From contig CAKSEO010000001.1 in the NCBI GenBank assembly GCA_934446565.1, positions 35,586 through 99,585 on the forward strand: a stretch of DNA of 64,000 nt. The letters are read 5' to 3'. Origin of the DNA: an uncultured Oscillospiraceae bacterium (lineage in GTDB: Bacteria; Bacillota; Clostridia; Oscillospirales; Ruminococcaceae). The translations under genes and the position numbers were made by a program. The stretch's first letter is position 1, and every line of letters begins with the position of its first letter. Positions 1 through 64,000 of the stretch are shown piece after piece. The notes under the pieces were generated by a model that searched no databases, was not told where the DNA came from, and saw only the letters and a list, made by a program, of their open reading frames with translations.

Positions 1-1035
1 GTCGAACAGCACGGTCATGCCCTCGGGGAGGCCTATCGGCCCGATGAAGCCTGCGTTCAGTCCGCACTCGGGAGTTATAACAGCCGGGTGAATGTCGCAG
101 CCGAGGAAGTTCGTGAGCTTGGTCTCGTTGATGTCGAGGTCGCCGCGGATGAATACGACAACGTAGCTGTCGTCGTGGTTGCGCTGGTAAACTACAGCTT
201 TGCAGCTCTTTTCCTGCGGGCTGTGCAGGAACTCGCAGATGTCCTCGATGGTGTGGATGTTCGGGGTGTGTACCTCGGTGAGGGGCTGGCTCTCGGCGTC
301 GCGGGTGTTCTCGATGATGGACTCGGCAGCTTCCATGTTGGCGCGGAATCCGCAGTCCTTACAAATTGCGATGGAATCCTCGCCGATAGGCGTGAGCAGC
401 ATGAATTCGTGGGAAATGCTTCCGCCCATCATGCCGGAGTCGGACTTGACGGAAATTACCTCGGGAATGCCGGCGCGGGCGTAGATACGCTCATACGCCT
501 TGTGGCAGCGCATGTAGTATTCCTCCAGATCCTCCTGGGAGGTGTGGAACGAATACGCGTCTTTCATGGTGAACTCGCGCACGCGGATAAGACCGCCGCG
601 GGGACGCGCCTCGTCGCGGAACTTGGTCTGTATCTGGTAGATCATGAACGGATACTTGGAGTAGCTGTTCGCGTACTCGCGGACGAGCTGGACTGCGGCT
701 TCCTCGTGGGTCATTCCGAGGACCATCTGCGCCTTGTTGCGGTCGGTGAAGCGGAGCAGCTCGCTGCCTATGCTCTCGTATCTGCCGGACTCCTGCCAGA
801 GGGTGGCGGGCATTACTACGGGGAAAGATACCTCCTGACCGTCGATAGCGTCCATTTCCTCGCGGATTATCTGCTCTATCTTGCGGGTGATACGCTTTAA
901 GGGCATGTAGCTGGAGAAGATACCGTTAGCAACGTACTTCATGTAGCCACCGCGTATCATCAGCGCGTGGCTGTCGATGTTACAGTCGGAGGGGCGCTGC
1001 TTGAAGCGGTCGCCTACTAGCTTTTCAAGTTTCAT
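1..1035 (-). CDS. proS: Prolyl-tRNA synthetase, N-terminal 345 residues (runs off the window)
   Basis: Charges tRNA-Pro with proline in the cytoplasm. The complement of 1-1035 is an open frame of 345 codons from an ATG at 1035 to the window edge. It starts MKLEKLVGDRFKQ, contains the class II motif 2 region RDEARPRGGLIRVREF, then GSISHEF, and then enters the inserted editing domain (CKDCGFRANME, later GFIGPIGLPEG). This marks the long bacterial ProS type with an INS editing domain. Motif 3 and the anticodon-binding domain lie outside the window. AAAGGAAG sits about seven bases before the ATG. A T-box leader precedes it, so expression should follow uncharged tRNA-Pro. The shorter plus-strand ORFs here are shadows of this gene. 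Confidence 0.95.
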   Translation of the reverse strand, partial: MKLEKLVGDRFKQRPSDCNIDSHALMIRGGYMKYVANGIFSSYMPLKRITRKIEQIIREEMDAIDGQEVSFPVVMPATLWQESGRYESIGSELLRFTDRNKAQMVLGMTHEEAAVQLVREYANSYSKYPFMIYQIQTKFRDEARPRGGLIRVREFTMKDAYSFHTSQEDLEEYYMRCHKAYERIYARAGIPEVISVKSDSGMMGGSISHEFMLLTPIGEDSIAICKDCGFRANMEAAESIIENTRDAESQPLTEVHTPNIHTIEDICEFLHSPQEKSCKAVVYQRNHDDSYVVVFIRGDLDINETKLTNFLGCDIHPAVITPECGLNAGFIGPIGLPEGMTVLFD

Positions 1036-1065
1036 GTGTTTTCTTCCTTTCGATTTTCGTCAGTT

Positions 1066-1345
1066 TCGTCAAGAATACAAAAAGCCCTGAACCGATAAGG
1101 CTCAGGGCGAACTGTACAAAGTCCGTGTTACCACCTGGATTCGGGAAATTCCCGCGCTCAGCGTCTGCAACGCTTTCTCATGTAACGGTGAGCACCGGCG
1201 CCGCTTACTTCCGCATTCCTGCGGGTTCCGGGCGCAGCTCTAAGACGGGTTCGGCATATCGTCAATAACGGCTCGCACCTACCGCCGTCTCTCTGAAAAT
1301 CAGAAGTGCCTACTGTTTCTTTTCACAGCTTTTCGTATTCATTGG
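1066..1345 (-). ncRNA. T-box riboswitch leader of proS
   Basis: The transcript between the proS promoter and proS carries a T-box. The conserved T-box sequence reads AGGTGGTAACACGG (complement of 1123-1136). It is followed by a terminator stem GCCCTGA/TCAGGGC (1084-1108) and a U-run, just before the proS ribosome binding site. The long 5' part (about 1140-1320) has several paired arms, as expected for Stem I with a specifier loop. A CCC/CCG triplet occurs near 1240-1250, which would fit proline, but I did not fold the RNA to prove which triplet is the specifier. Family knowledge predicts that uncharged tRNA-Pro stabilises the antiterminator and switches proS on. Confidence 0.9.
1084..1108 (-). 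terminator. T-box conditional terminator
   Basis: On the minus strand GCCCTGA pairs with TCAGGGC and is followed by TTTTTG. Because it directly follows the T-box sequence, it is the regulated terminator of the proS leader. Confidence 0.85.
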
Positions 1346-1349
1346 ATTG

Positions 1350-1378
1350 ATTATATCACGATTTTCGGGATTTGTCAA
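1350..1378 (-). promoter_or_regulatory. proS promoter
   Basis: Minus strand: perfect TTGACA (complement of 1373-1378), a 17-base spacer and perfect TATAAT (complement of 1350-1355). It lies just past the stop of the upstream regulator gene, so proS can be transcribed independently of it. Confidence 0.9.
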
Positions 1379-1386
1379 CCAGAAAT

Positions 1387-1602
1387 TCACCATTTCTTTT
1401 CCTTGTCGTCTGTCAGGCACAGGAGGTAATCAGTTGATACGTCAAGATATTTCGCGAGGGTGACGATATGGCGGCAGGGTATCTCCTGGATATTGTTCTC
1501 GTATTTGCTTATCTGCTGCTGCGTTGTTTTCAGCAGGTCGGCTATCTGCTGCTGGCTCGCTTTTCCGGCGCGGGCTTCTTTCAGGCGGGTGCCAATATCC
1601 AT
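1387..1602 (-). CDS. Small Xre/Cro-type DNA-binding regulator
   Basis: A 71-residue protein consisting of little more than one helix-turn-helix domain of the lambda Cro/C1 (HTH_3) type. It reads IGTRLKEARAGKASQQQIADLL, then TTQQQISKYENN, then a helix ending LDVSTDYLLCLTD. The frame is open from an ATG at 1611, but AGGAG occupies 1612-1616, so the ATG at 1602 (nine bases from AGGAG) is the likelier start. It is divergent from the secreted protein at 1756. Their promoters overlap, and four copies of a hexamer lie around them, which suggests that this protein binds there and represses itself and its neighbour. The ligand or signal is unknown; there is no room for a sensor domain. Confidence 0.85.
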   Translation of the reverse strand: MDIGTRLKEARAGKASQQQIADLLKTTQQQISKYENNIQEIPCRHIVTLAKYLDVSTDYLLCLTDDKEKKW

Positions 1603-1664
1603 ATTCATCATCTCCTATGACTGTCAAAATGCGTTAATTATTTTTGTACAGAATATACAAATTT

Positions 1665-1693
1665 ATTATACACCTATAAAATTGTGTTGACAA
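1665..1693 (-). promoter_or_regulatory. Promoter of the Xre-type regulator
   Basis: Minus strand TTGTCA (complement of 1688-1693), 17 bases, TATAAT (complement of 1665-1670). The -35 shares five bases with the -35 of the opposite promoter. The -10 is embedded in AGGTGTATAAT, identical in form to the opposite promoter. Confidence 0.8.
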
Positions 1694-1714
1694 ACATCTG
1701 AAAAGGTGTATAAT
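1687..1714 (+). promoter_or_regulatory. Promoter of the secreted protein gene at 1756
   Basis: TTGACA (1687-1692), a 16-base spacer and TATAAT (1709-1714). The -10 overlaps AGGTGT at 1704-1709. Confidence 0.85.
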
Positions 1715-1755
1715 TAAATTAACACCTGATAAGGTGTAAAGAGGAGGAGAATTAT

Positions 1756-3651
1756 ATGAACATATTTAAAAAGGTCGCGGCAGCCGTGACGGCTGTGGCT
1801 GTTCTGGCGGGGATAACCGTTTCGGTCAGCGCGGCGGACAGCACTTTGAAGCTTTTGACTGAGGAAGTGGATTCAGAAATCGGTCCTCTTGCAGAGGAAG
1901 GTTTGTATGTTTTTACAAACGATGATGGTTTTGCTGAAAATTTTGTGTCAATCTCTCAGTCCGCGCTGGAAAAGTGGTGCACTGGCGGCAATTTGCAGAT
2001 GACAGATGTAAAGATTGATGGAAATATAAGCTGGAACAGGCTTGCAGGATTCAATGATACGCTGGCATTGTTTAATGTGGATACCTCCGGAAATATTACC
2101 AAGAGATATGCTTACACATATAACGGCAAAGATACTATGAAAATAGTGAGCACAACTACTGATTGGATGTACGCCAAAACAAATGGAGATATTATTCAAC
2201 AGGCAGTCTGCGACAAAAATGGAAACCTTACTTTTTCAGCGCGTACATCTGCCGGAAAGACTGTAAAGGCTAAGTTCAAGGTGGGGGAAAATCCTTATAA
2301 TGGAGAGCGCTGGTATCAATATTATGCTCTCAATGACAGCAAGTATCTTGGATATGTCATTTACCAAACTACAGATGAACCCTCTGTGAGCAAAAGCAGT
2401 CAGAATCTTTCTTTTGAGATAACGATTGCGATAGATTTGGTCGATAAAAATGGCAAAACCAAAAATGTCTGGAAAAAGAGAACTACCGATTTCACTTACT
2501 ATGGGACGGCAGGTAATAATTTGGTATTCTTTTATCGTGATCTTAGCAAAGATTTTTATAACACATGTATGTATGACTTGAAAAAAGGGAAGGTTGTAAC
2601 TTATTCAGCCAACAGTTTGATAATAGCTGCTGATATGCCTTATATGAAATCTGATGGAACAATGCTCGGTGCAACTGAATTCTATGATTTGGATTCTTTT
2701 AATGGCAACTATTCCAATATAGCCATTGCAGAGTATCACTCGAGAAGCAATGATACTGCTGCATACTGCCTAGTAGATTTGTCACAAGGAGAGTATTTGA
2801 GCTGCTTTTATAAGGAAATGAGCACATCAGACGGAAAAATGTTCCTTGTAAAGACCTACGACGATAAATGGGGCTACATAAATACAAAGGGCAAGTTCCT
2901 CGGCGCGTTTGACGACGCGGGCGATTTTAAAGGAAACTACGCTCCAGTAATAAAGAATGGCAAGGCATATCTTGTTGACAAAACGATGAAATGCGTTTCC
3001 GAAAAAATCAATGCAACATCTGTAAGAACCCTGGGCGACGGTCTGTATTACGTTGAAAACGGAAGCAAAAAGTACCTCGTGACATACGCTTCCGGAACCA
3101 GCTCCGCGACACCAACTACGCCTACGACCACAAAGCCGTCCGCGTCCGGCAAGGACATCTCCGGTCTGGAATACTACAAGCTTGCTAACGAGGAATACAC
3201 CGGCGGAAAGATCTGCCCCGACCCCTCGATTTACGACGGAAACTATCTGCTTGAGGAAAAGACAGACTACACCCTCTCCTACAAAAATAACACTGCGCTT
3301 GGAACCGGAACGGTCATAGTCAAGGGCTGCGGGAAATATTCCGGCACCAAAACCCTGAAATTCAACATCGTCCTTAATAAGCCCACATTTTCCGCAAAAA
3401 AGAACGGAAGCAGCAAGGCGGTTCTTTCGTGGAAGAAAGTTGCGGGCGCTGCCGGGTATGAAATCTACTATGCGGCTGGAAACGGCAGCTTCAAGAAGCT
3501 GGCGTCGGTTTACGCGTCAACGCTCAGCAAGTCGGTTTCCGGGCTGGATATCAGGAACAACAGCTACAAGTTCAGGATACGCGCTTACGCGACCTCGTCC
3601 GACGGTAAAAAAGTATACAGCTCCTGGTCTAAAACTGTAAAAATAGGTTAA
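1756..3651 (+). CDS. Secreted modular protein with WG-like repeat, Ig-like domain and C-terminal fibronectin III domain
   Basis: A 631-residue exported protein of unknown function. Residues 1-27 form a Sec signal peptide (MNIFKKVAAAVTAVAVLAG, cut probably after SVSA). The long middle part looks like beta-propeller or WG-repeat sequence, with KWGYINTKGKF near residue 370. A Thr/Ser/Pro linker spans about 446-466. Then follow an Ig-like domain (YTLSYKNNTALGTGTVIVKG) and a fibronectin III domain (AVLSWKKVAGAAGYEIYY) to the end. There is no sortase or dockerin motif. GAGGAGGAG lies ahead of the ATG. Bases 1860-2870 are clearly richer in A and T than both ends of the gene and the surrounding genes, as if the middle had a different origin. 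It is probably controlled by the divergent regulator. Confidence 0.8.
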   Translation: MNIFKKVAAAVTAVAVLAGITVSVSAADSTLKLLTEEVDSEIGPLAEEGLYVFTNDDGFAENFVSISQSALEKWCTGGNLQMTDVKIDGNISWNRLAGFNDTLALFNVDTSGNITKRYAYTYNGKDTMKIVSTTTDWMYAKTNGDIIQQAVCDKNGNLTFSARTSAGKTVKAKFKVGENPYNGERWYQYYALNDSKYLGYVIYQTTDEPSVSKSSQNLSFEITIAIDLVDKNGKTKNVWKKRTTDFTYYGTAGNNLVFFYRDLSKDFYNTCMYDLKKGKVVTYSANSLIIAADMPYMKSDGTMLGATEFYDLDSFNGNYSNIAIAEYHSRSNDTAAYCLVDLSQGEYLSCFYKEMSTSDGKMFLVKTYDDKWGYINTKGKFLGAFDDAGDFKGNYAPVIKNGKAYLVDKTMKCVSEKINATSVRTLGDGLYYVENGSKKYLVTYASGTSSATPTTPTTTKPSASGKDISGLEYYKLANEEYTGGKICPDPSIYDGNYLLEEKTDYTLSYKNNTALGTGTVIVKGCGKYSGTKTLKFNIVLNKPTFSAKKNGSSKAVLSWKKVAGAAGYEIYYAAGNGSFKKLASVYASTLSKSVSGLDIRNNSYKFRIRAYATSSDGKKVYSSWSKTVKIG

Positions 3652-3681
3652 AATCGGAATGCGTAAATAGCTTACTGGCGT

Positions 3682-3719
3682 CCCGTTTCGCAGGAAAATC
3701 ACTGCGAAACGGGATTTTT
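3682..3719 (+). terminator. Terminator after the secreted protein gene
   Basis: CCCGTTTCGCAG (3682-3693) pairs perfectly with CTGCGAAACGGG (3702-3713) across an 8-base loop, followed by ATTTTT. Confidence 0.9.
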
Positions 3720-3742
3720 ACGCAGATTTTTCAAAAAACCTA

Positions 3743-3771
3743 TTGATTTTCTGAAATGATTGTGGTATAAT
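3743..3771 (+). promoter_or_regulatory. Promoter of the rimP-nusA-infB operon
   Basis: TTGATT (3743-3748), 17 bases, TATAAT (3766-3771). Confidence 0.8.
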
Positions 3772-3791
3772 ACAACAAGATAGATTAGACT

Positions 3792-3824
3792 AAAGACTGG
3801 GGTTTCGCTCCAGTCTTTAAGTTT
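3792..3824 (+). terminator. Hairpin in the rimP leader, possible attenuator
   Basis: AAAGACTGG (3792-3800) pairs with CCAGTCTTT (3810-3818), followed by AAGTTTT. It lies between the promoter and rimP, so it could end transcription early. I see no alternative antiterminator by eye. Confidence 0.5.
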
Positions 3825-3883
3825 TAATCGGGGGTCGGGCGTTTTTGCCCGTCCCGCTGCATATTCTGAAAGGAGCTGGCTTA

Positions 3884-4390
3884 ATGGCACTTGCAAAGGG
3901 GTTCAGCACTATCGAGGCTGCGGCTGAGGCTGCCGTCAGACCGATAGTCGAGAGCCACGGGTTCTCTCTGTGGGACGTCTGGTTCGCGAAGGAGGGCGCA
4001 AAATGGTATCTGCGTATCTTCATCGACAAGCCGCACGGCGTTTCCATCGACGACTGCGAATCCATCGACGGGGAGATCAACTCCATCATCGACGAGCAGT
4101 ATTTCATCGACAAGATCGACTATCTGGAGATAGGCTCCGCGGGGCTCGAACGTTCCGTGAGGAGGTTAGCCCAGCTTGAACAGTCGATAGGCAAAAAGGT
4201 GAGGGTCAAGACCTACAAGCTGTGCGAGGGCGCGCCGTCTAAGGACTTCAAGTGCGTGCTTTCGGGATACGACGGCGAAAAGCTCACGCTGACCGGCGAT
4301 TTCGGGGAGCTTGCGCTTCCTGTAGCCGATGTTTCGGCGATAAATTACGATGACTTTGACGATCACGAGCTGATAGAAAGCGGCGACTGA
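3884..4390 (+). CDS. rimP: Ribosome maturation factor RimP
   Basis: A 168-residue cytoplasmic protein needed for 30S subunit maturation. It has the expected N-terminal alpha/beta domain (VRPIVESHGFSLWDVWF, then LRIFIDKPHGVSIDDCE), the motif YLEIGSAGLERSV (usually EVSSPGLDRPL in the family), and a C-terminal Sm-like barrel (GKKVRVKTYK to VSAINYDDFD). The ATG at 3884 is preceded by AAAGGAG; the reading frame is open from 3845 but no ribosome binding site supports an earlier start. It is the first gene of a long operon running through infB to gltX, the common firmicute order. Confidence 0.95.
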   Translation: MALAKGFSTIEAAAEAAVRPIVESHGFSLWDVWFAKEGAKWYLRIFIDKPHGVSIDDCESIDGEINSIIDEQYFIDKIDYLEIGSAGLERSVRRLAQLEQSIGKKVRVKTYKLCEGAPSKDFKCVLSGYDGEKLTLTGDFGELALPVADVSAINYDDFDDHELIESGD

Positions 4391-4426
4391 CCGCGGCAGT
4401 ATATTTAATGGAGGAATTAACGGAAA

Positions 4427-5659
4427 ATGGCTAAGAAGAAAGTACAGCAGCCCCAGAACGACATCACTGAATTTTTTGACGCGCTTGCCGCTTACGCTGC
4501 TGAAAAGGGAATCGACAAGGACGTGTTCGCTGAAAAGATCAAGAGCGCTATCGAAAAGAGCCTCAAGACCAGCATGCACGTTGACGACAAGGACAGCGAG
4601 TGCGTTTTTGTCAACATTGATTTCAACAGAAAGATATTTAATGTCAGCGTACTTAAAGAGGTTATCGAGGTGGTTGACACCCTGTACGAGCCGGAGATCG
4701 AGATAGTTCTTGAGGAGGCACGCAAGATCAATCCGTCCGTCGAGGTCGGCGACAAGATACCCGTTCCGATCGACCCGCACGAATTCAAGCGTATCGCTGC
4801 AAAGAACGCAAAGGATCTCATCAAGCAGGGCTTCCGCGACATCGAGCGCCAGCAGCTCAGCGAGATGTGGGGCGAGTATGAGAACGAGGCTGTATCCGCA
4901 GTAGTTACCAAGATAGAGCCCAAGACCGGTCACGCTACCATCGAGATAAATCACAACGAAGTCCTCCTGATGAGAGCCGACCAGATACCCGGCGAGGTAC
5001 TGCATGTTGGCGATATCATCAAGGTATATATCACCGGCGTTTCCAAAGAATATAAGGAAGGCGCTAAGAAGCAGAGCCTCCGTATCACCAGAACCGACAA
5101 GGGTCTTATCAAGCGACTGTTCGAGCTTGAGTGCCCCGAAATTTACGACGGCACTGTTGAGATAAAGGCTGTCAGCCGCGCTGCCGGTTCCCGCTCCAAG
5201 ATCGCGGTCATCAGCAACGATCCTAACGTTGACGCAGTGGGCGCGTGCATCGGTACCCAGAAGTCCCGTATCAACGCCGTTACCAAGGAGCTCAAGGGCG
5301 AGAAGGTAGACGTCGTTCTGTGGAGCGAGGATCTTGAGGAATTCATCAAGCAGGCGCTCAAGCCCGCAGAAGTCCTCCGCGTGGTAATAACCAATCCCGA
5401 CCCCAAGAAGAAGGAATGCAAGGCTATCGTTCCTGATAATCAGCTTTCCCTCGCCATCGGCAACAAGGGTCAGAATGCTCTGCTTGCCGCAAGACTTACC
5501 AACTGCAAGATAGACATCAAGGCAGAGAGCAAGGTAACTCCCGAGGATCTTATCGTGACCGAATATATCCCGGAGGAACCTGCTGAGGAGCCTGCCGAAG
5601 CACATGCAGAGGAGCAGACAGAGGCTCCCGCGCAGGCTGAAGCTCCCGTCGAGGAATAA
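4427..5659 (+). CDS. nusA: Transcription termination/antitermination factor NusA
   Basis: A 410-residue RNA polymerase-associated factor controlling pausing, termination and antitermination. Order of domains: N-terminal polymerase-binding domain (about 1-135), S1 RNA-binding domain (about 140-205, from AVSAVVTKIEPKTGHATI), KH1 with DAVGACIGTQKSRI, and KH2 with LAIGNKGQNALLAARLT. It ends in a low-complexity acidic tail rich in EEPAE and EAPAQ. It lacks the C-terminal AR repeats of proteobacterial NusA, as usual in Bacillota. A purine-rich GGAGG precedes the ATG. It sits between rimP and ylxR. Confidence 0.96.
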   Translation: MAKKKVQQPQNDITEFFDALAAYAAEKGIDKDVFAEKIKSAIEKSLKTSMHVDDKDSECVFVNIDFNRKIFNVSVLKEVIEVVDTLYEPEIEIVLEEARKINPSVEVGDKIPVPIDPHEFKRIAAKNAKDLIKQGFRDIERQQLSEMWGEYENEAVSAVVTKIEPKTGHATIEINHNEVLLMRADQIPGEVLHVGDIIKVYITGVSKEYKEGAKKQSLRITRTDKGLIKRLFELECPEIYDGTVEIKAVSRAAGSRSKIAVISNDPNVDAVGACIGTQKSRINAVTKELKGEKVDVVLWSEDLEEFIKQALKPAEVLRVVITNPDPKKKECKAIVPDNQLSLAIGNKGQNALLAARLTNCKIDIKAESKVTPEDLIVTEYIPEEPAEEPAEAHAEEQTEAPAQAEAPVEE

Positions 5660-5668
5660 GGAGCGGCT

Positions 5669-5938
5669 ATGCAGGAAAAGCACGTTCCGATGCGCAAGTG
5701 CATCGGCTGCGGCGAAATGATCGGAAAAAAGGGCGCGGTGAGGATAGTCCGCAGCAAGGAGGGTGAAATCTCCATCGACCTCACCGGAAAGAAACCGGGA
5801 CGCGGCGCGTACCTCTGCCGGAGCAGGGAATGCCTGGAGCTGGCAAGAAAGGGCAGAAAGCTTGAACGCGGTCTGAAATGCGCTATTCCCGATGAGATAT
5901 ACGAAATTCTCGAAAAGGAGCTGACCTCGGATAAATAA
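5669..5938 (+). CDS. ylxR: YlxR family protein (RnpM type)
   Basis: An 89-residue protein of the nusA operon. The family signature is present: MRKCIGCGEMIGKK, then KKPGRGAYLCRSRECLELA. The family has been linked to RNA binding and, in Bacillus subtilis (RnpM), to modulation of RNase P. AAGGAG precedes the ATG. Its last codons and stop overlap the apparent beginning of the next reading frame. Confidence 0.93.
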   Translation: MQEKHVPMRKCIGCGEMIGKKGAVRIVRSKEGEISIDLTGKKPGRGAYLCRSRECLELARKGRKLERGLKCAIPDEIYEILEKELTSDK

Positions 5939-6236
5939 GGAACTTTCGACGATCTGCCTTTGCCGCCGTGCCGGAAAGCTCGTTATGGGCTTTGACGCGG
6001 CTGTGCAGGAAATCAACGCACCAAAGTCAAAGGCGGCGGGTATTATTCTGGCTTCGGACGTGTCTCCGAAAACAGAAAAGGAGATCTGCTTTCACGCAGA
6101 GAAGCACGGCATTCCGGTCGTTCATGGGGATTTCAGCATGGATGACGCAAAGGACGCTGTCGGAAAGCGTTCGGGTATCTTTCTGGTGCTCGACGCGGGT
6201 CTTTACGGCTCTATCACAAGACATATAAGTGAATAG
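5931..6236 (+). CDS. ylxQ: L7Ae/YlxQ-like ribosomal protein, start codon not canonical
   Basis: A small kink-turn RNA-binding protein of the L7Ae/L30e/S12e/Gadd45 family, normally about 100 residues. The conserved N-terminus is encoded ([18 protein letters not shown]), followed by [12 protein letters not shown] and IPVVHGDF. The frame is open from the TGA at 5922-5924 but has no ATG, GTG or TTG before the ATG at 5985, which lies in the middle of the conserved motif. The best candidate is ATA at 5931, ten bases after AAGGAG (5915-5920), overlapping the ylxR end and giving 101 residues. A start at 5985 would give a protein of 83 residues without its first helix. A sequence error or a frameshift from ylxR are alternatives. 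Confidence 0.65.
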
Positions 6237-6253
6237 TATGGAGGAAAGTTACA

Positions 6254-9200
6254 TTGCCAAATAACAAAAAGTATCGTGTTCAGGATATAGCGGCTGATAT
6301 CGGCGCAGACCGCAGCGCAGTCATCGAACTGCTTGAGGGTGCGTTCGAGGGCGCAAAGAAAGCGCAGACCAGTCTCACCGACCAGGAAGTGAGCTACGTT
6401 CTTGAAGTGTTCTCCAAGAAGAACGAGGTCAAGAACTTTGACGATTATTTCAAGGCTACCGCCGACAAGAAAACAGAAAAACCTGTCGCAGCAGAAAAGA
6501 AGCCTGCTGCAAGAAAGAAGTCTGCCGCTAAGAAGGAAGACGCTCCCGCAGATGAGCCCAAGGCAGAAGTGAAGGCTGAAGCAAAGCCCGAGCCCAAGGC
6601 AGAAGCAAAGGCAGAGGTAAAGTCTGAGCCCAAGGCAGAAGTAAAGGCAGAGGTAAAGCCCGAGCCCAAGGCAGAAGTAAAGGCTGAGGTAAAGCCCGAG
6701 CCCAAGGCAGAAGTAAAGGCTGAGGTAAAGCCCGAGCCCAAGGCAGAAGCAAAGGCAGAGGTAAAACCTGAGCCCAAGCAGGAAGCGAAGCCCGAGGTCA
6801 AGCCGGAAACAAAGTCCGAGCAGAAGCCCGCTCAGCAGGAGCGTCAGGACAGAACTGCTGCTCCCAGGGCTAACGGCGACCGTCAGGAGCGTCCGCAGTT
6901 CAACAACAACCGCGATAACAGAAACGGCGACAGACCGTTCAACAATAACCGAGGCGACCGTCCCGGATTCAACCGCGAGGGCGGCAATGGTGACAGACCG
7001 CAGTTCAATAACAACCGCGGTGATCGTCCCGGCTTCAACCGCGACAATAACGGCGAGCGTCCTGCTTTCAACGGAAACAGAAACGGCGACCGTCCCGCAT
7101 TCAACAACAATCGTAACGGTGATCGTCCTGCATTCAACAACAACCGCAGCGGCGACCGTCCCGGCTTCAATGGCAACCGTAACGGCGGCTTCAACCGCGA
7201 TAACCGCGATGTCCGCAAGGAAGTCGTTAATCCGCTCGCAGACTCCGCAAAGCAGAGCATCAAGAAGCCCGCTATTGATTCTTCCAAGATCAAGGTCAAC
7301 ACTCCCCCCATGCAGAAGCAGAAGGGCGAGGCTGTACAGCGCGGCGAGCAGGTAACAAAGATGGTAGATACCCGCGGCAGCTATGTTGAGCTTGATAAGT
7401 ACAACGAGCGCTACGAGAGCATCGCTCCCGCTTCCCGCATGAGCAACGAGAGCTTCCAGCGCAAGCAGAAGATACAGCAGAAGTCCCAGCAGAAGGGCAA
7501 GCCCTACAACAGCAAGCGCGAGACCGAGGCGCAGAAGCTCAAGCGTCTTGAGCTGGAGCGCGCAAGAAAGCAGCAGCTCAAGGTCCAGATCCCGGACGAG
7601 ATCGTGGTTTCCGAGCTGGCAGCACGTCTGAAAGTGACCGCTACCGAGGTCATCAAGAAGCTGTTCAACCTCGGAGTTATGGCTAACCTCAACGAAACTA
7701 TCGACTTCGACACCGCGTCCCTCGTTGCAGAGGAGCTTGGCGCAAAGGTCGAGAAGGAAGTCGTTGTGACTATCGAGGAGCGTCTGTTCGAGGATACTCC
7801 TGACGATCCCGAGAGCCTCCAGCCGCGTGATCCGGTCGTTGTCGTAATGGGTCACGTCGACCACGGCAAGACCTCCCTGCTTGACTATATCAGACATGCG
7901 AGCGTTACTTCCACCGAGGCTGGCGGTATCACACAGCACATCGGCGCTTACAGAGTACACATCAACGACCGCGACATCACGTTCCTGGATACCCCGGGTC
8001 ATGAGGCGTTCACCTCCATGAGAGCCCGCGGCGCCAGCGTCACCGATATCGCTATTCTGGTAGTTGCAGCGGACGACGGCATCATGCCGCAGACCGTTGA
8101 GGCTATCAACCATGCAAAGGCAGCCGGAGTTTCCATCATCGTTGCGATCAACAAGATGGATAAGGAGGGCGCTAACCCCGATAAGATCAAGGAAGAGCTC
8201 ACCAAGTACGACCTCGTATGCGAGGAGTGGGGCGGCGACGTTATCTGCGTTCCCGTTTCCGCTAAGACTGGTGAAAATATTGACACGCTGCTCGAGATGG
8301 TCTGCCTGACCGCAGACGTTCTTGAGCTCAAGGCTAACCCGAACAGACTCGCCACCGGCGCAGTTATCGAGGCCAAGCTGGATAAGGGCAGAGGTCCTAT
8401 CGCTACCGTGCTGGTTCAGAACGGTACGCTGCACACCGGCGATGTCCTCATCGCAGGCATGGCGGTCGGCAGAGTGCGCGTAATGCGCGACGACAAGGGC
8501 AGAACTGTCAAGGAAGCAGGTCCGTCCGTTCCTGTTGAGATAATGGGTCTTGCAGACGTTCCCTCCGCAGGCGACACATTCGCTGCCGTTGAGGACGAAA
8601 AGCTCGCAAGAGAGCTCGTTGAAAAGCGCCGTCAGGAGGCTAAGGAGGAGCAGTTCAAGGCTTACCACCAGGTAACTCTCGACAATCTGTTCTCCTCCAT
8701 CGAGGAGGGCACCGTCAAGGAGCTTCCCGTTATCGTCAAGGCTGACGTTCAGGGCTCCGTCGAGGCTGTAAAGCAGTCCCTCGAGAAGCTCTCCAACGAG
8801 GAAGTGCGCGTTCGCGTTATCCATGGCGCAGTAGGCGCGGTAAGCGAAAGCGACGTAATGCTCGCTGCGGCTTCCGGCGCTATCATCGTAGGTTTCAACG
8901 TAAGACCTCACCCGTCCGCACAGGACAACGCAAAGCGCGACGGTATCGAGATACGCCTTTACCGCGTTATCTACGATGCTATCGAGGATATCACCGCCGC
9001 AATGAAGGGCATGCTGGCTCCTAAGTTCAGAGAAGTTGACCTCGGCAGAGTTGAGGTACGTCAGGTCTACAAGATCACCAACGTTGGTATCGTTGCAGGT
9101 TCCTACGTTCTGGACGGCAAGGTCGCAAGAAACGGTCAGGTACGTATCGTTCGCGACGGTATCATCGTCGGCGACGACAAGATCGCAGGTCTCCAGCGTT

Positions 9201-9322
9201 TCAAGGATTCCGTCAAGGAAGTCGCTGCGGGCTACGAGTGCGGTATCAGCCTTGAGAAGTTCACCGATATCAAGGTCGGCGATATCTTCGAGGCTTATAC
9301 CATGGAAGAATACAGGGATTGA
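6254..9322 (+). CDS. infB: Translation initiation factor IF-2 with long repetitive N-terminal extension
   Basis: The GTPase that brings fMet-tRNA to the 30S subunit and joins the 50S subunit. It has 1022 residues and starts at TTG 6254 after GGAGG. Residues 1-75 form the IF2N-like domain. About residues 102-173 are six copies of a 12-residue Lys/Glu/Ala/Pro repeat, then comes an Asn/Arg/Gly-rich stretch (about 214-320, [10 protein letters not shown] units). A second IF2N domain precedes the G domain, with GHVDHGKT at 533-540, DTPGH and NKMD. Domains II to IV follow, ending in the fMet-tRNA-binding C2 domain. The length comes from the extension; the catalytic part is ordinary. It lies between ylxQ and rbfA. 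Confidence 0.97.
6557..6772 (+). repeat. Six tandem 36-base repeats inside infB
   Basis: Six in-register copies of a 36-base unit encode [12 protein letters not shown] with small changes (AEA for AEV, SE for PE). The first unit starts at 6557, the next at 6593, and the last ends at 6772. Units 3 to 5 are almost identical in DNA, which points to recent expansion. Confidence 0.85.
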
Positions 9323-9382
9323 TGACGCGGCTTCCGGGGCGGAGCTTCCGCGCCCGGCTGCGTCTGACCACAGGGAGGTTTT

Positions 9383-9775
9383 ATGGCTAATTTCAACTTA
9401 AAAAGACTTTCCGAGGATATAAAGAGGGAGCTTTCCGCCGCCGTGAGCGGCGTAAAGGACCCGAGAGTATCAAAGAATTTTGTGACGGTGACTCACTGCG
9501 AGCTCACCAGCGACCTTTCCTACTGCAAGGTGCACATCGCGTGCCTCGGCGGCGAGGGGAGGACCGCAAAGGCTGTAGAGGGCATGACAGCCGCTTCCGG
9601 CTACTTCAAGCGCGAGATCGCGGCAAGGATCCGCATGAGAAAAATGCCGGAGTTCATTTTCCTGCCGGATAATTCGCTGGAATACAGCGAGCACATCGAA
9701 AAGATAATCGCAGGGCTCCCCAAGCCCGTGGAGGATACGCCGGAGGAAACGGAGGGCGCTGATGAGGAGGATTGA
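9383..9775 (+). CDS. rbfA: Ribosome-binding factor A
   Basis: A 130-residue KH-fold protein that binds the 16S rRNA 5' region during late 30S maturation. Typical sequence: FNLKRLSEDIKRELSAAV, VKDPRV, VTVTHCELTSDLSYCKVHI, and LRMRKMPEF-like IRMRKMPEFIFLPDNSLEYSEHI cut into the usual strands. It ends in an acidic tail. AGGGAGG precedes the ATG. Its 3' end overlaps the next gene by 14 bases, so the two are translationally coupled. Confidence 0.95.
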   Translation: MANFNLKRLSEDIKRELSAAVSGVKDPRVSKNFVTVTHCELTSDLSYCKVHIACLGGEGRTAKAVEGMTAASGYFKREIAARIRMRKMPEFIFLPDNSLEYSEHIEKIIAGLPKPVEDTPEETEGADEED

Positions 9776-10724
9776 CCTTAACGAGGCGGCTAATTTCCTG
9801 CGGGAGCACGACAAGTTCGTTATCCTTATGCACGGCAGCCCGGACGGCGATACCGTAGGCTGCGGCACCGCGCTCTGCGAGGCGCTCCAGCAGATGGGAA
9901 AGCTCGCGAAGGCGGTCTGCCCCGACCCTATCCCGAAGAAGTTCGGATATATGTTCAACGGCGTGAAGGAGCAGGAATTCGAGCCGGAAACGGTCATCGC
10001 CGTCGATGTTGCAGATACGAAGCTGCTCTACGGTCTGCGCGAGCTGGGCGAAAAGACTCAGCTTTGCATTGATCATCATGTCAGCAACACCGAGTACGCC
10101 GAGCGGCTGCTGCTTGCTCCGGAGTACGCGGCGGCAGCCGAGCTGATGTTCGAGCTGCTAAGCTCCATGAAGGAGATAAGGCTCACAAACACCATCGCGG
10201 ACAGCCTTTACACTGGCATCGCGACGGACAGCGGCTGCTTCAAGTACAGCAACACCTCCCCGCAGACGCACGTCTACGCGGCGGAGCTGATAAAGCTCGG
10301 CGCGGATATCGTGCCGATAAACTACGCGATGTTCGACATGAAGAGCCAGGGCAGATTAAAGCTGGAGCAGCTCGCGCTCAGTAAAATACGCTACTACGCA
10401 GGCGGCAGGATAGCTGTCATCGACGTCACGCAGGCGCTGATCGACTCCATTGAGGGCATAGACAGCGAGGATGTCGGCGCGCTTTCCGCTATCCCGCGTC
10501 AGATAGAGGGCGTGGATATCGGTATATGCATAAAGGAAAAGAACCCGGGATTCTACAAGGTTTCCCTGCGCTCCAGCGAGAACGCCGACGTTGCCGCGAT
10601 CGCGCAGCAGTTCGGCGGCGGAGGTCACGCGAGAGCCTCGGGCTGCGCGTTTGAAACTTCGCTTGAGGACGCGGAAAAGAAGATCGTATGGGCGTGCGCA
10701 AAGGCGCTGGGTAATTCCGTATGA
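9762..10724 (+). CDS. nrnA: DHH-family phosphoesterase, NrnA-like (nanoRNase/pAp phosphatase)
   Basis: A 320-residue manganese-dependent phosphoesterase. By family it degrades short oligoribonucleotides or removes phosphate from pAp. Motif I is HGSPDGDTVG (D28, D30), motif II DVAD (82-85), motif III DHH (104-106), and the DHHA1 domain ends in GGGGHARASG. The position between rbfA and truB is the common clostridial location. It begins inside rbfA and ends with an ATGA overlap onto truB. Substrate preference cannot be told from sequence. Confidence 0.92.
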   Translation: MRRIDLNEAANFLREHDKFVILMHGSPDGDTVGCGTALCEALQQMGKLAKAVCPDPIPKKFGYMFNGVKEQEFEPETVIAVDVADTKLLYGLRELGEKTQLCIDHHVSNTEYAERLLLAPEYAAAAELMFELLSSMKEIRLTNTIADSLYTGIATDSGCFKYSNTSPQTHVYAAELIKLGADIVPINYAMFDMKSQGRLKLEQLALSKIRYYAGGRIAVIDVTQALIDSIEGIDSEDVGALSAIPRQIEGVDIGICIKEKNPGFYKVSLRSSENADVAAIAQQFGGGGHARASGCAFETSLEDAEKKIVWACAKALGNSV

Positions 10725-11605
10725 CCGGGATAATTTGCATCAACAAGCCCCAGGAGTTTACCTCGTTCGACGTGGTGGCTTCCATGCGGAGGGCTTTCGG
10801 AACTAAGAAAATAGGGCACGGGGGGACCCTCGACCCGATGGCTACGGGAGTGCTGCCGGTGTTCGTCGGCGGCGCAACTAAGGCTGTTGACCTCGTTCCG
10901 GACGACAGTAAGAGTTACCGCGCCGGATTCCGACTTGGGTTCGTTTCGGACACCCAGGACATCTGGGGAAAGTTGCGCTCGCGCTGCGAAAACGGAATTT
11001 CCGAGGACGAGATGAGATTCGCGCTGGACGATTTCCGGGGCGACATCATGCAGGTGCCGCCGATGTACTCCGCGCTCAAGGTCAACGGGCAGAAGCTCTG
11101 CGACCTGGCGCGGCGCGGCATCGAGGTAGAGCGCAAGCCCCGCCCCGCGACCATTTCCCGGCTGGAGCTGGTGAGCTTTGACGGCACGGACGGCGTTATC
11201 GATGTGGACTGCTCCGGCGGTACCTACATCCGAACGCTGATAAACGATATTGGTGAGAGCGTCTGCACCGGTGCGGTAATGACCAGCCTGTGCCGGACGA
11301 AAAGCTGCGGCTTTACGCTGGAGCAGTGCCACGAGCTGGACGAGGTGCGCAATGCCTCCCCGGAGCAGCTCGAAAAGTGGCTGCTCCCGGTGGAGGAGCT
11401 GTTCGCGCCGCTCCCGGTAATTCCGCTGGACGAGGTTCAGACGAGAATGTACCTCAACGGCGTCCGCCTGGACGCAGACAGGCTTGAGAAACGCGCTCCG
11501 GTGGACGAGCTCGCGAGGGTAACTTCCGGCGGGGAATTCCTCGGCGTCGGCAGGATAAATTCCGACGGCGAGCTGGTTTCAATAAAGCAATTCCGTAAAG
11601 AATAA
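10721..11605 (+). CDS. truB: tRNA pseudouridine-55 synthase
   Basis: Makes pseudouridine 55 in the T-loop of tRNAs. It has 294 residues. The catalytic aspartate is D38 in GHGGTLDPMATGVLP. Also present are VPPMYSALKVNGQKLCDLAR and CSGGTYIRTLINDIG, and a C-terminal region resembling the PUA-like end. The start ATG overlaps the nrnA stop as ATGA, so it is coupled. ribF follows after a short hairpin, the usual truB-ribF order. Confidence 0.96.
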   Translation: MTGIICINKPQEFTSFDVVASMRRAFGTKKIGHGGTLDPMATGVLPVFVGGATKAVDLVPDDSKSYRAGFRLGFVSDTQDIWGKLRSRCENGISEDEMRFALDDFRGDIMQVPPMYSALKVNGQKLCDLARRGIEVERKPRPATISRLELVSFDGTDGVIDVDCSGGTYIRTLINDIGESVCTGAVMTSLCRTKSCGFTLEQCHELDEVRNASPEQLEKWLLPVEELFAPLPVIPLDEVQTRMYLNGVRLDADRLEKRAPVDELARVTSGGEFLGVGRINSDGELVSIKQFRKE

Positions 11606-11608
11606 AAA

Positions 11609-11629
11609 ATACCGGTCAGATACCGGTAT
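11609..11629 (+). other. Short hairpin between truB and ribF
   Basis: ATACCGGT and ACCGGTAT form an 8-base stem around CAGAT, right after the truB stop. There is no U-run, so it is more likely an mRNA structure or processing site than a terminator. Confidence 0.45.
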
Positions 11630-11645
11630 GAATGGTGGATCAATA

Positions 11646-12548
11646 TTGATAGACATAACTAACAGCAGCCTGCGCCCGGAGGAAAAGACCGCCGTAGCGC
11701 TGGGTTACTTTGACGGGCTACATCTGGGACATGTCGGCGTTATCCGCACGGCAATGGCTCAGGGAGGGCTTAAACCGGCGGTGTTCACTTTCAACTGCGA
11801 CACCACGCTGCCGAAATTCCGCGGGCCGGAGGATATAATCTCGTTCGAGAACAAGTGTGAGCTGATGGAGAAGATAGGCGTGAAGTATATTTACGCGCCG
11901 GATTTCGCGGAGGTCTGCACGCTGTCTGACGAGGATTTCGTGAAGAAAGTACTTATCGACCGGCTGAATGCGGGTTTCGCATGCTGCGGGAGCAATTTCC
12001 GGTTCGGAAAGGGCGGCTGCGGCACTCCGGAAAGGCTGGCGGAGATCGGCGCTAGGTTCGGCATGCGCGTTGAGGTCGTGAAGGACGTCTGCCTTGACGG
12101 GCAGATGATAAGCTCCACGCGTATCCGCGAGCACATCCGCCGGGGAGAAATTGAAGAGGCTAACCGGCTGCTGGGCTATGAACTGTGGTACAGGCTGCCG
12201 GTCATCCGGGGCAACGAGATCGGACGGACGATAGATTTCCCGACGATAAACCAGGTCATCCCCGACACGAATATAATCCCGCGCTACGGCGTGTACAAGA
12301 GCTACGTTGAGATAGCGGGGAAGCAGTACCACGGAGTCACCAACATCGGCGTAAAGCCCACCGTACAGAATCGGCGGGACGGCTCCGGCGCTGTTATGGA
12401 AACTTACATCATCGGCTTTGACGGCGACCTGTACGGTCAGGATATCGCGGTCGCGCTTGTGCGATTCATACGCCCCGAAACAAAGTTCGCCGGACTCGAC
12501 GAACTGAAAGAGCAGATAGCGCGCGACAAGGAAGAAGCACTGAGATAA
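11646..12548 (+). CDS. ribF: Bifunctional riboflavin kinase/FAD synthetase
   Basis: Converts riboflavin to FMN and FMN to FAD. The N-terminal nucleotidyltransferase domain shows VALGYFDGLHLGHVGVI and ISSTRIREHI. The C-terminal riboflavin kinase domain shows IGRTIDFPTINQ, PRYGVYKSY, GVTNIGVKPT and the end region. An ATG at 11628 is in frame, but GGTGG at 11634-11638 lies seven bases before the TTG at 11646, which is my preferred start (300 residues). Cofactor supply gene of the same operon as truB and gltX. Confidence 0.93.
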   Translation: MIDITNSSLRPEEKTAVALGYFDGLHLGHVGVIRTAMAQGGLKPAVFTFNCDTTLPKFRGPEDIISFENKCELMEKIGVKYIYAPDFAEVCTLSDEDFVKKVLIDRLNAGFACCGSNFRFGKGGCGTPERLAEIGARFGMRVEVVKDVCLDGQMISSTRIREHIRRGEIEEANRLLGYELWYRLPVIRGNEIGRTIDFPTINQVIPDTNIIPRYGVYKSYVEIAGKQYHGVTNIGVKPTVQNRRDGSGAVMETYIIGFDGDLYGQDIAVALVRFIRPETKFAGLDELKEQIARDKEEALR

Positions 12549-12580
12549 AACGCCGGAAACGGCAGGAAAGGAATACAGAA

Positions 12581-14029
12581 ATGGAAGTCAGGACAAGATT
12601 TGCGCCCAGCCCTACTGGGTACATGCATATAGGCAATCTGCGCACCGCGCTGTACACCTACCTCATCGCAAGAAAGAACAAGGGTAAGTTCATCCTGCGA
12701 ATCGAGGATACAGACCAGGGACGTTACGTTGAGGGCGCTACTGATGTTATTTACAGAACGCTCAAGACCTGCGGGCTGAACTGGGACGAGGGTCCGGATA
12801 TCGGCGGTCCCTGCGGTCCGTATGTTCAGAGCGAGCGCATGGGTATGTTCAAGGAGTACGCGGAAAAGCTGGTGGAGAGCGGTCACGCTTACTACTGCTT
12901 CTGCAACAAGAGCGAGAACAGCAGCGAGGACACCGCAAACGGACTTGCTTCCGCAAACCGCTGCCCCTGCCGCGACCTCGACCCCGCAGAATCCAAGAAG
13001 CGCCATGACGCGGGCGAATCCTGCGTTATCCGTCAGAAGATACCGAACGAGGGCACTACCACGTTCCACGATGAGATCTACGGTGACATCACGGTTGAAA
13101 ACACCGACCTTGACGACCAGGTGCTGCTGAAGTCCGATGGCATGCCGACCTACAACTTCGCAAACGTAGTTGACGACCACACGATGGGCATTACCCACGT
13201 TGTAAGAGGCAACGAGTACCTTTCCTCCGCGCCGAAGTACAACCTGCTCTACTCCGCGTTCGGCTGGGAGCCGCCGGTGTATATCCACGTTGAACACATC
13301 ATGCGTGACGCTACACATAAGCTCTCCAAGCGCGACGGCGACGCTTCCTTTGAGGATTTCCATGCTAAGGGCTACCTCACAGAAGCGATCCTCAACTACA
13401 TCCTGCTGCTGGGCTGGGCGCCCAAGGGCGAACAGGAGATATTCACCCTCGACGAGATGATCGAAGCGTTCGACCTTTCCGGTATCTCCAAGTCCCCGGC
13501 TATTTTCGACCCGCTCAAGCTGACCGCCATCAACGCGGTTTACATCCGCAATCTGCCGCTCGACAAGTTCATCGAGAACGCTGAGCCCTGGATACGCCAG
13601 ACCTGCAAGCGTACTGACATAGACATGCCGCTGCTCTGCGCTGGTCTCCAGCCCAGAACCGAGGTTTTCAACGATATTCCCGAGCGTGTTGACTTTATCG
13701 ACCAGATGCCGGAATATTCCATCGACATGTACGTCAGCAAGAAGATGAAAACCACTCCGCAGACCTCTCTTGAAGCGCTGAAGAAGCTGGTTCCGGTTAT
13801 CGAGGGTATTCAGGATTTCACCACCGAGAATATCCACGACGCGCTCTTTAAGCAGATAGAAGCAGACGGCGTAAAGAACGGTCTGTACCTCTATCCGCTG
13901 CGCGTCGCGCTCAGCGGCAAGGCGGTAACTCCCGGCGGCGGCGTAGAGCTTGCTAAGATACTCGGCAAGCAGGACACCATCGACCGCATGAACAAGGCTA
14001 TCGAAAAGCTCACCGCAGAGATAGGCTGA
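12581..14029 (+). CDS. gltX: Glutamyl-tRNA synthetase
   Basis: A class I aminoacyl-tRNA synthetase of 482 residues. The N-terminus has the nucleotide-binding motif FAPSPTGYMHIGN, then LRIEDTDQGRYVEGA. The KMSKS equivalent is KLSKRDGDASFEDF. The C-terminal helical anticodon-binding part follows through GGGVELAKILGKQDTIDRM. A ribosome binding site AGGAAAGG precedes the ATG. Whether it also charges tRNA-Gln (non-discriminating type, as in many Bacillota with GatCAB) cannot be judged from the sequence. It closes the translation block that starts at rimP. Confidence 0.95.
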   Translation: MEVRTRFAPSPTGYMHIGNLRTALYTYLIARKNKGKFILRIEDTDQGRYVEGATDVIYRTLKTCGLNWDEGPDIGGPCGPYVQSERMGMFKEYAEKLVESGHAYYCFCNKSENSSEDTANGLASANRCPCRDLDPAESKKRHDAGESCVIRQKIPNEGTTTFHDEIYGDITVENTDLDDQVLLKSDGMPTYNFANVVDDHTMGITHVVRGNEYLSSAPKYNLLYSAFGWEPPVYIHVEHIMRDATHKLSKRDGDASFEDFHAKGYLTEAILNYILLLGWAPKGEQEIFTLDEMIEAFDLSGISKSPAIFDPLKLTAINAVYIRNLPLDKFIENAEPWIRQTCKRTDIDMPLLCAGLQPRTEVFNDIPERVDFIDQMPEYSIDMYVSKKMKTTPQTSLEALKKLVPVIEGIQDFTTENIHDALFKQIEADGVKNGLYLYPLRVALSGKAVTPGGGVELAKILGKQDTIDRMNKAIEKLTAEIG

Positions 14030-14054
14030 TAAGCTGACTGTACTATTCCGCATT

Positions 14055-14076
14055 TCCGCGCGGTGCGCCGTGCGGA
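14055..14076 (+). terminator. GC-rich hairpin after gltX
   Basis: TCCGCGCGG pairs with CCGTGCGGA around TGCG (one G-U pair). Only a weak AATTTT follows six bases later, so it may be an imperfect terminator. Confidence 0.5.
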
Positions 14077-14228
14077 GGTGCGAATTTTAACTGTATATTC
14101 ATGCCTGATTCACACTTTTATCACTTTAGTGTGTTAAGCTGATATATGACAGGGAATATGTCTGCTATACGCTGAACACATATCCCAACTAATCAGCCGC
14201 ATGAACTGCATGCGGAAAAGGACATAAT
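14077..14228 (+). other. Leader region of the Gld-type ABC operon
   Basis: A stretch without a gene. CACAC/GTGTG forms an inverted repeat around TTTTATCACTTTA, and a poor promoter can be read (TTCACA, 17 bases, TGTTAA). A perfect 7-base hairpin CCGCATG-AACTG-CATGCGG occupies 14197-14215, just upstream of AAAAGGA and the ATG at 14229, and could mask or expose translation. No known riboswitch is recognised. Confidence 0.4.
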
Positions 14229-15197
14229 ATGATCGAAGTAAAAAACCTAAGCAAAAGCTACGGCAGCAAGCTCGCCGTGGACGGTATCAGCTTCACCGCA
14301 GGCGAGAGCGAGATACTGGGATTCCTGGGGCCTAACGGCGCGGGAAAATCCACCACGATGAACATGCTGACCGGGTACCTCTCCTCCTCGGGGGGGCAGG
14401 CGCTCATCAACGGAGTCGATATCCTCGAGGACCCCGTGCGCGCAAAGAAGGACATCGGCTACCTGCCGGAGCTTCCTCCGCTGTACCTTGACATGACCGT
14501 CATGGAGTACCTGAATTTCGTGTACGACCTGAAAAAGTGCAAGCTCCCGAAGCGCTCCCACCTCGACGAGATATGCCGCCTGGTGAAGATAACCGACGTG
14601 CAGAAGCGCGTTATCCGCAACCTCTCAAAGGGCTACAAGCAGCGCGTCGGTCTGGCTCAGGCGCTGGTCGGAAACCCCAAGGTGCTTATCCTCGACGAGC
14701 CGACCGTCGGACTTGACCCCAAGCAGATAATCGAGATACGCACGCTCATCAAGAAGCTCGGAAAGAACCACACGGTAATTCTTTCCTCCCACATTCTGTC
14801 AGAGGTACAGGCGGTCTGCGACAAGATCGTCGTAATCGACAAGGGCAGATTGGTCGCAAACGACACCACCGAGAACCTTTCGCACAACCTCTCCGCCGAC
14901 CACAAGCTGACGGTGCAGATAGAGGGTCCGACAAAGGAAGTCAAGGCGCTGCTTGAACAGATCCCCCAGATGGTGGAGGTGCACCTCAACCGCACGATAG
15001 ACAAGACCATCGGCGAGTACGAGCTGAACGCCCAGGAGGGCTGCGACATCCGCCGCGAGGTATTCAAGCGCATGGCTGCGAGAAACTACCCGATACTTCT
15101 CATGAGAAGCAGCGAGCTTACCCTCGAGGAGATATTCCTCAAGCTCACCACCGGTGATTTCTACGGCAATATCGAAAACGGAGGTGCGGCAAAATGA
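14229..15197 (+). CDS. ABC transporter ATPase, GldA-like
   Basis: A 322-residue ATPase energising the membrane protein encoded next. Walker A is GPNGAGKST, the signature region reads LSKGYKQRVGLAQAL, Walker B is VLILDEP, and the switch histidine follows in SSHILSEV. The long C-terminal extension (about 220-322) and the following permease and GldG-like genes place it with the GldA/CcmA exporter ATPases. AAAAGGA precedes the ATG, and the last bases overlap the permease start (ATGA). The transported substrate is unknown; in Bacteroidota the Gld genes support gliding, but in Bacillota no such role is established. Confidence 0.88.
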   Translation: MIEVKNLSKSYGSKLAVDGISFTAGESEILGFLGPNGAGKSTTMNMLTGYLSSSGGQALINGVDILEDPVRAKKDIGYLPELPPLYLDMTVMEYLNFVYDLKKCKLPKRSHLDEICRLVKITDVQKRVIRNLSKGYKQRVGLAQALVGNPKVLILDEPTVGLDPKQIIEIRTLIKKLGKNHTVILSSHILSEVQAVCDKIVVIDKGRLVANDTTENLSHNLSADHKLTVQIEGPTKEVKALLEQIPQMVEVHLNRTIDKTIGEYELNAQEGCDIRREVFKRMAARNYPILLMRSSELTLEEIFLKLTTGDFYGNIENGGAAK

Positions 15198-15919
15198 CAG
15201 CTATTTTAAAGCGCGAGTTCGCTTCCTATTTCACTTCGCCGCTCGGGTATGTTTACCTTGCGGTGTTCTACGGGTTCTCCGGGCTGTTTCTGTGGATAAC
15301 CTGCCTTACCAGCGGTTCCGCAGACATGCAGTACGTTTTCCTGTGGATGTTCTTTATAATGATGATACTCATCCCGATACTTACGATGAGGACCATGGCG
15401 GACGACAAGCGCCAGAAAACTGACCAGCTCACGCTGACTTCTCCGGTCAGCCTGTTCGGGCTGGTCGCAGGTAAGTTCCTCGCGGCGTTCTTTATTTTCC
15501 TTATCGGCGCGGCTGTCATGTTCGTATACGCGCTGGGGCTGGCTGCGGCTGTAAACGGCTCCGGTACGGGTACTGAGTTCGGCTGGGCTGGTTTCTTCGG
15601 AAACTTCGTCGGGATCGTGCTTATGGGCGCGGTGTTCATCTCTGCGGGTATCTTTATTTCCAGCCTTACCGAGAACCAGATGATCGCGGCTATCGGCAGC
15701 ATCGGCGTGAATATTCTGCTGTGCCTGTTCGATGTCATTTCAAACTTTGTTTCGGTGACATTCCTAAAGGATATCATCAACGCGCTTGCGGTGCTTTATA
15801 AGTACCAGGAGTTCACCGCCGGCATTTTCAGCCTGAAGAATATTCTGTTCTTCCTGAGCCTGATAGTAGTTTTCAACTTCCTGACGATGCGCGTCATTGA
15901 ACGCCGCCGCTGGAGCTGA
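15194..15919 (+). CDS. ABC-2 type permease, GldF-like
   Basis: A 241-residue membrane protein with about six hydrophobic segments. It begins TAILKREFASYFTSPLGYVYLAVF, the usual entry of GldF/ABC-2 permeases, followed by DDKRQKTDQLTLTSPVS before the second helix. It is coupled to the ATPase by an ATGA overlap and directly precedes the GldG-like gene. It should form the membrane channel of the exporter. Substrate unknown. Confidence 0.88.
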   Translation: MTAILKREFASYFTSPLGYVYLAVFYGFSGLFLWITCLTSGSADMQYVFLWMFFIMMILIPILTMRTMADDKRQKTDQLTLTSPVSLFGLVAGKFLAAFFIFLIGAAVMFVYALGLAAAVNGSGTGTEFGWAGFFGNFVGIVLMGAVFISAGIFISSLTENQMIAAIGSIGVNILLCLFDVISNFVSVTFLKDIINALAVLYKYQEFTAGIFSLKNILFFLSLIVVFNFLTMRVIERRRWS

Positions 15920-15935
15920 GAAAGGGGGAGCAGAT

Positions 15936-17651
15936 ATGAACGAATCAAACAACGAAAACCTCGAGCAGGAGCAGACTGCGACTGCCGCTGAAAACGTTTC
16001 CCCCGCAGAGGAAAGCAAGCCGGAGGGAACAGCAAAGCCCGCCAAGAAGCAGGCTGATATACAGAACGGCAATCCTGCCGCTAGAAAACGCACATTTAAT
16101 AAGCGCAACTTAAAGCACGGTACAATGGCGGTCGTACTGACGGTGCTTTTCATCGCCGCAGTTGTAGTGCTGAACGTTATCGTCGGCATAATCTCCGACC
16201 GTATTGACACAACTGCCGACCTCACCGATACGGGTATCTACACCCTCGACGAGGCTACTACTAACTACCTTTCCGGACTTGACAAGGACGTCACTGTTTC
16301 TGTCATGAATTCCGAAACCAGTTTCGAAAGCGGCAGTTCTTTCTATAAGAGCGTAAACGAGCTGCTCAACAAGATGGCTATGGAGAACGAGCACTTCAAG
16401 CTCCAGTACCTCCAGATAGACCAGAACCCGGATTTTACTTCCAGATTCAACGGCGAGACCCTCTCCGAAAACTACATCGTCGTAGAGTCCAAGGACACCA
16501 ACCGCCACCGCATAATCACCCCCGGCGAGTACTTTTCCTGCCCGACATTCCGCGATAATCTGTCGCAATACGGCTATCCGGAAACCTACATCGAGCAGTA
16601 TGTCAACCAGTATGTCAACAGCTCCTACGCGTCCCAGATAATCGAGGGCAGCAACGTGGAGCAGGCGGCTATCTCCGCGATAATGTACGTCACCAACACC
16701 GACCCGGTACGCGTTGCGTTCACCGAGGGCTTCGGCGAGGCTGACAGCAGCTCGCTTTCTTCGCTGCTCAGCAAGAACGGCTACGACATCGAGACAATCA
16801 ATCTACAGCAGGTCGCGGAAGTTGACACCGACATCGACTACATCGTAATGTACGCTCCGTCGATGGACTACGACAACGACAGCCTTACAAAGCTGTCCGC
16901 ATTCCTGGATAACGGCGGCGCGTTCGGAAAGAACCTGATATACTTCGCTTCCTACAGCCAGCCGGACTACGCGCCCGAGAACGACGACGACAGTTCCATG
17001 AAGAATCTCGCGTCTTTCCTCGCTGAGTGGGGTGTTTCCATCGGCGACAGCCTGGTGCTCCAGAGCAACACCGAGTATTCCTACGGCAACATGGAGTATG
17101 TTCACCTCCAGCAGATACAGGATACCGACTACGCCGGAAGTACCTACGGCAGCAGCCTCATCACCTACGACGCGTACATCCGTCCCGTTCAGCAGATATG
17201 GGAGGGCGGCACCAAGGGCAGCGTTGAGCAGGAGGTCCTGATAAAGAGCTACGACGGAGCTTACCTCCGTCCGATAAGCACGCTTTCCGACAGCGATTTC
17301 AACAAGTCCGGAGCTGAATCCGGCACGTTCAACGACGCTGTTGTCGCGTACAAGGTCCACAGCAACACGCAGGACGTCACCAGGGTGGTCGCGTTCGGTT
17401 CTGACATGATATGCAACAGCATGTTCATGAGCTACGCGAACTCCAACAACCAGGACTTCATGATAAATATGTTCAACTATATCTCCGGCAAGACCGAGGG
17501 TATCACTATCACGGCAAAGTCGTTCAGCAACGTCGGCTTTGAGGTCAACCAGGGCAACGCGAATATCCTCGCGGTAGTTCTGTGCATCATCGTGCCGGTA
17601 GTCGTTATCGTTGCCGGTATAGTCATCTGGGTGCGCAGGAGGCACAGATAA
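15936..17651 (+). CDS. GldG-like ABC-associated membrane protein
   Basis: A 571-residue protein of the GldG / ABC auxiliary family. The N-terminus is a Glu-rich cytoplasmic segment of about 60 residues, then one membrane helix (MAVVLTVLFIAAVVVLNVIV). The large extracytoplasmic part starts with DLTDTGIYTLDEATTNYL, typical of the family (these substrates often begin 'D T ... YTLS'). A second membrane helix and RRRHR lie at the very C-terminus. AAAGGGGGAG precedes the ATG at 15936; an earlier in-frame ATG at 15897 lies inside the permease gene and lacks a binding site. It ends one base before the next gene. Confidence 0.85.
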   Translation: MNESNNENLEQEQTATAAENVSPAEESKPEGTAKPAKKQADIQNGNPAARKRTFNKRNLKHGTMAVVLTVLFIAAVVVLNVIVGIISDRIDTTADLTDTGIYTLDEATTNYLSGLDKDVTVSVMNSETSFESGSSFYKSVNELLNKMAMENEHFKLQYLQIDQNPDFTSRFNGETLSENYIVVESKDTNRHRIITPGEYFSCPTFRDNLSQYGYPETYIEQYVNQYVNSSYASQIIEGSNVEQAAISAIMYVTNTDPVRVAFTEGFGEADSSSLSSLLSKNGYDIETINLQQVAEVDTDIDYIVMYAPSMDYDNDSLTKLSAFLDNGGAFGKNLIYFASYSQPDYAPENDDDSSMKNLASFLAEWGVSIGDSLVLQSNTEYSYGNMEYVHLQQIQDTDYAGSTYGSSLITYDAYIRPVQQIWEGGTKGSVEQEVLIKSYDGAYLRPISTLSDSDFNKSGAESGTFNDAVVAYKVHSNTQDVTRVVAFGSDMICNSMFMSYANSNNQDFMINMFNYISGKTEGITITAKSFSNVGFEVNQGNANILAVVLCIIVPVVVIVAGIVIWVRRRHR

Positions 17652-19274
17652 ATGGCAAAGCTTTCTAAAACCACAAAGACCGTTATCATCGCTGCGGCTG
17701 TGCTCCTGGCAATGGGCGCGGTGCTGCTGGTGCTGGTCATGACGGGCGGTGACGGCTCCGGAAACTCGACTGTTTCCGGGCAGTCCGGCACGGCGGAGTC
17801 CTCCGGGACTTCCGACGCGACTGATTCCGGCAGCGACAGCAGTTCCACTGCTTCCCAGGCTGATGAGAAGGTCACCATCAACAGCTACGAGCAGGAGAAC
17901 GTGCTGAAGCTCGAGGTCGTGAACCAGACCGGAAGTTTCTCGTTCGACCGTGCGTCCAGGGAGGTTTCTTCCACGGATGACGACGGCAACGTCAACACTT
18001 CTACTCAGTACTACTGGACCAGCCCGGAGCTTGACGGCATTTCACGCAACGATTCCACTATAGGAGCATTCGTCCGCAGCATGGCGGGGCTGTCCGCTTC
18101 CTCTATGGTCGAGGAGAACGCCGCGGACCTCGATAAGTACGGACTTGCCGAGCCGCTTTCCGACGTCAAGATGACGTTCGACGACGGCTCAACTAACGAG
18201 GTGCTTTTCGGTATCCGCAATCCGGCTGCTTCCAACTACGTTTACTGCTGCGTAAAGGGCAGCAGCGACGTTATGCAGGTCAGCTACTACAGCACCGGAA
18301 GCGCGTTCTACGATATCAAGGATTTCGTGAGCCTGGTGCTTACCGACTCCTATGACGCGAACAATCCGCAGGAGCTGGAGTATCTCACAATCGAACGCAA
18401 GGACCTTTCCGAGCCGGTGGAGATCGAATATATGTTCGATGTTGCGGCTGAGGCTGAGGACGAGGATTCCGTTGTCACCACGTTCAATTCCCACCGCATA
18501 ACCTCTCCGATAACCGCGGAGCTGGACACCACCAGCGGTCAGACGATATGCTATGGGCTGTACGCGCTCAGCGCCGCTTCCTGCCAGTACATCGACCCGA
18601 CCGATGAGGACATCGCACAGACCGGGCTTGACGACCCCTATTGCCGTATCAGTTTCAAGTACGGCGGCAAGGCGCGGGTACTCCTGCTCGGAAACGAGAT
18701 AAGGGAATCCGGCGACGATTCCGACGGCGAGAGCCTTTCCTCCGTCACCGGGTACTACGCGATGTTCGAGGGCGACAGGCTCATCTACGCTATAAGCACT
18801 TCCAACGCGCCGTGGTACACTTTCAAGGTCCAGGACATCATGTCGCGCAGACCTATCTCGCCGTACATCTATACGGTAGATAAGCTGACAGTGACTACCC
18901 CGGACGGCGAGTATGTGTTCACAGTTGACGGCGACTCCGACGAGCACTCTTTCTACTACAACGGGGAGGCGCTGGACGATTCCAGCTTCAAGAGCTTCTA
19001 TCAGCACCTGATCACCTCGATGGGCGAGGAGCTGTTCTTCGAGGAGGCAGACTACGAGCCGTACATCAAGGTGCAGTTCGACTACCGCGAGGAGTACTAC
19101 GACACCTACGGCAGGAGCAGCGACGTGCTGGAATTCTACAAGTCCGACGACCGCAAGAGCATAGTCCGCGTAAACGGGGATGTGCTTTACAAGGTGCGTC
19201 AGGTCTACACAGACAGGCTGCTCAGCAACCTTGACGCGCTGCTGAACGGCGGCAACATCGAGCTTAACTGGTAA
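17652..19274 (+). CDS. DUF4340-like membrane-anchored protein
   Basis: A 540-residue protein with an N-terminal membrane anchor (VIIAAAVLLAMGAVLLVLVM), a low-complexity Ser/Thr/Gly linker (about 37-75) and a large extracytoplasmic region with repeated beta-rich units. DUF4340 proteins commonly follow GldFG-type exporters and are thought to work with them; this position supports the assignment. Its start directly abuts the GldG-like stop. No catalytic motif is apparent. Confidence 0.8.
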   Translation: MAKLSKTTKTVIIAAAVLLAMGAVLLVLVMTGGDGSGNSTVSGQSGTAESSGTSDATDSGSDSSSTASQADEKVTINSYEQENVLKLEVVNQTGSFSFDRASREVSSTDDDGNVNTSTQYYWTSPELDGISRNDSTIGAFVRSMAGLSASSMVEENAADLDKYGLAEPLSDVKMTFDDGSTNEVLFGIRNPAASNYVYCCVKGSSDVMQVSYYSTGSAFYDIKDFVSLVLTDSYDANNPQELEYLTIERKDLSEPVEIEYMFDVAAEAEDEDSVVTTFNSHRITSPITAELDTTSGQTICYGLYALSAASCQYIDPTDEDIAQTGLDDPYCRISFKYGGKARVLLLGNEIRESGDDSDGESLSSVTGYYAMFEGDRLIYAISTSNAPWYTFKVQDIMSRRPISPYIYTVDKLTVTTPDGEYVFTVDGDSDEHSFYYNGEALDDSSFKSFYQHLITSMGEELFFEEADYEPYIKVQFDYREEYYDTYGRSSDVLEFYKSDDRKSIVRVNGDVLYKVRQVYTDRLLSNLDALLNGGNIELNW

Positions 19275-19312
19275 GCTGCGCTGGTAATTCACTGTTACGC
19301 TGGTAACGCAAC

Positions 19313-19336
19313 GGAGCGCGGGTCTGTCCGCGCTCC
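19313..19336 (+). other. Strong hairpin after the exporter operon
   Basis: GGAGCGCGG pairs with CCGCGCTCC around GTCTGT. No U-run follows, so it may protect or delimit the upstream mRNA rather than terminate it. Confidence 0.5.
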
Positions 19337-19378
19337 CTGACCGTGTTAAAAATAGATTTATATATGGAGGTAATTACA

Positions 19379-19663
19379 ATGGCTGAAAGTAACTTTATTT
19401 ACTACCGTGGATTCCCGATGGTGAGAAGCGGAAACGAGATCTACTACGGGAGCATGGGCGACAGATTCGTCACCAAGCTCACTATCCGCGAGAGCGAGAA
19501 ATACAAGGACGCCGAGATACCTACCAAGGTCATGGTACAGATGATACCCACCGCGCCTACGCCGGAGGATCTTGCCAAGATAAAGAAGGGCGAGATGAAC
19601 AGCCTTTACGAGGCGCTCGACACAGCTCATGTATGGCTCACAAAGGAACTCTTTGGAGCATGA
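19379..19663 (+). CDS. Small conserved-looking protein of unknown function
   Basis: A 94-residue soluble protein beginning AESNFIYYRGFPMVRSGNEIYYG and ending HVWLTKELFGA. TGGAGG lies about nine bases before the ATG at 19379; a frame-internal ATG at 19343 has no binding site. The codon usage matches neighbouring genes and the good ribosome binding site supports a real gene. I recognise no domain. It is followed by two hairpins and lies convergent to the minus-strand gene at 19755. Confidence 0.7.
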   Translation: MAESNFIYYRGFPMVRSGNEIYYGSMGDRFVTKLTIRESEKYKDAEIPTKVMVQMIPTAPTPEDLAKIKKGEMNSLYEALDTAHVWLTKELFGA

Positions 19664-19671
19664 TTTTATTA

Positions 19672-19700
19672 CGGCGGGCAGGCAGCTGCCCGCCGTTTGC
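19672..19700 (+). terminator. Terminator-like hairpin after the small gene at 19379
   Basis: CGGCGGGCAG (19672-19681) pairs with CTGCCCGCCG (19686-19695) around GCAG, followed by only three Ts. It probably works together with the next hairpin. Confidence 0.55.
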
Positions 19701-19703
19701 AGC

Positions 19704-19745
19704 AAAAAAACACCGGGCAGCTGGACTGCCCGGTGTTTGATTTTT
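19704..19745. terminator. Bidirectional intrinsic terminator between convergent genes
   Basis: CACCGGGCAG (19711-19720) pairs perfectly with CTGCCCGGTG (19726-19735). AAAAAAA on its left and TTTGATTTTT on its right give U-runs for both directions, serving the plus-strand gene ending at 19663 and the minus-strand gene ending at 19755. Confidence 0.9.
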
Positions 19746-19754
19746 ATTTTGCGC

Positions 19755-20024
19755 TTAAACCTGCTCGGTCTCCTCGGGAGAAGTGGAGATGGAAGTGCGC
19801 TTTACGCGGTTGCGGCTGATGAACTCATATTCGTTCTCGTTGTATGCGCTGATCTCGTTCAGCCAGTAGCTTACGCGGTAGTTGCCAACGTCGATTACGG
19901 CAAAGTTTGCTGTAGTGTTCACGAACTTTACCTCGCCCTGTACAAGAGGCCTTATGTTGCCCTCGCCGCTGAAATAGTCCTTGAGCCTTACAACGACCTT
20001 ATCACCAACATGGATTTCCCCCAT
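19755..20024 (-). CDS. Small beta-rich protein of unknown function
   Basis: An 89-residue protein starting GEIHVGDKVVVRLKDYFSGEGNIRPLVQGEV, which reads like an SH3-like or KOW-type barrel, followed by FAVIDVGNYRVSYWLNEISAY. It has its own perfect promoter (20079-20107), an AAAGGAGG binding site ahead of the ATG at 20024 and a strong terminator, so it is a stand-alone, probably well expressed gene. No family is recognised; an RNA- or DNA-binding role would be a guess based on fold impression only. Confidence 0.75.
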   Translation of the reverse strand: MGEIHVGDKVVVRLKDYFSGEGNIRPLVQGEVKFVNTTANFAVIDVGNYRVSYWLNEISAYNENEYEFISRNRVKRTSISTSPEETEQV

Positions 20025-20078
20025 TTTTCGTGTCCTCCTTTGTTATGTCTGCGAATATCGTCAGAATTTACAACAGTA

Positions 20079-20107
20079 ATTGTAACACATATTACACAAC
20101 CTGTCAA
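20079..20107 (-). promoter_or_regulatory. Promoter of the small minus-strand gene
   Basis: Minus strand TTGACA (complement of 20102-20107), 17 bases, TACAAT (complement of 20079-20084). Confidence 0.85.
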
Positions 20108-20282
20108 GCGGGATTCAAAAAAAATCGCAGATTTCGCTGAAACTCGTTGATTTTTAGTTTGTTTTAGTGGTTTTGCAAATATTATCTGTCACAGTTTTGG
20201 TGAATATAACGAATCCACATGTGGAAAGTTACGGGCAATTTCTCCAGATGTCAGCAGATACCAGAGGTGGTGTGAATTACTA

Positions 20283-20311
20283 TTGACTTTTTTATCAATA
20301 TATAGTATCAT
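20283..20311 (+). promoter_or_regulatory. Promoter of the ferredoxin-type gene
   Basis: TTGACT (20283-20288), 17 bases, TATCAT (20306-20311). Confidence 0.7.
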
Positions 20312-20357
20312 GTCCTTAGGCTGAACGCCATATAATACTTGAAATGGAGTGGATAAG

Positions 20358-21065
20358 ATGATCAGACAGATCATACACATAGACGAGGAAAAATGCAACG
20401 GCTGCGGGCTGTGCGCCAACGCCTGCAAGGAGGCGGCTATCGGTATCGTAAACGGCAAGGCGAAGCTATTGCGCGAGGACTTCTGCGACGGGCTTGGAAA
20501 CTGCCTGCCCGCCTGTCCGATGAATGCGATAAGCTTTGTGCAGCGCGAGGCTCCCGAGTTCGACGAGGAGGCTGTAAAGCGTCACCTGGAGGCGCACAAA
20601 CAGCCGGAGCCTGCAAAGGAGGCTCCCAAATTCACCGGATGTCCCGGCATGAGGATGGCGCAGATGAAGCCGAAATCCGCCCCCGCTGCGGGCGAGGTGC
20701 CGAGCATGCTTTCCCAGTGGCCGGTGCAGATAAAGCTTGCAGGGGTGCAGGCTCCGTACTTCAGGGGCTGCGACCTGCTTATTGCCGCTGACTGCACTGC
20801 CTACGCCTACGGGGATTTCCACCGAAGGTACATCAAGGGCAGGGTGACGCTTATCGGCTGCCCGAAGCTCGACGACACCGACTACGCCGAGAAGCTCGGG
20901 GACATTATCCGTGCAAACGACATCAGGAGCATTACCGTCGCAAGGATGGAGGTGCCCTGCTGCGGAGGTATCGAGAATGCGGTATTACGCGCTGTCAAAG
21001 CGTCTGGAAAGGATATCCCGGTAAAGGTGGATATCATCACCACCGATGGACAGGTGATAGGTTAA
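20358..21065 (+). CDS. 4Fe-4S ferredoxin-type iron-sulfur protein
   Basis: A 235-residue cytoplasmic protein. Near the N-terminus are two cluster-binding sets: CNGCGLCANAC and, in a less regular form, CDGLGNCLPAC followed by P. A charged linker (about 70-110) leads to a C-terminal domain with FRGCDLLIAADCTAYAYG, LIGCPKLDD and VPCCGGIENAV, Cys-rich and conserved among anaerobes. The domain probably senses or transfers electrons; no partner oxidoreductase is nearby. GGAG at 20346-20349 supports the ATG at 20358 over the in-frame GTG at 20349. It forms its own transcription unit with promoter and terminator. Confidence 0.85.
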   Translation: MIRQIIHIDEEKCNGCGLCANACKEAAIGIVNGKAKLLREDFCDGLGNCLPACPMNAISFVQREAPEFDEEAVKRHLEAHKQPEPAKEAPKFTGCPGMRMAQMKPKSAPAAGEVPSMLSQWPVQIKLAGVQAPYFRGCDLLIAADCTAYAYGDFHRRYIKGRVTLIGCPKLDDTDYAEKLGDIIRANDIRSITVARMEVPCCGGIENAVLRAVKASGKDIPVKVDIITTDGQVIG

Positions 21066-21074
21066 TTTACATTC

Positions 21075-21105
21075 AAGGAGCTGTAACTTTTTGCAGCTCC
21101 TTTTT
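21075..21105 (+). terminator. Terminator after the ferredoxin-type gene
   Basis: AAGGAGCTG (21075-21083) pairs with CAGCTCCTT (21094-21102), followed by further Ts. Confidence 0.85.
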
Positions 21106-21135
21106 GCTGTTCCGCAAAATGTCACCTGATTTTCA

Positions 21136-21164
21136 TTGACAAATACCCGATATAGTGGTATAAT
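21136..21164 (+). promoter_or_regulatory. Promoter of the radical SAM-ruv operon
   Basis: Perfect TTGACA (21136-21141), 17 bases, perfect TATAAT (21159-21164). Confidence 0.9.
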
Positions 21165-21198
21165 AAAATGAATATTTCTATTCAAGAGGTGTTTTTAA

Positions 21199-21816
21199 AT
21201 GACTATATTTTACAAATTCGACGGTCAGATGTACATTAATATAACAAACGGCTGTCCCTGCGACTGCGTATTCTGCCTGCGGAACAATTCAGATTCCGTC
21301 AAGGACAACGACAGCTTGTGGCTGGAGCATGAGCCCTCTTTCGAGGAGATCGTGGACGCTTATGAGAAGTTCGACAAGACCGGATGCACCCATGCAATCT
21401 TCTGCGGTTACGGCGAGCCTACCGTTCGTGCGGACATGCTGGTTAAAACTGCGCAGTACATCCGGGAGCATTCTGATATGAAGATACGGCTCAACACCAA
21501 CGGACTGGTCCGCATGATCCACCCGAAGTTCGATATCAAGCAGTTCCGTGGACTTATCGACATCGCCTCCATCAGTCTCAACGCTCCGGACGCCAAGCGC
21601 TACAACGAGGTGACAAGACCGCATTTTGGCGAGCCTGCTTTCCAGGCTATGCTGGATTTCGCCCGGGATATGAAGGACATGGGCGTACAGGTGAAGTTCA
21701 CGGTTGTTGACGTTATCACCAAGGACGAGATAGACCGCTGCCAGCAGCTTGCGGACAACATGGAAATTCCGCTCAGGGTCCGCGAATACATCTCCGACAA
21801 CGAAAGCTACACATGA
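21199..21816 (+). CDS. Radical SAM protein, TatD-linked type
   Basis: A 205-residue radical SAM enzyme. The cluster motif is C19-x3-C23-x2-C26 in TNGCPCDCVFC. FCGYGEPTVR supplies the usual GGE-like S-adenosylmethionine contact, and SISLNAPD and the partial barrel follow. The short length and the YINITNGCPCDCVFCLR start match the family named TatD-associated radical SAM, though tatD is not next to it here. AGAGGTG lies ahead of the ATG. It overlaps ruvC by ATGA, so both are coupled. Its substrate is unknown; an RNA or DNA repair link is only suggested by the neighbourhood. Confidence 0.85.
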   Translation: MTIFYKFDGQMYINITNGCPCDCVFCLRNNSDSVKDNDSLWLEHEPSFEEIVDAYEKFDKTGCTHAIFCGYGEPTVRADMLVKTAQYIREHSDMKIRLNTNGLVRMIHPKFDIKQFRGLIDIASISLNAPDAKRYNEVTRPHFGEPAFQAMLDFARDMKDMGVQVKFTVVDVITKDEIDRCQQLADNMEIPLRVREYISDNESYT

Positions 21817-22364
21817 GGATAATCGGTATCGACCCGGGTTACGCCATTGTCGGTTACGGAGTGCTGGACTACGAAAAGTCCCGGTTTTCCGTGGTGAATT
21901 ACGGCGCGATAACTACTGCGGCGGGCACTAGCTTCGATCACAGGCTGATGGAGATATACGACGACATGTGCACCGTCCTTGACATGTTCAAGCCGGACTG
22001 CATGTCCATCGAAAAGCTCTATTTCACCAACAACAAAACTACCGGTATCGACGTTGCACAGGCGCGCGGGATAATTCTGCTGACGGCGGTGCAGCGCGAT
22101 ATCGAAATTTACGAATACACTCCCATGCAGGTCAAGCAGGCGGTGGTGGGTTACGGCAAGGCTGAAAAGCACCAGGTGCAGGAAATGGTGAAAAATATCC
22201 TCCACCTGACTGAGATACCAAAGCCCGACGACACTGCGGACGCAGTAGCGCTTGCTATCTGCCACGGGCATTCCAGTGGGTCGCAGCTTTCAAGGCTCAT
22301 CGCAAAAGCCACGGAAAACGACGGCGCAATGGGAAAAATATACCACAAAAGTGACAAGAGGTAA
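21813..22364 (+). CDS. ruvC: Holliday junction endonuclease RuvC
   Basis: The resolvase that cuts Holliday junctions. It has 183 residues. The first acidic residue sits in IIGIDPGYAIVGYGV, the second in MSIEKLYFTNNKTT, and the last acidic pair in KPDDTADAVALAICH. It starts inside the end of the radical SAM gene (ATGA) and precedes ruvA by five bases. The AAEALNQ-like region has VAQARGIILL as in the family. Confidence 0.96.
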   Translation: MRIIGIDPGYAIVGYGVLDYEKSRFSVVNYGAITTAAGTSFDHRLMEIYDDMCTVLDMFKPDCMSIEKLYFTNNKTTGIDVAQARGIILLTAVQRDIEIYEYTPMQVKQAVVGYGKAEKHQVQEMVKNILHLTEIPKPDDTADAVALAICHGHSSGSQLSRLIAKATENDGAMGKIYHKSDKR

Positions 22365-22369
22365 AATTC

Positions 22370-22969
22370 ATGATATACAGCTTACATGGCGAACTTATCC
22401 ATACGGAGCCTAATCTAGCGGTCGTTGAATGCGGCGGAGTGGGCTACGCATGCCGCACCACGATGAACACGCTAAAGCAGATAGGCAGCAGCGGGGAAGT
22501 AAAGCTGTTCACACAGCTCAATGTCCGCGAGGACGCTGTTGACCTGTTCGGTTTCGCTGATACGGCGGAATTGCAGGCGTTCAAGCAGCTCACTTCCGTT
22601 TCCGGCGTGGGACCTAAAGCGGCGCTTGCGATTCTTTCCGACCTCACACCGTCCAAACTGGCGCTGTGCATCACCACCGGCGACAGCAAGACCCTGACCC
22701 GCTCGCCGGGCATCGGCAACAAGATAGCTCAGCGCATCGTAATGGAGCTCAAGGACAAGGTCGCAAAGGAGCAGCACATTTCCGCGTCCGATTTCGGCAC
22801 AGAGCCTGTAACAGCTGCGGCGGTCGGCGGGAATGCCGCTGCGGAGGCTATCACCGCGCTCTGCGTGCTGGGATTCGCGCTGCCACAGGCTCAGGCGGCA
22901 CTTGCCGGAGCCGACCCGGACAGCAGCGTTGAGGAGCTTATTAAGTACGCGCTCAAGCATTTGGGCTGA
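22370..22969 (+). CDS. ruvA: Holliday junction DNA helicase subunit RuvA
   Basis: Binds the four-way junction and loads RuvB. It has 199 residues: an N-terminal OB-fold (MIYSLHGELIH ... VECGGVGYACR), tandem helix-hairpin-helix motifs (SVSGVGPKAALAIL and RSPGIGNKIAQRIVMELKDK), an acidic linker and a C-terminal RuvB-contact domain (AAAEAITALCVLGF to LIKYALKHLG). A ribosome binding site AAGAGG lies ahead of it. Confidence 0.97.
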   Translation: MIYSLHGELIHTEPNLAVVECGGVGYACRTTMNTLKQIGSSGEVKLFTQLNVREDAVDLFGFADTAELQAFKQLTSVSGVGPKAALAILSDLTPSKLALCITTGDSKTLTRSPGIGNKIAQRIVMELKDKVAKEQHISASDFGTEPVTAAAVGGNAAAEAITALCVLGFALPQAQAALAGADPDSSVEELIKYALKHLG

Positions 22970-23002
22970 TTTCGAAATTTATGACGGCGGGAGGTGAGCG
23001 CC

Positions 23003-23941
23003 TTGAAAAAGGACTTCGATGTTCTCGAGAAGATATTCATGATAATCGCGTTGTGCGAGGCAGTGTTCTTCGTGCTGTTCGTTATGGCTGGGGACGACGA
23101 CCGTTACAAGGTGATGTGCATGACCGGCGTTGTCGTTGCAGGTGCAACTGCGGTCATCATGGCGATGGCGTCGCTGCTTGCCGGACTTAAAATCGTATTG
23201 TCGGACCGCAGGGCTGCCCGCCGGGCGCTCGGAAAGCACGGTCTCCGTGTAATGTGGCATGACGTTGGCGCACGTTATGCGTACAAGGGTATCCTTATGC
23301 TGACGAAAGGGCGCTACCACGAGGCGGAGGAGAATCTCATGCGCTCGCTCAGCCTTTCGGATAACCGTCAGAACCAGCATTTCTGCATTGAGTGGCTGAT
23401 AAAGCTTTACGAAGCGCAGGAGAACGACGGAAAACTCATGTGGGCTTTCCGCAAAGCTGTGGAAATAGCTCCCGACAACCCGGACGCGCAGTCCCGGCTG
23501 GGGCACGCTTACTACAACGATGGCAAGCTCAGCAACGCGGAATACTGCTTTGAGCAGGCGCTGCGTTACGACCCGAATTACGGGTATTCCTACTACAGCC
23601 TGGCGACTATCTACACGCTGCGCGGCGAGGACGAAAGGGCGCTGGAAACGCTCAAAAAGCTGGTGACTATCCAGGAGAACCACCCGCTTGTTTACGCAGA
23701 GCTTGCAACCTGGTACGCAATGCACGACGATGAGAAAAACGCCGAGGAAGCCTACGACAAGGCGATACTCTGCGGCTACAGGGAACCCGAGGAGCTTTCA
23801 AAGCGCATGACCGCGCTGCGCATGTTCAACCATGCGGAAAACGCTACGGGAGCTGACCTGCCGCGGGATTACTACAGATACATCGAAAAGGAAGAATCCG
23901 AGGAAACAGTAAAGGAAGATACAGATGCTGGAAATGTCTGA
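23003..23941 (+). CDS. Membrane-anchored TPR protein between ruvA and ruvB
   Basis: A 312-residue protein. Two membrane helices lie near the N-terminus ([19 protein letters not shown] and [19 protein letters not shown]). The rest consists of tetratricopeptide repeats in the cytoplasm, for example [21 protein letters not shown] cut by [21 protein letters not shown] and [29 protein letters not shown] places the start at TTG 23003; the GTG at 22994 is in frame but lies inside the binding site. It overlaps ruvB by 17 bases. TPR repeats bind proteins, so it may tether a partner to the membrane; a link to recombination rests only on position. Confidence 0.8.
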
Positions 23942-24977
23942 ATTCAGGGCTGACAACGAGCGCAGTAACAGAATAGTCGAGCCGGAATATAATGAAACAG
24001 ATACCGATATCGAGTACTCGCTGCGCCCGAAGGTGCTTGACGAGTACATCGGTCAGGATAAGGTCAAGGAGAACATGAAGGTCTACATCGAAGCTGCGAA
24101 AAAGCGCGGCGAGTGTCTGGATCATGTTCTGCTCTACGGTCCTCCCGGACTTGGCAAGACCACCCTCTCCTGCATAATCGCAAACGAGATGGGCGTCAAT
24201 ATCCGCGTGACTTCCGGACCCGCCATCGAAAAGGCGGGCGACCTGGCGGCGCTGCTGACTAACCTCCAGCCCAACGACGTGCTTTTCATCGACGAGATAC
24301 ATCGCCTTTCCCGGCAGGTGGAGGAGGTGCTTTACCCCGCGATGGAGGACTACGTCCTGGATATAATCATGGGTAACGGACCATCGGCGCGGTCTATCCG
24401 CATAGACCTGCCGAAATTCACGCTGATAGGCGCTACGACGCGTTCCGGGCAGCTTTCCGCTCCGCTGCGCGACAGATTCGGCGTTATCCAGCGGCTGGAG
24501 CTGTACACCCCGGAGGAGCTGTGCAGTATCGTGCAGCGCTCGGCGATAATCCTTGCGATTCCATGCACTAAGGACGGAGCGATGGAGATAGCGAAGCGCT
24601 CCAGAGGTACTCCGCGTATCGCGAACCGCCTTTTAAAGCGCGTCCGCGACTATGCCGAGGTACTCGGCGACGGCAGGATAACTCAGGAGCTTGCGGATAT
24701 CGCGTTAGGTCGTGAGGATATCGACCATCTGGGGCTTGACCGGCTGGACAGACGGTTGCTTGAAATGATAATCAAGGGTTACAACGGCGGTCCGGTAGGG
24801 CTGGAAACGCTGGCTTCCGCGCTCGGCGAGGAGGCGGTCACGCTGGAGGAGGTCTGCGAGCCGTTCCTCATGCAGCTCGGGTTTATCGCGAGGACTCCCC
24901 GCGGACGTACCGCGACGGCGCTTGCTTATAAGCACCTGGGGATACTTCAGGACGGTCAGCAGCGGCTTGATTTTTGA
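23925..24977 (+). CDS. ruvB: Holliday junction branch migration ATPase RuvB
   Basis: The AAA+ motor of branch migration, 350 residues. Landmarks are the entry [18 protein letters not shown], Walker [12 protein letters not shown], Walker B FIDEIHRL, sensor 1 GATTRSG, arginine finger region APLRDRFG, and a C-terminal winged-helix domain ([28 protein letters not shown]). It starts within the TPR gene. glmM follows after a short gap. Confidence 0.97.
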
Positions 24978-25016
24978 GCATACACTAATTAAATATACAT
25001 AACGGGGGCAATAATA

Positions 25017-26378
25017 ATGGGAAGAATATTCGGCACGGACGGCGCGCGCGGCGTTGCTGTCACTGAACTCACCTGCGAAAGAGCGATGGAGATAGGCAGA
25101 GCGGCGGCTTACGTCCTCACTAAGGAGAGCGGAAAGGCTCACCCGAACATCATCGTCGGCATGGATACGCGCATTTCCTCTAAGATACTGGAGGCGGCGC
25201 TTTCTGCGGGTCTGGCTTCCGTGGGAGCTAACGCGCTCCAGCTGGGAGTTGTGCCTACTCCGGCGGTGGCTTACCTTGTTAAGCAGTACAACGCGGACGC
25301 CGGCGTTATGATCTCCGCGTCGCATAATACCGTGGAATATAACGGAATAAAGCTGTTTTCCTCCGAGGGATTCAAGCTCCCGGACAGCGTCGAGGAGGAG
25401 ATAGAGGAGCTTATTCTCGACAGAAAGGGCGAGATAAAACTCCGCGACGGCGTTGACGTCGGCAGGATAACCCGCCTTAGCAGCGCTTGCAGCGACTACA
25501 TCCAGCATATCAGGGACTGCGCTGGCGCGGGACATTACGCGGGCGTGAACCAGCGGTTCGTTTTTGACTGCGCTAACGGCAGCTCCGCAGTTACTGCGCG
25601 CAAGCTGTTCGCGTACCTCGGCACGGGCTGCGAGTTCATCGCCGACGAACCGGACGGCACCAACATCAACGACAACTGCGGCTCCACGCATATCGAGCAG
25701 CTCTGCGAGTACGTCAAGAGCGGCGGCATGGCGGCTGGATTTGCGTTCGACGGCGACGCCGACAGGTGTCTTGCGGTGGACGAAAACGGCAGGGTCATCG
25801 ACGGCGACCGCATCATTGCGGTGCTCGCAAAGCGCATGAAGGAAAAGCGCATTCTCAAGGGCGACGCGGCTGTCGTTACCGTCATGAGCAACCTCGGTTT
25901 CCACGATTTCATGAGGGACAACGGTATCAAGACCGTCTGCGCTAAGGTCGGCGACAGGTACGTGCTGGAGGAGATGCAGCGCAGCGGCTACAACATCGGC
26001 GGCGAGCAGTCCGGACATATAATCCTGCTCGACCACGCGACCACAGGAGATGGTCAGCTCACGGCGGCTATGCTCATCAAGGTAATGCAGGAGACCGGGA
26101 AGTCCCTGGCGCAGCTTTGCGATGGCATCGAGGACTATCCGCAGCTCCTTGTGAACGTCAGGATAACCGAGAGCGGCAAGGGCAAGTGGAACAGAGTCCC
26201 GGCGATAACCGACTGCATTTCTGCGGCTGAAAAGGAGCTTGCCGGAAACGGGCGCGTTCTCGTACGCGAGAGCGGCACGGAGCCGCTGGTGCGCGTTATG
26301 GTCGAGGGCAAGGACATGGATATGGTGAAGCGGCTGGCGGATTCCATCGCGGAGGAAGTAAAGCGCAGCCTTACATGA
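25017..26378 (+). CDS. glmM: Phosphoglucosamine mutase
   Basis: Interconverts glucosamine-6-phosphate and glucosamine-1-phosphate for UDP-GlcNAc and peptidoglycan synthesis. It has 453 residues. The N-terminus is RIFGTDGARGVA. The phosphorylated serine is S102 in ISASHNTVEYNGIK, the metal loop is FDGDADRCL, the sugar-specificity loop is GGEQSGHI, and the phosphate-binding end is RESGTEPLVRVMVEG. GGGGGC lies before the ATG. Placement after ruvB is unremarkable for this group. Confidence 0.96.
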   Translation: MGRIFGTDGARGVAVTELTCERAMEIGRAAAYVLTKESGKAHPNIIVGMDTRISSKILEAALSAGLASVGANALQLGVVPTPAVAYLVKQYNADAGVMISASHNTVEYNGIKLFSSEGFKLPDSVEEEIEELILDRKGEIKLRDGVDVGRITRLSSACSDYIQHIRDCAGAGHYAGVNQRFVFDCANGSSAVTARKLFAYLGTGCEFIADEPDGTNINDNCGSTHIEQLCEYVKSGGMAAGFAFDGDADRCLAVDENGRVIDGDRIIAVLAKRMKEKRILKGDAAVVTVMSNLGFHDFMRDNGIKTVCAKVGDRYVLEEMQRSGYNIGGEQSGHIILLDHATTGDGQLTAAMLIKVMQETGKSLAQLCDGIEDYPQLLVNVRITESGKGKWNRVPAITDCISAAEKELAGNGRVLVRESGTEPLVRVMVEGKDMDMVKRLADSIAEEVKRSLT

Positions 26379-26388
26379 CGGAGGAACG

Positions 26389-26748
26389 ATGTTAGTTTGT
26401 GCAAATAACGGGAACTTTCCCGCGAACGATAAAGAGGAACTCAAGACCGCGCTGAATGCGGCGTGCGGCGAAATATGGCTCGGCGAGGGGACGGATTCCT
26501 ACCCCTGCATGGCGATACTCTGCTGCGAGGACGGCGCGTCCATCAATTATTTCGAGAGCGAGGGCGGCACGGCTTACGTCTCCATCGGCGATAAGCGGCT
26601 CCATGGGACGATAGACGTCAACATCGACGGCGAGGCCTACCAGCTCAACCGCGGGCAGATAGTCCCGGAAAATAAGATACTCGAGATAGCCGAGGAATTC
26701 ATGAACGATATGAAGCTGCCTGAGTGCGTTGAGTGGGAGAAGATCTGA
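26389..26748 (+). CDS. Imm1-like immunity-type protein
   Basis: A 119-residue soluble protein. The pattern fits the Imm1 immunity family of polymorphic toxin systems: YPCMAILCCEDGASINYFES in the middle, IVPENKILEIAEEFM (family: VPxxxxxxAxxEF), and the C-terminal end LPECVEWEKI (family: P-x-x-V-x-W). GGAGGAAC lies just before the ATG, ten bases after glmM. No toxin gene is close by, so it is either an orphan antidote, a decoy, or a domesticated protein. The assignment is by motif recall, not by search. Confidence 0.55.
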   Translation: MLVCANNGNFPANDKEELKTALNAACGEIWLGEGTDSYPCMAILCCEDGASINYFESEGGTAYVSIGDKRLHGTIDVNIDGEAYQLNRGQIVPENKILEIAEEFMNDMKLPECVEWEKI

Positions 26749-26751
26749 AAT

Positions 26752-27384
26752 ATGCCGTTTGATTTCAAAAAGGAATATAAAGAGTTCTATATGCCGCCAA
26801 AGAAGCCGGGTATCGTAAACGTTCCAAAGATGAACTACATTGCAGTTCGCGGGACGGGCGACCCCAACAGCGAAAGCGGCGAGTACAAGGAATCTATCGG
26901 GCTGCTGTATGCGGTTGCGTTCACTATAAAGATGAGCAAGATGGGCAGCCACAGAATGGATGGGTATTTCGATTATGTAGTTCCGCCGCTGGAGGGATTC
27001 TGGTGGCAGGACGGTTCGGATTCCATCGACTATTCCCATAAGGAGGATTTCCACTTCATTTCGGCGATAAGGCTTCCTGATTTTGTCACTGCCGATGAAT
27101 TTAACTGGGCGGTCGGGGAAGCTTCCAGAAAGAAGAAGCTTGACCTTTCTAAAGTTGAGTTTTTCACCTATGATGAGGGACTTTGCGTGCAGTGCATGCA
27201 TGTAGGTCCATATGACGACGAGCCGAAAACAATAGAAGCAATGCACGAGCATGCGGCGCAGAACGGGTATGTTCCGGATATTAACGCTGACCGCATGCAC
27301 CATGAGATATATCTTTCAGACCCGCGAAAATGTGCGCCGGAAAGGTTAAAGACTGTTGTTCGCCACCCTGTCAAAGTCGGGTAA
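26752..27384 (+). CDS. GyrI-like small-molecule-binding domain protein
   Basis: A 210-residue cytoplasmic protein of the GyrI-like / SOUL-like ligand-binding superfamily. The start FDFKKEYKEFYMPPKKPGIVNVPKMNYIAVRGTGDPN is typical of this group (the N-terminal DFKKEYKELY-PPK type). Later elements are FDYVVPPLEGFWW, CVQCMHVGPYDDEPKTI and HEIYLSDPRKCAPE. There is no DNA-binding domain. Such proteins bind or hydrolyse small amphipathic compounds; the ligand here is unknown. It is four bases downstream of the Imm1-like gene. Confidence 0.85.
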   Translation: MPFDFKKEYKEFYMPPKKPGIVNVPKMNYIAVRGTGDPNSESGEYKESIGLLYAVAFTIKMSKMGSHRMDGYFDYVVPPLEGFWWQDGSDSIDYSHKEDFHFISAIRLPDFVTADEFNWAVGEASRKKKLDLSKVEFFTYDEGLCVQCMHVGPYDDEPKTIEAMHEHAAQNGYVPDINADRMHHEIYLSDPRKCAPERLKTVVRHPVKVG

Positions 27385-27415
27385 GTAAGAACAACTAGGA
27401 ACAGAGGACAAAAGA

Positions 27416-28279
27416 ATGAGACTATCAGACAAGTGGCAGGACTACTGCCTTATCGACACATCAGACGGCGAGCGGCTGGAGCGCTGGGGCGACGTTACGC
27501 TTATCCGCCCCGACCCGCAGATAATCTGGAAATGCGGCGGCGAGGCTCCCGAATGGCGCACCGCTCACGCGAAGTACAACCGCTCCTCCTCCGGGGGAGG
27601 CTCCTGGGATTACCGCAGGAAGCTCCCAGAGAGCTGGCAGATAAAGTACGGCGAGCTTACATTCATGGTGAAGCCCACCGGATTCAAGCACACCGGGCTT
27701 TTCCCGGAGCAGGCGGTCAACTGGGACTACTGCATGAACGCGATACGCTCCGCAGACCGCCCGATAAACGTGCTGAACTTGTTTGCGTATACCGGCGGCG
27801 CTACGCTTGCCTGCGCTGCGGCGGGGGCTTCGGTATGCCACGTCGACGCAGTAAAGGGCATGGTGGACTGGGCGCGCACCAACGCGAAGCTTTCCGGGCT
27901 TTCGGACAAGCCTATCCGCTGGATAGTCGATGACGCGCAGAAGTTCATCAATCGCGAGATTCGCCGCGGGAACCACTACGACGGAATCATTCTCGACCCG
28001 CCCAGCTACGGCAGGGGAACAAACGGCGAGATGTGGAAGCTGGAGGACTGCATTTACGACCTGATGGAGAGCTGCACACAGCTGCTGTCGGACAAGCCGC
28101 TGTTCGTGCTTTTGAACAGCTACACGACCGGGCTTTCCGCAAGCGTTATGAGCTACCTGCTGCAAATGACCGTCGGCAAGCGGTTCGACATCACGGTGGA
28201 TTCCCAGGAGATAGGGCTTCCGGTAAAGCAGACCGGCATGCCGCTCCCCGCCGGAAGCACTGCGATAGTACATTTTTGA
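27416..28279 (+). CDS. RlmI/RlmK-like class I SAM-dependent methyltransferase
   Basis: A 287-residue methyltransferase of the 23S rRNA m5C/m7G type. The substrate side has the N-terminal RNA-binding-like part with FMVKPTGFKHTGLFPEQAVNWDY split into KHTGLFPEQ, the SAM-binding motif I is VLNLFAYTGGATLACA, the acidic motif II is CHVDAVKGMVDWAR, and the catalytic DPPSYGRG motif is present. It lacks the PUA domain of RlmI. The exact target nucleotide is not known. GAGGAC precedes the ATG. Confidence 0.85.
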   Translation: MRLSDKWQDYCLIDTSDGERLERWGDVTLIRPDPQIIWKCGGEAPEWRTAHAKYNRSSSGGGSWDYRRKLPESWQIKYGELTFMVKPTGFKHTGLFPEQAVNWDYCMNAIRSADRPINVLNLFAYTGGATLACAAAGASVCHVDAVKGMVDWARTNAKLSGLSDKPIRWIVDDAQKFINREIRRGNHYDGIILDPPSYGRGTNGEMWKLEDCIYDLMESCTQLLSDKPLFVLLNSYTTGLSASVMSYLLQMTVGKRFDITVDSQEIGLPVKQTGMPLPAGSTAIVHF

Positions 28280-28296
28280 GATAACGGGTGAAGCAT

Positions 28297-30048
28297 TTGA
28301 ATATTATAGAAGTAGAAAATCTGTCTTTTGATTATATCACCTATGACGAGGACGGCAAGGAGGTCAGCCGCAATCCGGTGCTGAAGGACGTTTCGCTGAA
28401 CGTCCCGGAGGGGCAGTTCCTTGCAATCCTGGGTCACAACGGCTGCGGAAAGTCCACGCTTGCGAAGCATTTCAACGCGATACTCACGCCGACCTCCGGC
28501 AGGGTCACGGTCGCAGGTATCGACACCTCTGACGAGGACAGGCTGTTCGATATCCGGCAGACCGTCGGAATGGTGTTTCAGAATCCGGACAACCAGCTTG
28601 TTGCGACCATCGTCGAGGAGGACGTTGCGTTCGCGCCGGAGAACATGGGAGTTCCCCAGCCGGAGATACGCCAGCGCGTTGATGACGCATTGAAGCAGGT
28701 GGACATGTACGAATACCGCGAGCACGCTCCGCACCAGCTCTCCGGCGGTCAGAAGCAGCGCGTTGCCATCGCTGGAGTCATTGCAATGCAGCCGCGGTGT
28801 ATCGTGATGGACGAGCCTACCGCAATGCTCGACCCCAAGGGCAGGCGGGAGGTAATGAAAACTATCCATACGCTCAATCGCGAAAAGGGGATAACAGTGG
28901 TCCTCATCACGCATTATATGGACGAGGCAGCGCAGGCTGACCGCGTTGTTGTTATGGACGGCGGCAATATCATCATGGACAACGTTCCGAAGAAGATATT
29001 CTCCCAGGTTAAGAAGCTGCGCTCCGTCGGTCTGGACGTCCCGCAGGTGACGGAGCTTTGCGAAACGTTGCGTGAGAACAACGTTGACATTTCCACGGAA
29101 ATAATCGGCGAGCAGGAATGCGCCGAGGCTTTGTTCAACCTCACAAGGGGAAAGAGCGCGGAGCTTCCGGCTGTTTCCGATGTTGCGGAGGACGATAAGC
29201 GCCCGGTGGTGCTGGAGTGCGACAAGGTGACCTACAAGTACAGCATCGGCACTCCGTTTGAAAAGACTGCGGTCAACAGCGTTGATTTGCAGATACGCCA
29301 GGGGGAGTTCGTCGGGATAATTGGTCACACCGGAAGTGGTAAATCTACGCTGATACAGCATTTCAACGGACTTGTAAAGCCTACCTCCGGGCGGGTGCTG
29401 GTGGATGGCGTTGACATCTGGAGCAAGGAGGTCAACATTCGGGACATCCGGTTCAAGGTGGGGCTGGTGTTCCAGTATTCGGAACACCAGCTGTTCGAGG
29501 AGACCGTCGCCAAGGACATCGCGTACGGTCCGAAGAACATGGGGCTTTCCGGCGAGGATATAAAAAAGCGCGTGCGCAGCGCCGCGGAGAGCATGGATAT
29601 AGTCCACCTGCTGGACAGGTCGCCGTTTGAGCTTTCCGGAGGTCAGCAGCGCAGGGTCGCCCTAGCGGGAGTCCTCGCGATGGACCCGGAGGTGCTTATC
29701 TTAGACGAGCCGGCGGCAGGTCTCGACCCCAAGGGGCGCGACAAGATACTCGCGCAGATAAAGCAGTACCACGACCAGTACGGCAAGACGATACTGCTGG
29801 TTTCACACTCGATGGAGGACATCGTGAAGTTCGCCGGAAAGGTGCTTGTTATGAACAAGAGCCGCCTGTTCTGCTACGACACGGTTGACAGGGTTTTCGC
29901 ACGGACTGACGAGCTCGCGAAGATAGGTCTCGACGTCCCGCAGATAACAAGAATGAGCCATATCCTGAAGTCCCTCGGGACGGATATCGGGAATGACATC
30001 TACACCACACAGAGAGCGGCGGAGAGGCTGCTCCCGCTGATCAGATAA
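28297..30048 (+). CDS. ecfA: Fused ECF transporter ATPase (EcfA1-EcfA2 in one chain)
   Basis: Two ATPase domains of an energy-coupling factor transporter in one 583-residue protein. The first half has Walker [10 protein letters not shown], signature [13 protein letters not shown] and Walker [16 protein letters not shown]. The second half has [22 protein letters not shown] and [16 protein letters not shown] linker of about 45 residues joins them. In most Bacillota these are two genes (ecfA1, ecfA2). GGGTG places the start at TTG 28297; GTG 28288 is in frame but is part of that site. ecfT and truA follow, the standard order. No substrate-binding S component is here, so it is likely a shared (group II) module. 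Confidence 0.93.
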
Positions 30049-30067
30049 GTAAGGACTAGAACAAAAG

Positions 30068-30880
30068 ATGATAAAGGATATTACGATAGGGCAGTACTTC
30101 CCGGGTAATTCGGTCATACACAGGCTCGACAGCCGCGTAAAGCTCGTTCTGGATATACTGTACCTTGTTATTCTGTTTACCGCACAGAGTTACACTGGGC
30201 TGCTGCTGGGCATGCTTTTCATGGTGATGTGCTACATGCTGGCGAGGATAAAGCTCATAATGATACTCAAGAGTGTCAAGCCTATCCTCCCGCTGATGAT
30301 ATTCACCGGGATACTCAACCTGTTTTTCGTCAAGGGTGAAACTCCGCTGTTCAAGTGGCAGTTCATCGAGATCTACCCGGAGGGCGTCAATACTGCGCTG
30401 TTCATGCTGATACGCGTGCTGACGCTCATCATCGGCATGTCGCTGCTGACCTACACGACCTCCCCGATAATGCTCACCGACGCTATCGAGCGGCTGCTTT
30501 CGCCGCTCAAGAAGATACACGTCCCGGTGCACGAGCTTTCAATGATGATGACCATCGCGCTGCGCTTCATTCCGACGCTGGTCGAGGAGACCGACAAGAT
30601 AATGTCCGCCCAGAAAGCCCGTGGCGCTGAGATGGATACCGGGGGACTGGTCAAGAAGGCGAAGTCCCTGATACCGGTGCTTATCCCGCTGTTCGTTTCG
30701 GCGTTCAAGCGTGCCAACGAGCTTGCCACCGCAATGGAGTGTCGCTGCTACCACGGCGGCGAGGGGCGTACAAGGCTCAAGGTAATGCATACCGCTCCGA
30801 GGGACTACGTTGCCATCGGCTGCATGCTGCTTCTGCTGGCGGCGGTCATCGTTATCAACTGCTTCCCGGTTCTGCCGTGA
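30068..30880 (+). CDS. ecfT: ECF transporter transmembrane protein EcfT
   Basis: A 270-residue integral membrane protein coupling the ATPases to vitamin-binding S components. About five to six membrane helices are visible, for example VLDILYLVILFTAQSY and LLLGMLFMVMCYML. The two cytoplasmic coupling motifs are AQKARGAE and AMECRCYHGG; the second normally reads AMEARGY or close to it, so one small residue is Cys here. The binding site AAGGA is distant (about 12 bases) from the ATG. Downstream neighbour truA completes the usual set. Confidence 0.92.
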   Translation: MIKDITIGQYFPGNSVIHRLDSRVKLVLDILYLVILFTAQSYTGLLLGMLFMVMCYMLARIKLIMILKSVKPILPLMIFTGILNLFFVKGETPLFKWQFIEIYPEGVNTALFMLIRVLTLIIGMSLLTYTTSPIMLTDAIERLLSPLKKIHVPVHELSMMMTIALRFIPTLVEETDKIMSAQKARGAEMDTGGLVKKAKSLIPVLIPLFVSAFKRANELATAMECRCYHGGEGRTRLKVMHTAPRDYVAIGCMLLLLAAVIVINCFPVLP

Positions 30881-30892
30881 CGAGGTGACAAT

Positions 30893-31639
30893 TTGCGTAA
30901 TTTAAAGGTTTTCATTGCGTACAACGGTGCGGCTTACCACGGTTTCCAGCGGCAGGACAACGCCCTGACCGTGCAGGAGGTCGTCGAGAACAGCATCGGA
31001 AAGCTGCTCAAGATACCCGCTCCGGTTATATACGGCTGCTCCCGGACGGACACCGGAGTGCATGCGCGACAGTTCTGCTTCAATGTCCACGTTGACAGCA
31101 GGATACCCTGCGAGGGCTTCGTGAAAGGCATGAATACGCTGCTCCCGCCGGATATCGCGGTGCTCTCCTGCGAGGACGCTCCGGAGGATTTCCACGCGAG
31201 ATACTGCACGAAAAGCAAGGAATATGTCTACCTCATCGCGAATACCGTTCAGAGGGACGTATTTTTGCAGAACCTGGCGTACCACTATCCATATAAGCTT
31301 GACATCGACAAAATGAACGAGGCGGCGGTGCTGCTGGTCGGGGAGCATGATTTCGCGGCGTTCTGTAAGGCGGAGGGCAAGGCGCGCATGAAGTCCACCG
31401 TGCGGGAGATATACAGTTTCACCGCGTCGATGAAAGAGGACGACGTGTGCGAGCTGAAAATAAGCGGCAGCGGATTCCTCTACAACATGGTGAGGATATG
31501 CGCGGGCACGCTCATCTATATCAACGAGGGAAAGCTGACAACAGACGACATAAAGCGTGCGCTGCTGACAGGTGACAGAAATTTTGCGGGAAAGACTCTC
31601 CCGCCTGAGGGCTTGTACCTCAACCGCGTGAACTATTGA
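30893..31639 (+). CDS. truA: tRNA pseudouridine(38-40) synthase
   Basis: Modifies uridines 38 to 40 of the anticodon arm. It has 248 residues. The catalytic aspartate is D53 in CSRTDTGVHA. The entry IAYNGAAYHGFQRQ and the late motif GSGFLYNMVRICAGTLI are typical. The start is TTG 30893, eight bases after GAGGTGA. Confidence 0.96.
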   Translation: MRNLKVFIAYNGAAYHGFQRQDNALTVQEVVENSIGKLLKIPAPVIYGCSRTDTGVHARQFCFNVHVDSRIPCEGFVKGMNTLLPPDIAVLSCEDAPEDFHARYCTKSKEYVYLIANTVQRDVFLQNLAYHYPYKLDIDKMNEAAVLLVGEHDFAAFCKAEGKARMKSTVREIYSFTASMKEDDVCELKISGSGFLYNMVRICAGTLIYINEGKLTTDDIKRALLTGDRNFAGKTLPPEGLYLNRVNY

Positions 31640-31664
31640 CCGCGGCTGCCATTTGATGTATAAT
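31636..31664 (+). promoter_or_regulatory. Promoter of the DUF5711-CvpA-ClpE operon
   Basis: TTGACC (31636-31641), 17 bases, TATAAT (31659-31664). The -35 overlaps the truA stop codon. Confidence 0.8.
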
Positions 31665-31704
31665 AGCATGGGGAACGTTTGAGAGGACTGGTGCTTAATT
31701 ACAG

Positions 31705-32838
31705 ATGGATAAAAGAAACGACATAAACGACTTCAGAAAAAAGCGCAGGGCGCGGAAAGCAAGGCTCAATGTTGCCATCGTTACGCTTTTCGGGCTGATA
31801 ATCCTGCTCATCGCGCTCAACTGGGGGAAGATAATCTCGCCGCTCAAGGACGCCGCGCTGGACGTGGGAAAGGGCGGCTTCCCGGTGAATCTGCCGGGAA
31901 GCACGGATTACGTGCTTGACGAGCTTGGCGACAATTTCTGCCTGCTGACGGATACGTATTTTTATACCTATAATTCAGACGGGGCGATGATATCCAATGT
32001 CCAGCACGGAATGCAGTCCGCCGCACTTTCCAGCAACTCGCGCCGGGCGCTGCTCTACGACCGCAACGGCAGGGAGCTGAAGCTCTACAACCGCACCGGA
32101 GAGATCTACAACACCGCCACCGAGGATACGATAGACTTCGCTCAGATAAGCAACGGCGAACGCTGCGCAGTCGTCACGAAATCCTCGAAGTATTCCAACT
32201 GCCTGTTCGTGTTCAACGGGGAGGGGCAGCAGATATTCCGTTGGGCTTCACCGCTGTACCTTATCGACAGAGTCGCATTCTCGCAGGATGACAACAGTAT
32301 ATTCGCGGCGGTCTGCGGCGCGGACAACGGCGAGCTGGAATACCGCCTGCTGCGTTTCGACCTTGACAACAGCGACGGCACAGTCTGGGAAACCTACATC
32401 GGGAAGCATATGGTGTTCTCGCTTGAGCAGTCCGACGGAGAGGTGTTCGCGGTCACAGCCGGCGGGGCGTACATCGTTGACGCAGGCAGCGGCGAAGTAA
32501 CGGCGCAGAACGATTTCGTCAAGACGGTCTCACAGATACCCGGCGGAGAATTCCGCGCAGTTCTGTTCAGCGATACCGCCGGCGGAAACGTACTGACGGT
32601 GTACGACGAAACGCTGGATGGATCAGCGGCTCTCGGATTGCAGAATGTCACCAGGGTGCGTGCGGATGGAAAAAGACTGTTCGTTCTCAGCAAGCGAATG
32701 CTCACGGTGCTTGACGATGGACTCAACACGGTGTCTGAGATCGAGCTGGACGATGATTATTCGGATATGCTGATCATAGGCGGCAGCGCTTATCTGCTCG
32801 GCTACAACACCGTTCAGAAAGTCGAACTCGGGATTTAA
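31705..32838 (+). CDS. DUF5711-like membrane-anchored protein
   Basis: A 377-residue protein with a basic cytoplasmic start (KKRRARKARLN), one membrane helix (VAIVTLFGLIILLIALNW) and an extracytoplasmic region whose repeated blades (YSNCLFVFNGEGQQIF, AYIVDAGSGEVTAQND) suggest a beta-propeller. Assignment to DUF5711 is by overall pattern and by its place before a CvpA-like gene, a pairing I know from Ruminococcus-type genomes. The start GGATAAAAG follows a weak binding site. Function unknown. Confidence 0.7.
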   Translation: MDKRNDINDFRKKRRARKARLNVAIVTLFGLIILLIALNWGKIISPLKDAALDVGKGGFPVNLPGSTDYVLDELGDNFCLLTDTYFYTYNSDGAMISNVQHGMQSAALSSNSRRALLYDRNGRELKLYNRTGEIYNTATEDTIDFAQISNGERCAVVTKSSKYSNCLFVFNGEGQQIFRWASPLYLIDRVAFSQDDNSIFAAVCGADNGELEYRLLRFDLDNSDGTVWETYIGKHMVFSLEQSDGEVFAVTAGGAYIVDAGSGEVTAQNDFVKTVSQIPGGEFRAVLFSDTAGGNVLTVYDETLDGSAALGLQNVTRVRADGKRLFVLSKRMLTVLDDGLNTVSEIELDDDYSDMLIIGGSAYLLGYNTVQKVELGI

Positions 32839-32849
32839 GGAGGCAGTTT

Positions 32850-33884
32850 ATGGGATCGCAGTTTGCGATAGTTTATGATATATTGATAGCCGTAGTGCTC
32901 GTGTTCGCTGTGTTCAGCGGCGCAAAGCGCGGGTTCGTCAGTGTTGCTGTGGGGATCGCCGCAGTGTTCGTTGGTTTTTTCTGCGCGGTGACGTTCAGCT
33001 CGCCGATAACCGAGCTCATCTACGCTTCGGCAGTGGAGAAGCCTCTCAGCGAAGCAGTCAGCCAGACACTTGACGAGAATATGAGCAGCATCACGCTGAG
33101 CGAACTGTCCGGAATGGATTTCGACAAGGTGAAGGTTTCCGGCACTCCTGTTTCAGAGATAACTCCGGAGTACTCCGGGACTAACAAGGTCGTGTACGAC
33201 CTGTCGGACGTTGACCTCAGCGGTACCGGATTTGAGAACGCCGACCTCAGCAAGTTCGGATTCGGCAGCAATGAGGACTACGCTCATATGAATGGAAAAA
33301 ACGCGGAGTTCACGATGTCCGATATCGAATCGAACGGGCTTGGCAGGCTCGTCACCGCGCAGGTGATAGCCGTAAGGCTGTCATCAAGCCCGATGATAAG
33401 CGGCATACAGGAGTATGTGGGGCTTATCGGAGGAATGTTCCCGGCGCAGCTCCAGGAGATCTCCCAGGGAATAGGCGACGGCGAGATATCAATGGTGCGG
33501 ACGCTGGTGCTGACAATGATCAACTGCTCGTCGTCAGTCAAGACCGCAGTCATTGACAACATGCTTCACCCGGCTTTTTCGCTGCTTATCAACACGTTCG
33601 TTTTCGCGGGGATATTCATTCTCGTGACCTGCGTGCTGAACCTGCTCGCAAGGGTGCTCAAGGTAGTAAACAAGATCCCGGTCGTCGGGAGCGTCAACGG
33701 GCTGCTCGGCGGCGTTTGCGGCGTGGTCAGCGGACTTATCTCAGTTTGCATTATCTGCATAGTCGTAAGGCTCATCGTCTATATCAGCGGCGGAAATACT
33801 ATGCTGCTGAATGAAACCGCGATAGGCTCGACCTATGTGTTTAAGTATTTCTATAACTTTGAATTCCTGAATTTCCTGAATTAA
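32850..33884 (+). CDS. CvpA-like membrane protein
   Basis: A 344-residue protein. The N-terminus carries the CvpA family pattern: IVYDILIAVVLVFAVFSGAKRGFV, then a second helix. A long Asp/Ser/Glu-rich extracytoplasmic insert (about 60-200) separates the first two helices from a C-terminal pair (FVFAGIFILVTCVLNLLARVL and a GGV CGVVSGLISVCIICIVVRL-type helix). CvpA was named for colicin V production and is linked to envelope integrity. GGAGG precedes the ATG. Confidence 0.8.
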   Translation: MGSQFAIVYDILIAVVLVFAVFSGAKRGFVSVAVGIAAVFVGFFCAVTFSSPITELIYASAVEKPLSEAVSQTLDENMSSITLSELSGMDFDKVKVSGTPVSEITPEYSGTNKVVYDLSDVDLSGTGFENADLSKFGFGSNEDYAHMNGKNAEFTMSDIESNGLGRLVTAQVIAVRLSSSPMISGIQEYVGLIGGMFPAQLQEISQGIGDGEISMVRTLVLTMINCSSSVKTAVIDNMLHPAFSLLINTFVFAGIFILVTCVLNLLARVLKVVNKIPVVGSVNGLLGGVCGVVSGLISVCIICIVVRLIVYISGGNTMLLNETAIGSTYVFKYFYNFEFLNFLN

Positions 33885-33926
33885 GGACGTTTCAGGCTGC
33901 TATTTCATGCAAAGGTGGTATAAACT

Positions 33927-36332
33927 ATGATGATGTGTTCCAGATGCAAAAAGCGTCCCGCTGTAGTGTTCATATCCTCAATGCAGGGTACCGAACGCCA
34001 CAACGAGGGGCTGTGCCTGAGATGTGCCAAGGATATGGGACTTCCTCAGGTGGACGAATACCTGAAACAGATGGGCATTTCCGAGGAGGATTTTGAGAAC
34101 GCCTACGATGCTATGTTCGACGAGAACGGCGAACCCGACCCTGAGATGCTCAAGAATATCGGCTTTGAGGACATAACGAACGGCTTCAAGCCGCATGACG
34201 ACGCAGACGGCTCTGAGCCTGACGATTCTGACGCTGACACGGATGAGAACTCTGACAACAGCGACGACCTTTTCCAGAAGGGCGGTGCAAATACCATGCC
34301 GGAGTTTTTCAAGAAGATGTTCGAGCCGTTCGGAAACGTCCTCAGCAAGGAGGATATGGATAAGCTGGACGAGGAGGCAAAGACCCGTTCCACGAAAAAG
34401 AAGCAGGAGAAAACCGACAAGAAGCGCAAGACGCTCGAAACATTCTGCACCAACCTCACCCGCCGTGCAAAGGACGGCAAGATCGACCGCATCATCGGCA
34501 GAGATAAGGAAATTGGCAGAGTTATCCAGATACTCTCCCGCAGAACCAAGAACAATCCCTGCCTGATAGGCGAACCCGGCGTCGGCAAGACTGCTATCGC
34601 CGAGGGAATCGCGCTGAAGCTGGCGAGCGGGGACGTTCCGTTCAGGCTCCAGGGCAAGGAGCTTTACCTGCTCGACCTCACCGCGCTCGTTGCGGGAACT
34701 CAGTTCAGAGGTCAGTTCGAGAGCCGCGTGAAGTCCCTTATCGACGAGGTCAAGAACGCCGGCAACGTTATCCTGTTCATCGACGAGGTACACAACCTGG
34801 TCGGCACCGGAGATTCCGAGGGCACGATGAACGCCGGTAACATGTTCAAGCCGGCGCTTTCCCGAGGGGAACTCCAGGTCATCGGCGCTACGACGTTCAA
34901 TGAGTACCGCAAGTATATCGAAAAGGACAGCGCGCTGGAGCGCCGTTTCCAGCCTGTGACGGTAAACGAGCCGTCCATTGACGACACCGTGAAGCTGCTG
35001 GAGGGTATCAAGGCGTACTACGAGGAGCATCACAAGGTAAAGGTGTCGCCGGAGATAACCCGCATGTGCGCGGTGCTTTCCGAGCGCTACATCAACGACA
35101 GGTTCCTGCCGGATAAGGCGATAGACCTGCTGGATGAATCCTGCGCATGCGCTAGCCTCGGAAGCCCGGCAATAACCGAGTACGAGAAGCTGAAGTCCAA
35201 GCTTGCGGAGCTGCGCGTCGATGAGAGCAAGCTCGCAGAGGCAAGCGACAAGGACTACGAGAAGATGGCGGAGATAAAAATGCAGATCGCGCAGACCTCC
35301 GACAGCATCGACAAGATAAAGAACGAAGCAGAGAATGTTCAGGTGACGATGGAGGACCTGTCCAAGGTCATCGAGCTGTGGACTGGTATCCCCGCCAACA
35401 AGATACAGGAGGCGGAGTATAAGCGTATCGGTACGCTGGAGCAGCACCTCAAGCAGCACGTTATCGGTCAGGACGAGGCGTGCGAGCTGGTGGCAAAGGC
35501 CATAAAGCGTACCAGGGTACAGCTCACCGAGCGCCGCAGACCTGCGTCATTTATCTTCGTAGGTCCTACAGGCGTAGGAAAGACCGAGCTTGTTAAAGTT
35601 CTGGCAAACGAGATGTTCGATACGGTTGAGCCGCTTATAAGGCTCGACATGTCGGAGTTCATGGAGAAACACAGCGTGTCCAAGATCATCGGTTCGCCTC
35701 CTGGATATGTAGGCTACGACGAGGCAGGGCAGCTTACCGAGAAAGTACGCCGCAAGCCGTATTCCGTGATACTTTTCGATGAGATTGAAAAGGCGCACCC
35801 CGACGTTATGAACATTCTGCTCCAGATACTGGACGAGGGTAAGATAAACGACGCGCACGGCCGCTCCGTAAGCTTTGAAAACACGATAATCTGCATGACT
35901 TCCAACGCGGGAAGCTCCACCGGCACCAACAGCGTGGGCTTCACCAAGACCGAGGGCGACATCAGTAAGGAGCGTGCAATGAAAGGGCTTCGCGACTTCC
36001 TCAGACCGGAGTTTATCGCCCGCGTTGATGAGATAATCGTGTTCCATCCGCTGACCGTCGAGAATTACGCGCAGATAGCGAAGCTCATGCTGCATGAGCT
36101 GGAGTCGCCGCTTGCTGAAAAGAAGATAGCACTTAACATCACTGACGACGCTTATAATGCTGTTGCGAAAAAGGCATTTGGCGGAAAGTACGGCGGCAGA
36201 GATATCCGCCGCGTTATCCGCAGCGATATTGAGGATAAGGTAGCCGAGCTGATAATCGACCACGCCGACGAGCCGCTCTCTGAGCTGAATATCGGCGCCA
36301 AGGACGGCGAGATAACGGTGGACGGAAAGTAA
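33927..36332 (+). CDS. ClpE-like AAA+ protease ATPase with N-terminal zinc finger
   Basis: An 801-residue HSP100 unfoldase. In place of the Clp N domain it has a McsA/ClpE-like zinc finger: CSRCKKRP near residue 4 and CLRCAKDMG near residue 28. An acidic linker of Asp/Ser/Glu follows (about 85-120). AAA-1 has GEPGVGKTAIAEG and FIDEVHNLVG, a short coiled middle domain follows, and AAA-2 has [23 protein letters not shown] and LFDEIEKAHP. NSVGFTKTEGD may be the loop that docks on ClpP, whose gene is at 48374. GGTGG precedes the ATG. Confidence 0.9.
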   Translation: MMMCSRCKKRPAVVFISSMQGTERHNEGLCLRCAKDMGLPQVDEYLKQMGISEEDFENAYDAMFDENGEPDPEMLKNIGFEDITNGFKPHDDADGSEPDDSDADTDENSDNSDDLFQKGGANTMPEFFKKMFEPFGNVLSKEDMDKLDEEAKTRSTKKKQEKTDKKRKTLETFCTNLTRRAKDGKIDRIIGRDKEIGRVIQILSRRTKNNPCLIGEPGVGKTAIAEGIALKLASGDVPFRLQGKELYLLDLTALVAGTQFRGQFESRVKSLIDEVKNAGNVILFIDEVHNLVGTGDSEGTMNAGNMFKPALSRGELQVIGATTFNEYRKYIEKDSALERRFQPVTVNEPSIDDTVKLLEGIKAYYEEHHKVKVSPEITRMCAVLSERYINDRFLPDKAIDLLDESCACASLGSPAITEYEKLKSKLAELRVDESKLAEASDKDYEKMAEIKMQIAQTSDSIDKIKNEAENVQVTMEDLSKVIELWTGIPANKIQEAEYKRIGTLEQHLKQHVIGQDEACELVAKAIKRTRVQLTERRRPASFIFVGPTGVGKTELVKVLANEMFDTVEPLIRLDMSEFMEKHSVSKIIGSPPGYVGYDEAGQLTEKVRRKPYSVILFDEIEKAHPDVMNILLQILDEGKINDAHGRSVSFENTIICMTSNAGSSTGTNSVGFTKTEGDISKERAMKGLRDFLRPEFIARVDEIIVFHPLTVENYAQIAKLMLHELESPLAEKKIALNITDDAYNAVAKKAFGGKYGGRDIRRVIRSDIEDKVAELIIDHADEPLSELNIGAKDGEITVDGK

Positions 36333-37039
36333 TGAGTACGATACTGATAACCGGCGGCACCGGCGCTATCGGCAGCGCTATCGCGGCGGAATTTGCAGCA
36401 ACAGACGATGTGGTGTTCACCTACAACTCCCGCGCGGAGGAGGCGCAGCGGCTCTGCAAGGAGCTGCGCTGCTCCGCTGTGCAGTGCGACATTGCCGACT
36501 ACGATTCCTGTCAGGCGGCGGTTCAGCAGGTTCTGAAAGATTTCGGGAGGATAGACGTGCTGGTGAACAATGCCGGGATATCCCAGATAAAACTGTTCAC
36601 CGACATCACTCCCGAGGATTGGCAGCGCGTTATGAATGTCGATTTGAACGGCGTTTACAATATGACGCATGCCGTTGTACGATCCATGATAAACCGCAAA
36701 AGCGGCGCAATTGTGAATGTTTCCTCCGTTTGGGGAGTGTACGGCGGAGCGTGTGAGAGCGCGTATTCTGCTGCAAAGGCGGGTGTTATCGGGCTGACAA
36801 AGGCGCTGGCAAGGGAACTAGGAGCTTCTGGGATAACCGTCAACGCTGTCGCCCCGGGAGTTATCGACAGTCCGATGAACAGCTCGCATCTTAATGAGGA
36901 GGAGCTGCGGGAGCTGGCAGAGCAGACTCCGGTCTGCCGTCTGGGGCACCCGTCAGAGGTCGCAAGAGCAGTCAGGGCGCTGGCTGAGAACCGTTTTATA
37001 ACCGGACAGACGCTCGGCGTTGACGGAGGATTCTGCTGA
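36332..37039 (+). CDS. Short-chain dehydrogenase/reductase, FabG/YmfI-like
   Basis: A 235-residue NAD(P)-dependent oxidoreductase. The cofactor motif is ITGGTGAIGSAIA, followed by NNAG, the catalytic serine in VNVSSVWGVYG, YSAAK with Tyr and Lys (AYSAAKAGV), and a C-terminus ending GQTLGVDGGF. The sequence could be a 3-oxoacyl-ACP reductase or the EF-P 5-aminopentanone reductase (YmfI), whose members look alike. Its ATG shares one base with the preceding stop (TAATG), so it is coupled to the ClpE-like gene. Confidence 0.88.
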   Translation: MSTILITGGTGAIGSAIAAEFAATDDVVFTYNSRAEEAQRLCKELRCSAVQCDIADYDSCQAAVQQVLKDFGRIDVLVNNAGISQIKLFTDITPEDWQRVMNVDLNGVYNMTHAVVRSMINRKSGAIVNVSSVWGVYGGACESAYSAAKAGVIGLTKALARELGASGITVNAVAPGVIDSPMNSSHLNEEELRELAEQTPVCRLGHPSEVARAVRALAENRFITGQTLGVDGGFC

Positions 37040-37053
37040 GTATTTCCGGTGAC

Positions 37054-37069
37054 GTTAAACTAGTTTAAC
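37054..37069. promoter_or_regulatory. Perfect 16-base palindrome upstream of oadG
   Basis: GTTAAACTAGTTTAAC, two 7-base arms around TA, 15 bases after the SDR stop and 65 bases before the -35 of the oadG promoter. It looks like a dimeric operator. It is too AT-rich and short of a U-run to be a terminator. Confidence 0.55.
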
Positions 37070-37133
37070 AATTTGCCTAAAAATTCACAAAGATATGCTG
37101 AATGTTTTGTCAAAAAAAACACAAAGTTTCCGG

Positions 37134-37162
37134 TTGAATTTTTTCGCAAAATATAGTATAAT
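37134..37162 (+). promoter_or_regulatory. Promoter of the oadG-oadB pair
   Basis: TTGAAT (37134-37139), 17 bases, TATAAT (37157-37162). Confidence 0.8.
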
Positions 37163-37214
37163 AAATTTGATTTGAAAATCCGAACGGCGATTTCGGCAAA
37201 AAAGGAGACTTAAT

Positions 37215-37787
37215 ATGAACATCGCTTTATCCATTCTGTCAGCTGCGGCGTCCGCAGAAGCAGTTGGCACAGCAGAAGCGTACTCCGGACCGTGGGAAAA
37301 CGTCTACAATGCTGTCCGCTCTACTGCCGAGGCAGTAACTGAGGAAGCGCAGGGCGTAGTTGACCGTATCCAGGGACTTGGAAATGCGCACGCACAGCTT
37401 GCTGACCCGGATTACTGGGGTTCCGTCGGCATTATCACCCTGACCGGTATACTTGTTGTATTCTTCATTCTCGCTATCCTTATCTTCCTGTTCTGGGCGC
37501 TCGGAAAGACCTTCCAGACCATCGACAAGAACAGGGCTGCAAAGGCAGAGGCTGCCAAGAAGGCTGCCGCTCCGGCTCCTGTGGCTGCTCCTGCTCCCGC
37601 AGTTGAGGAGATCGTCGAGGAGGACGATAACGACGATGAGATAATGGCTGTTATCAGTGCGGCTATCGCTGCCTACGCCGAGGAAGAGGGTACTTCCTAC
37701 ACCATTCGCGACGTAAAGAAGCGTGACAAGAGAGCTCGTTCCGCTTGGAGCCTTGCCGGAATCGGCGAGAATACACGCCCGTTCTGA
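37215..37787 (+). CDS. oadG: Sodium-pumping decarboxylase gamma subunit
   Basis: A 190-residue small membrane subunit of a Na+-translocating carboxylic-acid decarboxylase. A poorly conserved extracytoplasmic start, then one membrane helix (GIITLTGILVVFFILAILIFLFWALG), an Ala/Pro-rich hinge (AAPAPVAAPAPAVEE) and the family's C-terminal DDEIMAVISAAIAAY motif. It joins the beta subunit to the carboxyltransferase. AAAGGAG precedes the ATG. It is followed by oadB; the alpha (carboxyltransferase) and the biotin carrier genes are not in the window. Confidence 0.9.
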   Translation: MNIALSILSAAASAEAVGTAEAYSGPWENVYNAVRSTAEAVTEEAQGVVDRIQGLGNAHAQLADPDYWGSVGIITLTGILVVFFILAILIFLFWALGKTFQTIDKNRAAKAEAAKKAAAPAPVAAPAPAVEEIVEEDDNDDEIMAVISAAIAAYAEEEGTSYTIRDVKKRDKRARSAWSLAGIGENTRPF

Positions 37788-37813
37788 GAACAGACAGAAA
37801 GGAAAATTGAAGC

Positions 37814-39088
37814 ATGGAAATATTTGTTGATACCATAAAATCGCTCGCCTCCACCTCCGGCTTTGCAGGCTTCGGAGTTGAAAACGGCTGGCAGAGCATA
37901 ATTATGATTCTGCTTTCCTTCGTCCTGTTCTATCTGGCGATCAAAAAGCAGTACGAGCCGCTGCTGATGCTCCCTATCGCATTCGGTATGCTGCTCACCA
38001 ACCTCCCGTTCAGCGGACTTTATCATGCTGAGCTGTGGAATCCCTCTACAAACCCCTATTTCGCGCCTGAGTACGTTCAGGAGGGTGCTAATCTTCTGAT
38101 AACCTATACTAAGGAAGTCAGCCTTGATTATGGCAGAGTGCTCCACGAGGGCGGTCTGCTGGATATGCTCTACCTCGGCGTTAAGCTCGGTATCTATCCG
38201 CCTATCATCTTCCTCGGAATCGGCGCTATGACCGACTTCGGTCCGCTGATCGCTAACCCTAAGAGCTTCCTGCTCGGCGCTGCCGCACAGGGCGGTATCT
38301 TCTTCACATTCCTCGGCGCCTGCGCTATCAACGCGCTGGGCCTTGGCGACGGATTCTCCCTCAAGCAGGCTGCGTCCATCGCTATCATCGGCGGTGCGGA
38401 CGGTCCTACGGCGATCTTCCTTACCTCCAGACTTGCACCTGAGCTGCTCGGCTCTATCGCGGTCGCTGCTTATTCCTACATGGCTCTGGTTCCTGTAATT
38501 CAGCCGCCTATCATGAAGCTGCTCACAACTGAAAAGGAGCGCTCCGTCAAGATGGGTCAGCTCCGTCAGGTTTCCAAGCTTGAAAAGATCGTATTCCCGA
38601 TCGCAGTTACTGTTATCGTTTCCCTTATCGTTCCGGACGCTGCTTCCCTCGTTGGTATGCTGATGCTCGGTAATCTGATGAAGGAATCCGGCGTTTGCGA
38701 CCGTCTTGTAAAGACAGCTACAAACGAGCTGATGAACATCATCACGATTTTCCTCGGCGTTACTGTTGGTGCTACTGCAGTTGCACAGAACTTCCTCAAG
38801 GTCGATACGCTTCTCATCATCGCGCTTGGTCTTATCGCGTTCTGCGTTGGTACAGCATGCGGCGTTCTGCTCGGCAAGCTGATGTACCTCCTCTCCGGCG
38901 GAAAGATCAACCCGCTGATCGGTTCGGCTGGCGTTTCTGCCGTTCCTATGGCAGCGCGTGTTTCCCAGAAGGTCGGTCAGGAGACCAATCCCTCCAACTT
39001 CCTGCTCATGCATGCTATGGGTCCGAACGTTGCAGGCGTTATCGGTTCCGCAGTTGCTGCGGGCGTTCTGCTGAGCGTTCTTGGTTAA
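37814..39088 (+). CDS. oadB: Sodium-pumping decarboxylase beta subunit
   Basis: The 424-residue membrane subunit that decarboxylates carboxybiotin and exports Na+. It is highly hydrophobic with about nine to eleven helices. The functional motif GGADGPTAIFLTS and the start region PLLMLPIAFGMLLTNLP are conserved. Such a pair can serve oxaloacetate, methylmalonyl-CoA or glutaconyl-CoA decarboxylase; the substrate is decided by the missing alpha subunit. Because methylmalonyl-CoA decarboxylase sits at the end of propionate-type metabolism, the family alone does not decide. Its stop is followed by a terminator. Confidence 0.93.
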   Translation: MEIFVDTIKSLASTSGFAGFGVENGWQSIIMILLSFVLFYLAIKKQYEPLLMLPIAFGMLLTNLPFSGLYHAELWNPSTNPYFAPEYVQEGANLLITYTKEVSLDYGRVLHEGGLLDMLYLGVKLGIYPPIIFLGIGAMTDFGPLIANPKSFLLGAAAQGGIFFTFLGACAINALGLGDGFSLKQAASIAIIGGADGPTAIFLTSRLAPELLGSIAVAAYSYMALVPVIQPPIMKLLTTEKERSVKMGQLRQVSKLEKIVFPIAVTVIVSLIVPDAASLVGMLMLGNLMKESGVCDRLVKTATNELMNIITIFLGVTVGATAVAQNFLKVDTLLIIALGLIAFCVGTACGVLLGKLMYLLSGGKINPLIGSAGVSAVPMAARVSQKVGQETNPSNFLLMHAMGPNVAGVIGSAVAAGVLLSVLG

Positions 39089-39100
39089 TTTCATGTTTAA

Positions 39101-39128
39101 AAGCGGTCTGGTTTCAGGCCGCTTTTTT
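39101..39128 (+). terminator. Terminator after oadB
   Basis: AAGCGGTCTG (39101-39110) pairs with CAGGCCGCTT (39115-39124; one G-T pair in the middle) around GTTT, followed by TTTT. Confidence 0.85.
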
Positions 39129-39140
39129 CGTGCAGAAAAT

Positions 39141-39157
39141 ACATATGAGCCATATGT
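39141..39157. promoter_or_regulatory. Palindrome upstream of the pyrB promoter
   Basis: ACATATG-AGC-CATATGT, two perfect 7-base arms around three bases, ending ten bases before the -35 of the following promoter. A candidate regulator site. Confidence 0.5.
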
Positions 39158-39167
39158 AAAAAAGATA

Positions 39168-39196
39168 TTGAAATATGACGTAAAAAGTGTTATAAT
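39168..39196 (+). promoter_or_regulatory. Promoter of the aspartate carbamoyltransferase gene
   Basis: TTGAAA (39168-39173), 17 bases, TATAAT (39191-39196). Confidence 0.8.
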
Positions 39197-39228
39197 AGAC
39201 CCAATAAAGAACAGGAAAGGTGATCAAT

Positions 39229-40311
39229 TTGAACCAGAGATTCAACCATCTCATTGACATGGACGATTACAGCGTTTCTCAGTGGAACGCTATGGTAAAG
39301 CTTGCGGAGGACATCATGCGCCGCCCGGAGAGCTACGCCGACAAATGCCGCGGAAAAATCATGGCAACGCTGTTTTACGAGCCCTCGACACGTACTCAGA
39401 TGAGCTTTCAGACTGCAATGATACGCCTGGGGGGCAGTATCATCGGATTCGATAATCCGGGTAATTCCTCTGTTTCAAAGGGCGAAAATCTGAAAGACAC
39501 CATTAAAATAGTCAGCAATTACGCTGATGTTCTGGTCATGCGTCATAATCAGGAGGGTGCAGCAAAAGCGGCTGCTCTTTCGGCTGACTGTCCCGTTATC
39601 AACGCTGGGGATGGCGGTCATTTACATCCGACCCAGACTCTGACTGATCTGCTGACGCTCAAAACCGAGCTTGGCAGGCTTGATAACCTGACCGTCGGAC
39701 TTTGCGGCGATCTCAAGTATGGCAGAACAGTACATTCTATCCTCAAGGCGCTTTCCTGTTATAAAAACAATAGATTTATCCTCATTTCAACGCCCTCGCT
39801 TGCGCTCCCGCAGTACATAAAGGATGTGCTGCACGCCCGCGGCTGCGAGTTCAAGGAAGTTTCCACTATTGAAGAGGCAATCGGCGAGTGCGACATGCTC
39901 TACATGACGAGGATACAGCAGGAGCGCTTCGCAAGCAAGGAGGAGTACGAAAAGCAGAAAGGTGTTTATATCCTGACGCGCGAGAAGATGCAGCTTGCGA
40001 AGAAAGACATGATAGTAATGCACCCTCTGCCCAGGGTCAACGAGATTGAAGTGGAAATCGACGACGACCCCCGCGCCGCGTACTTCCGGCAGGCCAAGTG
40101 CGGAATGTACGTCAGAATGGCGCTGATACTCACCACTCTTAATAATACTATCACGGCAAATCCGCTGCTGACTGGTCAGGTGCACAGGGAGTGTCGCTGC
40201 ACTAACCCGCGCTGCATTACTCAGACGGAGCATTACCTGCCGCACAGCTTCCGCAAGTATGGCGATATAATGATCTGCGAGTACTGCGATGAGCGTATTC
40301 TTCTAAACTAA
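39229..40311 (+). CDS. pyrB: Aspartate carbamoyltransferase with fused PyrI-like zinc domain
   Basis: Catalyses carbamoyl phosphate plus aspartate to carbamoyl aspartate in pyrimidine synthesis. Residues 1-305 are the catalytic chain: YEPSTRTQMSFQTA (carbamoyl phosphate site), GHLHPTQTLTDL, LKYGRTVHS, and MHPLPRVNEI near the end. Residues from about 315 to 360 match the zinc domain of the regulatory chain PyrI: CTNPRCITQTEHY with C324 and C329, then CEYC with C350 and C353. The nucleotide-binding allosteric domain of PyrI is absent. The start is TTG 39229 after AAAGGTGA; GTG 39220 is in frame but inside the binding site. The gene stands alone, with its own promoter. Confidence 0.92.
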   Translation: MNQRFNHLIDMDDYSVSQWNAMVKLAEDIMRRPESYADKCRGKIMATLFYEPSTRTQMSFQTAMIRLGGSIIGFDNPGNSSVSKGENLKDTIKIVSNYADVLVMRHNQEGAAKAAALSADCPVINAGDGGHLHPTQTLTDLLTLKTELGRLDNLTVGLCGDLKYGRTVHSILKALSCYKNNRFILISTPSLALPQYIKDVLHARGCEFKEVSTIEEAIGECDMLYMTRIQQERFASKEEYEKQKGVYILTREKMQLAKKDMIVMHPLPRVNEIEVEIDDDPRAAYFRQAKCGMYVRMALILTTLNNTITANPLLTGQVHRECRCTNPRCITQTEHYLPHSFRKYGDIMICEYCDERILLN

Positions 40312-40323
40312 ATAACGACCGCG

Positions 40324-40349
40324 TGCCGCCCCGCAAAAAGGGCGGCATT
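40324..40349 (+). terminator. Hairpin after pyrB
   Basis: TGCCGCCC (40324-40331) pairs with GGGCGGCA (40340-40347) around CGCAAAAA, followed by TTT only. A partial terminator is likely. Confidence 0.65.
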
Positions 40350-40373
40350 TGGCTATATTATCAGGGAGGTAAA

Positions 40374-41471
40374 ATGGTAAAGGAAAGAACGGTTTTTGAA
40401 AAATACAGGTCGGAACGCAGTGCTGAATTGATTTTGGCGTGTGTCGCAACGCGACATTCTGCAAGTGCGGTTTTGTATGACCAGGCGCTTGAAAGACGTT
40501 ACGCCCGGGCGGTAACTTTCGGCGTAACGCTGACTTATGAAAATGTTGTGGAAGTTGTTTCCAAGCTCATTGTAAGGCTGCTGAGGGAGGGCGCTGTTCC
40601 TGGAAATGCGGTTAAAAAGGTTGGTTTTGCCGCTCCGGCTGATGTAACTATGGCAGTGGAGGAGCTGTTTTCGCCGTCTGACGTGTTCCTGCCGCCGGAT
40701 GTTGAGATCGTGTTCCTGCCTATGATCTCGGGGAGCGTCGGGGGAGATTTCTCAGCGGTACTTGCGGCTGCGCTTCAACAGGAGGGAAAGGTCATCGCAG
40801 CCGATATAAATGGTTCGCTGCGTTTGGGCGCGGTCAGCGGGAATAAATTGCTGTTTGCTGATATACCGCTGAAAGGAGGGCTTGACGCTACTTCGCTGGA
40901 AAGCGGGATGCCTCTGGAATCCGGTGCTATCGAGCTGCTTGACCGCGAAGCTGATGGGACGATCTGCTACAGCGTTGCCGGTGACGGCGACAGCATGGGA
41001 ATTTCCGCCGCGGCAGCTGTCAACGCAGTCGGCGTTATGCTGCGGTCCGGGACACTCGACAGCGACGGTATATTGACTGACCGCGACCTGTTCTATATAG
41101 GAGAGGATTTCTATATTTCACAGGCGGATGTCCGCGCTATACAGTCGGATAAGGCAACGTTCCGCGCCGGACTTGAGCTATTTGGAGAGGCTGCTTCGGA
41201 ATTGGGCGGATTCGACCGTCTGGTCGTTTCCGGGGAGGCTTTTGGCTCAGAGCGCGGCGCGGAAGTTATGGCGCAGCTTGGAGCTGTGCCCAGGGGACTC
41301 GCGGATAAGTACGGATGGTGCAGATTACCGGCGGAGCAGGGCGTAATTGCCTGTCTGAACGACACGGGGCTGCTTTCCAGAATACATGCCATCTGCGATG
41401 GTGCAGAGGATATTTCACACTTGCTCTATGAGGAATTCGACGAACTATACATAAAAAACCTGGGATTTTAG
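40374..41471 (+). CDS. Stand-alone RACo-like ASKHA protein (DUF4445 type)
   Basis: A 365-residue protein. The region from about 130 to the end follows the C-terminal ASKHA part of reductive activators of corrinoid proteins: ADINGSLRLGAV (nucleotide-binding-like start), GLDATSLESGMPLESGAIE, and ISQADVRAIQSDKATFRAGLELF, then LVVSGEAFG. The N-terminal ferredoxin domain typical of RACo is missing and there are no Cys clusters. Corrinoid methyltransferase genes are not nearby. AGGGAGG precedes the ATG at 40374. Function unknown; an ATP-dependent activator of some redox protein would be the family-based guess. Confidence 0.7.
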   Translation: MVKERTVFEKYRSERSAELILACVATRHSASAVLYDQALERRYARAVTFGVTLTYENVVEVVSKLIVRLLREGAVPGNAVKKVGFAAPADVTMAVEELFSPSDVFLPPDVEIVFLPMISGSVGGDFSAVLAAALQQEGKVIAADINGSLRLGAVSGNKLLFADIPLKGGLDATSLESGMPLESGAIELLDREADGTICYSVAGDGDSMGISAAAAVNAVGVMLRSGTLDSDGILTDRDLFYIGEDFYISQADVRAIQSDKATFRAGLELFGEAASELGGFDRLVVSGEAFGSERGAEVMAQLGAVPRGLADKYGWCRLPAEQGVIACLNDTGLLSRIHAICDGAEDISHLLYEEFDELYIKNLGF

Positions 41472-41503
41472 GCAATTTTGTATGAAATGTTTGTGAAAAG
41501 GAC

Positions 41504-41532
41504 TTGATTTTTTTCTTTAAAGATGGTATAAT
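41504..41532 (+). promoter_or_regulatory. Promoter of rplS
   Basis: TTGATT (41504-41509), 17 bases, TATAAT (41527-41532). Confidence 0.8.
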
Positions 41533-41539
41533 ATTAAAG

Positions 41540-41704
41540 CATTTAGTATCCGTTATTCTGTGTTCGCGCAGGGTGATGTGTGTTAATGCGCGGCGCAAAG
41601 CCAAACATTAAAAACGGACAGTCCGCTGTTATCGGGTTTTTCCCGGCACTTTAGTGTACGAATAGGTCGTTATCAAGAATGTCCGAAAAATCAGGAGGAA
41701 AATT
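41540..41704 (+). ncRNA. rplS leader, candidate ribosomal protein L19 autoregulatory RNA
   Basis: The leader of about 165 bases between the promoter and rplS is unusually long for one small gene. It contains several short inverted segments, including ATCCGTT against AACGGAC, and GGGTTTTTCCC, and ends with AGGAGG before the ATG. L19 leaders that bind the protein and reduce translation are known in Bacillota. I cannot align it to the family model, so this remains a candidate. Confidence 0.5.
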
Positions 41705-42046
41705 ATGGACGCATTAAAACTCATTGAGCAGGGCAGCATGAAGGCTGAGGCTCCCAAGATCGAGATCGGTGACCTCGTAAAGGTTCACGTTAAGATCAAG
41801 GAAGGCGAGAAGTTCCGTATCCAGATCTTCGAGGGTACTGTTATCGCCAAGAAGCACGGCGGCATCAACGAAACTTTCACCGTTAGACGTGTAGCTCACG
41901 GCTGCGGCATCGAGAGAGTATTCCCGCTGCATTCTCCGACAGTTGAGAAGGTAGAGCTTGTTAGAAACGGTAAGGTTCGCAGAGCTAAGCTGTACTACCT
42001 CCGCGACAGAGTTGGTAAGGCTGCTAAGGTTAAGTCCAGGGTATAA
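41705..42046 (+). CDS. rplS: 50S ribosomal protein L19
   Basis: A 113-residue ribosomal protein at the interface of the 30S and 50S subunits. Full-length and typical: [26 protein letters not shown] cut here by [21 protein letters not shown], then [13 protein letters not shown] and the basic end [27 protein letters not shown] lies nine bases ahead of the ATG. It has its own promoter and leader. Confidence 0.97.
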
Positions 42047-42073
42047 TTTTACCCTATCCCCCATTCATGCAAT

Positions 42074-42091
42074 GCTCCGCTTCGGCGGGGC
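42074..42091 (+). other. UUCG-capped hairpin after rplS
   Basis: GCTCCGC and GCGGGGC pair around TTCG (one T-G pair). The UUCG loop makes it very stable. No U-run follows, so it is likely a stabiliser or processing site between rplS and lepB. Confidence 0.5.
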
Positions 42092-42122
42092 TAAGCGTGG
42101 ATATTGAGAAAGAGTATGTGCA

Positions 42123-42821
42123 ATGTCTGATAACGAGAATCTGGAAGATAAGTCCGGTGCTGAAACGCCGGAGGAAAGCGATAACAGGCAGGTTGACCAT
42201 CGTCCGCTGGTCGAAAAGGCTGCGGAGGTCGCTTCTGACATTGAAAAGGCTGCGTACAAGCCTTTCGCGGGTGCGCTTGACTGGGTCGGAAGCCTGGTTT
42301 ACGCCGTGCTTGCAATGCTGCTGCTGAATCTGTTCGTGTTCAGGTCGATAACCGTTGACGGCGAGTCGATGATGAATACATTGCAGAATAACGACAGGGT
42401 GCTTTCCACTAACCTCTTCTATACCCCCGCCAGGGGCGATATCGTTGTGCTCGAGGCTGACCGTATACCTAATCAAGCTACGAGAAATTACGGCGAGCCT
42501 ATAATCAAGCGTGTTATCGCGCTTGAGGGCGACACTATCAAGTTTGATTTCGAGAACGGACAGGTGTTCCTCAAAAAAGCAGGCGAGAGTGATTTCGAAC
42601 TGCTGGACGAGGATTACATTGCGGCTCCGACTGTTGCGAAGCTTGACAGGCATTCCGGCGAGGAACATATCGTTCCGGAGCACTGTGTGTTCGTCATGGG
42701 CGATAATCGTAACCGCTCGCTTGACAGCCGCAGCCTTATGCTCGGAGATGTTGACACAGATTTGATCATGGGCAGGGCATTCGTGCGCCTGTTCCCGATA
42801 AATAACTTTACATGGCTATAA
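42123..42821 (+). CDS. lepB: Signal peptidase I
   Basis: Removes signal peptides from exported proteins at the outer membrane face. It has 232 residues. An acidic cytoplasmic start of about 50 residues leads to one membrane helix (LVYAVLAMLLLNLFVF). The catalytic serine is S82 in DGESMMNTL and the lysine is K129 in IIKRVIAL; MGDNRNRSLDSR is the late family motif. The binding site is weak (AAAGAG). It overlaps rbgA by ten bases. Confidence 0.94.
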   Translation: MSDNENLEDKSGAETPEESDNRQVDHRPLVEKAAEVASDIEKAAYKPFAGALDWVGSLVYAVLAMLLLNLFVFRSITVDGESMMNTLQNNDRVLSTNLFYTPARGDIVVLEADRIPNQATRNYGEPIIKRVIALEGDTIKFDFENGQVFLKKAGESDFELLDEDYIAAPTVAKLDRHSGEEHIVPEHCVFVMGDNRNRSLDSRSLMLGDVDTDLIMGRAFVRLFPINNFTWL

Positions 42822-43666
42822 ATGATGTAGGAAATATCCAGTGGTTCCCGGGGCATATGACCAAGACGAAACGTCTCATCGAGGCGGATCTGAAGATGGT
42901 TGACGCGGTCGTGGAGATCACGGACGCAAGGATCCCGGAAAGCAGCAGAAATCCTATACTGGATGATCTGGTAAAGGATAAGCCTCGCATTATTCTGATG
43001 AACAAATGCGACTACGCCGACGAAAACGCTACGCGGCTCTGGAAGCAGTACTACGAGAAGCGCGGCATCCGCGTGCTCACCTGTGACTGCCGCAGCGGAA
43101 AGGGCTTGAACCGTTTCCTTCCGGAGGTCAAGACGCTTTTGGCTGATCTCATCGAGCGCCGCAAGAAGCGCGGAATGATCGGCAAGGCGCTCAGACTGAT
43201 GGTGGTAGGTATCCCGAACGTTGGAAAAAGCTCGTTCATCAACAGAATGGCAAAAACCAAAAAAACAAAGGTCGGCGATAAACCGGGTGTGACCCGCGGA
43301 AAGCAGTGGGTGTCCATTGATAAGGATGTCGAGCTGCTTGATATGCCGGGTATACTCTGGCCGAAGTTCGATGACCAGACTGCGGCGCAGCGGCTTGCTT
43401 TCACCGGAGCGATAAAAGACGATGTTATGGATACCGAGGCGCTTGCAAGGGCTCTTGGAGACGCTCTCAAGGAAAAGTACCCTGAGCTGCTGAACGCTCG
43501 TTATAAGCTGTCCGGCGACCCGGATATCCTGACGGATATCGCTAAGGCGCGCGGAATGCTCGTATCTGGAGGTGTTCCGGATACTGAACGTGCTGCGGCG
43601 ACATTCCTGGATGAATACAGAGGTGGACGAATTGGCAGGATCACCCTCGAACTTCCGGCAAAGTGA
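42812..43666 (+). CDS. rbgA: Ribosome biogenesis GTPase RbgA (YlqF)
   Basis: A circularly permuted GTPase needed for late 50S assembly. It has 284 residues. Entry IQWFPGHMTKTKR is diagnostic. G4 (NKCD, about residue 68) comes before G1 (GIPNVGKSSF), which is followed by DKPGVTRGKQW and G3 (DMPG). It begins inside lepB and its last 35 bases overlap rnhB, in the conserved order lepB-rbgA-rnhB. Confidence 0.96.
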   Translation: MAINDVGNIQWFPGHMTKTKRLIEADLKMVDAVVEITDARIPESSRNPILDDLVKDKPRIILMNKCDYADENATRLWKQYYEKRGIRVLTCDCRSGKGLNRFLPEVKTLLADLIERRKKRGMIGKALRLMVVGIPNVGKSSFINRMAKTKKTKVGDKPGVTRGKQWVSIDKDVELLDMPGILWPKFDDQTAAQRLAFTGAIKDDVMDTEALARALGDALKEKYPELLNARYKLSGDPDILTDIAKARGMLVSGGVPDTERAAATFLDEYRGGRIGRITLELPAK

Positions 43667-44318
43667 GCCGGAACAGCTTACTTTGCTTGGCGTGGAAAAC
43701 GAGCCTGATCTGTTCGGCTTTGACAGCGGGATCAGGTCAGAGTACGGCGCTGTGTGCGGCATCGACGAGGCTGGAAGGGGTCCGCTTGCTGGTGCTGTTT
43801 TTGCGGCGGCGGTCATATTTGACGAGGGCGTTGTTATCGACGGTATAAACGACAGCAAAAAACTGACCGAAAAGAAGCGTGAGGCGCTGTTTGACGAGAT
43901 AATCTCCAAAGCGCGTGCTTACTGTATTGCGAGCGCGTCAGTTGAGGAGATAGAACGGCTGAACATACTCCAGGCGGATTTCCTGGCGATGGAGAGGGCT
44001 TATAAAGGGCTCGGGGTCCCAGCCGGGATAGTTCTTGTTGATGGTAATCAGCTCCCGTCGCTTGACGTCACGATGCGCTATGTTATAAAAGGCGACGCGA
44101 AGTCGGCAAGCATTGCGGCGGCGTCGATACTAGCCAAAGTCTCCAGGGACAGATATATGAAGCAGATGGCGGAGAAATATCCGCAATATGGCTTTGAAAA
44201 GCACAAGGGTTATGGTACCAAGGCGCATTACGCTGCGGTTGACGAGTTCGGCTTGTGCGAAATACACAGGAAGTCTTTTTTTAAAAAGTACTTCGAAAAG
44301 CGTGAGACTCATGGATAA
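43632..44318 (+). CDS. rnhB: Ribonuclease HII
   Basis: Cleaves RNA in RNA-DNA hybrids, including single ribonucleotides. Conserved acidic sites lie in CGIDEAGRGPLAGAVFAAAV and DSKKLTEKKRE; VDGNQLP gives the next aspartate, and KGDAKSASIAAASILAKVSRD cut here to KSASIAAASILAKV completes the family pattern. AGAGGTGG (43620-43627) places the start at TTG 43632, giving 228 residues; a GTG at 43623 is in frame but lies in that site. The first 40 residues before the catalytic domain are variable. Confidence 0.94.
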   Translation: MAGSPSNFRQSEPEQLTLLGVENEPDLFGFDSGIRSEYGAVCGIDEAGRGPLAGAVFAAAVIFDEGVVIDGINDSKKLTEKKREALFDEIISKARAYCIASASVEEIERLNILQADFLAMERAYKGLGVPAGIVLVDGNQLPSLDVTMRYVIKGDAKSASIAAASILAKVSRDRYMKQMAEKYPQYGFEKHKGYGTKAHYAAVDEFGLCEIHRKSFFKKYFEKRETHG

Positions 44319-44703
44319 GCGCGAAAATCAGGCAAAGGGCAAGCTGGGCGAGGACGCTGTTTGCGCCTTGCTTCAGCAGCGCGGTCATGAGATACTTGCG
44401 CGTAATTTCCACAAACGATGCGGGGAGGTCGATGTGATCTCGAAATGCGGTGGGTTTGTGGTTTTTACAGAGGTCAAGGCACGGAAACGCGGCAGCATGA
44501 TATCCGGACTTGAAGCGGTTGATCGCCGAAAGCAGGTCAAGATCATCCTGACAGCGGATCAGTGGCTTACTGATAACGATACCGGGCTACAGCCGAGGTA
44601 CGACATCGCCGAGGTAACGCTTGCAGGGGAGCCTCCAAGAGTGGTGGATATCCGCATATTCGAGGACGCTTTCACCGCCGACGGCGTTTACACGGTCAAT
44701 TAG
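44311..44703 (+). CDS. YraN family endonuclease-like protein (UPF0102)
   Basis: A 130-residue protein of the restriction-endonuclease-like fold. KGKLGEDAVCALLQQRGHEILARNFH and GEVDVISKCGGFVVFTEVKARK show the E-x-D-x-V-K type catalytic arrangement of the family. Cellular role not settled. The ATG at 44311 overlaps the rnhB end by eight bases; rnhB-yraN is a common pair. Confidence 0.92.
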   Translation: MDKRENQAKGKLGEDAVCALLQQRGHEILARNFHKRCGEVDVISKCGGFVVFTEVKARKRGSMISGLEAVDRRKQVKIILTADQWLTDNDTGLQPRYDIAEVTLAGEPPRVVDIRIFEDAFTADGVYTVN

Positions 44704-44734
44704 CAGAAAATCAGTCTATGAAAGGACGATAACA

Positions 44735-46225
44735 ATGAATTACAGAAGCACCAGAAACTCTGCCCTGAATGTGACCAGCGCTCATGCTATCACCAAGGGT
44801 CTCTCTGACGAGGGAGGTCTGTATGTTCCTGAGAGCATTCCTCAGCTCAGCAAGGATGAGATACTTGCTATGTGCGACATGAGCTATGCTGACAGGGCTT
44901 TCGAGGTTTTCAGCCGACTGCTGACAGACTTCACAGCTGACGAGATACGTCACTGCGTTGACTCTGCTTACAACGACAAGAACTTTGATTCCAACAACAT
45001 TGCAGAGCTCGCTAAGCTCATCCCCGGCACATATGTGCTTGAGCTTTGGCACGGTCCTACCTGCGCGTTCAAGGATATGGCACTCCAGATTCTGCCTTAC
45101 CTGCTGACTACTTCTGCAAAGAAGACTGTTGACGGCAAGCAGATCGCTATCCTTGTTGCCACCTCTGGCGATACCGGCAAGGCCGCTCTCGAGGGATTCA
45201 AGGATGTTGACGGTACAAGCATTTCCGTTTTCTATCCCGAGGATGGCGTCAGCAAGATGCAGAAGCGTCAGATGACCACCCAGGAGGGTAAGAATGTCAA
45301 CGTTTGCGCTGTAAAGGGCAACTTCGACGACTGCCAGAACGGCGTAAAGGCTATTTTCACTGACAAGGCTATCGCCGACAGACTTGCGAAGAACAACATC
45401 CTGCTGTCAAGCGCTAACTCCATCAACTGGGGCAGACTTGCACCGCAGATAGTTTATTATGTTTCTACTTATGCTGAGCTGCTCAAAAATAAGGAGATCG
45501 AATACGGCGAGAAGATCAACGTAGTCGTTCCTACCGGCAACTTTGGCAATATCCTTGCGGCTTACTATGCAAAGCTGATGGGAATTCCGGTAAACAAGCT
45601 CATCTGCGCTTCCAACAGCAACAATGTACTGACTGATTTCATCAACACAGGTGTTTACGACAGAAACAGAAAGTTCTTCACAACTGTTTCCCCGTCTATG
45701 GATATTCTGATATCCTCTAACCTGGAGCGTCTGCTGTATCACCTCTCCGGCAACAACGACGCCGTTATCAACGACTGGTTCGGCAAGCTCAAGACCGACG
45801 GCAAGTATGAGATATCCGCTGATGTCAAGGAGAAGGTGAGCGAACTGTTCTGGGCTGGCTGCTGCAACGATGATGAGACTAAGGCAGAGATCAAGTCTAC
45901 GTTTGAAAATTACAACTACCTGCTCGACACTCATACAGCTGTCGCTGTCAAGGTTTACGAAGATTACAAGAAGGCTACCGGCGACAATACCAAGACCGTT
46001 ATCGCTTCCACCGCTAATCCGTATAAGTTCAGCGGCGCTGTTTACGAGGCTGTTGGCGGTACTCCCGTCGAGGACGAGTGGCAGAATATCGCAGAACTCG
46101 AATCCAAGACCGGTACAAAGATGCCCGCTCCGCTTGCTGCTACAAAGAACAAGGAGATCCGCTTCACGGGTTCTGTTGAAAAGCAGGAGATGCCCGAGGT
46201 GGTTTGCAGCTTCCTGAAGTCCTGA
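44735..46225 (+). CDS. thrC: Threonine synthase
   Basis: A PLP enzyme converting O-phospho-homoserine to threonine, 496 residues. NYRSTRNSALNVTSAHAI is the usual N-terminus of this class (long ThrC). The Schiff-base lysine is K113 in CAFKDMALQ; VATSGDTGKAALEGF is the phosphate-binding loop; PTGNFGNILAAYYAK follows. AAAGGA precedes the ATG at 44735. No other threonine gene is adjacent. Confidence 0.95.
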   Translation: MNYRSTRNSALNVTSAHAITKGLSDEGGLYVPESIPQLSKDEILAMCDMSYADRAFEVFSRLLTDFTADEIRHCVDSAYNDKNFDSNNIAELAKLIPGTYVLELWHGPTCAFKDMALQILPYLLTTSAKKTVDGKQIAILVATSGDTGKAALEGFKDVDGTSISVFYPEDGVSKMQKRQMTTQEGKNVNVCAVKGNFDDCQNGVKAIFTDKAIADRLAKNNILLSSANSINWGRLAPQIVYYVSTYAELLKNKEIEYGEKINVVVPTGNFGNILAAYYAKLMGIPVNKLICASNSNNVLTDFINTGVYDRNRKFFTTVSPSMDILISSNLERLLYHLSGNNDAVINDWFGKLKTDGKYEISADVKEKVSELFWAGCCNDDETKAEIKSTFENYNYLLDTHTAVAVKVYEDYKKATGDNTKTVIASTANPYKFSGAVYEAVGGTPVEDEWQNIAELESKTGTKMPAPLAATKNKEIRFTGSVEKQEMPEVVCSFLKS

Positions 46226-46247
46226 TTGTCCTGATCGGAGGCTGACA

Positions 46248-46940
46248 TTGCTTTATACAATAGGCGACCTTCATTTATCTCTCGGCACAGACAAGCCTAT
46301 GGATATTTTCCCGGGATGGGGAAACCACGTTGAAAAGATCGAAGCGAACTGGAACAGCAAGATCACTGACGATGATACAGTGGTACTGCTGGGCGACCAT
46401 TCCTGGGCGCTGAAACTGGAGGAGAGCTACAAGGATCTCGAGTTCATCCACTCGAAACTGCGTGGTCAGAAAATTTTCGTCAAGGGCAACCATGATTTGT
46501 GGTGGTCAACGATGAATAAGATCACCAAGTTCGTTGATGACAATGGATTCAATTCTATACGATTTCTCTTCAATAATGCTTACCTGGTCGAGGGAATGTC
46601 GATTTGCGGCACCAGAGGATGGATAAGCGAGAACGGCGAGAAGCCGGATATGAAGGTGCTGCTTCGCGAGGCAGGTCGTCTTGAGGCGTCCCTGAAGGAG
46701 GGCGTCAGGCTCGGCGGCGAGCTTGTGGCTTTTATACATTATCCGCCGATCTACCGCTCGGAGGAAAACGTTTATCTGACCGATGTGCTCCAGCGCTACG
46801 GCGTGAAGCGGTGTTACTATGCGCATCTTCACGGTCCGAGCATAAAGGGTTCTATAAACGGCGTCAGAAATGGAATAGATTACCGTCTGGTTTCCGCCGA
46901 CGGTGTGGGTTTCGACCCAGTCTTAATTGACCGCAAATAA
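46248..46940 (+). CDS. Calcineurin-like metallophosphoesterase
   Basis: A 230-residue cytoplasmic phosphoesterase. Metal ligands lie in GDLHLS, VVLLGDHSW, KGNHDLWW, and the histidines of AFIHYPP and YYAHLHGPS. It belongs to the group often called YkuE/UDP-diacylglucosamine-like phosphatase or serine/threonine phosphoesterase; the substrate cannot be told. The start is TTG 46248, seven bases after CGGAGG. Confidence 0.9.
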   Translation: MLYTIGDLHLSLGTDKPMDIFPGWGNHVEKIEANWNSKITDDDTVVLLGDHSWALKLEESYKDLEFIHSKLRGQKIFVKGNHDLWWSTMNKITKFVDDNGFNSIRFLFNNAYLVEGMSICGTRGWISENGEKPDMKVLLREAGRLEASLKEGVRLGGELVAFIHYPPIYRSEENVYLTDVLQRYGVKRCYYAHLHGPSIKGSINGVRNGIDYRLVSADGVGFDPVLIDRK

Positions 46941-46988
46941 TGCGGAACTGAAAATACGTCCACTTGGACAAGGAAGGAATATAACAAC

Positions 46989-48272
46989 ATGGAAATCATT
47001 TCCCAGAACAACACAGCGACTAATACTACAGCTATCGAGTTCTCTTTCTCCGCAGAGGAGTTTGAGAATGCTATCTCCGCAGCTTACAACAAGAGAAAGA
47101 AGAGCATCACCGTTCCCGGTTTCCGTAAGGGCAAGGCTCCCCGCAAGGTCATCGAGGCACAGTACGGCGAGAGTGTTTTCTTTGAGGACGCTGTAAACAG
47201 CCTTTACAATCAGAATATCGCTGCTGTCGTTGAAAAGACCGGTCTTGACGTTGTTGACGTTGAGAACACCGAGGTCGTTGACGTAAACAAGGAGACTGGC
47301 GTTAAGTTCAAGGCTGACATCATCACAAAGCCTGTCGTAGAAATTTCCGATTATAAGGGATTAGAAGTTAAGAAAACGACCAAGACTGTAGATGACGCCG
47401 CAGTTGACGCTGAGATCGAAAAGGTTCGCAACAGAAACGCTAGAAGCATCTCCGTTGAGGACAGAGCTGCTCAGATCGGCGATACCGCTGTTATCGACTT
47501 CGAGGGCTTCCTTGATGGCGTAGCTTTCGAGGGCGGAAAGGGCGAGAAGTTCCCGCTGGAGCTCGGTTCCGGTTCCTTTATCCCCGGTTTCGAGGAGCAG
47601 GTTGCTGGCAAGAACATTGGCGAGGATTTCGACGTTAACGTTACATTCCCTGAGCACTATCAGGCTGAGAATCTCGCAGGCAAGCCCGCTGTATTCAAGT
47701 GCAAGCTGCACGAGATCAAGGGCAAGGAGCTTCCGAATGTTGACGATGAGTTCGTTAAGGACGTAAGCGAGTTCGATACCCTCGACGAGTACAAGGCTGA
47801 CATCAAGACCAAGCTCGAGAAGTCCGCTGCTGACGAGGCTGCTACCAACCTCGACAACGCTCTCGTTGACGCTGTTATCGGCAAGATGAAGGCTGAGGTT
47901 CCGCAGGTTATGTATCAGCGCCGTATCGACGACATCGCTCGCGAGTGGAGTGCTAGAAACCGCATCAGCATTGAGGATTACCTCAAGTACACTGGCGTTA
48001 CCATGGATCAGTTCAGAGCTAACTTCACTGAGGTAGCTAAGCGTCAGGTTGACCTGCGCCTTGCACTTGAGAAGATCGCAGAGCTCGAGAACATCACCGT
48101 TTCCGACGAGGATGTTGAGAAGGAATACGCTGATATGGCTGAGCAGTACAAGATGGACGCTGACAAGATCAAGGCTGCCGTTCCTGCTGACGCTATCAAG
48201 AACGACCTCAAGATCGAGAAGGCTCTCGACCTCGTTCGCGATTCCGCTAAGATCGAGGAAGTAACTGAGTAA
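46989..48272 (+). CDS. tig: Trigger factor
   Basis: Ribosome-bound chaperone and peptidyl-prolyl isomerase, 427 residues. The ribosome-docking motif is [13 protein letters not shown] (GFRxGxxP) in the N domain. The FKBP domain lies around [15 protein letters not shown] to [15 protein letters not shown], and the C-terminal helical arms follow. It precedes clpP and clpX, the classic order. Confidence 0.97.
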
Positions 48273-48373
48273 TCACGGCAATACGATGGCTGTCTGGGCG
48301 GCTTCGCACAGACAGCTTGCGTATCTTTATGGAAATGGCATATTGCAGCCGCGTAAGCGGGGAAAGGAGCTTT

Positions 48374-48976
48374 ATGGCTTATATTCCTTATGTAGTAGAG
48401 CAGAGCAACCACGGAGAGCGTTCCTACGATATCTTCTCCAGGCTTCTCAATGACCGTATCATTCTTCTGCATGATCAGGTCAATTCCGCGACAGCAAGCG
48501 TTGTAGTCGCACAGCTCCTCTATCTTGAGGGGCAGGATCCGGATAAGGATATCTATCTGTATATCAACAGCCCCGGAGGTTCTGTTTCCGACGGAATGGC
48601 GATATACGACACCATGCAGTACATCAAGTGCGATGTTTCCACTATTTGCACTGGCATGGCTGCTTCGATGGGCGCTTTCCTGCTTTCTTCTGGTGCAAAG
48701 GGCAAGCGTATTGCGCTCCCCAACAGTGAAATTATGATCCACCAGCCGCTCATTTCCGGCAGCGGTCTTTCCGGTCAGGTTACTGACATCATGATCCACT
48801 CTAACTACCTCCAGAGGACAAAGGAACGTCTGAACCGCATTCTCAGTGACAATACCGGCAAGGATTATGATACCATCTGCCGCGACACCGAGCGTGATAA
48901 TTTCATGTCCGCTGACGAGGCTCTGGAATACGGTCTCATCGACAAGGTCTACAGAAACAGAGCGGATATCAAGTAA
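48374..48976 (+). CDS. clpP: ATP-dependent Clp protease proteolytic subunit
   Basis: The serine protease core of ClpXP and of the ClpC/E-type complexes. It has 200 residues from the ATG at 48374 behind AAAGGAG; the frame is open from 48317 without a binding site. Catalytic S98 is in [12 protein letters not shown]123 in IMIHQPL, and the Asp follows near residue 170 in [22 protein letters not shown] and EYGLIDKVY are typical. A hairpin GCTGTCTG/CAGACAGC (48289-48316) precedes the gene. Confidence 0.97.
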
Positions 48977-49046
48977 TTGAACACAGAATGCCCCGGAGGG
49001 CTGGCGCTTTCCGGGTGCTTCGCTATTTGAGAGGAATACAGATATT

Positions 49047-50339
49047 ATGATGGTTTGCTCCTTTTGCGGAAAGAGCGAGGATAAGGTTCGCAGGATACTT
49101 TACGGTGGTCTTGGCGAAAAATCCGTTATCTGCAACGAGTGCGTGCTCGCTTCCTACAACATGCTTGTGGAAAGCGGCGACATCAAGCCCGGACGCGTTC
49201 CGTCGGCTGTGTCCGACAGCAAGTCCGACTTCATCTCCAGCGGCAGCGAGCTTATGAAGCCCGAGGAGATCAAGGCTTATCTCGATCAGTACATCATCGG
49301 ACAGGATGAGGCAAAGAAGATTCTCAGCGTGTCCGTTTACAACCACTACAAGAGAACTTTCCTCAATGATGAGGAAGCCGACGACGAGGTGGAGCTCCAG
49401 AAGTCAAATGTGCTTCTGCTTGGTCCTACCGGCGTTGGTAAGACTATGCTGGCTCAGTCGCTGGCGAAGCTGCTGAACGTTCCGTTTGCAATTGCGGACG
49501 CTACGACGCTGACCCAGGCGGGCTACGTCGGCGAGGACGTTGAAAACGTTCTGCTCCGTCTTATCCAGGCGGCTGACTACGACATAGAGGCTGCCGAGCG
49601 CGGCATAATCTATATCGACGAGATTGACAAGATCTCCAGACGCAGCGAGAACACCTCCATCACCCGCGATGTAAGCGGCGAGGGCGTTCAGCAGGCGCTG
49701 CTGAAGATCGTCGAGGGTACGATTTCGAACGTACCTCCACAGGGCGGAAGAAAGCACCCTCACCAGGAGTTCATTCAGATCAACACCAAGAACATACTGT
49801 TCATTTGCGGCGGTGCGTTCGAGGGCCTTGAGAAGATGATAGCTTCCAGAGTTTCCAGCTCTGCGATGGGCTTCGGCGCGGAGGTAGCCTCCAAGAAGGA
49901 AAAGGAGAGCTACAAGATACTCCACCAGGTGAGCCAGGAGGATCTCGTGAAGTTCGGTATCATCCCTGAGCTTATCGGTCGTCTGCCGGTCGTTACCGTG
50001 CTTGACGCGCTTGACGAGGACGCACTGGTGCGTATCCTCGACGAGCCGAAGAACGCGCTCATCAAGCAGTACAAGTACCTGTTCAACGCCGACAACATCG
50101 ACCTTGAGTTCGACCAGGACGCTCTGCGCGCCATCGCGAAGAAGTCCATCGAGCGCAACACGGGTGCGAGAGGACTGCGCTCGATCGTTGAAGCTACTCT
50201 GCGCGATATTATGTTCACCGCGCCGAGCGACGAAACGATAAGCAAGATAACGATAACCGCCGACTGCGTTAACGGCACAGGCGAGCCCGTTATCGAACAC
50301 GACAGAAAAAAGCCTGCAAAGAAAGCGGCAAAGAACTGA
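49047..50339 (+). CDS. clpX: ATP-dependent Clp protease ATP-binding subunit ClpX
   Basis: The unfoldase of ClpXP, 430 residues. The N-terminal zinc domain has [13 protein letters not shown] and CNECV. Walker A is [14 protein letters not shown], Walker B YIDEIDKI, followed by [18 protein letters not shown] split as [13 protein letters not shown], and [10 protein letters not shown] contains the ClpP-docking GF loop. Sensor 2 lies in [14 protein letters not shown] terminator follows. Confidence 0.97.
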
Positions 50340-50345
50340 CGAACA

Positions 50346-50374
50346 AACGGCAGGCATTATGTCTGCCGTTTTTT
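50346..50374 (+). terminator. Terminator after clpX
   Basis: AACGGCAG (50346-50353) pairs with CTGCCGTT (50363-50370), followed by TTTT. Confidence 0.9.
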
Positions 50375-50390
50375 GTATCCAGGAGGAAAC

Positions 50391-50708
50391 ATGTCGGAAA
50401 AATCGGTTTTTGAGCGAATTTATGACGTTGTGCGGAGGATTCCCTGCGGTAAGGTCGCGACCTACGGTCAGATTGCCATGCTCGCCGGGAATCCGCGCTG
50501 GGCGAGGGCGGTCGGCTACGCGCTGCACGCGAATCCGGAGCCGGGGGTGATTCCCTGTCATCGCGTGCTGAACAGGTTAGGGAAAACCGCTCCGGCGTTC
50601 GCTTTCGGCGGCGCCGACAGGCAGGCGGAGCTTCTCAGGGCGGAGGGCGTCGTGGTTTCGGAGGATGGGTTCGTTGATCTGGTTAGGTTCCTTTGGGATG
50701 GTTTGTGA
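50391..50708 (+). CDS. MGMT-family DNA base-repair-like protein, short form
   Basis: A 105-residue protein that is only the C-terminal DNA-binding part of O6-alkylguanine-DNA alkyltransferase. IPCGKVATYGQIAMLAG and IPCHRVL are present, so the alkyl-acceptor cysteine (PCHR) is kept, unlike true alkyltransferase-like proteins where it is replaced. The N-terminal domain of Ogt is missing. Family members of this size often flag alkylated bases for other repair. CAGGAGG precedes the ATG. Confidence 0.9.
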   Translation: MSEKSVFERIYDVVRRIPCGKVATYGQIAMLAGNPRWARAVGYALHANPEPGVIPCHRVLNRLGKTAPAFAFGGADRQAELLRAEGVVVSEDGFVDLVRFLWDGL

Positions 50709-50714
50709 GGTATT

Positions 50715-51497
50715 ATGAAAAAATTCTATTGTGAAAAGTGCGGCTGTCAGCTTAAAAAGTCGGCGGCGTGCGGGAAGTGCGGCAACATTAATTACCAGCT
50801 TTCCGGCGAGTTGAAGAAGCAGAATTCGGTCAGGCTCTGGGCGAAAGTCGGCGTGCTTGCGGCAGGCGCTGTTGTTATTGCGGCTGCGGTGGTGTTTCCG
50901 GCAATGCTCGGGCAGGTGGGTTCAAAGCGGGACATAGAAGCCGCTCAGGCTTACGTTGACGCGAATTACCCCGGCGCGGTGCTGTCGGAGGAGCTGTATT
51001 CTCCGGATTTTCTCAGCGTGACCGGAGACAACGGCGCTGTTTTTTCGCTGGACGGCGTGGAGTTCACCGTGATGGCTTCCGGCGGGGAGGTCGTTTCTGA
51101 CGGCCACGATATCGCCTGCGCGATATCCGAAGCAAGGAAGAATCTGGTTGAGCCGTTTTTCGCGGATTCCCCGGCGAAAATCGAGATGAAGCATAGCTGC
51201 CTGCACCTCGAGCCGGGATACATACACGATGTGCGGCTACCGGTGGAGCAGGTCCGCTGTGTGCTGACTTTCCCGGCGGAGAAAGACGAGCAGGAGCCGT
51301 GGAAGGTCTACCCTATGTACGATTTTTACAGGGCGTGGGCTGATTCCAGGCTGGAATATTACCGCGTGGATATTCATTTCATGGATATCAGCGATAATAA
51401 GGATTACTGGTGGGCGCAGTTTTCCGACCATTATTCGGTGGGAAGCGCAGACGAATTGTCAGAACGATTTGAGTATATGGGAGGTCAATCATGGTAA
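50715..51497 (+). CDS. Zinc-ribbon membrane protein of unknown function
   Basis: A 260-residue protein. A zinc ribbon (CEKCGCQ and CGKCGNI) lies on the cytoplasmic side of one membrane helix (VGVLAAGAVVIAAAVVFPAML). The extracytoplasmic part contains VDANYPGAVLSEELYSPDF, which resembles no domain I can name. It starts six bases after the MGMT-like gene, and its last seven bases overlap the 43-residue gene that follows, so the latter two are probably expressed together. Confidence 0.7.
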   Translation: MKKFYCEKCGCQLKKSAACGKCGNINYQLSGELKKQNSVRLWAKVGVLAAGAVVIAAAVVFPAMLGQVGSKRDIEAAQAYVDANYPGAVLSEELYSPDFLSVTGDNGAVFSLDGVEFTVMASGGEVVSDGHDIACAISEARKNLVEPFFADSPAKIEMKHSCLHLEPGYIHDVRLPVEQVRCVLTFPAEKDEQEPWKVYPMYDFYRAWADSRLEYYRVDIHFMDISDNKDYWWAQFSDHYSVGSADELSERFEYMGGQSW

Positions 51498-51622
51498 AGG
51501 AAGTATTCAGGCTGATTTCAAGCGCCGCTATTCTTGCGGCGGTCATTATCGGCGTTAAGGCGGCAGACAAGTTTGTAAAGCAGCTCAAGGGTAAAAGTGA
51601 CGAGGATATAATAGATATCTGA
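51491..51622 (+). CDS. 43-residue membrane peptide
   Basis: Starts at ATG 51491, seven bases before the end of the previous gene, and stops at TGA 51620-51622. The peptide reads MVKEVFRLISSAAILAAVII, then GVKAADKFVKQLKGKSDEDIIDI: one hydrophobic segment followed by a charged tail. GGGAGGTC lies about nine bases before the ATG. The overlap with the preceding frame and the good binding site support a real coupled gene. No family known. Confidence 0.6.
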   Translation: MVKEVFRLISSAAILAAVIIGVKAADKFVKQLKGKSDEDIIDI

Positions 51623-51634
51623 GCAAACTGATTC

Positions 51635-51663
51635 TTTACAAATAAGTACAGATATGCTATAAT
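51635..51663 (+). promoter_or_regulatory. Promoter of the surface-polymer-like cluster
   Basis: TTTACA (51635-51640), 17 bases, TATAAT (51658-51663), followed by a short leader to GGAGG and the ATG at 51699. Confidence 0.8.
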
Positions 51664-51698
51664 CAAAGAAATCACAGGTGTTATTTCCGGAGGTGCCT

Positions 51699-53450
51699 AT
51701 GGCAGTATCTGATCCACATGTTATCGCTGATTTTCTGAACAGCCTTGAAAAAAAACTGGATATCCTGCGGGATAACTATGCAGAAAACGGCGGATTCGAG
51801 AAACTCGCCGCGGATTCTGCGGAGGAGATGAACGGCGGGAAGTACGCGGCGTTCATTTCCGTCTGCGATATCAACAGCCGTGCCGTGGTGCTGCGCGGGG
51901 CGGGGGATTCCCCGGAAGCCGCATGGGACAAAGCCTGCCGGAATGCGCGTCAGTATGTTCGGAAAAACGGGCTGAATCCCGCCTGGGTGAAATCGGACGT
52001 CACTGTCAGGAGTGAAAGAGTCCCGTTTACGACGCTGGAGGAGCTTATCACCAGGAGCCGCAACGAGTTCTTCCGCAGGGGTATTTCCTTTGACGAGGAC
52101 ATGGAAACTGCGCTCATCGAGGGCGAGATAAACGGCTCCCGGGTGATAACCTACAAGGAGCACAAAATCGAGCTGGTGCGGGTCAACAGGCGGCTTTCGG
52201 AATGCGGACTGAAAACCCTCACTGAATTTCCGGAGGAAGTGCGGCTGTTCGACTGCCGCAGCTTTTTCATTGAGGGGGATACCGCTTATACGCTATACGA
52301 AAGCGGCAACAACTGCGGCAGGCGCGTCAACGGGACATTCGACGACAAAACCGCGCTGGAGGTCATCAAAACGGCGGCGCAGTACCTTGAGATGATGGTC
52401 GGGCTGGACGGAAAATTCGAGTACGGTTACTACCCGATTTTCCATAAGGAGATACCCGGGTACAATATTCTGCGGCATTCCTCGTCGATATGGAGCCTTA
52501 TCTGTTCCTACCGGCTGACAAAGGATAAATTCACGCTCGGGCAGATACAGAAAGCGATAGGCTACATGGTGGCGAATACTTTCAAGAAGTATCCCGACCG
52601 CCCCGGAGTTATCAACACGGTCTACCTTGCGGAGAAATCCAAGGAGGAAGTCAAGATAGGCGGCAACGCTATCGCTGTAATAATGCTGACGGAGTACATG
52701 GACGCGGTCGGCTCGGATAAGTACCGCACGCTCTGCGAGGAACTCGGCAACGGTATCCTGGAGCTGTTCGACAAGCGGGACGGCAGCTTTTTCCACGTGC
52801 TGAATTTCCCGACGCTTTCGCCTAAGGATAAGTTCCGCACCGTGTACTACGACGGCGAGGTGACTTTCGCGCTGGCGCGGCTTTACGGGCTGACCCGGGA
52901 CAGAAAGTGGCTTGACGCTGCGGCGCTTTCCGCCGACAGGTTCATCCGCGAGGGTTACGAGAAGTACCGCGACCACTGGGTGGCTTACGCGATGAACGAG
53001 CTTACGAAGTACATCCCGGAGGATAAGTACCTTAGTTTCGGGCTGAAAAATGCGGACGTAAATCTTGACCGCATTTACAAGCAGGATACCACTTACCATA
53101 CTTATCTTGAACTGCTGTGTACCACGTTCGAGCTGTATTCCCGCATCGTAGAACAGGGGTTGGAGTGCAGCTATCTTCCGCAGTTCAGGGCGCAGAAATT
53201 TGTAGAAACTATTTACCACCGTGCGGATTACATGCTAAACGGCTACGGCTATCCGGAGTTCGTCATGTATCTCAAATTTCCCGCGAGCGACCGGGGAGGT
53301 TTCTTCGTGCGGCACGATGGCTTCAGAATGAGAATTGACGATATTCAGCATTTCTGCGGGGCGTATTATTCGTTTTACCGCAATTATGACAGGCTGGAAA
53401 AGCTCAGAAAATCTTTTGGCATTACAGATAAGGCAGAACACGAGGGTTGA
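51699..53450 (+). CDS. Alpha/alpha-toroid protein of a surface-polymer cluster
   Basis: A 583-residue protein without a signal peptide. Residues 1-140 form an alpha/beta domain (GGKYAAFISVCDINSRAVVLRG, AWDKACRNARQYV) that I cannot name. From about 200 to the end, regularly spaced helix pairs (GGNAIAVIMLTEYMDAVG, YDGEVTFALARLYGLT, WLDAAALSADRFI) indicate a six-hairpin (alpha/alpha) toroid, as in many glycan-degrading or cyclising enzymes. GGAGGTG lies before the ATG at 51699. It is four bases before the CapA-like gene, so both act together. A glycoside-active or amidating role is possible; no catalytic residue can be assigned. Confidence 0.7.
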   Translation: MAVSDPHVIADFLNSLEKKLDILRDNYAENGGFEKLAADSAEEMNGGKYAAFISVCDINSRAVVLRGAGDSPEAAWDKACRNARQYVRKNGLNPAWVKSDVTVRSERVPFTTLEELITRSRNEFFRRGISFDEDMETALIEGEINGSRVITYKEHKIELVRVNRRLSECGLKTLTEFPEEVRLFDCRSFFIEGDTAYTLYESGNNCGRRVNGTFDDKTALEVIKTAAQYLEMMVGLDGKFEYGYYPIFHKEIPGYNILRHSSSIWSLICSYRLTKDKFTLGQIQKAIGYMVANTFKKYPDRPGVINTVYLAEKSKEEVKIGGNAIAVIMLTEYMDAVGSDKYRTLCEELGNGILELFDKRDGSFFHVLNFPTLSPKDKFRTVYYDGEVTFALARLYGLTRDRKWLDAAALSADRFIREGYEKYRDHWVAYAMNELTKYIPEDKYLSFGLKNADVNLDRIYKQDTTYHTYLELLCTTFELYSRIVEQGLECSYLPQFRAQKFVETIYHRADYMLNGYGYPEFVMYLKFPASDRGGFFVRHDGFRMRIDDIQHFCGAYYSFYRNYDRLEKLRKSFGITDKAEHEG

Positions 53451-53453
53451 CAG

Positions 53454-56400
53454 ATGGCACAGGTTTTAAAGGCACCGCAGAATTTCAAGGTTGTCGGCAA
53501 GGATAAGTGCGCCCAGCTCACATGGGACGAGGTAAAGGGCGCGGACGGTTACAGAATGTATTTCTACGATGGAAGCGACCTGGACAGAGTGTTAAAGACG
53601 CGATACGCCCAGGGCTGCTCGAGGGTCATCCTCGGCTTCACAAATGGTAAGGAGTACTTCGCGGAGGTCTGTGCCTATTCTGTAAAGGACGGCAGGGAGA
53701 TATTCGGAGAGCGTTCACAGAAGGTACGGTTCCTGCCTATTTCGCTCAAGCTTACCGCACAGAAAGTGGTCTGCCTTGACCTGGGCGAGACTGCGCAGCT
53801 TTTCTGGGAGGAGGCTAACCGCGTTCCGCAGGCTACGTTTTCCTCGGACGCGCCGGAGATAGTTCCGGTGGACTCCCTCGGGCAGATAACAGGAAAGGCA
53901 AACGGCACCGCCAATATCACGATAACCTCTGAAAACCGTCAGACGTTTGTCACCCGCGTTGAGGTCGGGCGCAGCCTTTCCGTGCACCGCGAAAAGGCGG
54001 TCATGATGTTCACCGGGGACATCATGTGCGCTGTAAAGCACCAGCGCATTGCCGCCGGACATCAGCATGATTATTTTGACTCGTTCAGGCGTGTGAGGGG
54101 TATCATTTCGGAGGCGGATTTTTCCGCTGGCGTTCTGGAGACTACCAGCATCGACCGCGCTCCGTTCGAGTTTGAACAGCTGCGGCTGATCACCGGAGCG
54201 CCTAACTGCAATTCGCCGTCTACGTTCATTTCCGCAGTTGCCGCCGCAGGCTTCAGCGGGGTCGTCACCGCGAACAACCACAATTCTGACTGCGGCGTGG
54301 AGGGGCTCAAAGCCGTTGACGCTGAGGTGAACCGCTGCGGTATGCTCAATATCGGCAGCATGGGCAACGTTCCGGTTATGGTCAACGTTAAGGGTATCAA
54401 GGTGGCGCTCATCGCTACTACGATGATAACCAACAATACCGGTTGGGATCTTTCAAAGAGCGGATTTGTGAACCCCACCGGGGTCTACAGCCGCGAGTAT
54501 TTCACCGAGCTCGTAAACAGCGCGCGGAGCATGGGTGCGGAATACATCGTCGTTTTCCAGCACTGGGGCAGCATGAATTCCCCACGGGTCAGGAAAGACC
54601 AGGTCGAGGAGGCGCAGTTCATGGCGGACGCCGGGGCTGACCTCATCGTGGGCTCGCATCCGCACATGGTGCAGCGTTTCAGCTACATTGGCGCGGCTGA
54701 CGGCAGGGTAGTGCCCTGCGCGTATTCCCTCGGGAACTTCCTCACAACTATGTCGGAGCTCAGCGGAAACCGCGACAGCGCGATACTCCGCGTGGAACTT
54801 ATCCGGACGGCTGACGGCATTTCCGCCAGGTGCTCCTGCATTCCGTGCATGACGGAGGACAGGGACTGGGGCGCTGAGATAGTCCCGGTCAACCCGCCGC
54901 ACAGCGCCGAAAGCAAGGCGTCTTTCCAGCGCACGAAAGAGGTGCTCGGAAAGAAGATAAATTGTTACGCTTACCGCCCGAAGGTGTTCCTCAGCGGCTC
55001 ACCTATGCTCGGCAGGATATTCACGCAGGGTACGGATTTCCGGCTGGATAAGTCAGGACTGCGGCTGTCGCAGATATCCCTCGGCTGCAAGCTGACGGCT
55101 CCGGAGGGTACTGTTCCGGACAGCGCTGACGAGCGGCTGCGGCTCGACATGAATAAGAATATTGCGGATACGATAAAGGCTTCCGCGCCGGATCATGTCG
55201 CGGTGGATTTCTTTGCGGCCGCCTCTATTGCAGTGTGGAAAACGAACTCGGCTCCCGGGGAGGATTTCTGCTGCTTTACGGACAACAAGGCGTTCCGGCA
55301 GCTTGCGTATTTCACCGTGAACCGCGAGAAGTTCACGAAGGTGAACCCGCCGTTCGGCGAGAACATTTGGAAGCCGCTCGTCAAGCGCTACGCGGAGCAG
55401 CTGCTTTCCGCCGTTCCCAGGGACAGGATAATACTGTTCCGGCACAGGCTGACCAACCGCTCCGCAGAGCATTCGGAGCTTCGCAACTCCACTCTGCGCA
55501 GCAACATCAACCGCACCATGCGGGCGATGGAGGACTATTTCATCAGTATCGTTTCGCCGCTCGTTGTTGACCTTTCCGGAGGATACTTCATGTCCGGCGG
55601 CGAGGGCAGGGATTTCGAGCGGGACTACTACCTCGACTGCTACCGGGCTGCAAGGCAGCTCTGCGCAGGCGACGGCAGGACGGGAGTCTGCGTGCCGGAT
55701 GAGCAGATATGGTTCGAGCGCGTGATGAAGTACTACCGGAATATGACTGCGCGGTCCTACCAGAGCTGGCTGCTGGATATGAACTGCGCCGCCGACCTGC
55801 TCATAGCGTACACATCCGTGGAATTTGCCGCGAGGAACGGCAGCCGCATAATGCAGCTGAAGCGCGCCGGAAACAGCGAGCTATCCTCCGTGCGGGAGTT
55901 CTTCGCGAGCGACCCCGGAGCCGATGAAGTGGTAAGGGCTGCGGAGATAATCAACGCGCTGCTTAACGGGCACCTCGACAGGTCCTACGAATTTTTCGAG
56001 CCTGCGTTCCGCGGAAAATACAATATCCTCAAGAAGATGGTAAGGCTGCTGTCTGCGGATATTGGCGCTTCGGTTGACGAGAAGAGCGCGGAGCTTGCGT
56101 TCCTGCTGCGAGGAAAGCCGCAGATAAAGCGCTACGCCGCGTCCCTCAACCGCATGACCCTGGACATCTGGGGGAGCTGCGTTTCGAGGGAATCTGCGAA
56201 CCGCTGCAAGGACGCGCACATCGGGACATATATCTTCAAGCAGGCTCCGATACTTGCGTTCGAGCCGCCGATAAAGGCGGAGTTCCCCGAGGGCGCGGAG
56301 GCGTTCTGCGGGAACAAGTGGCGCAGGCGTACGCTGCGGGATTCGTTCCTGCGCAGCGGCGACGCGGATATAAAGGGCAGCGAATCCCGCTGGATACTGC

Positions 56401-56951
56401 TGGATATGTACGACCTGATATGCCGCATGGCGGACTACAACGGCGGGCTGTTCGAGATAGACGACTTCATCTGCCGCATGGATTTCTACAAGAGCATTCA
56501 GAAAGACTGCAAAGAATGCTACCTTTTTGAAAAGCGCGACATGAAATACTGCTTCGACAATATGACCCGCTTTGCGAAGATGATACTGGAAAAGTACGGC
56601 GAGAACATTATCCTCCTCAAGACCGAGCCCAAGGACAGGTATATCGACCTTGATAACCGGCTGAAAATGCTCGAGGACGACGGAATGTTCGAGATAAAGA
56701 AAAAGTTCATCTCCCTTTGCGAGGAACGCTTCGCGAGCGTCACGGGGTGCTATGTCATCGACATTTCAAAGCACTTCTACGCTTCGGACAGCTTCCCGCT
56801 GGGCGGCGCTCACATCGTGCATTACGAGGATGAGTTCTACCGACAGGCGGGGGAGTATATCAATGAGATAATCAGCGGCAGCAGCCGGCACGTGTTCAGC
56901 ACGGTTGATGATAATTATCTGCTGCTGCGGAATTTACGGCTGAACAGATGA
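53454..56951 (+). CDS. CapA-family protein with fibronectin/Ig modules and two SGNH/DUF6270-like domains
   Basis: An 1165-residue protein with no evident signal peptide. Domain order: a fibronectin III-like module (about 1-95, with NFKVVGKDKCAQLTWDEVKG), an Ig-like module (about 98-172, with ITGKANGTANITI), a CapA/PGA_cap phosphoesterase domain (about 179-490: MMFTGDIMC, TANNHN, FQHWG, GSHPHMVQ), a first SGNH-like module from FLSGSP (S514-S516) to about 790, and a second from IWGSCVSRES (G907, S908) to the end with GGAHIVHYEDEFY. The last two recall DUF6270 proteins of capsule loci. CapA acts in poly-gamma-glutamate capsule formation. Its cytosolic placement is unusual for CapA. Confidence 0.75.
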   Translation: MAQVLKAPQNFKVVGKDKCAQLTWDEVKGADGYRMYFYDGSDLDRVLKTRYAQGCSRVILGFTNGKEYFAEVCAYSVKDGREIFGERSQKVRFLPISLKLTAQKVVCLDLGETAQLFWEEANRVPQATFSSDAPEIVPVDSLGQITGKANGTANITITSENRQTFVTRVEVGRSLSVHREKAVMMFTGDIMCAVKHQRIAAGHQHDYFDSFRRVRGIISEADFSAGVLETTSIDRAPFEFEQLRLITGAPNCNSPSTFISAVAAAGFSGVVTANNHNSDCGVEGLKAVDAEVNRCGMLNIGSMGNVPVMVNVKGIKVALIATTMITNNTGWDLSKSGFVNPTGVYSREYFTELVNSARSMGAEYIVVFQHWGSMNSPRVRKDQVEEAQFMADAGADLIVGSHPHMVQRFSYIGAADGRVVPCAYSLGNFLTTMSELSGNRDSAILRVELIRTADGISARCSCIPCMTEDRDWGAEIVPVNPPHSAESKASFQRTKEVLGKKINCYAYRPKVFLSGSPMLGRIFTQGTDFRLDKSGLRLSQISLGCKLTAPEGTVPDSADERLRLDMNKNIADTIKASAPDHVAVDFFAAASIAVWKTNSAPGEDFCCFTDNKAFRQLAYFTVNREKFTKVNPPFGENIWKPLVKRYAEQLLSAVPRDRIILFRHRLTNRSAEHSELRNSTLRSNINRTMRAMEDYFISIVSPLVVDLSGGYFMSGGEGRDFERDYYLDCYRAARQLCAGDGRTGVCVPDEQIWFERVMKYYRNMTARSYQSWLLDMNCAADLLIAYTSVEFAARNGSRIMQLKRAGNSELSSVREFFASDPGADEVVRAAEIINALLNGHLDRSYEFFEPAFRGKYNILKKMVRLLSADIGASVDEKSAELAFLLRGKPQIKRYAASLNRMTLDIWGSCVSRESANRCKDAHIGTYIFKQAPILAFEPPIKAEFPEGAEAFCGNKWRRRTLRDSFLRSGDADIKGSESRWILLDMYDLICRMADYNGGLFEIDDFICRMDFYKSIQKDCKECYLFEKRDMKYCFDNMTRFAKMILEKYGENIILLKTEPKDRYIDLDNRLKMLEDDGMFEIKKKFISLCEERFASVTGCYVIDISKHFYASDSFPLGGAHIVHYEDEFYRQAGEYINEIISGSSRHVFSTVDDNYLLLRNLRLNR

Positions 56952-56982
56952 TTTTTTACCGCTGAGAGGGGAGGTGAGGTCT

Positions 56983-58194
56983 GTGGATAAAAAGCTAAGA
57001 TTTACTGCCATACTGCTCGCACTGGCTATATTGAGCGGCTGCGAGGCTGACAAGCCGGTACGTTCGGAGCCGCAGACCTCCGCTTCCTCAGAAAGCGTTT
57101 CGGCGGCGGTGCAGGATCCAGAGCCGATTCCTGACGAGGATGTCCGCGATACATACGAGCAGGTTTCCGCCGAGAACATCTCCGCAGAGGGAACGTCTGA
57201 ACAGGAAACTGTGCCGGAAAGCGCAGATTCCTCCGAAGTCCCCGGCTCTGTCGAGCAGGTTGAAACTACTTCCGCTGAAATTGTTACAGTGCCGGAGGTC
57301 ACGACTTCGCAGGCAGCTCCGCCTGCGACTACTGTCACAACGACTACGGCCGCAACGGAGCCGCCCGCTCCGGTCAGGGTGGTCATTCCGGAGGTCAGGG
57401 TGCCGCTTTCGCCGGGGAAGGACACCGCATCCAACGACAAGGCGCTGGTGGATTACAGCAACAGCTCCGAGGGGTACATCTCCGTCTGCTGGGGCGAGAC
57501 CGGAAAGCGGGTAAAGCTGCGCATGATCTGCGGCGACAAGACCTACGATCACGATGTTGCGGGCGGGGGAGTCACCGAGTATTTCCCCGTGAGCTGCGGC
57601 AGCGGCACTTACAAGGTGCAGATATACGAGCAGACCGAGGGCGACAAGTACGCTAAATCGCTGGAGACTGAATTTTCAGTCAGCCTGCGGAGCGAGACTT
57701 CTCCGTTCCTCTATCCCAATAAGTACGTTTACTTTGCGCAGGATTCCGATTCCGTCAGAAAGGCTGCGGAGCTGTGCGCCGGGAAGGACGACGAGATTGA
57801 GAAGCTCGCCGCGATATTCGGCTGGATAACAGACAACGTGACCTACGACACGCAGCTCGCCGCGACGGTGAAGAGCGGCTACGTTCCCGACCCGGACAGC
57901 GTTTTGAAGAAGAAGTCCGGAATATGCTACGATTACGCCTCGCTGGTGGCGGCAATGACGCGCTCCCAGGGAATACCGACCCGGTTGGTCGTAGGTTATG
58001 CCGCAGACAATATCTACCATGCCTGGAACGAGGTCTGGACAGACGAAACTGGCTGGATAACGCCGGAGCTGCTGCTCTCCAAAAAAGGCTACAACATCGT
58101 TGACGCGACTTTTTACGCGGGTTCTTCAAACAAGGAGAAGATCGCCGCTTACATACAGAACAGCGGGAATTACGCCGCTCTGTACTACTATTAA
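56983..58194 (+). CDS. Transglutaminase-domain lipoprotein
   Basis: A 403-residue exported lipoprotein. The lipobox LAILSGC puts the lipid-anchored cysteine at residue 20. A Thr/Ala/Glu/Pro-rich stalk follows (about 25-130). The C-terminal transglutaminase-like core keeps all three catalytic residues: Cys in KSGICYDYASL, His in IYHAWNEV and Asp in NIVDATFY. Such domains cleave or form isopeptide bonds in cell wall material. GAGGGGAGG supports the GTG start at 56983; an in-frame GTG at 56974 is inside that site. It lies between the CapA-like gene and the pilus-like operon. Confidence 0.88.
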   Translation: MDKKLRFTAILLALAILSGCEADKPVRSEPQTSASSESVSAAVQDPEPIPDEDVRDTYEQVSAENISAEGTSEQETVPESADSSEVPGSVEQVETTSAEIVTVPEVTTSQAAPPATTVTTTTAATEPPAPVRVVIPEVRVPLSPGKDTASNDKALVDYSNSSEGYISVCWGETGKRVKLRMICGDKTYDHDVAGGGVTEYFPVSCGSGTYKVQIYEQTEGDKYAKSLETEFSVSLRSETSPFLYPNKYVYFAQDSDSVRKAAELCAGKDDEIEKLAAIFGWITDNVTYDTQLAATVKSGYVPDPDSVLKKKSGICYDYASLVAAMTRSQGIPTRLVVGYAADNIYHAWNEVWTDETGWITPELLLSKKGYNIVDATFYAGSSNKEKIAAYIQNSGNYAALYYY

Positions 58195-58211
58195 GACCGG
58201 AGGAAATTTCA

Positions 58212-59261
58212 ATGAGAGCGAAAAGACTTACATATTCCCAGGTGGAATTTCTGTGCGAGCAGCTTGCTATGATACTTGGCTCGGGAATGAGCGTTTCCGA
58301 GGGTCTGGGACTGCTCTGCGCGGATTCTGACGACAAAACGCTCGTCAGCGCCTGCGATGAGATATCCGCAGAGGTCGATAAGGGAGAGCCGCTCTCTAAA
58401 GCGATGCGCGGCTGCGGCAGGTTCCCGGAATACGCGGCGGATATGGTGGAGCTGGGCGAGATGAGCGGCAAGCTTGAGGATGTGCTCAAGGGGCTCGCCG
58501 AGTACTACGACGAGCGCGACGAGATACGCAGGATGCTGCGCTCCGCAGTGCTCCACCCGATGGTGCTGCTGCTTATGATGACTGTCGTTATAATCGTGCT
58601 GGTCGTTATGGTCATCCCGATGTTCGGGGATATATTCTCGCAGTTTGACAGCTCGGTCAGCGCTACGGTGCAGCATACCGTCGATATGGCGTATCAGGCG
58701 GGGCTTGTCATTATGATAGTGCTGCTTGCGATAATCGCGGTGTCGGCGGTCACTGCGGTGCTCTCCGCAGTCAAGAAGTCCGGCGGAGGGCTGCGCAGGC
58801 TGTTCAGCGTGCTGCCGTTCACGCGCGGCATTTCTGAAAAGCTCGCGCTCGCCGACCTGACAAAGGCGATATGCGTGACCGTTTCGGCGGGAGTTTCTCC
58901 GGCGGAGATGATGCTGCATTCCGATTTGAAAAGCTTTATCACCGACCGCAGGATAAAGGCGAAATTCGAGGAATGCGAGAAGCGCGTTATCGAGGGCGAG
59001 AGCTTTCCCGACGCGATAATAGACAGCGGATTCCTGCCGCCGCTTTATGCGCGGTCGCTCAAGCTGGGGTACAACTCCGGCAGCTTTGAGGGCGTGTGGA
59101 GGCGTATCAGCAGCGCTTACAGCGAGGCGGCGTCCCGCAGTCTGATGAACATTACGGCGGTCATCGAGCCCGCGATTATAATCATTCTGGGACTGCTCAT
59201 CGGCTCGATACTGCTCATGCTGATGATCCCGCTCATGAATATCATGTCAGTGCTGGGCTGA
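58212..59261 (+). CDS. Type II secretion/type IV pilus inner membrane protein (GspF/PilC-like)
   Basis: A 349-residue platform protein. It shows the duplicated GspF domain: first copy with FLCEQLAMILGSGMSVSEGL and GELSGKLEDVL-like GEMSGKLEDVLKGLAEYYD; second copy with LADLTKAICVTVSAGVSPAEMM and LGYNSGSFEGVWRRISSAYSEA. Three membrane helices are visible (LLLMMTVVIIVLVVMVIPMF, VIMIVLLAIIAVSAVTAVL, and the C-terminal IIIILGLLIGSILLMLMIPL). It should form the membrane base of a pilus or pseudopilus. GGAGG lies ahead of it. It opens a tight six-gene operon ending in the PilT-like ATPase. Confidence 0.93.
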   Translation: MRAKRLTYSQVEFLCEQLAMILGSGMSVSEGLGLLCADSDDKTLVSACDEISAEVDKGEPLSKAMRGCGRFPEYAADMVELGEMSGKLEDVLKGLAEYYDERDEIRRMLRSAVLHPMVLLLMMTVVIIVLVVMVIPMFGDIFSQFDSSVSATVQHTVDMAYQAGLVIMIVLLAIIAVSAVTAVLSAVKKSGGGLRRLFSVLPFTRGISEKLALADLTKAICVTVSAGVSPAEMMLHSDLKSFITDRRIKAKFEECEKRVIEGESFPDAIIDSGFLPPLYARSLKLGYNSGSFEGVWRRISSAYSEAASRSLMNITAVIEPAIIIILGLLIGSILLMLMIPLMNIMSVLG

Positions 59262-59280
59262 CCGGATGGAGGGAAGTTCT

Positions 59281-59601
59281 ATGAAACGTTTTGCCGGAAT
59301 CCGGGCGGCGCTGCCGTGGATACTGGGAGTCGTACTTTTCGCCGGGATGATAGCCTGGCTGGTCGCGGCGCTTTCTAACGCTTCCAGCGCCACAGAGGAA
59401 GAACGTCTGGCACAGGTCAGGCAGTCGGTCGAGAACGGCGTGACGCTCTGCTACGCCGTCGAGGGGGCTTATCCGGAGAGTCTGGAGTACCTTACGGAGA
59501 GCTACGGCGTTGTGTTCGACCAGGATAAGTACCTTGTGCATTACGAGTGTTTCGCGGCGAATGTCCGCCCCACTGTCACAGTCATCCGGAGGGAGAATTG
59601 A
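59281..59601 (+). CDS. Small membrane-anchored pilus-operon protein
   Basis: A 106-residue protein: a basic start, one N-terminal membrane helix (ALPWILGVVLFAGMIAWLVAAL) and a short extracytoplasmic part with two Cys (C65-like CYAVEGAYPES and YECFAANVRPT). GGAGGG lies before the ATG at 59281. There is no prepilin cleavage motif, but size and position between GspF-like and the next pseudopilin-like gene suggest a minor pilin-like component. Confidence 0.7.
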   Translation: MKRFAGIRAALPWILGVVLFAGMIAWLVAALSNASSATEEERLAQVRQSVENGVTLCYAVEGAYPESLEYLTESYGVVFDQDKYLVHYECFAANVRPTVTVIRREN

Positions 59602-59602
59602 T

Positions 59603-60052
59603 ATGAAGGACCACAGGGCAAGGAGCATGGGCGATACCGCTTCCGCAGTCGGGAGCATGCTGCTGTTCGTGCTGTTTGCAGTTTGCATGCTGATGGGCGT
59701 GGCGGTCGCCGCCGACACCTACAGCAGGATAAAGACCGGATATCAGCAGTCGTTCGGTACTGCGGCTTCTATAAAGTACATATCCAACAAATTCAGGGCT
59801 GCGGAGAATGTCACTCTGCTGGACGGAGGTACTGCCGCTGCGGTCGAGAGTGGCGGCACAGTCAGCGTTATATACTGCGGCGACGGCGGGCTTTACGAGA
59901 AGAACACCGTCCCCGGAGGGGAACTCACCGCAGACGGCGGCGAGCTTATCTCCGTCGCGGATTCGCTCGACATCAGCGAGCATGACGGATTGTATGAGAT
60001 CACGGTCTGGAGCGGCGCGAGCAGCTCTGTTATTCTAGTTCGGAAAGGGTGA
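59603..60052 (+). CDS. Pseudopilin-like protein (DUF4860 type)
   Basis: A 149-residue protein: a short basic start, a membrane helix (VGSMLLFVLFAVCMLMGVAVAA) and an extracytoplasmic, Gly/Ser/Ala-rich part of about 100 residues ending ASSSVILVRKG. GGAGGGAG lies before the ATG. This position and length match proteins called DUF4860 in similar Oscillospiraceae operons. The start of the next frame overlaps its end by a few bases. Confidence 0.7.
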   Translation: MKDHRARSMGDTASAVGSMLLFVLFAVCMLMGVAVAADTYSRIKTGYQQSFGTAASIKYISNKFRAAENVTLLDGGTAAAVESGGTVSVIYCGDGGLYEKNTVPGGELTADGGELISVADSLDISEHDGLYEITVWSGASSSVILVRKG

Positions 60053-60525
60053 TCAGACTGAAAATCAACAGAAGATCGAATGTCCTGCTGTATGCGGAGA
60101 TGATAATCGCGCTGCTGTTTTTCGTCATCTCCTTTGCGGTAATAATTCGCGTGTTCGCCAGCGCGGATAACGTGGAGCGGAAAAGCCGCCAGCGGCAGAG
60201 CGCGGCGCTGTGCGCGCAGTCCATTGCGGAGGCGTATTCCGTCAGCGGGGACGTGCAGCGCGCCGTCAGCCTGGCTCTGGGCGCGGACCTGCGGGATTTC
60301 AGCGGCAGCGCCGATATTGGGCTGGACAGCGGATTCTATCCGGCGGATTCCTCCGAGATAATCCTCCGGCTGACCGAGGAAAAGCAGCAGACGGCGGCGG
60401 GCGAGTATTCAGAACTGACGATCGAATTTTACGATAACTACAACGAAACTGAGGTCAAGGACGAGCCGGTATATTCGCTGAAATGCGGCGCGTATGTTTC
60501 CGTGGGAGGTGCTGTGATTGGCTGA
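60049..60525 (+). CDS. Minor pseudopilin-like protein
   Basis: A protein of 158 residues, or 155 if it begins at the CTG at 60058, which sits six to seven bases after GGGTG; the GTG at 60049 lies within that site and overlaps the previous stop. The N-terminus RSNVLLYAEMIIALLFFVISFAVIIRVF is like a pilin: a Glu near position 17 starts a hydrophobic helix, although the Gly/Ala before the cleavage site is missing. A glutamate-bearing helix is what lets pilins assemble. Third of the small subunits. Confidence 0.7.
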   Translation: MIRLKINRRSNVLLYAEMIIALLFFVISFAVIIRVFASADNVERKSRQRQSAALCAQSIAEAYSVSGDVQRAVSLALGADLRDFSGSADIGLDSGFYPADSSEIILRLTEEKQQTAAGEYSELTIEFYDNYNETEVKDEPVYSLKCGAYVSVGGAVIG

Positions 60526-61012
60526 TACGGAGAAAAAGGGCAGAGCAGGCGGTACAGTCGGCGTGGGGTACATTTCGATAATGCTCATCTTCACGGTCAT
60601 ATGCCTGACGATATTCGCGGTGCTGAGTTTTCAGGCGGTCTACTCCAGCGACAAGATGAGCAGCCGCGGCGAGGGTTTCACGCAGCAGTTCTACACCGCC
60701 GACATGGAGGCGAAGAAAACGCTGGCGCAGCTTGACGGGATTGCCGCGGAAGCGCTGGACGGGTTCTCGTTCGAGGACGCGTTCGACGACGCGGTTTCGG
60801 AGATCGACGGAGCGTCTGCGACGCGGGTGCCGGAGGGCGTCCGGGTGGATTATTCCAAGCCGATAAACGACCGGCAGACCCTGGCGGTGAGCGTGGTGTT
60901 TTTCAGTGACCCCGGCGATGAGCGTTACGATATCATTAAATGGAGCGCAGTCGAGGCAGAAGTGGACGGCGACAGTCATCCGTCTGTCTGGGACGGCGGA
61001 GACCTGGTTTAG
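60518..61012 (+). CDS. Minor pseudopilin-like membrane protein
   Basis: A 164-residue protein from TTG 60518, eight bases after GGGAGGTG. A Gly-rich start leads to a membrane helix (GYISIMLIFTVICLTIFAVLSF) and a soluble part of alternating helices and strands (KKTLAQLDGIAAEAL, VSVVFFSDPGDERYDI). The overlap with the preceding gene shows coupling. No family name recognised; position indicates a pilus or pseudopilus subunit. Confidence 0.68.
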   Translation: MADTEKKGRAGGTVGVGYISIMLIFTVICLTIFAVLSFQAVYSSDKMSSRGEGFTQQFYTADMEAKKTLAQLDGIAAEALDGFSFEDAFDDAVSEIDGASATRVPEGVRVDYSKPINDRQTLAVSVVFFSDPGDERYDIIKWSAVEAEVDGDSHPSVWDGGDLV

Positions 61013-61038
61013 TTAGAAATGTTGATAAGGAGCGGTTT

Positions 61039-62091
61039 ATGGATATTCTGGATATACTGAAAACGGCGGCTGAAAATCAGGCTGCGGATATTTTTATCGT
61101 CTGCGGCGCGGTGCTAAGCTATAAGGCGCACGGCAGAATGTATCAGATAGATGGCAACGCGCTTTCTATGGACGATACCAAGGAACTTGTGATGCAGATA
61201 TACCGCCTTGCAAAGCGTGATATTTCCGAGGAGCAGCTCCCGGAGCGTGAAAAGGATTTTTCGCTGTCTGTTGCAGGCGTGGGGAGATTCCGCGTAAATA
61301 TCTACAAGCAGAGGGGCTCTTACTCGGCTGTGCTCAGGTATGTCCCGTTTGAGCTGCCAGATCCGGCTAAGCTGGGTATCCCGGAGCAGGTGATGCAGCT
61401 CAGCGACTGCAAGAGCGGTATCGTGCTGATTACCGGCGTGGCGAGCAGCGGCAAGTCCACGACCCTGTCATGTATCCTCGACCGTATCAACCAAAATCGC
61501 AGCGGGCATATAATAACTATAGAGGATCCGATAGAGTTCCTCCACAAGCACAATCGCTGCATAGTCAGCCAGCGTGAGATCAATATCGACACCGACAGCT
61601 ACATCGACGCGCTCCGCGCTGCGCTGCGCCAGTCGCCGGATGTTATCCTGCTCGGCGAAATGCGCGACTACGAAACCATCAGCGTTGCAATGACCGCCGC
61701 CGAGACCGGTCAGCTCGTGCTTTCGACACTGCATACCCTGGGCGCTGCAAATACTATCGACCGTATAATAGACGTATTCCCGATAAATCAGCAGCATCAG
61801 ATAAGAGTACAGCTTTCCATGGTGCTTAATGCCGTAGTTTGCCAGCAGCTGCTGCCTTCCGTTGACGGTGGACTCATTCCAGCTTTCGAGATAATGACTA
61901 CCAACAGCGCAGTCCGTACCCTCATCAGAGATGAAAAAACACATCAGATAGATACTATACTCCAGTCAGCAGGCGGTATGCAGACTATGGACAGCTGTAT
62001 CATGCAGCTTTTCCGAGAGGGAAAGATAACCGCAAAGACAGCTGTAGACTACGCGTATAACCCGGATATAATGGCTAAACGTATCATGTAA
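61039..62091 (+). CDS. PilT-like secretion/retraction ATPase
   Basis: A 350-residue hexameric ATPase of the type IV pilus retraction family. Walker A is TGVASSGKST, the Asp box lies in TIEDPIEFLHKH, Walker B in DVILLGEMRD and the His box in LSTLHTLGA, all as in PilT (rather than GspE/PilB, which are longer and carry an N-terminal domain). AAGGAG precedes the ATG at 61039. It is the only motor gene of the operon here: the assembly ATPase PilB/GspE, the prepilin peptidase PilD and PilM-O type genes do not appear in the window. Confidence 0.92.
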   Translation: MDILDILKTAAENQAADIFIVCGAVLSYKAHGRMYQIDGNALSMDDTKELVMQIYRLAKRDISEEQLPEREKDFSLSVAGVGRFRVNIYKQRGSYSAVLRYVPFELPDPAKLGIPEQVMQLSDCKSGIVLITGVASSGKSTTLSCILDRINQNRSGHIITIEDPIEFLHKHNRCIVSQREINIDTDSYIDALRAALRQSPDVILLGEMRDYETISVAMTAAETGQLVLSTLHTLGAANTIDRIIDVFPINQQHQIRVQLSMVLNAVVCQQLLPSVDGGLIPAFEIMTTNSAVRTLIRDEKTHQIDTILQSAGGMQTMDSCIMQLFREGKITAKTAVDYAYNPDIMAKRIM

Positions 62092-62321
62092 AATAATGAT
62101 ATCGACATATCAACAATGAATAGTTGTGTATCTTTATGTAATCTGCTTAAAATCACCGTTTCACAGTCAAAACCGCAGATGTGCAATGCTGCGATAACGC
62201 TTGACAAAACGACAGATATTGTGTATAATATAATAAATAAAGTGGGGGGATAGTATACCCATTTATTGACAGGTAACAAACAATGTGTTTCCTATAGACC
62301 AGCTTAAGGAGGTTGATCTTA
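62092..62321 (+). other. Intergenic region before the repeat protein gene
   Basis: Two hundred and thirty bases without a gene. It holds the promoter listed next and an AT-rich leader of about 90 bases that ends in AAGGAGG. I found no convincing terminator behind the PilT-like gene, so some read-through is possible. Confidence 0.6.
62201..62229 (+). promoter_or_regulatory. Promoter of the choice-of-anchor-A repeat protein
   Basis: Perfect TTGACA (62201-62206), 17 bases, perfect TATAAT (62224-62229): one of the strongest promoters in the window. Confidence 0.9.
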
Positions 62322-64000
62322 ATGGACGAAAAGAAGCGCAAGCCCGGAAAGAAGTCCGCAGCGTTCCTCGCTTTTGCGGCAGCTCTGCTTGCTTCCAATG
62401 CGGTTTCCGTCATGGCGGCTGCTGAAGAAACTTCCGGCAGTGATTTCGTTCAGAATCCGGATCTCACCGATGTGAAGTACACCGGCGGTACACCGGCTTA
62501 TACCCAAATCAAAGACAACGTTTTTGTCGCGACAAGGCAGGCAAAGGCGCTAAAAGAGTATTATGACGCGCTCAACGAGGTCAAGGACTTCGGGCTTTAT
62601 GCAAAGACCGCGACCATAAACCATATCGAGGGAAACGCGTGCTTTGGAAGTACGGGAGAGGTCAATTCTGACTACAACCGCGTACATAGCATGCAGACAA
62701 TCAAGAGCGGAAAATACATCGTTTATCTCGACAGTGTTGATAATCTTCAGAATGCCACTATCAAGATGGCAAATCTCCCTGCGGGCACAGAGTATGAGTT
62801 GGTACTCGGATTCGATTATACGCCTGTTACTGTCAATAACAATGTTGGCTTCGAGGTTGGCGGAAAGAAGTATTTTATCGAGGCTTCCGAGCACAGAAAG
62901 GCTGATTTCACACTGCGCCGCGCTGAGCCGGGTGAGTCCTGCTTTAAGATTGAAAATAATCTTAATAAAATAGGTCAAGCAGGCTGTAAACTGGTGGATT
63001 CCGTCGGCAAGGTTGAAAGTGGCGATGTCGTTTCTACTTTCAGGGACGCTTCAGAGGCTATCAGGTGCGGCAAGGTAAGCGCGGGCGAAACGATGATCCT
63101 TAACGTTGACGCCAGTGAATTTGACCGCAACCAGAATGAACTGCCAAGGGCAGTTGCGGAACTGCTGAGCCTTGGTTCTGGTGTTGATGTCGTTATCAAT
63201 GTTGATACCAGTAATTTCAGCGGCTCTAGGCTTCAGATCCGGAATATCAACAGTGATCAGTTCATTGGTTCGAATGTGGTCTGGAATTTCGGAGATTATT
63301 CCGGGGAGCTTTCCGCTCCTGCCGGTGGTATCGTGGTTGCGCCTTTTGCATCTGTTACGACTGACACTGGTAACGCTAACGGCGCGGTAATCTGCGATAC
63401 ATTCACACAGCAAGGTGAGATCCATCAGTCTACTCGCGGTGAATATAAGTTTGAGATCGATGAAGATAAAGATGACGATGATACACCAGTGACTCCGCCT
63501 GATGATGGTGATGATGATGTAGAGTCGGATACTGACACGGATACCGACACCGATACGGATACAGATACCGACACGGATACCGACACCGATACGGATACAG
63601 ATACCGACACGGATACTGACACAGACACAGATACCGATACGGATACGGACACAGATACAGATACCGACACTGATACGGACACCGACACCGATACGGATAC
63701 AGATACCGACACGGATACTGACACAGATACGGATACGGATACGGACACGGATACAGATACTGACACAGATACGGATACGGATACGGATACCGACACGGAC
63801 ACCGATACGGATACTGACACAGATACCGATACAGATACCGATACGGATACTGACACCGACACCGATACGGATACTGACACAGATACCGATACGGATACTG
63901 ACACAGATACCGATACGGATACGGACACAGATACCGATACGGATACGGACACCGACACCGATACGGATACTGACACAGATACGGACACCGACACCGACAC
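62322..64000 (+). CDS. Choice-of-anchor-A surface protein with long Asp-Thr repeat (runs off the window)
   Basis: A secreted protein whose first 559 codons lie in the window. A Sec signal peptide occupies about residues 1-30 (AAFLAFAAALLASNAVSVMA). Residues 31-390 follow the choice-of-anchor-A pattern: FGLYAKTATINHIEGNACFG, VVINVDTSNFSG, NVVWNFGDYSG, GGIVVAPFASV, and GAVICDTFTQQGEIHQ. An acidic spacer of Asp and Pro (about 385-402) leads into (Asp-Thr)n from residue 403 to the window edge: 157 complete codons without a single deviation. Its sortase or other anchor is beyond the window. AAGGAGG precedes the ATG, and it has its own strong promoter. Confidence 0.88.
   Translation, partial: MDEKKRKPGKKSAAFLAFAAALLASNAVSVMAAAEETSGSDFVQNPDLTDVKYTGGTPAYTQIKDNVFVATRQAKALKEYYDALNEVKDFGLYAKTATINHIEGNACFGSTGEVNSDYNRVHSMQTIKSGKYIVYLDSVDNLQNATIKMANLPAGTEYELVLGFDYTPVTVNNNVGFEVGGKKYFIEASEHRKADFTLRRAEPGESCFKIENNLNKIGQAGCKLVDSVGKVESGDVVSTFRDASEAIRCGKVSAGETMILNVDASEFDRNQNELPRAVAELLSLGSGVDVVINVDTSNFSGSRLQIRNINSDQFIGSNVVWNFGDYSGELSAPAGGIVVAPFASVTTDTGNANGAVICDTFTQQGEIHQSTRGEYKFEIDEDKDDDDTPVTPPDDGDDDVESDTDTDTDTDTDTDTDTDTDTDTDTDTDTDTDTDTDTDTDTDTDTDTDTDTDTDTDTDTDTDTDTDTDTDTDTDTDTDTDTDTDTDTDTDTDTDTDTDTDTDTDTDTDTDTDTDTDTDTDTDTDTDTDTDTDTDTDTDTDTDTDTDTDTDTDTDTDTD
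63528..64000 (+). repeat. Coding hexanucleotide repeat GAYACN, continuing beyond the window
   Basis: Seventy-eight or more copies of GAY-ACN, all Asp-Thr. Third bases vary (ACC, ACG, ACA, ACT; GAT, GAC), so it is not one simple repeat. A 36-base higher-order unit occurs at 63544, 63580 and 63682, which shows growth by segmental duplication. The minus strand of this repeat is also open (Val-Ser), a by-product of the repeat. Confidence 0.95.

Follow-up and report, generated by a model that had tools for sequence, protein, structure and literature searches.

Comparison with described systems

CapA/PgsA proteins (PF09587), DUF6270 (PF19786) SGNH-like proteins, the lasso-peptide tryptophan epimerase MslH, the (α/α)6 barrels of AGE/cellobiose 2-epimerase and GH76, and the type IV pilus and type II secretion systems are the closest described counterparts of a locus found in a 64,000-nucleotide stretch of DNA from an uncultured Oscillospiraceae bacterium (contig CAKSEO010000001.1; hereafter, the window). 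The CapA domain encoded there lies above the curated cutoff of its family with all metal ligands kept, but the protein has no membrane anchor by hydropathy and also carries an Fn3-like domain, Big_2, and a pair of SGNH modules, and no CapC was found above the cutoff in 61 relatives. The SGNH modules form a tandem of the DUF6270 type; module 2 carries Ser908 and His1123, whereas module 1 has Ser516 but no matching His, and both are joined to CapA. A second protein, referred to here as the toroid protein, shares the barrel fold of AGE/cellobiose 2-epimerase and GH76, but at 14% identity and with an extra N-terminal domain of ∼210 residues. The likeness to type IV pili and type II secretion lies in a T2SSF platform protein and a PilT-family ATPase encoded beside small membrane proteins; the window cluster differs in that the only ATPase is of the PilT type, no class III signal peptide was matched by pattern in the small proteins, and the set includes a transglutaminase lipoprotein.

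The earlier note on this DNA had proposed that the system was undescribed, and in the literature searched, no account was found of the gene set or of a PilT/T2SSF/transglutaminase module without prepilin motifs. The same search returned no publications on DUF6270 or DUF4860.

Organization of the locus

An open reading frame check and profile searches confirmed the positions, plus-strand orientation, and domains of the three genes on which the earlier note had centered, namely those for the toroid protein, a CapA-type protein with two SGNH/DUF6270-like modules, and a transglutaminase-like lipoprotein (TG), packed together. They open a longer operon that looks like a composite, in which two separate gene sets have merged. 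The first would be the toroid and CapA-SGNH-SGNH proteins, a putative cytosolic pair. The second is an envelope machine comprising TG, the T2SSF platform, four small membrane proteins, and the PilT-family ATPase, here usually followed by an adhesin with its own promoter-like site. The anatomy of the locus is well supported, and its features in window coordinates are as follows.

51635..51663, plus strand: sigmaA-type promoter, TTTACA-17-TATAAT with an extended −10 (TGC), 11 of 12 consensus positions
51699..53450, plus strand: toroid protein, 583 amino acids, with an unassigned N-terminal domain (1 to 211) and an (α/α)6 barrel (212 to 571)
53454..56951, plus strand: CapA/SGNH protein, 1,165 amino acids, from profile, fold, and hhalign comparisons
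56974..58194, plus strand: transglutaminase-like lipoprotein (TG), with a GTG start, lipobox LSGC, and motifs GICYDYA and HAWNEV
58212..59261, plus strand: T2SSF/PilC-type platform protein, from a profile match
59266..59601, plus strand: small membrane protein pp1
59597..60052, plus strand: small membrane protein pp2, DUF4860 at 21.6 bits, under the cutoff of 25
60049..60525, plus strand: small membrane protein pp3, N terminus pseudopilin-like by eye, without a cleavage motif
60518..61012, plus strand: small membrane protein pp4
61033..62091, plus strand: PilT/PilU-family ATPase, TIGR01420 at 397 bits (cutoff, 319.1)
62201..62229, plus strand: promoter-like site 5′ of the adhesin, TTGACA-17-TATAAT, 12 of 12 positions
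62313..63998, plus strand: choice-of-anchor A adhesin with a long (TD)n repeat, continuing past the window end

The gaps are 3 bp between the toroid and CapA genes, 22 bp between CapA and TG, and 17 bp between TG and T2SSF; judged from the spacing, transcription may continue from CapA into TG. Between clpX and the toroid gene lie ogt and one small gene. The closest locus found (L001, in genome G001) shares 90% identity, and the named relatives are Oscillospiraceae, Ruminococcaceae, Ruminiclostridium, or uncultured Clostridia.

The CapA-SGNH-SGNH protein

From its N terminus, the protein contains an Fn3-like domain, Big_2, PGA_cap (residues 184 to 431), SGNH/DUF6270 module 1 (about 500 to 760), a helical linker, and module 2 (about 893 to 1165). 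PGA_cap (PF09587) scored 148.4 bits against a Pfam cutoff of 27. DUF6270 (PF19786) reached 37.8 bits on the whole protein (cutoff, 27.5), and the single modules scored 26.5 and 18.3 bits, both under the cutoff; hhalign identified the two as tandem homologues (97.4%; E value, 1.1e-11). All results of a whole-chain fold search were taken by the CapA and Fn3 domains, and the SGNH modules are assigned from sequence. Ser908 of module 2 is kept in 50 of 52 aligned rows and His1123 in 45, and Ser516 of module 1 is kept in all 52. We take the two serines to be SGNH nucleophiles and His1123 to be the block V histidine. Chance or misannotation was ruled out by the many full-length relatives. Weak CapA-profile matches in locus L140 were set aside as proteins that, by eye, start with a signal peptide and Big-type repeats.

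The metal ligands of the CapA domain have not been lost: all eight catalytic or metal residues (D189, E229, N275, H276, D279, H370, H402, and H404) are present in the window. Of 52 aligned rows, 33 keep the full set, as do 89 of the 120 homologues listed (of 199 found); at least one residue is missing in the other 31 of these 120 listed type-A relatives, type A being the form found in the window. No signal peptide or N-terminal membrane anchor was detected by hydropathy in the window protein or in 31 relatives, in agreement with what had been read from the window initially.

In the comparison with MslH, the window protein keeps the His-Pro-His pair that is usual in CapA proteins and has four extra domains. 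The two proteins have a common calcineurin-like fold over 290 residues, with most catalytic residues in common, and MslH (PDB 8gq9 and 8itg) is the nearest solved structure to the CapA domain. Sequence comparison places a Gly of MslH at the position of H402, and the portion of the MslH report consulted gives His261 as the metal ligand at that place (PMC10406935). The metal site in the window would thus be more like those of two-metal phosphodiesterases. Given this difference, together with the fact that no substrate peptide was found, it is very doubtful that the CapA protein is an MslH-like peptide epimerase or hydrolase acting on a ribosomal peptide or on a pilin-like subunit of the adjoining machine. 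Because the closest solved structure is that of a peptide epimerase, membership in the CapA family also cannot be equated with a capsule.

The toroid protein

Profile searches assigned the toroid protein to no Pfam or NCBIfam family, and a fold search over the barrel part (residues 212 to 571) identified a carbohydrate-type (α/α)6 barrel. Each of 30 checked residues is kept in 43 or 44 of 44 aligned rows (row L038, from an open reading frame on the wrong strand, was not used). Invariant polar residues include D385, E387, H426, and H551. The structure resembles that of the AGE family, but the sequence tests were negative, and membership was rejected: PF07221 was absent among the 21 families matched by the 44 toroid rows at E values up to 5, and hhalign against 29 proteins from PF07221 loci gave a probability of 28% over 77 columns (controls, 0.9% for TG and 0.2% for CapA). 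Matches to GH127 (24 of 44 rows; best E value, 5.7e-5), C5-epimerase (16 of 44), and GH88 (6 of 44) were weak and were not counted as membership. Toroid genes without CapA were found at L036, L037, L039, and L049, and several of the 30 checked residues are changed in the L037 and L049 proteins.

A paralogous CapA protein without active-site histidines

At four of four loci from four other genomes (L033, L042, L044, and L048), the toroid gene adjoins a gene for a protein of 1,206 to 1,226 amino acids, termed type B, with the layout Fn3, Fn3, PGA_cap, SGNH 1, linker, and SGNH 2. It shares 23 to 26% identity with the CapA protein of the window, and the partner toroids share 38 to 43% with that of the window. 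In a set of 37 type-B rows (33 listed proteins and the 4 loci, with some near-duplicates), H276, H370, H402, and H404 are kept in 0 of 37, with none of the four in any row, and the raw motifs GxHPH and [AT]NNH occur in none. D189 is kept in all 37 rows and D279 in 2; 35 rows have lost Ser908. In each of the four partner toroids, all of the 30 checked residues but those at 355 and 553 are retained (28 of 30). As the type-B CapA has lost its active-site histidines beside conserved toroids, the constant enzyme of the pair is probably the toroid, and the role of CapA would be, at least in part, that of a scaffold or binding partner. The pairing of one conserved toroid with CapA proteins that are catalytically live in some genomes and dead in others is a natural contrast, which makes the choice between enzyme and scaffold directly testable.

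Additional full-length type-A genes without a toroid are carried by G113, G216, and G164, and G224 carries a shorter SGNH-only one.

Conservation of gene order and co-occurrence

The neighborhoods of 38 CapA loci from near relatives were compared, with counts taken from loci with enough flank. TG was found 3′ of CapA in 34/34 loci (33 by script; L092, with an overlapping open reading frame start, was added by eye), followed by T2SSF in 28/28 and the PilT-family ATPase in 27/27. Of 27 loci, 22 have an adhesin homologue downstream of the ATPase; it is absent in L006, L093, L100, L102, and L105. The toroid gene lies 5′ of CapA in 23 of 31 and is absent there in L040, L092, L093, L095, L096, L097, L101, and L104. 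This order holds from ∼90 down to about 45% CapA identity. The upstream neighbors vary, with clpX-ogt in L051, L112, L091, and L105 and citrate synthase, ZapA-like, and U32 peptidase genes in L005 and L040; thus, the block stays intact while its surroundings change.

Among 37 near relatives (those first listed in both the CapA and T2SSF searches), 32 carry CapA. T2SSF was matched in 28 of these 32 at E values up to 1e-40; in G002, G482, G500, and G507, the match lies on a different contig from CapA. In the CapA-positive, T2SSF-negative genomes G488, G503, G504, and G506, the CapA contig stops in or before T2SSF. Neither T2SSF nor toroid was found in the five near relatives without CapA (G491, G493, G494, G501, and G465). 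Homologues of the three genes therefore do occur together, within one lineage. A toroid match was obtained in 20 of the 32 CapA-bearing relatives and not in the other 12 which, with its absence from 8 of 31 loci, indicates that the pair is not obligatory. Since a single physical locus can come or go as a block, co-occurrence is weaker evidence than it appears.

CapA was found in 36 of 100 relatives overall, with G511 and G515 also negative, and T2SSF occurs without CapA in G009 and G028. Of 295 genomes across the order, 8 gave a CapA match at an E value of 1e-50, partial in two cases; across the family, 3 of 197 did. Outside the lineage of the window, the boundary of which we infer, full-length type-A CapA genes were present at L034, L041, L043, and L045 and a shorter SGNH-only gene at L047, all without toroid, TG, and T2SSF.

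The transglutaminase belongs to a T2SSF/PilT module

The Cys motif of TG was matched in 33 of 34 proteins, the His motif in 34, and a lipobox pattern in 26, and the window protein has all three. For Asp, the third catalytic residue, the pattern matched only 12 of 34. T2SSF matches at an E value of 1e-5 were found in 86 of 148 family genomes and seem to be of two types by length and score. Twenty machine regions were fetched (from G113 and from the 19 genomes ranking next in score below G001 and G254) and searched in all frames. T2SSF and small proteins were present in 20/20, and TG lay directly upstream in 18; of the other two, L151 extends just 483 bp upstream of T2SSF, and L157 has no TG in the 4.6 kb in view. 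No CapA or toroid gene was identified in any of the 20, and TG can thus be assigned to the machine module, which recurs in the family across the 20 loci compared. A self-made pattern for the class III signal peptide matched 0 of 109 small proteins in the lineage of the window.

These results divide the proposal, made in the earlier note, of one surface-polymer system: the adjacency of the genes stands, within one lineage, but a single system is not supported, as TG travels with the T2SSF/PilT machine. They also bear on a reading that assigns the synthesis or decoration of a capsule-like surface polymer to CapA and the DUF6270 modules and its attachment to the transglutaminase. PGA_cap and DUF6270 domains are present, a carbohydrate-type barrel is encoded alongside, and a surface role of the operon is evident from the lipoprotein and adhesin. 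However, no CapC scored above the cutoff of 27 in any of 61 relatives, the B. subtilis control being positive and the one weak match being G490 (22.9 bits; E value, 2.4e-4). A poly-γ-glutamate capsule was rejected on this search, which was negative apart from the subthreshold G490. No polymerase, glycosyltransferase, or exporter was recognized among the operon genes, and the earlier note had likewise seen neither CapC nor glycosyltransferases. The CapA-type protein, in addition, has no membrane anchor by hydropathy. Overall, a capsule-like polymer appears improbable, mainly because no CapC exceeds the cutoff in the 61 relatives and TG comes from another module, and annotation of CapA with a transglutaminase does not imply a capsule.

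Possible function of the toroid-CapA pair

Our best explanation, offered tentatively and with somewhat less than even confidence, is that the putative cytosolic pair tailors a component, sugar or peptide, of the surface machine encoded next to it. The intracellular substrate of the pair would be a charged sugar or else a peptide decorated with sugar or acyl groups, and the toroid would be the core enzyme. The CapA domain, as a metal-dependent hydrolase or epimerase, and SGNH module 2, as an esterase or acyltransferase, could then trim or acylate the product, which would decorate or feed the surface structure built by the second gene set.

Alternatively, the two modules could be unrelated and mere neighbors in one lineage, the pair performing a cytosolic job of its own and being carried along with the TG/T2SSF/PilT machine. 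The machine occurs without CapA or toroid in all 20 fetched loci, 18 of them with TG, and toroid-CapA pairs occur with neither TG nor T2SSF in view at L033, L042, L044, and L048. At L048, the pair comes directly after clpX, near its place in the window, and this place may be ancestral. Set against this are the unbroken adjacency of TG, T2SSF, and ATPase described above (34/34 loci, one by eye, 28/28, and 27/27), maintained from ∼45 to 90% identity amid changing upstream genes, and the close packing in the window, with just 3, 22, and 17 bp between genes. On balance, we consider coincidental neighborhood somewhat unlikely.

A more detailed form of the tailoring explanation, which is speculative and rather improbable as a whole, would have a cytosolic toroid:CapA complex with the toroid as enzyme and CapA as a scaffold whose catalysis is optional, being live in type A and dead in type B. 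The dedicated task of the complex in this lineage would be to tailor subunits or glycans of a novel type IV filament-like machine whose ATPase is of the PilT type, whose small subunits have no prepilin cleavage sites, and which includes a transglutaminase lipoprotein. The locus provides a defined gut Clostridia operon in which the role of CapA/SGNH proteins without a signal peptide can be tested.

Promoters and a possible link to the spore coat

Production of the toroid and CapA proteins in the mother cell for the spore coat would account for the Fn3 and Big domains without a signal peptide. SpoIVA was present in 38 of 38 genomes checked, but these include 5 without CapA. A type-A CapA gene lies directly 3′ of sigG in L041 and L045. 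Against such a role, no sigmaE-, sigmaK-, or sigmaG-like motif was identified in 32 upstream regions searched with patterns for these sites. Furthermore, a sigmaA-type motif similar to that of the window was found 5′ of the toroid gene in 12 of 20 loci, compared with 0.35% of base shuffles, for a pattern drawn up after the sequences were seen. The sigmaA-type motif therefore disfavors a spore-coat role, which we regard as very unlikely, though the sigG adjacency in two genomes speaks for it. In the other eight of the 20 loci, where the motif was not found, the toroid gene may closely follow an upstream gene, as it does after the U32 peptidase gene in L005.

CapA proteins and their paralogues

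In the alignment of CapA proteins (A3), Asp replaces His at position 1120, in the second SGNH module, in 9 of the 10 rows carrying Arg276, and Asp1120 occurs without Arg276 in five more. As judged from this alignment, residues 276 and 1120, which lie in separate domains, may co-vary. Conserved genes for the (alpha/alpha)6-barrel (toroid) protein also adjoin CapA-SGNH-SGNH paralogues lacking the active-site histidines (type B) in four of the compared loci (L033, L042, L044, and L048).

At loci L041 and L045, a gene for a CapA protein like that of the window (type A) lies directly downstream of the sporulation sigma factor gene sigG. It is followed by GH3 and SIR2 genes in L041 and by genes of roughly these sizes in L045. 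Two loci encode SGNH-SGNH proteins without a CapA domain:

L046, 6485-8962: SGNH-SGNH protein
L035, 6233-8407: SGNH-SGNH protein

In both, three genes run divergently from the SGNH-SGNH gene, the first of which in L046 encodes a zinc/manganese-type substrate-binding protein (score below equivalog cut-offs).

Transglutaminase module and flanking genes

Further features of the window were as follows:

50715-51497: 260-amino-acid protein resembling a zinc ribbon on visual inspection, encoded between ogt and the toroid gene
56974-62091: recurrent module of a transglutaminase-like lipoprotein, a PilC-type platform protein (T2SSF), four small membrane proteins, and a PilT-family ATPase
62313-64000: choice-of-anchor A adhesin, running past the window end

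A pattern search identified class III signal peptides in none of the module's 109 small proteins from the window's lineage, and the module could possibly represent an unusual type IV filament-like machine. No blastp homologue of the 260-amino-acid protein was found in 38 loci, the ogt-toroid gap being visible only in L051, L112, L091, and L105. The adhesin carries a very long (TD)n repeat, and a promoter-like site with perfect −35 and −10 sequences lies ∼84 bp 5′ of its gene. An adhesin profile match (E value, 5e−53) was also observed in L042 (positions 2-2077), ∼5.4 kb downstream of the type B toroid-CapA pair.
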